The notes under the pieces were generated by a model. The model saw only the letters and a list, made by a program, of their open reading frames with translations, made no database searches and had not been told where the DNA came from. Positions 1 to 33,179 of a stretch of 33,179 nucleotides of DNA are shown piece after piece (positions within the stretch are counted from its first letter, which is position 1; every line of letters starts with the position of its first letter). The stretch is from an uncultured bacterium. GTDB lineage: Bacteria > Patescibacteriota > Minisyncoccia > UBA9983. The DNA is taken from contig CAJVWH010000007.1 in assembly GCA_913009575.1 (NCBI GenBank), forward strand, positions 1 to 33,179, given 5' to 3'. A program made the position numbers and the translations under genes.

Positions 1-78
1 TTTTTTTTTTTTCAAGCAGAAGACGGCATACGAGATATATCAGTGTGACTGGAGTTCAGACGTGTGCTCTTCCGATCT
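1..78. other. Illumina TruSeq P7 adapter (sequencing artefact)
   Basis: Twelve T residues are followed at 13-78 by a full P7 adapter that ends in the familiar CTTCCGATCT. The 8-base barcode (ATATCAGT on this strand) corresponds to the TruSeq index I remember as number 25. The same adapter occurs reverse-complemented at 33022-33087. The sequence is not genomic. It supplies a false GTG start and the first five residues (MLFRS) of the first reading frame. Genomic sequence begins at 79. Confidence 0.98.
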
Positions 79-3000
79 TGGAATGGAACAAATGGATACA
101 GCATTAGGACAGACTCAATAATTGGACAAGTGCAACAATCTGCTACAGGGGGAGATGCAAGATTTTTCATAAAAAATAATGCTGGTAGTGAGGTCTTATC
201 TATTGATTTGTCAACCGGCAACATCGGCATTGGGACCACTTCTCCCGCCACCAAACTCTCCGTTTCCGGAAACGGCTATCTGACCGGCGGGCTCGGGGTC
301 GGCGTTCTCAACACAACGGCCGGAACTCTCCAGACCTCGGGCAACGCCACCATCGGCGGAAATCTCACGGTGTCGGGAACGGACACAACCCTGGTGAACG
401 CCTCCACCACCCTCCTCTCGGTGGCAAACAATTTCTGGTCAAACGGAACCACCAACATTGGAAACGCCGACGCGGACACTCTCAACATCCGCTCCGGCGA
501 TTGGAACCTCACCTCAACCGCCACCACCACCGTGGCAATGACCAACGGGCTGAACTTTGACTCCAATACCTTCGTCATTGACCCGAACAGCGGAAATGTG
601 GGGATAGGGACGGCGTCGCCAAGCGCAGCGTTGGATATTAAAAGTTCACAAACAGCGGGTATTGTCGGCGTCGCCGCTTTTCGTTCCCAACAAACAAGCG
701 GCAGTTTTAGGGGAAATGCTATCCTGCTTGATAATTTAAACTCAACCGGCAGTATGAATAATCAAATTATATTCAGGGGGCGCGGAACTGATGAATGGAG
801 TATTGAGAGTGACGGTGAAGGCAACGGAACCCATTCTTTTGATATATGGGATCCCATTAACAGTGTTACAGCTTTGTATATAGATTCTTCTGACAACATC
901 GGCATTGGGACCACCTCTCCCGCTTCAAAACTGGCGGTGAGCGGGGGAGCGAGCATCGGCGCGGATTACAACACCGCCGCTCCGACAAACGGGCTGATAG
1001 TGGAGGGAAATGTGGGGATAGGGACGGCGAGTCCGAAATCCAAGTTATATGTTTCCGCTACGGATGAGATTAATCCCATAGGTATTACGGTCGCAAACTT
1101 GGGCAACAATCAGAGCACTTTTGTAGATTTTTTGGAAAATGGAAGCGCAAGCGGAGAACCATCTTGGGGAGGATATTCATCATCAAACAATGCTTTCGGC
1201 TTCCGGTTAAAATATGACGGTGATGCTAATAAATTTGAAATAATTTCAGGAAAAAGCGTTGCCGACACCAGCTGGACTGAAAATGTTCGTTTGGCAATAG
1301 AACGCAATTCCGGCAATGTCGGCATCGGCACCACGACGCCTTACGCGAAACTCTCGGTTGCAGGAAATACGGCGCTTGACTCTAATATTATTAATTTTGC
1401 TTCGTCAACCGCTTCAACGCTCACTTTCAATTACCTTTCGTCAGCCACTTCAACCATTCTTGATTTAACAAATTATTCTTGGAGCATCGCCACCGGAACC
1501 GCGGCGGCCCCTATCTTTACGATTGACACAAGGGGAAGCAAGGCCACTTCAACTTTTACCGGCGGGTTTGTTCTTGATAACGGAAAATTCAAATATGATT
1601 ACGGCGCGGGAACGGTTTCTATTCCGAAACTTGATTTAGGGAACATTTCATTTGAAGACAACGCCGGTACTGTCTCATGGGCTGATTTGGCAGTTACTTC
1701 TTCCGCGCCGGCGGGGACAAAAGAATCTTACACGGCGCAAATTGATTCCACGCCTCTTTTGACAATTTACGCTGAATCAAACGGCTCCGGCGGCATCCAA
1801 AATTCCGCTGTCGGCATCGCTCAATCCTCTCCCTCCGTTCTACTCGCGGTCGGCTCTTCAACTCCGAATTATATTCTCGCGGCAGAGGCATACCGTTCTA
1901 TGTATGTCGCCGGACAAATGGAGATTGGAGGGACGGGAACTTCAACCGTGGCTAACAACCTTTACGTGATGGGCACCTTGCGGGCGGCGAATTCGTATGT
2001 CGGCGACCTTATTTTTAGCAATGGCTTCAGGTTTGTTGAATCGGCGGACGGCGTTGTTCCGCGGGCGCTGTTTTTGCAGAGTCCGGATAAGGAGACGCGT
2101 TTCGCGATTGACGAAAACGGCAACGTGGGAATAGGCACGACGACGCCGGCGTATAAACTGCATGTGCTTGGGGATGTTGCGGCGCAGGCGTTCATAAATA
2201 TTTCCACCAGAGAGGCGAAAAAAGATATCGTGTTTTTGGGAGACGGGGATTACAAGGACGCCTTGAATAAAATCGCGAGCACGAGCGTGGCGACTTATTA
2301 TTATAAGGACGAGATTTGCGGGGATTCCGCGGAGGCGGCCACGGGGGCCGGTTCGGGTTCGGGTTTGGGCTGCGAGAAGCGGCTCGGTTTGATAGCGGAG
2401 GAGGCGCCGAAGGAGGTGCTTTCGGTAAACAGCAAAGGTGTTGATATTTACAAGATGGCTTCCATGGCTTGGGCCGGAATAAGGGAATTGTCTTCGGAGA
2501 TGGACGCGCAGAAAAAGAAAATCGCGGATATGGAATTGCGGATTGAAGATTTGGAGGCGGGCGCCGGCGCGGCGGGCGGTTCGGGAGGCGGTTCGGGCGG
2601 AGGCGCGGTTTCAATTTCGGACAGTTTCGCCCAGATTTTGGCATGGTTTAAAGAAATTGGAATTCAGATTTCACAAGGGGTTGTGCAGGCGAAGGAATTT
2701 ATCGCTGACAAAATTACGGTTAAGAAAGTCGTGGCCAACGCGCTAGAGATGAAGGATTCGGTGACCGGCGAAGTATATTGCGTGCGAATTTCCAACGGGA
2801 AGTGGGATAAATTTAAGGGAACCTGCGGGGAATCTGCTCCTTCGGATTCCGGCGGCGCGAGTGGTTCCGGCGCGGCGGGCGCGGATACCGAACCGCCGGT
2901 GATTACACTGCAGGGGAATAATCCGGCCAATGTTTCCGTGGGCGCGAGTTACGGCGATTTGGGAGTTGTAATTACCGATAATGTTGACAAGAATCTTGGT

Positions 3001-3468
3001 TACGAAGTATGGCGGGACGGGCAATATCTCGGCAGAAACTTGAGCGGGGTGTCGGTTGACACGAGCTCTTCAACCGAACATACGATAAGTTATGCCGCGA
3101 CTGACAACTCGGGAAACACGGCGACTTCAACAAGAAAAATAATCGTTTCCGATTCGGGTAGTTCGGGCAATTCCGGCAGTTCAGATGGTTCAAGCGCGGC
3201 AACCACGACACCCGATGGAAGCGCCGGAACTTCGGCGACAACCACTCCGGATAGCAGTGGCGGAGGAACGGCGACCACGACCGGCTCCGGCTCGGGCAGT
3301 GATTCTGGAGGTGTTCCCTCGGGAAGCGGCGGTTTCGGTTCGGATTCGGCAACTTCTTCGGCGACATCAACTTCTGATGGAACTTCATCGGCAAGTGGCA
3401 CGAATAGCGCTTCCGGAACGGCATCCACCACCACCACCACTGCCGCCACCAGCACGTCAACGCAATAA
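79..3468 (+). CDS. Large surface/fibre-like protein with NVGIGT repeats and an internal peptidase-S74 domain (5' truncated)
   Basis: The gene is open from the adapter junction, so its true N-terminus is missing. The first ~2.1 kb encodes beta-rich, Thr/Ser/Asn-rich sequence with six copies of the motif G-N-[VI]-G-I-G-T-[TA]-[ST]-P followed by [KL]LxVxG (near nt 220, 595, 895, 1009, 1312, 2122) plus a degenerate one near 1807. These repeats are common in fibre-like proteins. At about 2190-2560 the segment STREAKKDI leads into a peptidase-S74 intramolecular chaperone domain. The Ser and the Lys five residues later match the Ser/Lys pair that drives self-cleavage in phage endosialidase chaperones. 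A short coiled coil (DAQKKKIADMELRIEDLE) follows. Unusually, the chain continues with a Gly-rich linker, a bacterial Ig-like domain (starting TEPPVITLQGN, about 2887-3145) and a Ser/Gly/Thr-rich tail. Role inferred: a trimeric cell-surface fibre. The substrate is unknown. Confidence 0.85.
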   Translation, partial: WNGTNGYSIRTDSIIGQVQQSATGGDARFFIKNNAGSEVLSIDLSTGNIGIGTTSPATKLSVSGNGYLTGGLGVGVLNTTAGTLQTSGNATIGGNLTVSGTDTTLVNASTTLLSVANNFWSNGTTNIGNADADTLNIRSGDWNLTSTATTTVAMTNGLNFDSNTFVIDPNSGNVGIGTASPSAALDIKSSQTAGIVGVAAFRSQQTSGSFRGNAILLDNLNSTGSMNNQIIFRGRGTDEWSIESDGEGNGTHSFDIWDPINSVTALYIDSSDNIGIGTTSPASKLAVSGGASIGADYNTAAPTNGLIVEGNVGIGTASPKSKLYVSATDEINPIGITVANLGNNQSTFVDFLENGSASGEPSWGGYSSSNNAFGFRLKYDGDANKFEIISGKSVADTSWTENVRLAIERNSGNVGIGTTTPYAKLSVAGNTALDSNIINFASSTASTLTFNYLSSATSTILDLTNYSWSIATGTAAAPIFTIDTRGSKATSTFTGGFVLDNGKFKYDYGAGTVSIPKLDLGNISFEDNAGTVSWADLAVTSSAPAGTKESYTAQIDSTPLLTIYAESNGSGGIQNSAVGIAQSSPSVLLAVGSSTPNYILAAEAYRSMYVAGQMEIGGTGTSTVANNLYVMGTLRAANSYVGDLIFSNGFRFVESADGVVPRALFLQSPDKETRFAIDENGNVGIGTTTPAYKLHVLGDVAAQAFINISTREAKKDIVFLGDGDYKDALNKIASTSVATYYYKDEICGDSAEAATGAGSGSGLGCEKRLGLIAEEAPKEVLSVNSKGVDIYKMASMAWAGIRELSSEMDAQKKKIADMELRIEDLEAGAGAAGGSGGGSGGGAVSISDSFAQILAWFKEIGIQISQGVVQAKEFIADKITVKKVVANALEMKDSVTGEVYCVRISNGKWDKFKGTCGESAPSDSGGASGSGAAGADTEPPVITLQGNNPANVSVGASYGDLGVVITDNVDKNLGYEVWRDGQYLGRNLSGVSVDTSSSTEHTISYAATDNSGNTATSTRKIIVSDSGSSGNSGSSDGSSAATTTPDGSAGTSATTTPDSSGGGTATTTGSGSGSDSGGVPSGSGGFGSDSATSSATSTSDGTSSASGTNSASGTASTTTTTAATSTSTQ

Positions 3469-3473
3469 AAATT

Positions 3474-5756
3474 ATGAAAAATAAAGAAAAATTTTCAAGC
3501 TTAACAAAACTTCTTATTCTCATAACTGTTGCCGCCGTACCGGTGTTTGTTTTTTTTTCATTCAGCGCGTTCAGCGAAACGATAATAGGCAAACTTCTGG
3601 TTAGCGCGACAACTCATATCGGCAAAACACTCAAAACAAATCCCGGCTTGGAAAACGGGCTTGTCGGCCATTGGACCTTTGACGGCAAAGATATGTACAG
3701 TAATATTGCCGACACCTCGGGACAGGGCAATGACGGCACATTTTTCCCGGGAGCCGTTCAGGCCGCCACGCTTGATTCGGGGGCCGATGCCACCAACGCA
3801 TCGGGTTTCTCAACCGGTTCGGTTGCGCCGAGCGCGAATAGTTTGGAGCTTATGGCAATTTCCATAAGTTGGGCCGGCGCGTCAGTGGCGTCCGCGCCGC
3901 CGGTAACCGTTACCGGCAACAATCTTACATGGGAACTCGTGGCGTCTCAAATTTATTTTCCCGACGGGACGGGCAATTGGTGGAATACACTTTATCTTTA
4001 TCGCGCGATGGGAGCTAATCCCTCCAGCGGGAGCGTCACGGTGGACCTTGGCGCGAACACTTTTGACTCTGCCGCTTTTTCACTCGTTGAATTCAGCAAC
4101 GTTGACACATCCGGCTCCAACGGTTCCGGCGCCGTTATACAAAGCGCGGCAAATAACGACACCGGCGTCAGCGCGATTGCGGTGACATTGGGGTCCTTCA
4201 GCAGTACCGGAAATGCGACCTATGGCGTATTCGGCGCCGGTGATTCCGACGCGACCGCCCGCACATTTACGCCGGGAACGGGATTCACCGAACTTCATGA
4301 TACAGGCATTGAATACGCGTCAATCGGCACGCAGTGGCGCGCCGACAACGATACAAGTGTTGATACCACGGCCAGCGCGCTGACGGAGGGATTGGGCGGA
4401 ATAGCGATTGAGATTAAACCTAACGCCACCACCACGGCGCCGGGCGCCATCGGCCAATCCTTGAAGTTTGACGGGCTGGAAGATTACGTGAAAGTGCCTT
4501 CCTCCACTGATTTTGATTTTAATTACACCGCCGGTTTTTCAGGTTTTATGTGGTTTAAGAAAGACGGAGACTGCGATAGCCGGGAAACGAACAACAATGA
4601 GGTTTTTTTGAGTAGGTTTGGAGCCAGCGATGCCGACAACACATGGTGGTTTGGATGTTTTGGCATTGGAGACAGCGACGCGAATAAACTCATAATAGAC
4701 ATAGAAGATTTGGGCGCGGGAGGGTATGTTGAAGGTGTAACGGCTATCAACGACGCCCAATGGCATTACGCCGGCTGGACATACGACAGCGGAGCTGGAA
4801 CACTCAATTTATATTTGGACGGTTCGCTTGAAAATTCAACAACAACTATCTCCAGTTTTTATTTGAGCTCTTCAAATCCTCTTTGTATCGGCAATTACAA
4901 TGTCGACTGCGGTGTTACTGCCGACAACTATGACTATAAGGGTTCTCTTGACGATGTCCGCCTTTACAACCGCGCTTTGTCCGCAGACGAAATTAAACGC
5001 CTTTATCAAATGGGCGCGACAACGCATATTGCCAAAACCCTTAAAACCAATCCCGGCTTGGAAAACGGGCTTGTCGGCCATTGGACCTTTGACGGCAAAG
5101 ATATGTACAGTAATATTGCCGACACCTCGGGACAGGGCAATGACGGCAGTCTTCAGCTTGGAGTATCCGGCAACATTTCCACCACCACGGCGCCGGGCGC
5201 CATCGGCCAATCCTTGAAGTTTGACGGAGTGGACGATTATGTGGATATAGGTGATGTTACAACCTTTGACAATCTGACACAGATGACAATTTCAGCATGG
5301 GTTAAACAGGATTCACTGACTGATGATGACGTATTAATCGGAAAAATAGTCAATTCACCACTTTGGGATGGCTTTCTTTTGTTTCGGGACGATGTCGGCG
5401 GGGCTTCCGGACGAACAGACACTTACAAATTTGAAGTTGATTACCAATCAAATAACTCTTCCATTGAAGGAGCCACTAATGCTTCACAACAAGGTGTTTG
5501 GACACACGTCGTCGGTACTTTTGCGGGGAACAGCAGCACCGGATTAAGGTTATATATAAATGGTGTTGAGGACGCAAATTCGCCCGTGAGCACTGTTGGC
5601 ACTTTAAACACAAGCTCTAATTCCGACCTGGTGAGGATTGGCAATTCCAATGCTTTTGCCGGCAAGGAATTTAACGGAGCAATAGACGATGTCCGCATTT
5701 ACAACCGCGTTTTGTCCGCAGACGAAATTAAACGCCTTTATCAAATGGGCAGATAA
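3474..5756 (+). CDS. Secreted protein with two LamG/concanavalin-like domains, the first split by an inserted beta domain
   Basis: A 760-aa protein starting 5 nt after the previous gene, probably co-transcribed. Residues 1-35 form a Lys-rich head and a hydrophobic segment (signal peptide or membrane anchor). Two LamG-like jelly-roll units follow, each opening with NPGLENGLVGHWTFDG and ending with the DDVRxYNRxLSADEIKRLYQMG signature of the LamG family (carbohydrate or protein binding). In the first unit about 215 residues of a different Ala/Ser/Thr-rich beta domain lie between the opening strand and the APGAIGQSLKFDG strand. The second unit has only ~12 residues there. Exact DNA repeats (100 bp and 49 bp) show a recent internal duplication. 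No catalytic motif was seen. Likely an extracellular adhesin paired with the upstream fibre protein. Confidence 0.85.
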   Translation: MKNKEKFSSLTKLLILITVAAVPVFVFFSFSAFSETIIGKLLVSATTHIGKTLKTNPGLENGLVGHWTFDGKDMYSNIADTSGQGNDGTFFPGAVQAATLDSGADATNASGFSTGSVAPSANSLELMAISISWAGASVASAPPVTVTGNNLTWELVASQIYFPDGTGNWWNTLYLYRAMGANPSSGSVTVDLGANTFDSAAFSLVEFSNVDTSGSNGSGAVIQSAANNDTGVSAIAVTLGSFSSTGNATYGVFGAGDSDATARTFTPGTGFTELHDTGIEYASIGTQWRADNDTSVDTTASALTEGLGGIAIEIKPNATTTAPGAIGQSLKFDGLEDYVKVPSSTDFDFNYTAGFSGFMWFKKDGDCDSRETNNNEVFLSRFGASDADNTWWFGCFGIGDSDANKLIIDIEDLGAGGYVEGVTAINDAQWHYAGWTYDSGAGTLNLYLDGSLENSTTTISSFYLSSSNPLCIGNYNVDCGVTADNYDYKGSLDDVRLYNRALSADEIKRLYQMGATTHIAKTLKTNPGLENGLVGHWTFDGKDMYSNIADTSGQGNDGSLQLGVSGNISTTTAPGAIGQSLKFDGVDDYVDIGDVTTFDNLTQMTISAWVKQDSLTDDDVLIGKIVNSPLWDGFLLFRDDVGGASGRTDTYKFEVDYQSNNSSIEGATNASQQGVWTHVVGTFAGNSSTGLRLYINGVEDANSPVSTVGTLNTSSNSDLVRIGNSNAFAGKEFNGAIDDVRIYNRVLSADEIKRLYQMGR
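3639..3738 (+). repeat. 100-bp exact repeat, copy 1 (start of LamG unit 1)
   Basis: Identical over 100 bp to 5049-5148, in the same reading frame. It encodes the opening strands of a LamG domain. A second identical 49-bp pair is 4426-4474 and 5179-5227. Confidence 0.95.
5049..5148 (+). repeat. 100-bp exact repeat, copy 2 (start of LamG unit 2)
   Basis: Exact copy of 3639-3738, 1410 bp downstream. The ends of the two LamG units (4948-5012 and 5687-5751) are also almost identical. Confidence 0.95.
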
Positions 5757-5762
5757 TTATAT

Positions 5763-5799
5763 CGGATATCCACTTTTGGATTTAAATTGTGGTATAATA
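5763..5799 (+). promoter_or_regulatory. Extended -10 promoter of the toxin-antitoxin cassette (leaderless)
   Basis: TATAAT at 5793-5798 is preceded by TGTGG, a TRTGn extended -10. The ATG lies 7 nt after the -10 box, so transcription should start at or next to the start codon. 5763-5778 and 5782-5800 are repeated exactly at 6748-6763 and 6766-6784, upstream of gap. No good -35 was seen at 17-bp spacing. Confidence 0.7.
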
Positions 5800-5805
5800 A
5801 AATTA

Positions 5806-6108
5806 ATGGAAGAAAAAACAATCAACAGAGCCAAAAAATTACCTGATTTTTTTAAGCCTGTTTTATGGTCTTATAATTTTTCCGCCATGGATCCCAAACG
5901 GCATAAAAAAACCATTATTTTAAACGCGATAAATTACGGAAATTTAAGGCATTGGCGCTGGTTGTTGAATTATTACGGCAGGGAAACGGTTAAAAAAGTG
6001 TTAAAGTCCGCGCCGGCAGGCGGGATAAGGCCAAGGGTCAGGCGTTTGGCGGCCATTCTTTTTTCTGTTGAAAATTTTAATTATGCGCCTAGAAGTATTA
6101 AGCGATAA
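5806..6108 (+). CDS. Small DUF6922-like protein, putative antitoxin partner of an AbiEii-type toxin
   Basis: A 100-aa basic protein starting at the ATG at 5806, chosen because a TATAAT box ends 7 nt upstream; the longer open frame runs back into the LamG gene. Visible features are FFKPVLWSYNFSAMD near the N-terminus, then KKTIILNAINYGNLRHWRWLL and PRVRRLAAILF. This pattern resembles DUF6922 proteins, which are commonly encoded just before nucleotidyltransferase AbiEii/AbiGii toxins. Its end overlaps the next gene by 26 nt, the coupling typical of toxin-antitoxin pairs. The antitoxin role is inferred from context; there is no recognisable DNA-binding domain. Confidence 0.65.
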   Translation: MEEKTINRAKKLPDFFKPVLWSYNFSAMDPKRHKKTIILNAINYGNLRHWRWLLNYYGRETVKKVLKSAPAGGIRPRVRRLAAILFSVENFNYAPRSIKR

Positions 6109-6703
6109 AGCGAAAGCGATTTTTTTAAAACTGAAAAACTTCAGTGATTTTTATCTTGCGGGAGGAACGGCGCTGGCTTTGCAGATTGGACGCAGAATTT
6201 CAGTTGATTTTGATTTGTTTTCCGATAAAGAGATTCCTGAAAATTTTTTAGACAAAGTAAAGAAATATTTTATTGAAAATTCTTTATCGGTATCAGTTAA
6301 TAATCACGACGAACTTACCGTTTTTATTGATGAGATAAAAATTACTTTTTTGAAATATCCATTCCCGGTATTATTTGAGTTGGTTGATTATAAAGAGGTT
6401 AAATTGCTTGATATCAGAGAAATAGCCGCGACAAAAGCGTATACCATTGGAAGAAGAGGGAGCTATAAGGATTATGTAGACTTGTATTTTGTTGTTTCCG
6501 AAAAATATATTTCGCTTGAAGAAATTATTGATATTTGCGAAAAGAAGTATGGAAATGATTTTAATTCAAGACTATTTCTTGAGCAATTGATTTATCTTGA
6601 GGATATTGAGGATACAGAGATTATATTTTTACAAGATGTTGAGTTGGACAAAAAAACGATACAAACATTTTTTGAAAAAGAAATAAAGAAAATTAAACTG
6701 TAA
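6083..6703 (+). CDS. Nucleotidyltransferase AbiEii/AbiGii-type toxin
   Basis: A 206-aa protein from the ATG at 6083; a TTG at 6068 would add five residues and is less likely. The family signature GGTALALQIGRRISVDFDLF is clear near residue 26, holding the GG and the DxD metal-binding pair of the minimal nucleotidyltransferase fold. Downstream, a lone Lys in ATKAYTIGRR and the KDYVDLYFV segment match later motifs of the family. AbiEii-like toxins of type IV toxin-antitoxin and abortive-infection systems transfer nucleotides to targets such as tRNA; the target here is unknown. The gene overlaps its putative antitoxin gene and is followed by a hairpin and the gap promoter. Its AT-rich codon use differs from the GC-richer surface-protein genes before it. 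Confidence 0.85.
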   Translation: MRLEVLSDKAKAIFLKLKNFSDFYLAGGTALALQIGRRISVDFDLFSDKEIPENFLDKVKKYFIENSLSVSVNNHDELTVFIDEIKITFLKYPFPVLFELVDYKEVKLLDIREIAATKAYTIGRRGSYKDYVDLYFVVSEKYISLEEIIDICEKKYGNDFNSRLFLEQLIYLEDIEDTEIIFLQDVELDKKTIQTFFEKEIKKIKL

Positions 6704-6720
6704 AAAATTCGCATGTTCTC

Positions 6721-6745
6721 TGTTTTGAGGTTCAACCTCAAAACA
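6721..6745. terminator. 12-bp hairpin after the toxin gene (possible terminator)
   Basis: TGTTTTGAGGTT at 6721-6732 and its exact reverse complement at 6734-6745 form a strong hairpin with almost no loop. There is no U-tract, so it may act only as an mRNA end or insulator just before the gap promoter. Confidence 0.45.
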
Positions 6746-6747
6746 TG

Positions 6748-6784
6748 CGGATATCCACTTTTGACTTAAATTGTGGTATAATAA
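6748..6784 (+). promoter_or_regulatory. Extended -10 promoter of gap (leaderless)
   Basis: TATAAT at 6777-6782 with TGTGG directly upstream. The ATG of gap is 6 nt after the -10 box, and no Shine-Dalgarno could fit. It is a direct repeat of the toxin-antitoxin promoter (16-nt and 19-nt identical blocks). A TTGACT lies only 10 bp upstream of the -10 box, too close to be a normal -35. Confidence 0.75.
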
Positions 6785-6788
6785 GAAT

Positions 6789-7775
6789 ATGAAAATAGCA
6801 ATTAATGGTTTTGGGAGAATAGGAAGAATATTTTTTAGGCAGGCGGTTAAGACGCCGGATTTTGAGATTGTTGCCATAAATGATTTGGCGGACAAGGACA
6901 ATCTTATTTATTTGCTTGAACACGACTCGGTACACGGCAAGTTCTCAAATGTCGGAAACCCGGTTTCCGACATTTCTAAGGTGAGATTTTTTCAGGAGAG
7001 GGAGCCGGCCAATTTGCCGTGGAAAGAATTGGGAATTGATATAGTGGTTGAGTCAACGGGTTTTTTTGCCACCTACGAAAAAGCCAAGGCGCATCTGGAC
7101 GCGGGCGCGAAAAGAGTGGTGATAAGCGCGCCTGCGAAAGACGAGAAGACTCCGACTTTAACGCCGAATGTGGGCGTGAGCGCGGCGGAAAAATCAAAAA
7201 TTACTTCAAACGCTTCCTGCACCACCAACGCGGTGGCGCCGGTGGCGGCGATAATGTCGCAAAATCCGGGAATTAAAAAGGCGATTTTGAACACGGTCCA
7301 CGGGTACACCGCCTCGCAGGGGATTGTTGATAAGCCGGACGCGAAGGACTGGCGCAGGGGGCGGGCGGGAGCTTTGAATATCGTCCCTTCCACCACCGGC
7401 GCGGCGATCGCCACCGCCAAGGCGTTGCCGGCGATGGCCGGCAAATTTGACGGGGTGGCGATGCGGGTTCCGGTGCCGAGCGGTTCGCTTATTGATTTTA
7501 CTTTTCTTGCCGAGCGCCCGACGACGGTTGACGAGATAAAAGAAATTTTCAAGGAGGCGGCGGAGAAGCCGGAATGGCAGGGAATTATGAAGGCGGTTGA
7601 AGAGCCGTTGGTTTCCACGGACATACTGGGCGAGCCGTACGGTTCAATCGTTGATTTGAATTTTATCAAAGTTATTGACGGGGATTTGGTCAAGGTTTTT
7701 TCTTGGTACGACAACGAATGGGGATACTGCGCGATGCTGATAAAGCATATTGAGGCGTTGAAAGGATACCTTTAA
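6789..7775 (+). CDS. gap: Glyceraldehyde-3-phosphate dehydrogenase, type I
   Basis: A 328-aa enzyme that oxidises glyceraldehyde-3-phosphate to 1,3-bisphosphoglycerate in glycolysis, in the cytosol. The N-terminal Rossmann motif INGFGRIGR and the Asp in INDLAD (NAD preference) are present. The active-site segment SNASCTTNAVAP places the catalytic Cys at about residue 144. The C-terminal WYDNEWGYC block is intact and the length is typical. The ATG at 6789 was chosen over an upstream TTG at 6771 because the -10 box overlaps the longer frame. It is the first gene of a housekeeping stretch that also holds rpiB. Confidence 0.98.
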   Translation: MKIAINGFGRIGRIFFRQAVKTPDFEIVAINDLADKDNLIYLLEHDSVHGKFSNVGNPVSDISKVRFFQEREPANLPWKELGIDIVVESTGFFATYEKAKAHLDAGAKRVVISAPAKDEKTPTLTPNVGVSAAEKSKITSNASCTTNAVAPVAAIMSQNPGIKKAILNTVHGYTASQGIVDKPDAKDWRRGRAGALNIVPSTTGAAIATAKALPAMAGKFDGVAMRVPVPSGSLIDFTFLAERPTTVDEIKEIFKEAAEKPEWQGIMKAVEEPLVSTDILGEPYGSIVDLNFIKVIDGDLVKVFSWYDNEWGYCAMLIKHIEALKGYL

Positions 7776-7825
7776 TAATTTTCAATTTTCAATTTCTAAT
7801 TTTCAAACAATTTCCAATTTTTAAT
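7776..7825. repeat. AT-rich interspersed repeat, copy A
   Basis: The sequence is made of tandem TTTTCAATT / TTTCTAATT words. Its reverse complement resembles copy B at 8192-8233, so the two form imperfect inverted repeats around the four-helix-bundle gene. No promoter was recognised inside it. Confidence 0.7.
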
Positions 7826-8173
7826 ATGAATTATGACCTTGAAGAAAGAACCAAAAAATTCAGCAAAAATATAATAGATTTATTGAAGAGAATTAAAAAA
7901 GATGAAATAAACAAAAATTTAATTTTTCAATTAATCAAATCTTCTACCAGTGTTGGCGCGAATTACTGCGAGGCTAACAGGGCTAGTTCCAAGAAAGATT
8001 TTAAGAATAAAATATTTATTTGCAGAAAAGAAATACAGGAAACCAAGTATTGGATTGAGTTATTATCAAGATCAAATCCTGAAACAGAAGAAGATTTAAG
8101 AAAATTATGGAAAGAGTCGCATGAATTAACTCTTATTTTTAATAAGATTTCAACGACTTTGAATAAAAAGTAA
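7826..8173 (+). CDS. Four-helix bundle protein (S23 / 23S rRNA intervening-sequence family)
   Basis: A 115-aa, highly charged, all-helical protein. Landmarks of the family are the N-terminal ERTKKFSKNIIDLLK, the central LIKSSTSVGANYCEANRA and ICRKEIQETKYWIELL. The same fold is found in proteins encoded within 23S rRNA intervening sequences and in the Avd accessory protein of diversity-generating retroelements. Here it stands alone with no rRNA or retroelement nearby. Function is unknown. It is flanked by inverted AT-rich repeats, and these repeats occur only in the gap-prfA interval of this window. No Shine-Dalgarno or clear promoter is visible. Confidence 0.9.
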   Translation: MNYDLEERTKKFSKNIIDLLKRIKKDEINKNLIFQLIKSSTSVGANYCEANRASSKKDFKNKIFICRKEIQETKYWIELLSRSNPETEEDLRKLWKESHELTLIFNKISTTLNKK

Positions 8174-8239
8174 TTGAAAATTTAGACATTGATTAATTGT
8201 TTAGAAATTAAGAATTAGAAATTAGAAATTGATAAATCT
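8174..8239. repeat. AT-rich interspersed repeat, copy B
   Basis: Contains ATTGTTTAGAAATTAAGAAT and then repeated TTAGAAATT words. It is the inverted counterpart of copy A and resembles the right half of copy D (near 9653-9688). Confidence 0.7.
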
Positions 8240-8770
8240 ATGATTTATTTAGCTTCTGACCACGCGGGTTTTGAATTAAAAGAAAAATTGAAGACTTTTC
8301 TCGGCGGTTTGGGTTATGAAGTGGAAGATCTCGGCCCTTTTTCTTATGACGAAAAAGACGATTATCCGGATTTCGTTCTGCCCCTCGCCCGCAAGGTGGC
8401 CGAATCAGCCGCGGCGGATTCGGCGAATTTCGCGCGGGGAATTGTGATTGGCGGTTCGGGGCAGGGAGAGGCGATGGCGGCGAACAGAATCAAGGGCGTT
8501 AGGGCGGCGGTTTATTACGGCCCGTCCGGGGAAACCCCAGGTTTCAAGAGGAAGTCCGCCGCGGCGGACGACGGGAGCAAACCCGGTGTTGGGGAGGGCG
8601 AGCGAATAATAAAACTTTCGCGGGAGCATAACGACGCGAACGTGCTTTCGCTTGGCGCGCGGTTTTTGGACGAAGATGAGGCAAAAGATGCGGTAAAGCT
8701 TTGGCTGAAAACCCCGTTCAGCGGAGAAGAGCGTCACAGGAGGAGAATTAGTAAATTAGATAATTTCTAA
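8240..8770 (+). CDS. rpiB: Ribose-5-phosphate isomerase B with an in-frame insertion
   Basis: A 176-aa enzyme interconverting ribose-5-phosphate and ribulose-5-phosphate. The N-terminal ASDHAGFELK and the GGSGQGEAMAANR loop identify it. As in the mycobacterial type, the loop carries a Glu where the E. coli type has a catalytic Cys. REHNDANVLSLGAR and the final RHRRRI match the family. The protein is about 30 residues longer than usual: residues ~95-121, rich in Gly/Lys/Ala/Asp, interrupt the region between the AAVYYG strand and the LSREHND helix. The DNA of this insert holds a perfect 16-bp palindrome (8554-8569) and flanking inverted repeats, suggesting an inserted palindromic element. A smaller extra stretch near residue 55 (AESAAADSAN) also covers a palindrome (8402-8421). 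Confidence 0.95.
   Translation: MIYLASDHAGFELKEKLKTFLGGLGYEVEDLGPFSYDEKDDYPDFVLPLARKVAESAAADSANFARGIVIGGSGQGEAMAANRIKGVRAAVYYGPSGETPGFKRKSAAADDGSKPGVGEGERIIKLSREHNDANVLSLGARFLDEDEAKDAVKLWLKTPFSGEERHRRRISKLDNF
8402..8421. repeat. Palindromic element in rpiB (GAATC-type), copy 1
   Basis: A 20-nt near-palindrome (9 of 10 pairs) that matches 17 of 20 positions of the core of the intergenic palindrome at 18504-18523. Confidence 0.65.
8521..8575. repeat. Palindrome cluster inside the rpiB insertion
   Basis: GTCCGCCGCGGCGGAC (8554-8569) is a perfect 16-bp palindrome. CCCGTC (8521-8526) pairs with GACGGG (8570-8575), and GGGG/CCCC forms a small hairpin between. The cluster coincides with the extra residues of RpiB. 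Confidence 0.65.
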
Positions 8771-8880
8771 TTTTTAATTTTCAATTTCTTAATGCTTTAA
8801 TTTCTTGATGTTTAAAAATTTAACCATTAGAAATTATTTAAAAATTACAAAATTAAGAATTATAAAATTTTAACTCACTA
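8771..8880. repeat. AT-rich interspersed repeat, copy C
   Basis: TTTTCAATTTCTTAATG-type words on the left and TTAGAAATT-type words on the right. 8833-8862 is identical over 30 nt to 11055-11084 in copy E. Confidence 0.75.
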
Positions 8881-8909
8881 TTGCCAACATTAAAATTTTG
8901 ATATATACT
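8881..8909 (+). promoter_or_regulatory. Sigma70-type promoter of rplY
   Basis: TTGCCA (8881-8886), 17-bp spacer, TATACT (8904-8909). The ATG at 8918 is 8 nt after the -10 box, so the mRNA should be leaderless or nearly so. Confidence 0.7.
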
Positions 8910-8917
8910 AGCCAAAT

Positions 8918-9580
8918 ATGCAATTAAACGCGGAAACACGAAATATCTTTGGGAAAAAACTTGAAAAAGAAAGGAAAGAGGGCAAGCTCCCGGCTGTTTT
9001 ATATGGAAAAAAAGTGGAGAATGAGCCGCTTTTTGTTGACGCGAAAGAGTTTAATAAAGTTTGGGAGGAGGCGGGAGAAAACACGATAATCAAATTAAAA
9101 ACTTCGGCATCCGATGTTGAGGTTTTGATACAAGATGTGGATTTGGATCCTATGAAAAATAAACCGCTGCATATTGATTTTTTGGCGGTGGAAATGGATA
9201 AACCGATTACTGCCGCCGTACCTTTGATTTTTGAGGGCATCGCTTCGTCAGTAAAAGAATTGGGCGGAGTATTGGTGAAAGTTATACATGAAATTGAGGT
9301 TGAAGCGTTGCCAAAAGATTTGCCGCATGAAATAAAAATTGACATTTCAAAATTGGCGACTTTTGAAGACAAGATACATCTGGGAGATATTGTTTTACCG
9401 AAGGGAGTAAAAATTATTGGCAGCAGTGAAGAGGTTGCCGCTCTGGTGGAATTACCGCGAGAAGAAGATGAAACACCCGCGGAAACTGAAAGTATTGAAG
9501 AAATTAAAGTGGAGAAGAAAGGAAAGAAAACCGTTGAAGGCGGGGAAGGGGAAGCGGGAGGCGGGGAGAAGAAGAAATAA
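8918..9580 (+). CDS. rplY: 50S ribosomal protein L25, long CTC/TL5 type
   Basis: A 220-aa protein that binds 5S rRNA in the large ribosomal subunit. Residues 1-~90 are the L25 beta-barrel (RNIFGKKLEKERKEGKLPAVLYG, then DVLIQDVDLDP-like and HIDFLAV segments). Residues ~95-185 are the TL5/CTC C-terminal domain (IPL-type strand VPLIFEGIA, VKELGGVLVKV, LPHEIKIDIS, ALVELP). A disordered Glu/Lys/Gly tail follows. It has its own promoter and is bracketed by AT-rich repeats C and D. Confidence 0.93.
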   Translation: MQLNAETRNIFGKKLEKERKEGKLPAVLYGKKVENEPLFVDAKEFNKVWEEAGENTIIKLKTSASDVEVLIQDVDLDPMKNKPLHIDFLAVEMDKPITAAVPLIFEGIASSVKELGGVLVKVIHEIEVEALPKDLPHEIKIDISKLATFEDKIHLGDIVLPKGVKIIGSSEEVAALVELPREEDETPAETESIEEIKVEKKGKKTVEGGEGEAGGGEKKK

Positions 9581-9691
9581 TATTCCTTCAGATTTTCAAT
9601 TTTTAAACAATGTTTTAATTTCCTAATGTTTAAAAATATTGTCATTCAGAGATTGTTTTAGAAATTAGGAATTAAGAATCAGAAATTTATA
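9581..9691. repeat. AT-rich interspersed repeat, copy D
   Basis: Left half: TTTTCAATTTTTAAACAATG. Right half: ATTGTTTTAGAAATTAGGAA. These are imperfectly inverted, and the right half matches copy B. A TATAAT word overlaps the downstream ATG itself, so the promoter of the next gene is uncertain. Confidence 0.7.
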
Positions 9692-10996
9692 ATGTTGCGC
9701 TTGCTTTTTGTAATAACATTCTCAATAACGGCAGTATTTACGCTTGCCCATGTTAACGCCGAAGGAGTTTCTCCTTCGGCGGTGCTTGAGCGGAGAGCTC
9801 AGCTGGAAAGTGAACTTCAGCAGATTGAAGCGCAAATTAACGGGTATCGCGGCATCATACAAAAAAAGCAGAGGGAAGCAACAAGTCTTGAGCGTGATAT
9901 CGCTATTTTTAACGCGAGAATAAAAAAGGCGCACCTGAGCATCCGCGCCCTGAATATCAGAATAGATAATTTATCTTTGGGAATTAAAGACCGTTCAGCT
10001 ACGATAAATTCTCTTTTGGAAAAAATAGACAAAGAAAAAATTTCACTGGGTGAATTATTAAGAAAAACCAATGAACTTGATTCAGTTTCTTTGGTGGAAT
10101 TGGTGCTCGGATACGGGAAACTTTCTGATTTTTTCGTTGATTTGGATTCGTTTGAATCAATTCACGCCGCTCTGCAAAATTCCTTTAAAGAGATAAAAGT
10201 TTCCAAAGAGGGAACAGAAAAAGAGCGCGAGAAATTAATGGCGAGAAAAACCGAGCATTTACAGCTGCGCGTTATTCAAAGTCTTGAGAAAAAACGCATA
10301 GAACAAGCTGAAAGGGAAAAAAAGAAAATTTTGAAATTGACTAAAGGCGAGGAGACGAGATACCAAAAAATAGTAAAATCAAGACAAAAGGACGCGGCGC
10401 GCATCCGAAGCGAATTGTTTGTGCTTCGCGGCTCCAAGGCGATTCCTTTTGAAAAGGCGATGGAATACGCCAACGCGGCGTGGCGGGCGGTTGGGGTGCG
10501 GCCGGCTTTTTTGCTCGGCGTAATTGCCGAGGAATCAAATTTAGGTGAAAATGTGGGCACTGGAAATTGGAAATCCGACCTTGCAAACCCCAGATGCTTA
10601 AAACAACGGACGGCATTTATGGAAATTACGGGCGAACTTGGGCTGAATCCGGATATGATGCCCGTTTCGCGCAAGGCGTGGTATGGTTATTGCGGAGGCG
10701 CCATGGGACCGGCGCAATTTATGCCCACAACTTGGAATTTGTATAAAAAAGGAATCGCAAAAAGAACGGGAGATAATCCTCCAAATCCGTGGGACCCTCG
10801 GGACGCTTTTATGGCATCGGCGCTTTTGTTGAAAGACAATGGCGCCGCCGCCGGGGGATATACCGCCGAACGGCGCGCAGCTTTGCGTTATTTGGCGGGC
10901 GGGAATTGGAAAAAGTCCGCCTACAGTTTTTATGGAGACGATGTGATGGAATTGGCGGAGAAATACCAAAAAATGATTGATACTATTAGTCAATAA
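9692..10996 (+). CDS. Secreted coiled-coil lytic murein transglycosylase
   Basis: A 434-aa exported protein. Residues 1-24 are a signal peptide (LLFVITFSITAVFTLAHVNA). Residues ~30-245 form a long coiled coil like the N-terminal part of the cell-wall hydrolases EnvC and PcsB. Residues ~250-430 are a transglycosylase domain: GVIAEESNLG puts the catalytic Glu at about 281, and GGAMGPAQFMPTTW is the conserved substrate-binding block of MltB/SLT-type enzymes. These cleave peptidoglycan glycan strands with anhydro-muramic acid formation. The coiled coil suggests regulation by a division or envelope partner, as for EnvC. The gene converges with prfA across repeat E. The start is the first ATG before the signal peptide; no Shine-Dalgarno was seen. 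Confidence 0.9.
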   Translation: MLRLLFVITFSITAVFTLAHVNAEGVSPSAVLERRAQLESELQQIEAQINGYRGIIQKKQREATSLERDIAIFNARIKKAHLSIRALNIRIDNLSLGIKDRSATINSLLEKIDKEKISLGELLRKTNELDSVSLVELVLGYGKLSDFFVDLDSFESIHAALQNSFKEIKVSKEGTEKEREKLMARKTEHLQLRVIQSLEKKRIEQAEREKKKILKLTKGEETRYQKIVKSRQKDAARIRSELFVLRGSKAIPFEKAMEYANAAWRAVGVRPAFLLGVIAEESNLGENVGTGNWKSDLANPRCLKQRTAFMEITGELGLNPDMMPVSRKAWYGYCGGAMGPAQFMPTTWNLYKKGIAKRTGDNPPNPWDPRDAFMASALLLKDNGAAAGGYTAERRAALRYLAGGNWKKSAYSFYGDDVMELAEKYQKMIDTISQ

Positions 10997-11092
10997 TTTT
11001 ATAATTTCAAATTTTTAATTTTGTAAATAAATCCGAATTTTTAAAAATTTAAACATTATTTAAAAATTACAAAATTAAGAATTAAGTTAATT
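10997..11092. repeat. AT-rich interspersed repeat, copy E (between convergent genes)
   Basis: Shares 30 identical nt (11055-11084) with copy C and related AAAAATTTAAAC words. It lies between two convergent genes, so it may serve as a weak bidirectional terminator, but no GC-rich stem is present. Confidence 0.7.
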
Positions 11093-11815
11093 TCAAAGGA
11101 ATTTCTTCACTATCGGCTCTAAGTCGCCGGACATAATTTTTTCAATATTATGCCAAGATTTTTTAATGCGATGATCGGTGATTCTGTTTTGAGGGAAATT
11201 GTAAGTTCTGATTTTTTCGGCCCTTTCTTGATTGCCGATTTGTTCTTTTCTGATTTGTGAAATCTCACTTGCTTTTTGTTCGGCCATCGCTTGGTTGATT
11301 TTGGCCTTTAAAATACTTAATGCCTTTTCGCGGTTTTTCTGTTGGGAACGCTGCTGTTCCGAACGAACCACAATGCCGGTCGGTTTATGCAAAATTCTAA
11401 CCGCAGTTTCAACTTTATTGACGTTTTGCCCCCCCGCTCCGCCGGAACGCGAGAAAGTTATTTCAAGTTCATCGGGTCTAATCTCAATTTTTTCATTTTC
11501 CGGCGTGGCGGATTTTACCAAAACAGCCACTGAAGCGGTTGAGGTATGCACCCTTCCTGATTTTTCAGTTGTCGGAATTCTCTGCACTCTGTGCACTCCG
11601 CTTTCGTTTTTCAATTTTTCGCAAACTTCATTTCCGCTAATTTCAAAAACAACTTCTTTGTATCCGCCCAATTCATTTTTTGATTCGCTGATCAGACTGG
11701 TTTTCCATCCCTGTTTAGCGGCGTATCTTGTGTACATTTCAAAAAGATTCATAGCAAAAAGAGAGGCCTCAGCGCCTCCCGCTCCCGCGCGTATTTCCAT
11801 AATGATAGTTTCCAT
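11093..11815 (-). CDS. prfA: Peptide chain release factor 1, lacking domain 1
   Basis: A 240-aa class I release factor that ends translation at UAA/UAG. GGQ (residues ~128-130, in [14 protein letters not shown]) catalyses peptidyl-tRNA hydrolysis. The codon-reading segment RVQRIPTTE contains P-x-T at 81-83, the RF1 type rather than the RF2 [12 protein letters not shown] and [15 protein letters not shown] are typical. A standard RF1 is ~360 aa; the chain here starts right at [11 protein letters not shown], so the whole N-terminal domain 1 is missing. The start lies 8 nt after the rpmE stop and leaves no room for more, so this is not a mis-called start. No prmC methylase gene follows. The gene itself ends with TGA, so an RF2 should exist elsewhere. 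Confidence 0.95.
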
Positions 11816-11823
11816 AGAGTTTA

Positions 11824-12030
11824 TTAGCTGGCTTTGGCGCGCCGCGCTTTGAATTTTTCAACTCTTCCGGCAGTGTCTATGATTTTTTTCTTTCCGGTAA
11901 AAAACGGATGGCAGGCACCGCAAACCTCCACCTCCATTTTTTCTTTGGTAGAGCCAATGGTAATTTTATTTCCGCAGGCGCATTTTATAACTGCTTTATC
12001 GTAATATGACGGGTGAATGTCTTTTTTCAT
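11824..12030 (-). CDS. rpmE: 50S ribosomal protein L31, zinc-binding type
   Basis: A 68-aa large-subunit protein starting at [10 protein letters not shown]. Four cysteines at 17, 19, 37 and 40 (CAC and CGAC) form the zinc site of the C+ form of L31. [20 protein letters not shown] is the conserved core. The internal ATG at 12030 was chosen over a longer open frame because a -10 box lies 7 nt upstream and the family begins here. It is first in an rpmE-prfA operon, a known bacterial gene order. Confidence 0.97.
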
Positions 12031-12037
12031 ACTCGTT

Positions 12038-12067
12038 ATTATACAGCATAACAGCACTAAATTGCAA
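12038..12067 (-). promoter_or_regulatory. Promoter of rpmE-prfA (leaderless)
   Basis: Read on the minus strand: TTGCAA (12067-12062), 18-bp spacer, TATAAT (12043-12038), then 7 nt to the ATG. It is divergent from the promoter at 12161, with 143 bp between the two start codons. Confidence 0.75.
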
Positions 12068-12160
12068 CATTTTCCGATTTGAGATTCAATGGCCGATATG
12101 GTGCCGATACAGGCGCGCAAGTTATCCACATTTTTATTTTTATAATTGTGTTTTTGATTA

Positions 12161-12166
12161 TATAAT
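12161..12166 (+). promoter_or_regulatory. -10 box of the GWAW-repeat protein gene (leaderless)
   Basis: TATAAT ends 7 nt before the ATG at 12174. The -35 is weak (T-rich). No Shine-Dalgarno. Confidence 0.6.
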
Positions 12167-12173
12167 TAAACCA

Positions 12174-13247
12174 ATGAAAATATTTATAAAAACAACGATT
12201 ATTTCTTTGTTCGTATTGTTTTTTTCGGTCATTTCCGCCAATGCCGCTCAAAGAGCGTTAAGCGGTTGGGCGTGGTCCGATACAATCGGCTGGATTCAAT
12301 TTAACCCTTCTTATGGAGGAGTTTTTATTGATAACGCTACGGGAGTTCTTTCCGGTTCGGCTTGGACCGATAATGCCGGTTGGATTGATTTCAGGCCGGG
12401 AGGCGCCGCGCCTAATGGGAAAAGCGGAGCGGTAACCATGAATTTGAGTACAGGAGAATTAACGGGATGGGCGAGAGATTTGTCCGGCGCAGATTTCAAT
12501 GATGGATGGGACGGATGGATAAGTATGAGCGGAACAAGCCCCAATTACGGTGTTGGTATGGATTTGAACACGGGGAAATTTTCCGGTTGGGCGTGGGGAA
12601 GTGATATTGTGGGATGGATTTCTTTTTCAGGATCTGGTTACGGTGTTTCTTGTTTGAATTGCGGGTCAACATCATCCCTTCCCCAGTGCAGTGACGGAAT
12701 TGACAACGACGGCGACGGATTGGTTGATATGAATGACCCGGGATGTGCTTCCCCGTCTGATAACAGCGAGGCAAACAGTCTTCCCCAGTGCAGTGACGGA
12801 ATTGACAACGACGGCGACGGATTGGTTGATATGAATGACCCGGGATGTGCTTCCCCGTCTGATAATAACGAAACGGACCCTGTCATTCTGCCTAATTTTA
12901 ATCTGTCAAATTCAAATTCCATACACGCGACTATTATTTCCAAGGGAGCGGCGGTTTCGGATGAGACAACAATTACCGTTGTCAATGTAAGGAAGTTTTC
13001 CGGCAGCGTTTCGCTTTCGGTAACAAACATAAATCCTCCTCTGTCGGGAGCCACTTATAATTTCAGTGACGCGACACTAAGTTCTTCAAAATATTCTACA
13101 GGTTCAACGTTCAGTGTTAACGTTCCAAGCGATACTTCCAGCGGTTTGTACACCATAACTGTCCATGGGCAAGGAGGTGGTTTGTCGGATGACGTTACCA
13201 TCAAATTGAACGTGGAATCTCTCAACCCAACTTGGAAAGAAATATAA
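12174..13247 (+). CDS. Secreted GWAW-repeat protein with tandem Asp-rich calcium-type repeats
   Basis: A 357-aa exported protein with signal peptide 1-24 (ending SANA). Residues ~25-155 hold four repeats around LSGWAWSDTIGWI, LSGSAWTDNAGWI, a longer LTGWARDLSG...GWDGWI and FSGWAWGSDIVGWI, a repeat frequent in exported proteins of candidate-phyla bacteria. Two 34-residue tandem units follow, each QCSDGIDNDGDGLVDMNDPG plus CASPSDN; the spaced Asp residues resemble thrombospondin-3/EF-hand-like calcium loops, with a Cys pair. Residues ~245-357 are a beta-sandwich domain ending TIKLNVESLNP. No anchor signal is visible at the C-terminus. The function is probably adhesive or structural at the cell surface; the ligand is unknown. 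Confidence 0.8.
   Translation: MKIFIKTTIISLFVLFFSVISANAAQRALSGWAWSDTIGWIQFNPSYGGVFIDNATGVLSGSAWTDNAGWIDFRPGGAAPNGKSGAVTMNLSTGELTGWARDLSGADFNDGWDGWISMSGTSPNYGVGMDLNTGKFSGWAWGSDIVGWISFSGSGYGVSCLNCGSTSSLPQCSDGIDNDGDGLVDMNDPGCASPSDNSEANSLPQCSDGIDNDGDGLVDMNDPGCASPSDNNETDPVILPNFNLSNSNSIHATIISKGAAVSDETTITVVNVRKFSGSVSLSVTNINPPLSGATYNFSDATLSSSKYSTGSTFSVNVPSDTSSGLYTITVHGQGGGLSDDVTIKLNVESLNPTWKEI
12678..12865 (+). repeat. Tandem 102-bp repeat encoding Asp-rich loops
   Basis: 12678-12763 and 12780-12865 are identical over 86 bp. A 28-bp core (12692-12719) recurs exactly in the subtilase gene at 24467-24494. Confidence 0.95.
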
Positions 13248-13285
13248 TGAAAGGTGAGTTTTAAACCCGGTTTTTGGAAATAGGG

Positions 13286-13313
13286 TTGATTTTATTTTGA
13301 TTTTTGCTAGGGT
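13286..13313 (+). promoter_or_regulatory. Probable promoter of rpsB operon
   Basis: TTGATT (13286-13291), 16-bp spacer, TAGGGT (13308-13313) with TGC in front (extended -10). This puts the start of transcription 1-2 nt before the ATG at 13322. An overlapping TATAAA at 13313-13318 is an alternative but sits too near the ATG. Confidence 0.5.
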
Positions 13314-13321
13314 ATAAAACA

Positions 13322-14077
13322 ATGGAGCAAAAAAACAAGGAAATTAAAATTGAAGAGATGTTTGAGGCGGGAGTCCATTTCGGCTATTCGCGTTCCCACA
13401 GGCACCCAAAAATGAAAATGTTTCTTTTTGGATTAAAGAATAATATAGAAATTTTTGATCTTGAAAAAGTAAAAGAAAAACTGAACGAGGCGAAAGAATT
13501 CATGAAAAAACTCGGCATGGATAAAAAAATGGTTATTTTTGTGGGGACCAAACCCGAGATTAAGGGGATTATCAAAAAATATGCCGAAGAAATAGAAGCT
13601 TCTTATGTTGTTGAAAGATGGGTGGGCGGGACATTGACGAATTTTGATTCAATTAAAACCAGAAGAGATTATATGGATGAGATGACTAAAAAGAGGGAGT
13701 CCGGAGAATTGAATAAATACACAAAAAAAGAACAATTGAAAATCAGCAGAAAAATTTTTCGCCTAAAGCATTATTTTTCCGGATTGGAACAGTTAAAAAA
13801 TCTTCCTTCAGCACTTATGATTATTGATACGAAAAAAGATAAAATTGCCGTTAGAGAAGCGAAAAAAATGCGAATTCCAATAATTGGAATAGCGAACAGT
13901 GACTGCAATCCTGAAGATGCCGAATATTTTATTCCGGCAAACGATAACTCAATATCCAGCGTGAATTTCTTTTTAAAGGAGTTGGTAAATGCTTATAAAG
14001 ACGGATTGAAGGAACATAAGGATGAGCAAAAAAATGAAGACGCCGGCGATTCCAAAAAAACAGAAGATAATAAATAA
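13322..14077 (+). CDS. rpsB: 30S ribosomal protein S2
   Basis: A 251-aa small-subunit protein. EMFEAGVHFGYSRSHRHPKM, FVGTKPEIKGII, ERWVGGTLTNFDSIKTR, LPSALMIIDTKKDKIAVREA and PIIGIANSDCNPEDAEYFIPANDNS are all S2 hallmarks. The tail is charged and disordered (HKDEQKNEDAGDSKK). The ATG at 13322 was preferred to an upstream TTG because the -10 region overlaps the longer frame. It is first of the rpsB-tsf-...-frr-rseP group. Confidence 0.98.
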   Translation: MEQKNKEIKIEEMFEAGVHFGYSRSHRHPKMKMFLFGLKNNIEIFDLEKVKEKLNEAKEFMKKLGMDKKMVIFVGTKPEIKGIIKKYAEEIEASYVVERWVGGTLTNFDSIKTRRDYMDEMTKKRESGELNKYTKKEQLKISRKIFRLKHYFSGLEQLKNLPSALMIIDTKKDKIAVREAKKMRIPIIGIANSDCNPEDAEYFIPANDNSISSVNFFLKELVNAYKDGLKEHKDEQKNEDAGDSKKTEDNK

Positions 14078-14080
14078 AAT

Positions 14081-14533
14081 ATGATAATTGCCTCAGATAA
14101 AATTAAAGAATTAAGGGATAAGACTGACGTTTCAATAATGGTTTGTAAAAAGGCGCTTGAGAAGGCGGACGGCGACATAGAAAAAGCCATGTTGGTTTTA
14201 CGCGAGGAAGGCGTTAAAATTGCCGAAAAAAAATCTGAAAGGGCGCTAAAAGCGGGCGTTGTTGAATCTTATATCCATTCCACCAAACAGGTAGGGGTGA
14301 TGGTGGAAGTGAGATGCGAAACTGACTTTGTGGCCAGAAACGAAGAATTCCAAAAGTTCGCCCATAATATTGCCATGCATATTGCCGCTGCCAACCCTGA
14401 AGACGCAGAGGAACTTGCAAGGCAAGACTACATTAAGAAACCGGAAATCACCATTGAAGAATATGTAAAAGATAATATCCAAAAATTCGGTGAAAATATT
14501 GAAATATCGCAATTTGCCCGCTATAAAGTTTAA
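14081..14533 (+). CDS. tsf: Elongation factor Ts, internally shortened
   Basis: A 150-aa guanine-nucleotide exchange factor for EF-Tu, 3 nt downstream of rpsB. The N-terminal UBA domain (IKELRDKTDVSIMVCKKALE) is complete. RCETDFVARNEEF (TDFV at 81-84) is the EF-Tu contact motif and HIAAANP follows. The C-terminus, KFGENIEISQFARYKV, lines up with the end of Thermus EF-Ts (IGENIVVRRFCRFELG as I remember it). So the ~45 residues normally between HIA and this end (helices and the EQPFV segment) are missing, rather than the C-terminus being cut off. There is no frameshift sign. It is shorter than the minimal ~196-aa Thermus protein. Confidence 0.95.
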   Translation: MIIASDKIKELRDKTDVSIMVCKKALEKADGDIEKAMLVLREEGVKIAEKKSERALKAGVVESYIHSTKQVGVMVEVRCETDFVARNEEFQKFAHNIAMHIAAANPEDAEELARQDYIKKPEITIEEYVKDNIQKFGENIEISQFARYKV

Positions 14534-14542
14534 GACGATAAT

Positions 14543-14956
14543 ATGTCATTAATATTAATTTTATTGTCTCTTCTTTCCGCAACAGGTATGGTTGTTATTG
14601 TTATTCGCCGCTTACCGGAAGCGCGCGCCTTGCCGAAAAATGAATTTTTTGAAGAATTCAATTCCACTAAACCGGTCTTTGCAGATTTCCGTGATTTTGT
14701 AATAATTCCGCTTGAGAGGTTTTGGAATGACAAAGCCCTTGTCTTCATTTATAAAAAAGCTGAAAAGGGGGTTTCCGAAATAAACCTTTATGTAAAAAAG
14801 ATTGAAAACAAGCTTTTGAAAGCCAGAGATTATATACATGGGAAAAATTTTCCGAAAGAAAGCGGCAGGGAATCTGAATACTGGAATGGTGTTAATGAAT
14901 TTAAAAATGGCTTGCCTCATGACGGCGAATCCGAAGAGGATTTGAATGAAAAATAA
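14543..14956 (+). CDS. Small single-pass membrane protein of unknown function
   Basis: A 137-aa protein 9 nt after tsf. Residues 2-21 are one hydrophobic membrane segment (LILILLSLLSATGMVVIVI), followed by RRLPEARALP and a charged, mostly helical cytoplasmic part with paired Lys/Glu heptads (LYVKKIENKLLKARDYIHG). No enzyme motif is recognisable. In many bacteria pyrH follows tsf, and this protein has no resemblance to UMP kinase. It ends 2 nt before a tRNA gene. The transcript is probably shared with rpsB-tsf. Confidence 0.75.
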   Translation: MSLILILLSLLSATGMVVIVIRRLPEARALPKNEFFEEFNSTKPVFADFRDFVIIPLERFWNDKALVFIYKKAEKGVSEINLYVKKIENKLLKARDYIHGKNFPKESGRESEYWNGVNEFKNGLPHDGESEEDLNEK

Positions 14957-14958
14957 TT

Positions 14959-15030
14959 GCCACCTTAGCTCAGTGGTAGAGCAACGGTTTTGTAAACCGT
15001 AGGCCGTCAGTTCGAATCTGACAGGTGGCT
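14959..15030 (+). tRNA. tRNA-Thr (anticodon TGT)
   Basis: A 72-nt cloverleaf. Acceptor GCCACCT (14959-14965) pairs with AGGTGGC (15023-15029), discriminator T at 15030. The D arm is AGCTCAGTGGTAGAGC, the anticodon loop TTTGTAA gives TGT, and the T arm is GTCAG-TTCGAAT-CTGAC. CCA is not encoded. It lies 2 nt from the stop codon before it and 2 nt from the start codon after it. Confidence 0.97.
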
Positions 15031-15032
15031 CA

Positions 15033-15764
15033 ATGTCATCACTATTGGAAATACACGTAAAAAACAACCAGCTGGGACACGGCTATTTATTGGTTGGAGA
15101 TATTGAGGTTTCAAGGAGGATGGCGCTGGAGGCGGCATCCGCTCTTTTCGGCTATGCGGTAGCCGAATTAAAAAAGCATCCTGATTTTTATCATCAGGCG
15201 TTTGAATTATTTGGGATTAAAGAAAGCCATGAATTAAAAGGCAAGAGTTCGCTCCGCCCTTTTATAGGCGAAAAGAAAATTTTTATTCTGGAAATATTTT
15301 CTTTCAGTATTGAATCCGCCAATGCACTGCTCAAAATTTTTGAAGAGCCGCCTGAAGGAACGCATTTTTTTATCATTGTTCCGTCTGTTGGCGATATGAT
15401 TCCAACTCTTCGCTCGCGTCTTATAGTCATTGATAACTCAATGTCTGGGAAAGAAAACAAAGAAGACGGCAGTTGTGGAGAATTTTTGCGTTCTCTGCCC
15501 GGCAAAAGAATGGAAATAATCAATAAAATCGGAAAAGATAAAAATAAGGCGGTTGAGTTTTTAAATGGTTTGGAATTGGAAATTTTTCGCCGGCGCCGGC
15601 GCGGCCGTCATGCGGCTTCGGAAGCTGCATCCGCATCATGCGGCTTCGGAAGCTGCATGGATTTTTTGGATGAGATCCGGGCGGCGCGGGAGTTTCTTTT
15701 CAGCCGTTCTCCAAATGTGAAAATGATTCTTGAGCATATTGCGCTAACACTGCCAAAAGTGTAA
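15033..15764 (+). CDS. holB: DNA polymerase III delta'-like clamp-loader subunit
   Basis: A 243-aa AAA+-related protein. HGYLLVGDIE occupies the Walker A position but lacks GxGK[ST], as in non-ATP-binding delta' subunits. SIESANALLKIFEEPPEGTHFFI and PTLRSRLIVI match the HolB/DnaX pattern; the latter holds the arginine of the SRC-like motif. It should help load the beta clamp in DNA replication. The zinc-binding cysteines of DnaX are absent. A GC-rich stretch at 15589-15658 encodes Arg/Ala/Ser-rich sequence and contains two copies of a palindromic repeat, foreign to the family. The ATG lies 2 nt after tRNA-Thr with no Shine-Dalgarno, so tRNA 3'-end processing would leave a 2-nt leader. Confidence 0.75.
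   Translation: MSSLLEIHVKNNQLGHGYLLVGDIEVSRRMALEAASALFGYAVAELKKHPDFYHQAFELFGIKESHELKGKSSLRPFIGEKKIFILEIFSFSIESANALLKIFEEPPEGTHFFIIVPSVGDMIPTLRSRLIVIDNSMSGKENKEDGSCGEFLRSLPGKRMEIINKIGKDKNKAVEFLNGLELEIFRRRRRGRHAASEAASASCGFGSCMDFLDEIRAAREFLFSRSPNVKMILEHIALTLPKV
15609..15658. repeat. Two palindromic repeats inside the holB-like gene
   Basis: A 22-nt unit beginning CATGCGGCTTC and ending GAAGCTGCAT occurs at 15609-15630 and 15637-15658. Each folds into a ~10-bp hairpin with one mismatch. A third, variant copy is intergenic at 18386-18410. Confidence 0.85.
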
Positions 15765-15765
15765 A

Positions 15766-16326
15766 ATGAAATGTATGGCTTATGATTTTTCGCGAATAAA
15801 AAACAGGGGAGAGGAGATTAAAGAATGGTTCAAAAAAGAATGCGCTGTTTTGCGCACCGGGCGGGCGACCCCGACTATTGTTGAAAATTTACAAGTTGAC
15901 TCTTACGGCGCCAAGGTGCCGTTAAAACAAATTGCTTCAATTGGTATTGAAGACGCGCGGACAATTAGAATTACCCCTTGGGACACTTCCGCGCTCAAAA
16001 ACATTGAACACGCCGTTGCCGTTTCTAACCTTGGCGCCCAGCCGATATCCGACAAGGAATCGGTCCGTGTCCGCCTTCCCGAACTGACGGAAGAACGCCG
16101 AAAGTCATTGGTTAAAATTCTTAATGAAAAACTTGAAGAGGCAAAAATTTCCTTGAGGCAGGAAAGAGATGAGATTTGGAAAAATATCCAAGAAAAGGAG
16201 CGCGACAATGAAATCAGCGAAGATGACAAATACAAATTTAAAGACGATTTGCAGGAAATTATAGAGAAAACGGTAAAAAATTTGGAAGAAACGGCTGATA
16301 GAAAAAGAGTGGAAATTAGCAATTAG
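15766..16326 (+). CDS. frr: Ribosome recycling factor
   Basis: A 186-aa factor that, with EF-G, splits post-termination ribosomes. LRTGRATPTIVENLQVDSYG, PLKQIASI, ARTIRITPWD and VRVRLPELTEERR are diagnostic. The rest is the long three-helix bundle (LEEAKISLRQERDEIWK...). The length is normal. The first ATG at 15766 lies one base after the holB stop; a second ATG at 15775 (MAYDF) fits the family's usual length equally well. It ends in TAG, which the RF1 encoded nearby would read. Confidence 0.98.
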   Translation: MKCMAYDFSRIKNRGEEIKEWFKKECAVLRTGRATPTIVENLQVDSYGAKVPLKQIASIGIEDARTIRITPWDTSALKNIEHAVAVSNLGAQPISDKESVRVRLPELTEERRKSLVKILNEKLEEAKISLRQERDEIWKNIQEKERDNEISEDDKYKFKDDLQEIIEKTVKNLEETADRKRVEISN

Positions 16327-16344
16327 CAATCAAAAGTTTTAATT

Positions 16345-17427
16345 ATGTCCGTAATTATATTTTTCGCGGTCCTGGCGGTTTTAATTTTGTCTCATGAGTT
16401 CGGGCATTTTATCGTTGCCAAAAAAAGCGGCATTAGGGTGGATGAGTTTGGTTTTGGATTTCCGCCCCGTCTTTTCAAATTTAAAAAAGGAGAAACACTT
16501 TACAGTTTCAATCTCTTTCCCTTTGGCGGTTTCGTGAAAATTCAAGGGGAGGAAGGCGAAAATTCGGGAGACCCGCGAAGTTTTTCTTCAAAGCCGATAT
16601 CGGTCCGCGCCGGCGTGATTGCGGCCGGAGTTGTTTTTAATTTAATATTGTCATGGTTTTTATTGTCGGGCGGATTTATGGTTGGAATGCCGGCGAGTGT
16701 TGGTTCCGCTCCGGCGGGAGCAGAGGTAAAGAACGCGAGAATTATGATTTTGCAGGTCCAAAAGGATACTCCGGCGAAAAAGGCGGGACTGGAGGCGGGC
16801 GACCAAATTCTCGGCTTTAACGTAACAGGTCTCGGCTATATTAAAGCCGAAAATATTCGGGACGTGCAGAAATTCATCTTTGAAAATAAGGGCAAGGAAA
16901 TAAACATAAAATATAAAAAAAACGGCGAAACGCTTTCAACATCGGCCATTCCCAGCATAAATCCCGGGGAAGGGAAAGGGTCTTTGGGAATTGCCATGGA
17001 TGAGATTGGAACAGTCAACCTTCCTTTTTATAGAGCATTTTGGGAAGGACTCAAAATGACTTACAACATTACAATCGCCGTGGGTGTTTCAATTTTTTAT
17101 TTTATTTCCAATGCCGCGCGCGGTTTGGCGGGCTTCGGCCAGATTATGGGACCCGTGGGCATAGTGGGCGTTACGGGCGCCGCCGCCAAACTCGGTTTTG
17201 GATACCTTCTCGGTTTTATCGCCATGCTTTCCATAAATTTGGCGATAATAAATATTCTTCCATTTCCGGCACTGGATGGAGGCCGGCTTTTGTTTTTGCT
17301 GGCGGAAAAAATTAAGGGTTCTCCAGTCAATTATAAATTCAGTAATATGGTTCACACCATCGGGCTTATAATCCTCATAATGCTGATGCTGGCGATTACA
17401 TACAAAGATATAATGCGGCTGGTATAA
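16345..17427 (+). CDS. rseP: Site-2 intramembrane metalloprotease (RseP/RasP family)
   Basis: A 360-aa membrane protease cleaving substrates within the bilayer. The zinc motif HEFGH sits at residues 17-21 in the first membrane helix, with FGFGFPPRL and LFPFGGFVKI after it. A PDZ domain spans ~115-205 (DTPAKKAGLEAGDQILGFN). The second active-site motif NILPFPALDGGRL is near residues 300-312, and MGPVGIVGV and the last hydrophobic segment complete the core. It follows frr, as in many bacteria. Likely substrates are anti-sigma factors or signal peptides, not shown here. No stress sigma gene lies in the window. Confidence 0.97.
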   Translation: MSVIIFFAVLAVLILSHEFGHFIVAKKSGIRVDEFGFGFPPRLFKFKKGETLYSFNLFPFGGFVKIQGEEGENSGDPRSFSSKPISVRAGVIAAGVVFNLILSWFLLSGGFMVGMPASVGSAPAGAEVKNARIMILQVQKDTPAKKAGLEAGDQILGFNVTGLGYIKAENIRDVQKFIFENKGKEINIKYKKNGETLSTSAIPSINPGEGKGSLGIAMDEIGTVNLPFYRAFWEGLKMTYNITIAVGVSIFYFISNAARGLAGFGQIMGPVGIVGVTGAAAKLGFGYLLGFIAMLSINLAIINILPFPALDGGRLLFLLAEKIKGSPVNYKFSNMVHTIGLIILIMLMLAITYKDIMRLV

Positions 17428-17448
17428 CCATGCGAACCAAAAACACAA

Positions 17449-17473
17449 ATGTGCAAGGCTGAGCCTTGCACAT
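17449..17473. terminator. Strong hairpin after rseP
   Basis: ATGTGCAAGGC (17449-17459), TGA loop, GCCTTGCACAT (17463-17473): a perfect 11-bp stem. The T-tract after it is poor, so this is a terminator or an mRNA 3'-end hairpin. Confidence 0.55.
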
Positions 17474-17537
17474 GTTTGGATAAATATTACTAAATTATCC
17501 TTAAGTGATTCCAAGGTATTGGGCTATTACGGCGGGG

Positions 17538-17566
17538 TGGACAGACGGTTTCGGTTATGTTATATT
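17538..17566 (+). promoter_or_regulatory. Promoter of the receiver-domain pair
   Basis: TGGACA (17538-17543), 17-bp spacer, TATATT (17561-17566) with TATGT upstream (extended -10). Transcription should start near 17573, giving a leader of about 40 nt with a Shine-Dalgarno. Confidence 0.65.
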
Positions 17567-17613
17567 GTTTTTAGTTTTTGGAACTTAAAAAAAGAATAAA
17601 GGAGGAAGGAAAG

Positions 17614-17967
17614 ATGAAAAGAAATATTGCAATGATTCTAACGCAAAATCTGGAGGATGCCTCGGAACTTTGCGGGGAACTGATGGAAATGAGAGATAAA
17701 GGAATAGTGACGGTATTTTTTAATACCGACAGACTGGCGGTTGAAGGCGGTTATCAAGAGTTGAATTTCCGCATTGAGTCTTATGAGGAAGATGACTGCG
17801 GTATTGCTCTTATTTTTATTCCGAATAAAGACAGCCAGTCTGATTATGTTAGAATTATATTAAATTGTTCAAGCCACATTCCCGTAATTCTGGGCGCGAG
17901 AGGAATAAAAGAAAACGAGGAAATTATTGACGAAGTAAAAGACATTTTTTTCAAAAAGGAGAAATAA
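17614..17967 (+). CDS. Small hypothetical protein upstream of a receiver-domain protein
   Basis: A 117-aa protein. The ATG at 17614 is preceded by a strong AAAGGAGGAAGG Shine-Dalgarno (around 17598-17609), which decides the start over an upstream in-frame start. The predicted alternation of beta strands (NIAMILTQ, GIVTVFFN, CGIALIFIP, IPVILGARG) and helices suggests a small alpha/beta Rossmann-like fold, perhaps a degenerate receiver, but the acidic pocket and phosphoacceptor are not evident. It ends 2 nt before the response regulator and is surely co-transcribed with it. Function unknown; a partner or modulator of the regulator is a guess. Confidence 0.7.
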   Translation: MKRNIAMILTQNLEDASELCGELMEMRDKGIVTVFFNTDRLAVEGGYQELNFRIESYEEDDCGIALIFIPNKDSQSDYVRIILNCSSHIPVILGARGIKENEEIIDEVKDIFFKKEK

Positions 17968-17969
17968 AA

Positions 17970-18329
17970 ATGAAAAAGAAAAAAATTGTCGTCGTTGACG
18001 ATGATAGAGAGATACGTGAATTGGCGAATTATATTGTTGAAGATTCCCTGCCCGGCGCGGTAATTCGGCTGGCGGAAAACGGTTTGGAGGGGTGGCAAAT
18101 GATTATGTCCGATAAGCCGGACATTGTCATTACGGACGTAAATATGCCGTTGATGAACGGCATAGAATTACTGAAAAATATCAAAAAGACATTTCCGGAT
18201 TTGAAAGTTATTGTCGCGACCGCTTTGCCGGAAATATATCAAAAAGAGATTATTCATTTGGGGGGCATGCTGCTTCCCAAACCTTTTTCTTATAAATCTT
18301 TGCGGAAAATTCTGCGAAGATTGCGTTAA
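17970..18329 (+). CDS. Single-domain response regulator (receiver only)
   Basis: A 119-aa CheY-like protein. Acidic residues D10-D12, phosphoacceptor D56 (in DIVITDVNMP), T84 and K104 (LLPKPF) form the complete receiver pocket. There is no output domain, so it must act through protein contacts, as CheY or Spo0F do. A Shine-Dalgarno (AAAGGAGAAA) precedes it. No histidine kinase lies in the window. An intrinsic terminator follows 20 nt downstream. Confidence 0.93.
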   Translation: MKKKKIVVVDDDREIRELANYIVEDSLPGAVIRLAENGLEGWQMIMSDKPDIVITDVNMPLMNGIELLKNIKKTFPDLKVIVATALPEIYQKEIIHLGGMLLPKPFSYKSLRKILRRLR

Positions 18330-18348
18330 TGTTGATATTATTAACAAT

Positions 18349-18381
18349 GACCATCCGCCGCGGCGGGTGGTCTTTTTTTTT
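18349..18381 (+). terminator. Intrinsic terminator
   Basis: GACCATCCGCC (18349-18359) pairs with GGCGGGTGGTC (18362-18372), followed by nine Ts. The stem core resembles the palindrome family also found at 8554 and 18504. Confidence 0.92.
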
Positions 18382-18385
18382 GCCG

Positions 18386-18410
18386 CCATGTGGCTTCAGA
18401 AGCCGCATGG
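18386..18410. repeat. Palindromic repeat, intergenic copy
   Basis: CCATGTGGCTTC, A, GAAGCCGCATGG: a 12-bp stem with one G-T pair. Same family as the two copies in the holB-like gene. Confidence 0.8.
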
Positions 18411-18493
18411 TGGGGTGTCCGATAGAAAGTTTGAATTTTTAAGATGTTTTTGGGCTTTGATTTTCTTTATATTGCCGGCGAATGTCCGTTAAA

Positions 18494-18533
18494 ATGTCCA
18501 TTAGAATCCGCCATGGCGGATTCTAATGGACAT
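18494..18533. repeat. Perfect 40-bp palindrome
   Basis: The left arm at 18494-18513 (starting ATGTCCATTAG) and right arm at 18514-18533 are exact reverse complements with no spacer. The core GAATCCGCCATGGCGGATTC resembles the rpiB palindrome. It ends 17 bp before the TTGACA of the next promoter. Confidence 0.95.
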
Positions 18534-18550
18534 AGTGTCCTTTATGGAAC

Positions 18551-18579
18551 TTGACAAAAACAGTTTTTAAATGTAAACT
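18551..18579 (+). promoter_or_regulatory. Near-consensus promoter for a short transcript
   Basis: TTGACA (18551-18556), 17-bp spacer, TAAACT (18574-18579), the best -35/-10 pair in the window. The next reading frame of any size begins ~200 nt downstream, beyond a terminator. The spacer and -10 can also fold (AAAACAGTTT with AAACTGTTTT). Confidence 0.7.
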
Positions 18580-18585
18580 GTTTTT

Positions 18586-18740
18586 TAGTCCTTGACCGAT
18601 AGAGATTAATATAATAAATTAAAAGGCACAAATGTCCATTATAATTCATTGGAATTATGGAAAATAAGATGAGGAAAATAGACGTTTCATCAGTAAATAA
18701 ACAGCCACGCGCGGGTTTTCCGCGTGTGGTTTTTATTATT
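18586..18740 (+). ncRNA. Candidate small RNA or attenuator leader (~150 nt)
   Basis: The stretch 18330-18782 has no convincing gene. It holds a strong promoter (18551-18579) and a strong intrinsic terminator (18705-18740), defining a transcript of about 150 nt. This could be an independent small RNA or a leader that attenuates the secreted-protein gene at 18783. A second TTGACC / TATAAT pair (18592-18615) has too short a spacer to count. The sequence matches no RNA family I recognise. Confidence 0.4.
18705..18740 (+). terminator. Intrinsic terminator
   Basis: CCACGCGCGG (18705-18714), GTTTT loop, CCGCGTGTGG (18720-18729), then TTTTTATTATT. One G-T pair in the stem. Confidence 0.85.
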
Positions 18741-18782
18741 AAAGGTCGAACATTTATTAAGGTAATTAACGAATAAAAAAAT

Positions 18783-19478
18783 ATGAAAAAATTACTTGCA
18801 AGTTCAACGGTTTTGGCAATGCTGGTTTCCGTCACTCCGGCTTTAGCTTACGGAGGATGGACGGGAATTCATAACAACAACAATGCGACTATCGGGAACA
18901 CTGTTGTTGTTGGAGCCAACACCGGTGGCAACACAGCTAACGGAAATAACGGCGGAAATGGCGGAAATGGCGGAAATGTATGGAACTCTGATGACGATAA
19001 CACGGGCGGAAACGGAGGAAACGGAAGTTATGGCGGAAACGGCGGAGCAATTTATACCGGTTCCGCCACGGCAGGGGCGGTTGTGGAAAATGACGTGAAT
19101 TCAAACCTTGCAGTTGTGAACAACTGCGGATGTGAGAATCGCTGTGATCCTTGCTATGACCCATGCCAAGATGAGTGCGATTCTTGCCAATGGCGGGAAG
19201 ACGGTACGGAGGTCAATAACTACAACCATGCGACTGTCTGGAACAATGTTGTTGTTGGAGCCAACACGGGAGGAAATATCGCTAACGCGGGCAGAGGCGG
19301 GGACGGCGGACACGGAGGAGATGTCGGCCAGTATGACCCCGATGACAACAACACCGGCGGAAACGGCGGAGCTGGAGGACACGGCGGAAATGGAGGCATT
19401 ATTACGACTGGGTGGTCAGACTCTTACGCGCAGGTTGTTAATGTTGTCAACACCAACATTACCCGCATCCGACGCTAA
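18783..19478 (+). CDS. Secreted Asn/Gly-rich repeat protein with a cysteine cluster
   Basis: A 231-aa exported protein with signal peptide 1-22 (ending ALA). Two modules share the pattern [AT]-x-x-N-x-V-V-V-G-A-N-T-G-G-N-x-A-N (NATIGNTVVVGANTGGNTAN; HATVWNNVVVGANTGGNIAN), each followed by Gly-Gly-Asn runs such as GGNGGNGGN. Between them, residues ~114-136 hold seven cysteines in about 20 residues (CGCENRCDPCYDPCQDECDSC, with C-x-x-C spacings), suggesting metal binding or disulfide cross-links. It closes with NVVNTNITRI. The module recurs in the next two genes, so the three probably build one surface structure. Composition is strongly biased; no enzyme motif. The upstream terminator suggests regulated expression. 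Confidence 0.8.
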   Translation: MKKLLASSTVLAMLVSVTPALAYGGWTGIHNNNNATIGNTVVVGANTGGNTANGNNGGNGGNGGNVWNSDDDNTGGNGGNGSYGGNGGAIYTGSATAGAVVENDVNSNLAVVNNCGCENRCDPCYDPCQDECDSCQWREDGTEVNNYNHATVWNNVVVGANTGGNIANAGRGGDGGHGGDVGQYDPDDNNTGGNGGAGGHGGNGGIITTGWSDSYAQVVNVVNTNITRIRR

Positions 19479-19615
19479 GAATTTCGGTACGGAAGTTTTT
19501 TTGAGACCTTCAAGGTTCTCTGCGCAGACGCCAACGGAGGTAAGAAGGGATATTTTCCTTCTTCCTTCGGGCAGACGCTTGAAAATTTTAGAAACTTTGA
19601 GCGTTTGCGCGAGGG

Positions 19616-20236
19616 ATGATGAAAAAATTTAAAGTTAAAAATTTAAAGTTAAAAATTTTAGGAATGGCGGTTTGCTTGTCTTTGTTCAGTGTCGTTCCGT
19701 TTTTAGCGAAAGCTTCTTTCTTTGATGATTTGTTTCCGGGCGTGTTCAGCGGAGGTAATGTTAACGGAGGAAGCGGAACGAATGTGACAAACGAGATTAA
19801 TGTTTCCGCCACTACGGGCGGTAATTCCGCAAACGGGAAAAACGGCGGGAACGGAGAGAACGGTAAGAACGGAGAGAATGGAAAAAGCGGAGAGATAAAA
19901 GAAGGCAAATCGGAAATCAGAATTGAGATAAAAAATACCGTCAACGGAAAAGAGATGGAGCCGACAAGCATAAAAACCAAGGGAAGCAAAGTTGAAGTGA
20001 GAAGTAAAATTGAAATTAACGGAAACGAAAAGCCGTCCATTGAAAAGAAAATCAAAATTGACGGCGAAAAAATCGGCGGGAAAGATGAAGAGAAAAATTT
20101 CGCGAAATCGGGGAATAATTTAAAAGATGGAAACAGGAAAAAGCCGGAGATAAGCGAAAAAGCGGGCGGTAAGTGGATAAGAGTATTTTTAGAAAACCTT
20201 AAGTCTTTTTTCCAAAATATTTTCAGCATTTTTTAA
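19616..20236 (+). CDS. Secreted Lys/Asn/Gly-rich protein sharing the TGGN module
   Basis: A 206-aa exported protein. GAGGG precedes paired ATGs at 19616 and 19619; either fits. The head is very basic (MMKKFKVKNLKLK), then a signal peptide to about residue 33 (FLAKA). One copy of the module is present (NVTNEINVSATTGGNSANG), followed by KNGGNGENGKNGENGK. The C-terminal half is charged, with alternating strands (SEIRIEIKNTV, SKVEVRSKIEI), ending in an amphipathic LENLKSFFQNIFSIF helix. No family is recognised. It sits 5 nt before the next gene and is likely co-transcribed with it. Probably a partner of its neighbours at the cell surface. Confidence 0.75.
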   Translation: MMKKFKVKNLKLKILGMAVCLSLFSVVPFLAKASFFDDLFPGVFSGGNVNGGSGTNVTNEINVSATTGGNSANGKNGGNGENGKNGENGKSGEIKEGKSEIRIEIKNTVNGKEMEPTSIKTKGSKVEVRSKIEINGNEKPSIEKKIKIDGEKIGGKDEEKNFAKSGNNLKDGNRKKPEISEKAGGKWIRVFLENLKSFFQNIFSIF

Positions 20237-20241
20237 ACGGT

Positions 20242-23034
20242 ATGGATGAATACAATAAAATCAAAAAAGCGTTTTTAATTTCTTTGCTCACCGCGAGTTT
20301 GGTTTCTTTCGGTTTTTCGGCGCCGCTCGTTTTCGCCGCGGCCGAGGCAACTTCAACGCCGGATACTGAAATTGGCGGGGGAACGGCATCAACTACCCCC
20401 GAAAGTGAAATTAGCGGCGGAACGTCGTCAACCACGCCCGCTGAACCGGCGGTCGTAGAAACCGGGGATGCCGTTTCGCAAACGCAGGCGGACAATGAAA
20501 TCAACACGAATATTACGGACACTGCCGCTGCCGCCACAACCACAATTGAAAATGAAAACAGCGCTGATATTAAAAATAACGCTACGACAACGGCGGACAC
20601 GGGAAATAACGAGGCGAATAACAATGGAAGCGGCGGCGCGGCTATAAACACCGGCAACGCTTATGCCACCGCCAATATCGTAAATGTCGCCAATACCAAC
20701 ATTCTTAATTCCGAGGGAATGCTCTTATTTTTAAATAATTTTTTCGGCTCTTTGGGAACCGTGGACCTGAGAAGATTGAATCTTGGTTTCTTCGGCTTGT
20801 CCGGCGGAACGAGTCCGGAAAGCCAAAATTCGGAAGACCAAACAACGAATGACGGAAGTGAAGGATGTTCACTTTCCGAATGCGGCGGCAGTGAAACCGT
20901 AAATAATACCAATACCGCGAGCATCACCAATAATGTTGTCGTCCGCTCTTCAACCGGCGGAAACACCGCCAATGGAAACGCGGGCGGCGCGGACATAAAT
21001 ACCGGCAACGCCTATGCCGCCGCCAACGTCGTCAATGTGGCCAATACCAACATTTCCGATTCAAAATATTTGGTTCTTGTATTGAACAATTTCGGCGATT
21101 GGAATAATGACATGGTCTTTCCCGGCAAGAATTTTTTCAGCCAGCTGTTTTCAAACAACAAGAACGGCACCAATGGGGGAGGTGGCATTAAAGTAAATAA
21201 TGATAACGAAGCGGATATTAAAAATAATGTTTCCGTCTCCGGCGACACGGGAAATAATGAGGCCAATGGAAACGCGGGCAATTCGGAAATTAATACCGGC
21301 AACGCCTATGCCGCCGCCAATGTTGAAAACAATGTGAATACCAATGTTTTCGGCGGGATACCATTTATAGTTTCTTTCCGCATTCACGGCAACTGGTCTG
21401 GGAATGTTTTCAGCGCGCCAAAGGGAATCTCTTGGAGGCAGACACCGTCCGGCATCCAGCTTTTCGGCGGAGAAGAGATAAGTGAGATGTTGGATGATCC
21501 TTCATCAACTCCGAGAATTCATTCAACCGGCGATTCTTCACCTGAAATCGGAGGACCGGCAACAGAAATCAACAATACCAATAAAGCAAAAATAACCAAT
21601 AATATTAAAGTCTTGGCCCTGACGGGAGATAACAGAATCAACGGCGGAGGGAAAGCGTCCATAAATACCGGCAACGCCTACGCAGCCGCCAATGTTCTCA
21701 ATATAAGCAACACGAATATTATAGGCAGAAACTGGATATGGGCGATTATAAATATTTTCGGCGATTGGAAAGGAAATATCGCTTTTGGCAGGCCTGACTT
21801 GTGGATAGGAGGACGCGCCGAGGTTGACAGGGACCCAGTCGGACCCGGTTCAAAAATCACTTATCACTTTACCATAACAAACAACGGAGATGCCGATGCC
21901 ACGGGCGTGAGCATCATTGACAAATTTGACCCCAAATTATTGTCCTTTGACGGGTTTAATTTTGGCGGAGGCAAGGCGTTTTGGAACATAGGGACTGTGG
22001 CGGCAGGCGATACTAAAGATATATCTTACAGCGCCACTGTGGATTCCAATCTCGCTTACGGCGAGACCGACATTGACAGCACCATTAAAGTTGAAAGCGC
22101 TGAAACGGACAATAATGAAGAAGACAACACTGATTTTATAACCGTAACGGCTTTCAGGCAACAAAGGCGGCAGATGACGGGAACCCGCGTTATTCTCACG
22201 CCCGACCCCGTTTTGCGCATTACAAAAACAAATGACGCCACGGACCGGCTTACCGCCAGCAGTACCGTTGATTACAAAATTATAATTAAAAACAGCGGGG
22301 GGCCTGCGTACCATTCAGTCTTGTTTGACACGCTAAGGAACGAGCAGGGAAGAATTATAAACAGGCAAAGCTGGAATTTGGATGAAATTCACAACAATGA
22401 AGAAATCACCGTCAATTACTCATTGTTTTTTAACGCGAGCACCACGCCGGGAACATATACGAATTATGCGCGAGTGAAGGCCGTCGGCCGCCATCCGTCA
22501 CTTGACCCTTTTTACGGATGGTTCGCGAATTCTCCCGTCGCCTCTTCCACGATTGAAATAATGGAAGATAAAACTCCAAACATCCAAAATCAATCGGCTC
22601 AGGAACCGGAAGGGAATGAAGTTGTTTTGACAAGAATGGGGCAAAGCATTGATATGTTCAGCGGAAGAATCAGGATAATAAGGAAAGAAATAGAAAAGGG
22701 AGTCGCGCTTGGAAATTTAGTGCCCAAATTGGTAAAAGTTCCGCCTGTGGCGCCGGTTCAAATAAAAACCGCTGGGAATGGGAGAAGAGGGAAAAATATC
22801 AGTTTGCCGCCAAACCGAATTTTCTTTGAAGAGATGGCGCCGAAGCCGATTAAGCCAAAAATTAAAAACTTTAAATCTTTCTCCGCGCTTTCAGCCGGTG
22901 TGGGTGAAATTTGGCCGGACACTTTAATGGGTTTTCGTGATTTTGTGCTTGATTTCATTAATCCCCCCATTCTTAGAATTAACGTATGGGGAAAAATAAA
23001 ACCTTTATTGTTTTCGCCGCTCTCTCGGCTATAA
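20242..23034 (+). CDS. Large secreted protein with four Asn-rich modules and two DUF11-like domains
   Basis: A 930-aa exported protein; signal peptide to about residue 34. A Thr/Ser linker follows, then four copies of a ~52-residue module: ITNNVVV..TGGNTANG..INTGNAYAAANVVNVANTNI (nt ~20557, 20903, 21193, 21568), each trailed by a hydrophobic strand and N-x-F-G-D-W-x-G-N. This is the long form of the module in the two genes before it and probably folds as a beta-solenoid. Two DUF11/CARDB-like beta-sandwich domains follow (KITYHFTITNNGDADATGVSI, ~530-640; VDYKIIIKNSGGPAYHSV, ~660-755), as in bacterial surface proteins. The C-terminal ~170 residues are basic and unassigned. No sortase motif or terminal membrane anchor was seen. 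Confidence 0.85.
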   Translation: MDEYNKIKKAFLISLLTASLVSFGFSAPLVFAAAEATSTPDTEIGGGTASTTPESEISGGTSSTTPAEPAVVETGDAVSQTQADNEINTNITDTAAAATTTIENENSADIKNNATTTADTGNNEANNNGSGGAAINTGNAYATANIVNVANTNILNSEGMLLFLNNFFGSLGTVDLRRLNLGFFGLSGGTSPESQNSEDQTTNDGSEGCSLSECGGSETVNNTNTASITNNVVVRSSTGGNTANGNAGGADINTGNAYAAANVVNVANTNISDSKYLVLVLNNFGDWNNDMVFPGKNFFSQLFSNNKNGTNGGGGIKVNNDNEADIKNNVSVSGDTGNNEANGNAGNSEINTGNAYAAANVENNVNTNVFGGIPFIVSFRIHGNWSGNVFSAPKGISWRQTPSGIQLFGGEEISEMLDDPSSTPRIHSTGDSSPEIGGPATEINNTNKAKITNNIKVLALTGDNRINGGGKASINTGNAYAAANVLNISNTNIIGRNWIWAIINIFGDWKGNIAFGRPDLWIGGRAEVDRDPVGPGSKITYHFTITNNGDADATGVSIIDKFDPKLLSFDGFNFGGGKAFWNIGTVAAGDTKDISYSATVDSNLAYGETDIDSTIKVESAETDNNEEDNTDFITVTAFRQQRRQMTGTRVILTPDPVLRITKTNDATDRLTASSTVDYKIIIKNSGGPAYHSVLFDTLRNEQGRIINRQSWNLDEIHNNEEITVNYSLFFNASTTPGTYTNYARVKAVGRHPSLDPFYGWFANSPVASSTIEIMEDKTPNIQNQSAQEPEGNEVVLTRMGQSIDMFSGRIRIIRKEIEKGVALGNLVPKLVKVPPVAPVQIKTAGNGRRGKNISLPPNRIFFEEMAPKPIKPKIKNFKSFSALSAGVGEIWPDTLMGFRDFVLDFINPPILRINVWGKIKPLLFSPLSRL

Positions 23035-23162
23035 CACCGGCAAATACGGATTGTCGGCAAAAATGGAAAAGACAGTGGCAGTAATGAATCCCGCGCCAAG
23101 CGAAATTTTCGCGGCTGTTGATAAGTCGCTTGACGAAGCGGGCGATATTTCAGAAAATAAAG

Positions 23163-25019
23163 ATGTATATGAAAAATAATAAAGCGTTTTTAATTTTTGC
23201 GGTTGCCGTGGGAATGATTTTCTTTAATTTAGCTGGTTTAAGCGAGGCGCGCACCGGTTTGCGCGAACGGTCTGCGAGGCCGGAGAGGCCGGAATTCAAG
23301 ACAGATGAAATTATAGTGAAATTGAAAGGAGACGAATCTTTCCGGAGAATTCGCGTCGCGCGGGAGGAAAATGTTGAACGGACGCTTGAACGGTATAAAG
23401 GGCGCGCCGATGTTGAGTACGCGGAGCCGAATTATATGGCTTACGCGCTGTCCGTTCCCAATGACCCTTATTATTCTTACCAATGGAATTTTGACAATCC
23501 GGTTTACGGCGGAATCCACACGGCGCAAGCGTGGGATATTTCAACGGGAGCGGGTGTAACCGTGGCAGTGGTTGACACCGGAACGGCTTATGAAAATTAT
23601 TCTCCAAGCTGGCGCGAAAGATATTATCTCGCGCCTGATTTGGCGGATACTTCTTTCGCGGCCGGATATGATTTCGTAAACAATGATACGCACCCAAATG
23701 ATGACGAAGGGCACGGCACCCATGTTGCGGGAACGATTGCCCAAAGCACGAACAATGGAATCGGAGTGGCGGGCGTCGCTTACGGAGCGACCATTATGCC
23801 GATTAAAGTTTTGGACAGCAGGGGAAGCGGGACTTACGCCGATGTCGCGGACGGCATTCGCTGGGCGGCGGACCACGGAGCAAAGGTTATCAATCTCTCG
23901 CTCGGCGGCTCTTCTCCGGCAACTTATCTTGAAGAGGCGGCCGCTTACGCTTATAACAAGGGGGTTACCATTGTGGCGGCGGCCGGCAATGACGGCGCCG
24001 CTTCTCTCAGTTATCCCGCCGCTTACGATAAATATGTAATCGCAGTCGGCGCCACACGCTATGATGAAAGTTTGGCGCCCTATTCCAATTATGGCCCCGG
24101 CCTTGATTTGGTGGCTCCGGGAGGAGATTTGAATGTTGACCAAAACAACGATGGATACGGAGACGGCATCTTGCAGCAGACCTTCAATAGGAGAACCAAC
24201 AGGTGGGGATATTATTTTTATCAGGGAACTTCAATGGCGTCTCCTCATGTCGCCGGCGTCGCGGCCTTGCTTATTTCAAACGGCAGCGCCACGGCTCCCG
24301 ATGATGTGAGAATGGCGCTTCAATCAACCGCCGAAGACCTTGGCCCCGCGGGCAAAGACGACACCTACGGATATGGATTAGTGGACGCGGCGGCGGCTTT
24401 GAATTGGAACTCAGGCGCGGTTTTACCGCCGCCATTGCCACCGCCACCGCCATCCTATCAGTGCAATGACGGAATTGACAACGACGGCGACGGAATGATT
24501 GATTATCCCGATGACCCGGGATGTGATTCATCAACCGATGACGATGAGTACAACGCTCCACCTCCGCCACCAAGCGGTGAGATAGAAGTTTTTTCCGACA
24601 GTTTTGAAAGCGGCCTGTCCAATTGGACTCAGGATAGGCAAAATGATTGGTTTGTTTCAACTCAGCGCGCGGTGGACGGCAGCCATTCGGCGGAAATTGA
24701 CGGCTGGACAAGAAACGGACAATTAATTTCAATTCCGCTTGATTTGCAGGGTAAAACAAGCGCGGACATAAGTTTTTCCTGGTATATTGAAAGAACTGTT
24801 GACAGGAGGGAATACATCGCCTTTGACATTTCCACGGACGGGGGAAGCAGCTGGATGGAGAAGGCGCGCCTGCGGGGAAATGTTGACAAGGAAGATGTTT
24901 GGCATAATGAAAAAATCCAATTAAACAATATCAATAATCTCCGCCTCCGGTTCAGGGGAAAAATGTCCCGCTCCAACGAAGACGCCGATGTTGATATGGT
25001 CAAAGTAATCGCCCGATAG
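23163..25019 (+). CDS. Secreted subtilisin-like serine protease (S8) with Asp-rich loop and C-terminal beta domain
   Basis: A 618-aa exported protease. Start at ATG 23163, or 23169, just before KNNKAFLIF; no clear Shine-Dalgarno. The signal peptide ends near SEA, then an inhibitor-like propeptide (DEIIVKLKG...VEYAEPNY). The catalytic triad is complete: D138 (AVVDTGTA), H184 (EGHGTHVAG), S357 (GTSMASPHVAG). After a Pro-rich hinge comes QCNDGIDNDGDGMIDYPDDP, a calcium-type loop shared with the GWAW protein, a second Pro-rich linker, and a C-terminal jelly-roll domain (FSDSFESGLSNW..., ~475-618). It follows the repeat-protein genes and could process or release them, but that is inference. A degradative role on external protein is equally possible. 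Confidence 0.95.
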   Translation: MYMKNNKAFLIFAVAVGMIFFNLAGLSEARTGLRERSARPERPEFKTDEIIVKLKGDESFRRIRVAREENVERTLERYKGRADVEYAEPNYMAYALSVPNDPYYSYQWNFDNPVYGGIHTAQAWDISTGAGVTVAVVDTGTAYENYSPSWRERYYLAPDLADTSFAAGYDFVNNDTHPNDDEGHGTHVAGTIAQSTNNGIGVAGVAYGATIMPIKVLDSRGSGTYADVADGIRWAADHGAKVINLSLGGSSPATYLEEAAAYAYNKGVTIVAAAGNDGAASLSYPAAYDKYVIAVGATRYDESLAPYSNYGPGLDLVAPGGDLNVDQNNDGYGDGILQQTFNRRTNRWGYYFYQGTSMASPHVAGVAALLISNGSATAPDDVRMALQSTAEDLGPAGKDDTYGYGLVDAAAALNWNSGAVLPPPLPPPPPSYQCNDGIDNDGDGMIDYPDDPGCDSSTDDDEYNAPPPPPSGEIEVFSDSFESGLSNWTQDRQNDWFVSTQRAVDGSHSAEIDGWTRNGQLISIPLDLQGKTSADISFSWYIERTVDRREYIAFDISTDGGSSWMEKARLRGNVDKEDVWHNEKIQLNNINNLRLRFRGKMSRSNEDADVDMVKVIAR

Positions 25020-25059
25020 CCAACCTTAATTTTAGCGTGTGGACATTACCCTATAGGTA

Positions 25060-25088
25060 TTGACAGAAATATTCTTATATGGTAGGAA
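25060..25088 (+). promoter_or_regulatory. Promoter of the exported three-gene operon
   Basis: TTGACA (25060-25065), 17-bp spacer, TAGGAA (25083-25088) preceded by TGG. The ~45-nt leader carries GGAGC-CTT-GCTCC and a TAAAAAT-CT-ATTTTTA hairpin ending at the Shine-Dalgarno. Confidence 0.6.
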
Positions 25089-25136
25089 TGTACGCGGAGC
25101 CTTGCTCCTTAAAAATCTATTTTTAGGAGGTGTTGT

Positions 25137-25493
25137 ATGATTAAAAGTCTTTTTGCGACGCTTGCGGTTGTTGCCCTGATTTTTGTTTTTGCGGGACCGG
25201 CGGCAGCTTGCGGCGAAGACAGCGGTTGTGGATGGAGTTTCAGCGCCGGAACGGATTACGGGCAGAATCAGTGGGCAAATTTCAAGATTCAGCAAGACCC
25301 GGGTTTCTCCTCGTATTCCGGCGGAGTCCAGCATCAAAGGATATGGGCTTCCGGACAGGATGGCAGTTTTGATGGAAAAATAACCCAAGCCCAGGGATTG
25401 AACCAAAAGTTCAAAATTCCGGGCGGAAAAGCGTACCAATTCTCAGAGAGTACGCTGACTACAAAATTGAGTTTCGGTGATTTAGACAACTAA
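25137..25493 (+). CDS. Small secreted protein of unknown function
   Basis: A 118-aa exported protein. The start is fixed by AGGAGG at 25125-25130, 6 nt upstream of the ATG. The signal peptide ends near PAAA, followed by Cys25 and Cys31 (CGEDSGCGW); the region is not a canonical lipobox. The mature part is polar and aromatic-rich with predicted strands (GWSFSAGTDYG, KLSFGDLD). No family is recognised. It is first in a cluster with two larger exported genes, with a perfect hairpin after it that may set its expression above theirs. Confidence 0.75.
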   Translation: MIKSLFATLAVVALIFVFAGPAAACGEDSGCGWSFSAGTDYGQNQWANFKIQQDPGFSSYSGGVQHQRIWASGQDGSFDGKITQAQGLNQKFKIPGGKAYQFSESTLTTKLSFGDLDN

Positions 25494-25503
25494 ATTGCCG
25501 AAA

Positions 25504-25530
25504 TCCGGGAGCGAATAAATCGCTCCCGGA
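25504..25530. terminator. Intercistronic hairpin (partial terminator or mRNA stabiliser)
   Basis: TCCGGGAGCGA, ATAAA loop, TCGCTCCCGGA: a perfect 11-bp stem. No U-tract follows, so it likely stabilises the upstream mRNA or reduces read-through. Confidence 0.6.
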
Positions 25531-25567
25531 TAATTCAAAAGATTAAAAAAAGGAAGGAGGTTCGGAA

Positions 25568-26821
25568 ATGAAAAAAAGACTTTGCCTTACCTTTATTGCA
25601 TTGATGATTTTTTTATTGACGCTGATAGGAGCATCCTACGCGGATGATTCCAGCATCAACAACGAAACAAACGCAAACCTTTCCCAGGGTATTGTCTATA
25701 ATCAAAAAGATAATACCACAATAGGAACACTCGGAAACTATCCTTTCGGAGAATTTACGAGCGGTCCGAATGTTCCGCCGACCCAATTCAAAAAAACAAC
25801 CGCCAATGCTGTAATTTTCAGTAATCTCCCAAGTAAAATCACGAGGAGTATCATTAAAAATTACAGAGGAGGACTTGTATCGGAAAAAGGAAAAGATTTT
25901 CCGGAAGAAATGATGGAAAAAATTCAGAGCAAGCCTGTCATTTTCCGAAAATTTTCAAAGACATCAAAGATTATTCCGTTTCCCCTGATTCCGAAAGGAC
26001 TGGAGGAGGGTAAAGATTACACCAAAGTGGCTGTCTGGCAGTTTTCGGCGGAGGATAAAATTCCAAGTAAATGGGATTTTGCCATGCTTTTATGCCAAAG
26101 GGGGATGGATCTCGGAGCTGATTTGATTATTCCAATCGGTGAGAATGCCGATTATGTTTTCCAAAACAGTTCCGGCGCAGTTAGTATTTTTGGCGCCATT
26201 GCCCAAATATTCGCTTCAACACCATGGGGATTTAATGTTTCTCCGGGTGGCGGCATTTCTTCCGGCAAGGGTAAAATACAAACGCTCCCGTCTATGACGG
26301 TGGCATTTGTAAGAATCCTGGATAAGGAGAGATTTTGGACGGCGGCTAACATGGAATTCGCTCCGAAAAAGGCCGTTAAAGAAATCGCGAAAATCAAAAA
26401 GACTGAGATTTCAAGCAAACCAAAACTGAACAAGGAATTAGAAAAGGCCAAAAAGAAGATTAAAGAGCAGAATGAAAAGCTGTTGGCCTGCCCGTTCGCC
26501 TCTCCGGCAAATGCGGCGTTAAGAAACGAACAGGGAAGAAATTATTTGGTCTTGTTTGTTGTCAGTAAAGATAGGAATGAACAAAACGAAGCCCTTGACC
26601 TGGCGACGCTGAATTTTTCGCAGGCATTGAGAGATAATCCGCCGGCGAAAATCAAAAAAGATATTTATGTATCTTTGGCTACAGTTTCTTTTGAGAAATC
26701 AAAGAGAGTGCCGAAGAAAAAAAGGGAGTATCTCAAGAAGACTTTGCGTTTAAGCAAGATGGCTGGCATCAAGACTGTGCCTACACCCGAAGTATGGGTA
26801 AAAAGTTGGGAAGAAAAATAA
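25568..26821 (+). CDS. Exported protein of unknown function
   Basis: A 417-aa protein with a very strong AAGGAAGGAGG Shine-Dalgarno. The signal peptide ends at SYA (residue 25). The N-terminal half has an Asn-rich start and a domain with strands around DYTKVAVWQFSAED, MDLGADLIIPIG and TVAFVRILDKERF. A Lys/Glu coiled coil (~270-312, ELEKAKKKIKEQNEKLLA) links to a helical C-terminal domain (EALDLATLNFSQALRDNP..., reminiscent of TPR-like helices, with basic KKKREYLKKTLRLSK). No catalytic motif and no family recognised. It lies 14 nt before the LysM gene in the same operon; the products probably work together at the envelope. Confidence 0.75.
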   Translation: MKKRLCLTFIALMIFLLTLIGASYADDSSINNETNANLSQGIVYNQKDNTTIGTLGNYPFGEFTSGPNVPPTQFKKTTANAVIFSNLPSKITRSIIKNYRGGLVSEKGKDFPEEMMEKIQSKPVIFRKFSKTSKIIPFPLIPKGLEEGKDYTKVAVWQFSAEDKIPSKWDFAMLLCQRGMDLGADLIIPIGENADYVFQNSSGAVSIFGAIAQIFASTPWGFNVSPGGGISSGKGKIQTLPSMTVAFVRILDKERFWTAANMEFAPKKAVKEIAKIKKTEISSKPKLNKELEKAKKKIKEQNEKLLACPFASPANAALRNEQGRNYLVLFVVSKDRNEQNEALDLATLNFSQALRDNPPAKIKKDIYVSLATVSFEKSKRVPKKKREYLKKTLRLSKMAGIKTVPTPEVWVKSWEEK

Positions 26822-26835
26822 AGGAGGACTGAAGT

Positions 26836-27855
26836 ATGAAAAGAAACGTCGTGTCCAGTGTGGTGCTTTTTGTTTTTGTTTTATTTTTCGCTTTAGCCCC
26901 CGTTTTTGTGAGAAGTGCTGAAGCGGCGGGTACGTCCATCAGCGACATTCAGCGGGAATTGGGAATTGTCCCCGCGGGTGTGGCAATTGCCGTTGAAAAG
27001 GGCGATACTTATTCAAACATTGCCAGAAAGTTTTGCAATAAGGGATTAAAATCTCTTGCCGTGCTCGTAAGGGCAAACAGGATGGACATTGCCGAGGCAA
27101 ACTTGATTTTTCCCGGAGATTCAATATTTATCCCATCGGCGCTTTTGAGGAAGGAATTCCGCGCTCCTTTGCGGAATTTATCGGGTATGAAAAAAGAAAT
27201 CTCTGAAATAATGGCAGCCAATATCGGTTTGAAAAAGAACCTTGAGGCGGTCCAAAAAGACTTTTACGCGGCCAATGACACTCTTGCCGCCGTTGCCGGT
27301 GAAAAAGCCAAACTGGAAACCGGTTTGGCGGCGGAAAAAAACAAGAGTGAGAACTTGAGAAATCTTGCGGACAGAAATGCCATGCACGCGCGTTATGCGA
27401 CATTTGCCGCGCTTGCCCTCTTTTTCGTCCTTGCTATCGCCATATTTGCGATAGTACTTCTCAGAAAGGAAGTCACGGAGAAAGTACAATCAGAGATAAA
27501 ATTGATAACGGAACTTTTTTCAAACAAAACAAACCAAACCAAACTTGAAACGGCTCTTAAGGAGCCGCGAATGAGAATTGAGTTTGCAACGGGAGAAAAA
27601 TTCACTTTCCCCGAAAGGAGAGACAATGAAGGAAATTTTCTGATAGGGCCCTTCTATATGGAAGGCCCCGACGGGAAAAAAGAATATGCGATTCGCAGCC
27701 GGGATCGCGCCAGAGACACTATAAAGAGTTTTATCAAAAGGACATTGGGAGGGGTGGAAGTCCCCGAAGTTTCTGCGGCAATAAAGAAATATGAACTTGT
27801 CCGAATCAGAGATAAAAACACGTGGATTTCAAAACCATCAACACACTCCAATTAA
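26836..27855 (+). CDS. LysM-domain membrane protein
   Basis: A 339-aa protein with AAAGGAGG Shine-Dalgarno. An N-terminal signal or anchor (1-30) is followed by a LysM domain at ~50-100 (VEKGDTYSNIARKFCNKGLK... ending NLIFPGDSIFIP), which binds peptidoglycan N-acetylglucosamine. Residues ~117-183 are a coiled coil, ~185-208 a membrane helix (YATFAALALFFVLAIAIFAIVLL), and ~230-339 a basic domain with predicted strands (MRIEFATGEKFTFPERR). If residues 1-30 are cleaved, LysM is outside and the C-terminus is cytoplasmic, so the protein could couple wall state to the cell interior. The cytoplasmic domain is not recognised. Confidence 0.85.
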   Translation: MKRNVVSSVVLFVFVLFFALAPVFVRSAEAAGTSISDIQRELGIVPAGVAIAVEKGDTYSNIARKFCNKGLKSLAVLVRANRMDIAEANLIFPGDSIFIPSALLRKEFRAPLRNLSGMKKEISEIMAANIGLKKNLEAVQKDFYAANDTLAAVAGEKAKLETGLAAEKNKSENLRNLADRNAMHARYATFAALALFFVLAIAIFAIVLLRKEVTEKVQSEIKLITELFSNKTNQTKLETALKEPRMRIEFATGEKFTFPERRDNEGNFLIGPFYMEGPDGKKEYAIRSRDRARDTIKSFIKRTLGGVEVPEVSAAIKKYELVRIRDKNTWISKPSTHSN

Positions 27856-27876
27856 CTTAAGTTTTATGCTGAACGC

Positions 27877-27899
27877 AACCAAAGAAATTTGCTTTGGTT
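27877..27899. terminator. Hairpin downstream of the LysM gene
   Basis: AACCAAAG, 7-nt loop, CTTTGGTT. No clear T-tract. The gap 27856-28012 also holds GCCAC/GTGGC and GCCGTACGGC hairpins and no reading frame of note. Confidence 0.4.
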
Positions 27900-27960
27900 C
27901 CCTTGTGCCACAGGCGTGGCTCGGGCCGTACGGCGCGAATGGCAAAAATTTTTAATCAAG

Positions 27961-27992
27961 GGTGTCCTATAAAAGGACGCCTTTTTCTTTTT
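27961..27992 (+). terminator. Intrinsic terminator before proS
   Basis: GGTGTCCT, ATAAA loop, AGGACGCC (one G-T pair), then TTTTTCTTTTT. Confidence 0.85.
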
Positions 27993-28012
27993 CGGCGGAA
28001 CGCGGGCCGGTT

Positions 28013-28041
28013 TTGACTAACGCAGGTTTTTGGGGTAGCAT
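28013..28041 (+). promoter_or_regulatory. Promoter of the proS-mre operon (near-leaderless)
   Basis: TTGACT (28013-28018), 17-bp spacer, TAGCAT (28036-28041). The ATG at 28051 is 9 nt beyond the -10 box, and no Shine-Dalgarno lies between. Confidence 0.6.
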
Positions 28042-28050
28042 AGAGATATT

Positions 28051-29328
28051 ATGCTGCAATCCGGGTTATTCACAAAAACACGAAGGGAGGCGCCCAAAGA
28101 CGAGGTGGCGAATAACGCGAAACTGCTGATTCGCGCCGGTTTTGTCCATAAGGAGATGGCGGGCGTTTATTCGTATCTTCCGCTCGGGCTTCGCGTTTTG
28201 AACAATATAAACGAAATCATAAGAAAAGAGATGGATGCGATTGGCGGGCAGGAATTGTTTTTAACCGCGCTTCAGGACAAATCCGTTTGGGAGAAAACAA
28301 ACAGATGGGATGATTCGGTGGTGGATAATTGGTTCAAAACAAAGTTGAAAAACGGCTCCGAACTCGGTTTGGGCTTTACGCATGAGGAACCGCTGACGAA
28401 ACTGATGAGAGAACATATCAATTCCTTTCGCGACCTGCCCGCCTATCCGTATCAAATTCAGACAAAATTCAGAAATGAAATTCGGGTGAAAAGCGGAATA
28501 ATGCGCGGCCGGGAATTTTTAATGAAAGACCTGTACTCATTTTCAAAAAACGAGGAAGAGCACAATTCTTTTTATGAAAAAGCGAAAGAGGCGTATGGAA
28601 AAATTTTCAGCTCCGTCGGTTTGGGGGATATAACCTATGTCACTTTCGCCTCGGGCGGGAGTTTCAGCAAGTATTCCCATGAATTTCAAACGGTATGCGA
28701 GGCGGGCGAGGACATCATTTATGTTTCGGAAGATAAAAAAATAGCGGTTAACAAAGAAGTTTACGATGAGAAAACGCTTGAAGATCTCGGTTTGAAAAAA
28801 GAAGAATTGGAAGAACGCAAGGCGATTGAGGTTGGTAATATATTCAGTCTGGGAACGAAATTTTCCGACGCTTTCAATCTTGATTACACGGACGAAAACG
28901 GGGAAAAACATCCCGTCATTATGGGCAGTTATGGGATTGGCCCCGGGCGGTTGATGGGAGCGATAGTGGAGATTTTTTCGGATGAAAGGGGGATTGTTTG
29001 GCCGGAAGCTGCGGCTCCGTTCGCGGTCCATTTGCTTTCGCTCGGGGATTCGGTTTCCAAGACGGCGGATAAAGTTTACAATGATTTGCGCGAGGCGGGG
29101 GTGGAAGCGCTGTATGACGACAGGAAAGACGCCACCGCCGGAGAAAAATTCGCCGACGCCGATTTGATAGGCATTCCGTGGCGCTTGGTCGTAAGTCCGA
29201 AAACAATAGAGCAAGGCAAAGTAGAAGTCAAGAACAGGAGAACGGGAGAGATAAAGATGATGGAAGAAAAAGAACTTGTAAAATTATTAATAACGCTTAA
29301 TGTTAAGCCGGCAGTTAAATTATGTTAG
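28051..29328 (+). CDS. proS: Prolyl-tRNA synthetase without the editing insertion
   Basis: A 425-aa class II synthetase charging tRNA-Pro. Motif 1 region LPLGLRVLNNINEIIRKEM, motif 2 FRNEIRVKSGIMRGREFLMKD and motif 3 GSYGIGPGRLMGAIVE are present, with the anticodon-binding domain at ~325-425 (VHLLSLGD...DDRKDATAGEKFADADLIGIPWRL). The E. coli enzyme is 572 aa because a ~180-residue editing domain sits between motifs 2 and 3; here motif 2 leads into motif 3 with only ~100 residues, so deacylation of Ala-tRNA-Pro would need a separate factor. Its last 7 nt overlap mreB. Confidence 0.97.
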   Translation: MLQSGLFTKTRREAPKDEVANNAKLLIRAGFVHKEMAGVYSYLPLGLRVLNNINEIIRKEMDAIGGQELFLTALQDKSVWEKTNRWDDSVVDNWFKTKLKNGSELGLGFTHEEPLTKLMREHINSFRDLPAYPYQIQTKFRNEIRVKSGIMRGREFLMKDLYSFSKNEEEHNSFYEKAKEAYGKIFSSVGLGDITYVTFASGGSFSKYSHEFQTVCEAGEDIIYVSEDKKIAVNKEVYDEKTLEDLGLKKEELEERKAIEVGNIFSLGTKFSDAFNLDYTDENGEKHPVIMGSYGIGPGRLMGAIVEIFSDERGIVWPEAAAPFAVHLLSLGDSVSKTADKVYNDLREAGVEALYDDRKDATAGEKFADADLIGIPWRLVVSPKTIEQGKVEVKNRRTGEIKMMEEKELVKLLITLNVKPAVKLC

Positions 29329-30374
29329 ACAGATTTTATAATTTATTTTCAAATGACATAGGAATAGATTTAGGGACGGCAAATACACTGGTGTATGTGC
29401 GGGGGCACGGCATTGTCATCAATGAACCGTCAGTGGTGGCGATTAACCAGAAAACGGGGCAGGTGGTGGCGATTGGCAATGAAGCGAAAAGAATGGTTGG
29501 CAGAACTCCCGGACACATTACGGCAGTCAGACCGCTTGTTGAGGGAGTGATTTCCGACTTTGAAATTACAGAGGAGATGCTCGCGTATTTTATCAGAAAA
29601 GTTCACAAAGACACCGTAAAACTTTTTGTCAGGCCGAGAGTGGTGGTGGGTGTCCCTTCCGGCATAACCAATGTTGAAATAAGGGCGGTGCGCGACGCCG
29701 CCAAAAACGCGGGAGCAAGGGAAGTTTTTATAGTTGAAGAGCCGATGTCCGCGGCAATCGGCGCTCGTCTGCCCATTCAGGAGCCAATTGGAAATATGAT
29801 TATTGATATTGGGGGAGGAACAACGGATATCGCGGTTATTTCCTTGGGCGGTATCGTTACTTCAAAAAATGTGCGCATTGCCGGCGATAGGCTTAATTAT
29901 GATATTATTCAATACGCGAGAGATGAATTTAAAATTTTACTCGGAGAGAAAACCGCGGAGGACGTGAAAATTACCATTGGTTCAATAACGCAAAAAAGCG
30001 ATGGTATGGAAGCCACTATTCGCGGCAGAGATTTGATTACCGGACTGCCGAGAGAAGTGGTGGTAACGGATACCGATATCCGTGAAGCGATTATTAAATC
30101 AATACATACTTTGATAAGGGCAATCAAAGAAGTGATAGAAGAAACTCCGCCGGAACTTGTTTCAGATATCATGCATCGCGGCATTATGCTGGTTGGAGGG
30201 GGCTCCTTTTTAAAAGGGTTTGACCGTCTCCTTGAATCCGAAATCAAAATACCGGTTCATATAATGGAAGACCCTCTAACAGCGGTGGTCAGGGGCACGG
30301 GAATTATTTTGGAGGATATAGACAATCTTAAAGATGTTTTGGTGCAACACGAAGATGATATCCCTCCGCAATAA
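29322..30374 (+). CDS. mreB: Rod shape-determining actin homologue MreB
   Basis: A 350-aa actin-like ATPase that forms membrane-bound filaments guiding lateral wall synthesis. GIDLGTANTLVYV is phosphate motif 1, DIGGGTTDIAVISLGG phosphate motif 2 and GGGSFLKGFDRLL the adenosine motif. The N-terminal MLDRFYNLFSND is a short amphipathic stretch consistent with membrane contact. The length is typical. The start codon lies inside the last codons of proS, and the end overlaps mreC by 20 nt, so these genes are translationally coupled. Confidence 0.98.
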   Translation: MLDRFYNLFSNDIGIDLGTANTLVYVRGHGIVINEPSVVAINQKTGQVVAIGNEAKRMVGRTPGHITAVRPLVEGVISDFEITEEMLAYFIRKVHKDTVKLFVRPRVVVGVPSGITNVEIRAVRDAAKNAGAREVFIVEEPMSAAIGARLPIQEPIGNMIIDIGGGTTDIAVISLGGIVTSKNVRIAGDRLNYDIIQYARDEFKILLGEKTAEDVKITIGSITQKSDGMEATIRGRDLITGLPREVVVTDTDIREAIIKSIHTLIRAIKEVIEETPPELVSDIMHRGIMLVGGGSFLKGFDRLLESEIKIPVHIMEDPLTAVVRGTGIILEDIDNLKDVLVQHEDDIPPQ

Positions 30375-31173
30375 AAAAAATGTAAAAAAACGGATGATTT
30401 TTTTAGGTATGATTGCCGCACTCTTTTTGATTTTGGTGATTTTTAAAAATTTTACCGTCAACATCATTTCGGAATCCGCCATGATTATCGGACACCCGTT
30501 TTTTCAAATGAGCGGGTCAATTGAGAAATGGCTCGGAGGAAAGATTTTTATCATTAAAGAAAAAAAATCTCTTGAGAAGGAAAATATCAGACTCAAAGCC
30601 AAAATCGCCGAACTGGAAGCGAAAAGTTTATTCTACAAAATTATAGAAAAACAAAACGAGGAATTAAAATCAATTTTACTGCGTCCGAATCTTTTCGCCC
30701 AAAAGAGCAAAAAAGAATATTTAGCCGCTTCAATTTTGAGCCGCCCCCCGCAATCGCCCTATGATATTTTAATTATAGACGCCGGTTCAAATGAGGGTGT
30801 TGAGAAGGGAATGACGGCAACCGCCTATGGAAATGTTTTTTTAGGATATGTTTCTGAAGTTTTTTCAAAAACAAGCAAGATTAAAATGATTTCTTTTCCA
30901 AAAGAAGAAATGAATGTTTCAATCAATAATTCGGAAGGTGGAGAGGTTGCGGCTGTTGCTATTGGCGCCGGAGGGGAAAATTTTGAGATTACACTCCCTC
31001 GTTCCGTCAAAGTGTCTTCCGGGGAAATAATCAGGACTCTCGGTATAAACTCGTTAGTGTTGGGAATTATTGAGCAAATTAAAATAGACCCCGCTAACCC
31101 ATTTCAAAAAATCCTATTTCGTTTACCCGTCAACATTCGCGAACTCCAGTATGTAACGATAAAATTACACTAG
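30355..31173 (+). CDS. mreC: Rod shape-determining protein MreC
   Basis: A 272-aa bitopic protein; the ATG at 30355 was chosen over one 21 nt upstream because it gives the basic head RNKKNVKKR directly before the membrane helix (MIFLGMIAALFLILVIF). A coiled coil (~65-105, EKKSLEKENIRLKAKIAELEAK) is followed by the two beta-barrel lobes (AASILSRPPQSPYDILIIDAGSNEGVEKGM and VLGIIEQIKID) typical of MreC, which links MreB to the periplasmic synthases. Its stop codon is the first three bases of a hairpin repeat flanking the RAYT element, and its last two codons are part of the repeated 36 bp, so the original C-terminus might have been altered by insertion. Confidence 0.95.
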   Translation: MISLRNKKNVKKRMIFLGMIAALFLILVIFKNFTVNIISESAMIIGHPFFQMSGSIEKWLGGKIFIIKEKKSLEKENIRLKAKIAELEAKSLFYKIIEKQNEELKSILLRPNLFAQKSKKEYLAASILSRPPQSPYDILIIDAGSNEGVEKGMTATAYGNVFLGYVSEVFSKTSKIKMISFPKEEMNVSINNSEGGEVAAVAIGAGGENFEITLPRSVKVSSGEIIRTLGINSLVLGIIEQIKIDPANPFQKILFRLPVNIRELQYVTIKLH

Positions 31174-31197
31174 CAACGAAGTCCGGTGTCGTAGCTA
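31162..31197. repeat. 36-bp repeat with REP-like hairpin, left copy
   Basis: Exact match to 31922-31957 in the same orientation. It contains the mreC stop codon (31171-31173). Confidence 0.95.
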
Positions 31198-31199
31198 TT

Positions 31200-31904
31200 T
31201 CATTCAATGATTATATTACTTATCTCTTCCAATGTTTCTTCGGACCATTCCCGCAAAAATGATTCATATTCTTTCTTATTGTTGAATTGACCAAGAATTA
31301 TCTCTTCCCCTGAAATTATCGGGTCCGTGTGTTTTTCAGAAAGAAAATGCCTTAGGCTGGACCATGAATAATTTAAAAGTTTTTTCTTTTTATCGTTCCA
31401 GTTTTCCAATTTATGTTTTCTCCATTCTTTTCCGGTTATGATGTCCAAGGGATTAAGGTGTATGTACACAGAAAGATGAAGTAAATATTCATTTGTATCA
31501 ATATGTTTAGAATTAAAACGACTTTCAAATAATGGTCCGCGTCTGTCAGTTTTAATGTTTACATATTTCGCGATGGAAGTATTACATTTACGGACAAAAT
31601 CGGTAATTCCATTGTTTTTCAATTCCTTCAATAAAAGATGGTAATGGTTCGGCATAACACAATAAGACAAAATATCTACTAATTTTTCTCCTCCCGCGGC
31701 GATCTCGGTGGCTTTTTCTGGTGTTGAGTATTGGCTGGTCCTTAGATAATCAAAAGCATCGCCGGATTTTGTAGAGTTGGCCAACAAAAAAGCCAACATA
31801 AGCCTGTTTATGTTTTTGGAATACTTGAAATGTGGCGTGCTTAATAACGTTCTAATGTATATATGATAATATTCATTTGGAGCAAATTTCACTTTTCTTA
31901 ACAT
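31200..31904 (-). CDS. REP-associated tyrosine transposase (RAYT, Y1/HUH family)
   Basis: A 234-aa single-strand DNA transposase. The ATG at 31904 was selected because an extended -10 (TGTGG plus TACAAT) ends 7 nt upstream; the longer frame runs back through the promoter. HUH-type motif MPNHYHLLLKE (H87, H89) and the catalytic tyrosine Y114 in SIAKYVNIK, followed by RRGPLFESRF, are the RAYT signature. Length and the C-terminal helical region fit. RAYTs are domesticated IS200/IS605 relatives that act on REP palindromes and usually are single-copy. It lies opposite to the mre operon, between mreC and mreD. Confidence 0.93.
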   Translation of the reverse strand: MLRKVKFAPNEYYHIYIRTLLSTPHFKYSKNINRLMLAFLLANSTKSGDAFDYLRTSQYSTPEKATEIAAGGEKLVDILSYCVMPNHYHLLLKELKNNGITDFVRKCNTSIAKYVNIKTDRRGPLFESRFNSKHIDTNEYLLHLSVYIHLNPLDIITGKEWRKHKLENWNDKKKKLLNYSWSSLRHFLSEKHTDPIISGEEIILGQFNNKKEYESFLREWSEETLEEISNIIIE

Positions 31905-31911
31905 AATGATT

Positions 31912-31917
31912 ATTGTA
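31912..31917 (-). promoter_or_regulatory. -10 box of the RAYT gene (leaderless)
   Basis: On the minus strand: TTGTGG, TACAAT, then 7 nt to the ATG. The same layout as gap and the toxin-antitoxin promoter. Confidence 0.65.
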
Positions 31918-31921
31918 CCAC

Positions 31922-31957
31922 AAATTACACTAGCAACGAAGTCCGGTGTCGTAGCTA
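31922..31957. repeat. 36-bp repeat with REP-like hairpin, right copy
   Basis: Exact match to 31162-31197, located between the promoters of the RAYT gene and mreD. Confidence 0.95.
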
Positions 31958-31983
31958 AGGTGGAAAAGGGGAGTGAGGTGTGG

Positions 31984-31989
31984 CATAAT
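31984..31989 (+). promoter_or_regulatory. -10 box of mreD-mrdA (leaderless)
   Basis: TGTGG, CATAAT, 7 nt, ATG. This internal promoter would keep mreD and mrdA expressed despite the antisense insertion upstream. Confidence 0.6.
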
Positions 31990-31996
31990 TTCAATA

Positions 31997-32260
31997 ATGT
32001 GGAAACGGATTTTTGCCGACATCATTTTATTTCTTTCGCTTTTTTTTGCACCATGGTACGTGGCGGCCGTACTGGGAGCTGTTTTTATAATCATTTTTCC
32101 ACGATTTTGGGAGGCGGCCGTACTGGGTTTATTTTTAGACTCATTTTACCATTCGTATCAATTGGGACAGCTCATTTACGGGAGGTTTGGGATTTTTACG
32201 CTTTCGGCGCTTATTCTACTCGTCACCGTGAGCGTGATTAAAAGAAGGATACGGATATGA
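31997..32260 (+). CDS. mreD: Short MreD-like membrane protein
   Basis: An 87-aa, very hydrophobic protein between mreC and mrdA, the usual mreD position. About three membrane segments are visible (FADIILFLSLFFAPWYVAAV, WEAAVLGLFLDSFYH, GIFTLSALILLVTVSVI). MreD is normally ~150-170 aa with more helices, so this is a compact or partial version; sequence similarity is weak and the assignment rests mainly on position. Two AAVLG segments come from a short DNA repeat (GCGGCCGTACTGGG near 32063 and 32114). The start was chosen for the -10 box 7 nt upstream. The stop overlaps the mrdA start (ATGA). Confidence 0.7.
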   Translation: MWKRIFADIILFLSLFFAPWYVAAVLGAVFIIIFPRFWEAAVLGLFLDSFYHSYQLGQLIYGRFGIFTLSALILLVTVSVIKRRIRI

Positions 32261-33021
32261 AAAAAAGAAAAAAAGAGCCGCAAATTTATCCCGATGAAGT
32301 TTTTTTGGATGCCGAAAACATTCCAAACTTTGACAGAGGGCGGTTTGAGGGAAAAATAGAAAAACCGATAGACAAGAAAACTTTTTTTATGGTCAGTGTT
32401 TTTTTTGGCGCCATCGTCCTGATTTTTTTGGGTAAGATTTTTTCCTTGCAAGTATTGCAAGGAAAAACATTTGCTTTTAGAAGTGAAAATAACAGATTGA
32501 TGCCTATCTCAATTCTTCCCAACAGGGGAATAATCTACGATAGAAATAATAATAAATTAGCATGGAACGGCCCGAACTCAAGAGTTTATCTGAACTTGCC
32601 CGGAATGGCCCATGTTGTCGGTTATGTCGGATTTCCGACGAAAAATGATTTTCAAAATAACGACAAAACTTTATCTAAAGAAACTCTCGGCAAAGATGGA
32701 ATTGAGAAAAAATATAACTCTATTTTATCGGGTGTTTCCGGATTAAAATTAATTGAAGAAGATTCACAGAACAACATGGTATCCGAAAGTGTCCAAAAAA
32801 ATCCAAAAAACGGAGGCGATATTGTTCTCTCCATTGACTCCGGAATTCAGTCCAAATTATTTAAAATAATAAAATCCGTCGTTAAAAAACGAAGTTTTCA
32901 CGGGGGTGCGGGAATAATATTGGATGTCAATAACGGTGAGATTATATCCTTAGCCAATTATCCGGAATATAATTCAAAAATTCTTTCAGACGGCAAGCCG
33001 ATAAATAAAATAAAGGGATTC
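32257..33021 (+). CDS. mrdA: Penicillin-binding protein 2, N-terminal part (3' truncated)
   Basis: The first 255 residues of a class B PBP that cross-links peptidoglycan during elongation. A cytoplasmic head (1-40), one membrane helix (~43-62, FFMVSVFFGAIVLIFLGKIF), then the PBP dimerisation domain: ENNRLMPISILPNRGIIYDRN, MAHVVGYVG, LGKDGIEKKYNSILSG, DIVLSIDSGIQSKL and GAGIILDVNNGEIISLANYP are typical. The transpeptidase domain with the SxxK serine lies beyond the contig end. Residues after position 33021 (RSEEHTSELQSH) are translated adapter, not protein. It ends the proS-mreBCD-mrdA operon. Confidence 0.95.
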
Positions 33022-33104
33022 AGATCGGAAGAGCACACGTCTGAACTCCAGTCACACTGATATATCTCGTATGCCGTCTTCTGCTTGAAAAAAAAAAAAA
33101 AAAA
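33022..33104. other. Illumina TruSeq adapter plus poly-A (sequencing artefact)
   Basis: AGATCGGAAGAGCACACGTC starts at 33022; the 66-nt adapter ends at 33087 with barcode ACTGATAT, followed by 17 A residues. It is the reverse complement of 13-78. Confidence 0.98.
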
Positions 33105-33179
33105 TAATACACATCTACACAAAAGAACAACAGATATACATTTATTCCGTTGTTATACACATATTTACATTCACAAGCA
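33105..33179. other. Low-complexity read-through noise after the adapter
   Basis: 75 nt, rich in A, T and C, after the poly-A. Fragments such as AATAATAC and ATCTACAC loosely resemble a degraded P5 adapter. No genomic content can be supported. Confidence 0.85.

Follow-up and report, generated by a model that had tools for sequence, protein, structure and literature searches.

Three consecutive genes on the plus strand of the window (the whole stretch of DNA that was analysed, 33,179 nucleotides) encode proteins of 231, 206 and 930 amino acids that have in common one module of approximately 60–80 residues, and they are followed on the same strand by a gene for an S8 subtilase (Table 1). The genome that holds the window comprises 652 kb in 39 contigs and is 95% complete; its source bacterium is tiny and probably host-dependent, and the 930-type gene is single-copy in it. 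By inspection all three module proteins have an export-type N-terminus, in agreement with the secretion signals proposed in the earlier note.

Table 1. Features of the module cluster and cargo fusions found at related loci.
Feature	Position	Strand	Remarks
231-aa small module protein	18783..19478	+	ORF, alignments, synteny
231-aa protein, module 1 (residues 29-111)	18867..19115	+	Gly-rich loop between halves
231-aa protein, cysteine-rich linker	19125..19193	+	7 Cys
231-aa protein, module 2 (residues 143-226)	19209..19460	+	
231-aa protein, C-terminal TRIRR	19461..19475	+	
206-aa protein	19616..20236	+	
206-aa protein, diverged module	19775..19960	+	
206-aa protein, conserved C-terminal hydrophobic/amphipathic segment	20183..20233	+	
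930-aa large module protein, putative scaffold	20242..23034	+	
930-aa protein, orphan second half-module	20452..20517	+	VVETGDAVSQTQADNEINTNIT
930-aa protein, module 1	20542..20748	+	
930-aa protein, module 2 with extension	20896..21135	+	NNFGDW extension
930-aa protein, module 3 with extension	21193..21426	+	HGNWSGN extension
930-aa protein, module 4	21565..21804	+	with NIFGDWKGNIAFGRPDLW, the most conserved stretch
930-aa protein, two Ig-like DUF11 domains	21820..22485	+	PF01345
S8 subtilase	23118..25019	+	fervidolysin-type prodomain, D-H-S motifs; linked in 15/57 loci
Cargo fusion, ice-binding-like	L033:5807-7258		PF11999
Cargo fusion, VWA + SpaA	L021:2179-4539		
Cargo fusions, PA14- or CE2_N-like	L033:4387-5769, L040:7407-8510		

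The 231-aa protein contains two copies of the module, the 206-aa protein one diverged copy, and the 930-aa protein four copies plus an N-terminal half-copy. In the aligned copies the first half of the module follows the pattern xNxNxAxIxNxVxVxAxTGxNxA and the second half the pattern xIxTGxAxAxAxVxNxxNTN. Between the halves is a loop, which is long with many Gly residues in the 231-aa protein but short in the 930-aa protein. The 930-aa modules continue after the second half with a third part, FGDWxGN.

Module matches were scored with a profile made only from the modules of other genomes, with the rows of the window removed, and shuffled sequences of the same composition were used as controls. 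Modules 1 to 4 of the 930-aa protein score 53.7, 77.5, 69.3 and 100.9 bits, compared with 7.8 for the best shuffled stretch, and its N-terminal half-module is weak (11.2). The module halves of the 231-aa protein, which is 21% Gly and 17% Asn, score 14.0, 5.5, 17.0 and 15.7 with the same profile, and the whole protein reaches 39.0 bits against a shuffle maximum of -5.3. The module match of these two proteins is far from chance, and the shuffles rule out coincidental composition as its source. On its own the 206-aa protein gives a weak, borderline match (10.9 against a shuffle maximum of 7.0 for the stretch, 8.5 against 8.2 for the whole protein). It is recovered genome-wide by a 231-type profile from which the 206 member was left out (E = 3.5e-9), and its relatives retain a fuller module copy (e.g. 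‘ITNDISVSASTGGNNVSGG..TIQTGSAKAEVKIQTTVNGE’). The common module of three adjacent genes, as first noted, is thus borne out directly for the 930- and 231-aa proteins and through relatives for the 206-aa protein. No family of Pfam, NCBIfam or PHROGs covers the modules and no relative of them is found among PDB sequences; it is an unnamed beta-strand module. A phage origin was rejected, as IMG/VR contigs contain no relative and PHROGs give no match.

The 231-aa protein consists of a signal peptide, a module, a Cys-rich linker, a second module and a basic C-terminal tail. Two modules with a Cys-containing linker are also usual for the small proteins of nearer relatives, and a CGC-type motif in the linker is kept in most close relatives. 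The C-terminus is of a T/V-R-I/V-x-R type that is found in 26 of the 35 small module proteins examined, and also on cargo fusions. Small proteins at four loci (L030:7433-8476, L022:7592-8614, L028:7289-8374 and L041:7425-8609) have two modules with very long Ser-rich (or Ser/Asn-rich) linkers.

In the 206-aa protein the signal peptide is followed by the single diverged module, a charged region and a C-terminal hydrophobic segment of FFxNIFSIF type. A 206-type gene, recognised by a loose C-terminal rule, lies between the small and large genes in about 17 of 57 loci. It often overlaps the large gene by 22–25 bp, and therefore translational coupling of the pair is suggested.

The 930-aa protein begins with a signal peptide and the orphan half-module, after which come the four modules, a pair of DUF11/Ig domains and a C-terminal tail. 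The DUF11 match (PF01345) scores 55.6 bits against the curated cut-off of 24.6. The orphan second half-module at the N-terminus is present in many 930-type relatives, among which module copy number differs. With a strict hydropathy cut-off, 28 of 50 large proteins have a C-terminal membrane segment, in the form of a hydrophobic segment followed by a basic tail; hydropathy reveals no clear segment of this kind in the protein of the window. In the stretch concerned (22860-23034), a loose DNA alignment with the closest relative, L014, contains a 7-base gap, from which a frame change at the C-terminus is possible.

An AlphaFold2 model of residues 54-770 of the 930-aa protein, made with an alignment of 37 sequences, has a mean pLDDT of 82, with the module strands mostly at 80–97. 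The repeats are predicted to be all-beta, and the secondary structure of the model gives each module a 20-residue strand, two 4-residue strands, an 11-residue, a 3-residue and an approximately 9-residue strand. Judged from this secondary structure, the module is more like a long kinked hairpin than a solenoid. The solenoid proposed earlier is not supported, given these long strands and the lack of a solenoid among the listed fold matches. The 50 matches listed for the 930-aa model are to proteins of Ig type, RbmA and integrins among them, and seem to involve the Ig pair only; a weaker match of the module itself may stand below these 50. The model of the 231-aa protein repeats the strand pattern of both module halves at a low pLDDT of 55; its fold search gave nothing significant, with snow flea antifreeze protein at E = 4.9.

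Matches to the 930-aa protein occur in 7 of 55 near genomes, its own included; in one of these the match is confined to the DUF11 region. In the wider phylum sample the module profile, of the kind that the earlier note had proposed to run against candidate-phyla genomes, finds matches in 42 of 380 genomes. A collection of 84,980 species genomes was scanned with the last module of the 930-aa protein, which holds the most conserved stretch, since an alignment that included all seven modules proved too loose. The scan thus addresses one module subtype, and distant forms may exist outside the phylum. It returned 36 loci, and every locus with a named group belongs to Patescibacteria (Zambryski-, Taylor-, Kaiser-, Giovannoni-, Yonath-, Ryan-, Portnoy-, Doudna-, Nomura-, Shapiro- and Berkelbacteria, and others).

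Gene order is conserved together with the module. A small module gene immediately precedes the large gene, on the same strand, in 53 of the 57 distinct loci, so that the linkage in relatives, whose absence had been named beforehand as grounds for refutation, holds. Three of the four exceptions are contig ends (L014, L043 and L053), and the fourth (L089, with a small protein of 576 aa) is a matter of labelling only.

Other neighbours in the 57 loci were ranked from an all-against-all comparison with no families preselected. S8 subtilases come first with 15 loci, followed by TasA-like proteins, SipW-type signal peptidases and CAP proteins with 10 loci each. The subtilase of the window matches PF00082 with 209.1 bits and has the motifs DTG, HGTHVAG and GTSMASPH. 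An S8 gene lies within about 10 kb of the module in 12 of 24 tested module genomes, where 0.93 would be expected, and nine linked subtilases, that of the window included, form one clade (99/100 support) that contains no unlinked member among 20 subtilases from the same genomes. Across whole genomes, S8 presence does not track the module (23 of 42 genomes with it versus 164 of 338 without, p = 0.51), and genome G145, which has no module match, encodes a 68%-identical subtilase away from any module gene. The subtilase link is strong, neither universal nor exclusive. The association with the downstream protease suggested in the earlier note thus stands as local linkage and fails as genome-level co-occurrence, and an obligate partnership was rejected on the latter ground and on that of the close unlinked relative. 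Of the 8 genomes with SipW-cognate genes, 5 have them near the cluster, where 0.42 would be expected. In one genome, module hits stand beside two SipW-cognate genes (G195:C3:556274-560751) about 20 kb from the main cluster and may mark a second module locus.

Within the clusters, the same C-terminal module with its basic tail is also fused behind other domains (cargo fusions, Table 1). Two further carriers, at L015 and L038, are called TasA-like from their FTD-type N-termini, not from a family match, and have the half-modules in permuted order, the second half preceding the first. Judging from these architectures the module is probably an assembly or docking domain, mainly because scaffold, free subunit and varied cargo all bear it.

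In outline the cluster is like curli or TasA systems, yet it lacks what marks their members. As in curli, a small secreted subunit and a partner with Asn/Gly-rich beta repeats are encoded by adjacent genes, and by analogy one module protein could template the other. Unlike curli, the 930-aa protein of the window has an Ig stalk, and a membrane anchor is usual in its relatives. Curlin-repeat strands are also shorter than the 20-, 11- and 9-residue strands predicted here. The curlin repeat (PF07012) is absent from the three proteins (Pfam, E up to 1) and from 25 small-protein relatives (E up to 0.01), and CsgG (PF03783) from six module genomes, that of the window included, with a positive E. coli control; curli was rejected on the absence of these defining parts. 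TasA/camelysin and SipW systems are alike in export and in a likely matrix role, their genes are neighbours in 10 of 57 loci, and two TasA-like proteins carry the module. The window proteins have no SipW-dependent signal (TIGR04088) and no camelysin match (PF12389), and the genome encodes no SipW-dependent TasA-like protein by TIGR04088.

Sortase-assembled pili were likewise rejected, as the three proteins contain neither an LPxTG nor an NPQTN-type motif and sortase (PF04203) is absent from six module genomes. Proteins with DUF11 (PF01345) share with the 930-aa protein the domain that it has twice, whereas the family definition covers neither the module region nor the small partner, nor the cluster as such. 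Cellulosomes offer an analogy in a scaffold of repeated modules and cargo with a common C-terminal docking region, but here scaffold and cargo bear one identical module type and not complementary ones, and cohesin and dockerin gave no match. Type V pili are alike in secreted subunits, a linked protease and incomplete half-modules; they differ in that Pfam and NCBIfam show no family match here and the protease is not universal. A search of open-access literature on Patescibacteria or Parcubacteria with curli, camelysin, DUF11 and TasA found no description of the cluster. The recurrence of the gene pair across Patescibacteria, together with the fusion of the module to adhesive-type domains, suggests an undescribed way to assemble or load cell-surface proteins.

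A surface role, as the earlier note held, is supported by the DUF11 Ig domains, the C-terminal membrane segment of many relatives and the cargo fusions. The reading that we favour, at about even odds, is that these genes form a surface assembly with the one beta-strand module as its common assembly (docking) domain. In such an assembly the 930-type protein looks like the scaffold, which after export would hold four to five modules outward, with its two DUF11 Ig domains as the stalk, and would be retained, in many relatives, by the C-terminal membrane segment. The 231-type would be the main free subunit, attached through its two modules, with strands probably added edge-to-edge onto other modules, and we infer that a polymer or fibre could result. 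Variants with VWA, ice-binding-like or PA14-like domains would be cargo or adhesins, loaded as the 231-type is, through C-terminal module and tail. With its single module and its hydrophobic segment at the C-terminus, the 206-type may act at the membrane, where it would either initiate or cap the assembly. In some lineages, exported components are probably trimmed by the subtilase or SipW-type signal peptidase encoded nearby. Counting against assembly are the limited occurrence of the 206-type and S8 genes, the low confidence of the 231-aa model, the lack of a SipW-dependent TasA-like protein in the genome of the window, and the missing membrane segment of its own 930-aa protein. More tentatively, the cluster may be a sortase-free display or fibre system of Patescibacteria, in which a single module serves as receptor on the scaffold and as plug of the subunit and of interchangeable adhesive cargo, and which would attach ultrasmall cells to host cells or surfaces.

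Surface proteins that combine repeats with an Ig-like stalk are commonly adhesins, and the proteins could instead act independently. Each module would then be a self-contained domain that binds a glycan, a mineral or the surface of a host, and the genes would adjoin through co-expression, not assembly. The variable module copy number and the ice-binding-like and VWA domains among the cargo fusions agree with such a role. We nevertheless find it unlikely, as a separate small module protein without an anchor is kept beside the large one in nearly all loci, and orphan and permuted half-modules would be odd for closed domains. Those same half-modules, at the 930-type N-terminus and in the TasA-like proteins, would fit a protease-activated strand-exchange fibre resembling type V pili or TasA, in which an N-terminal piece is removed by the subtilase or signal peptidase and the incomplete module is completed by a strand of the next subunit. 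Donor-strand exchange is known for TasA (PMC9674648), and the excess of linked S8 and SipW-cognate genes over expectation points the same way. In contrast, the modules of the 231-type look complete, no cleavage site was identified, and the protease is not nearby in most loci, so that such a fibre seems improbable.

Resemblance by composition only, through low-complexity convergence of Asn/Gly-rich proteins, would account for the Gly and Asn content of the 231-aa protein and for a 206 module that, taken alone, is close to the shuffle maximum. It is hard to reconcile with the far lower scores of same-composition shuffles of the 930- and 231-aa proteins, a fixed position-specific pattern over many genera and the conserved gene order, and we regard it as very improbable.

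Those Patescibacteria that have been cultivated live on other microbes, and host recognition and binding by them are largely unknown (PMC12206443). With its module in about one in nine genomes of the phylum sample, the cluster offers a specific candidate for a surface assembly in which adhesive parts are interchangeable, and supplies clear protein pairs for binding study.

Several features flank the cluster. Ahead of it, the intergenic region contains a perfect palindrome (18494-18533) whose 34 bp used for searching, TCCATTAGAATCCGCCATGGCGGATTCTAATGGA, have one copy genome-wide. A terminator-like hairpin followed by a T-rich run (18703-18731) lies about 50 bp 5' of the 231 start codon; it has no Rfam match and could be the end of an upstream transcript or a leader attenuator. 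No RNA element was found beside the cluster, the tRNA at 14959-15030 being the sole one in the window. On the 3' side of the subtilase, a 118-aa protein (25137-25493) with an export-type N-terminus and three cysteines matches no family above cut-off. Near the start of the window (64-5756), surface-type domains occur in two large proteins: a bacterial surface Ig-like domain in one, and Laminin_G_3 domains with a partial TafC-like match in the other.
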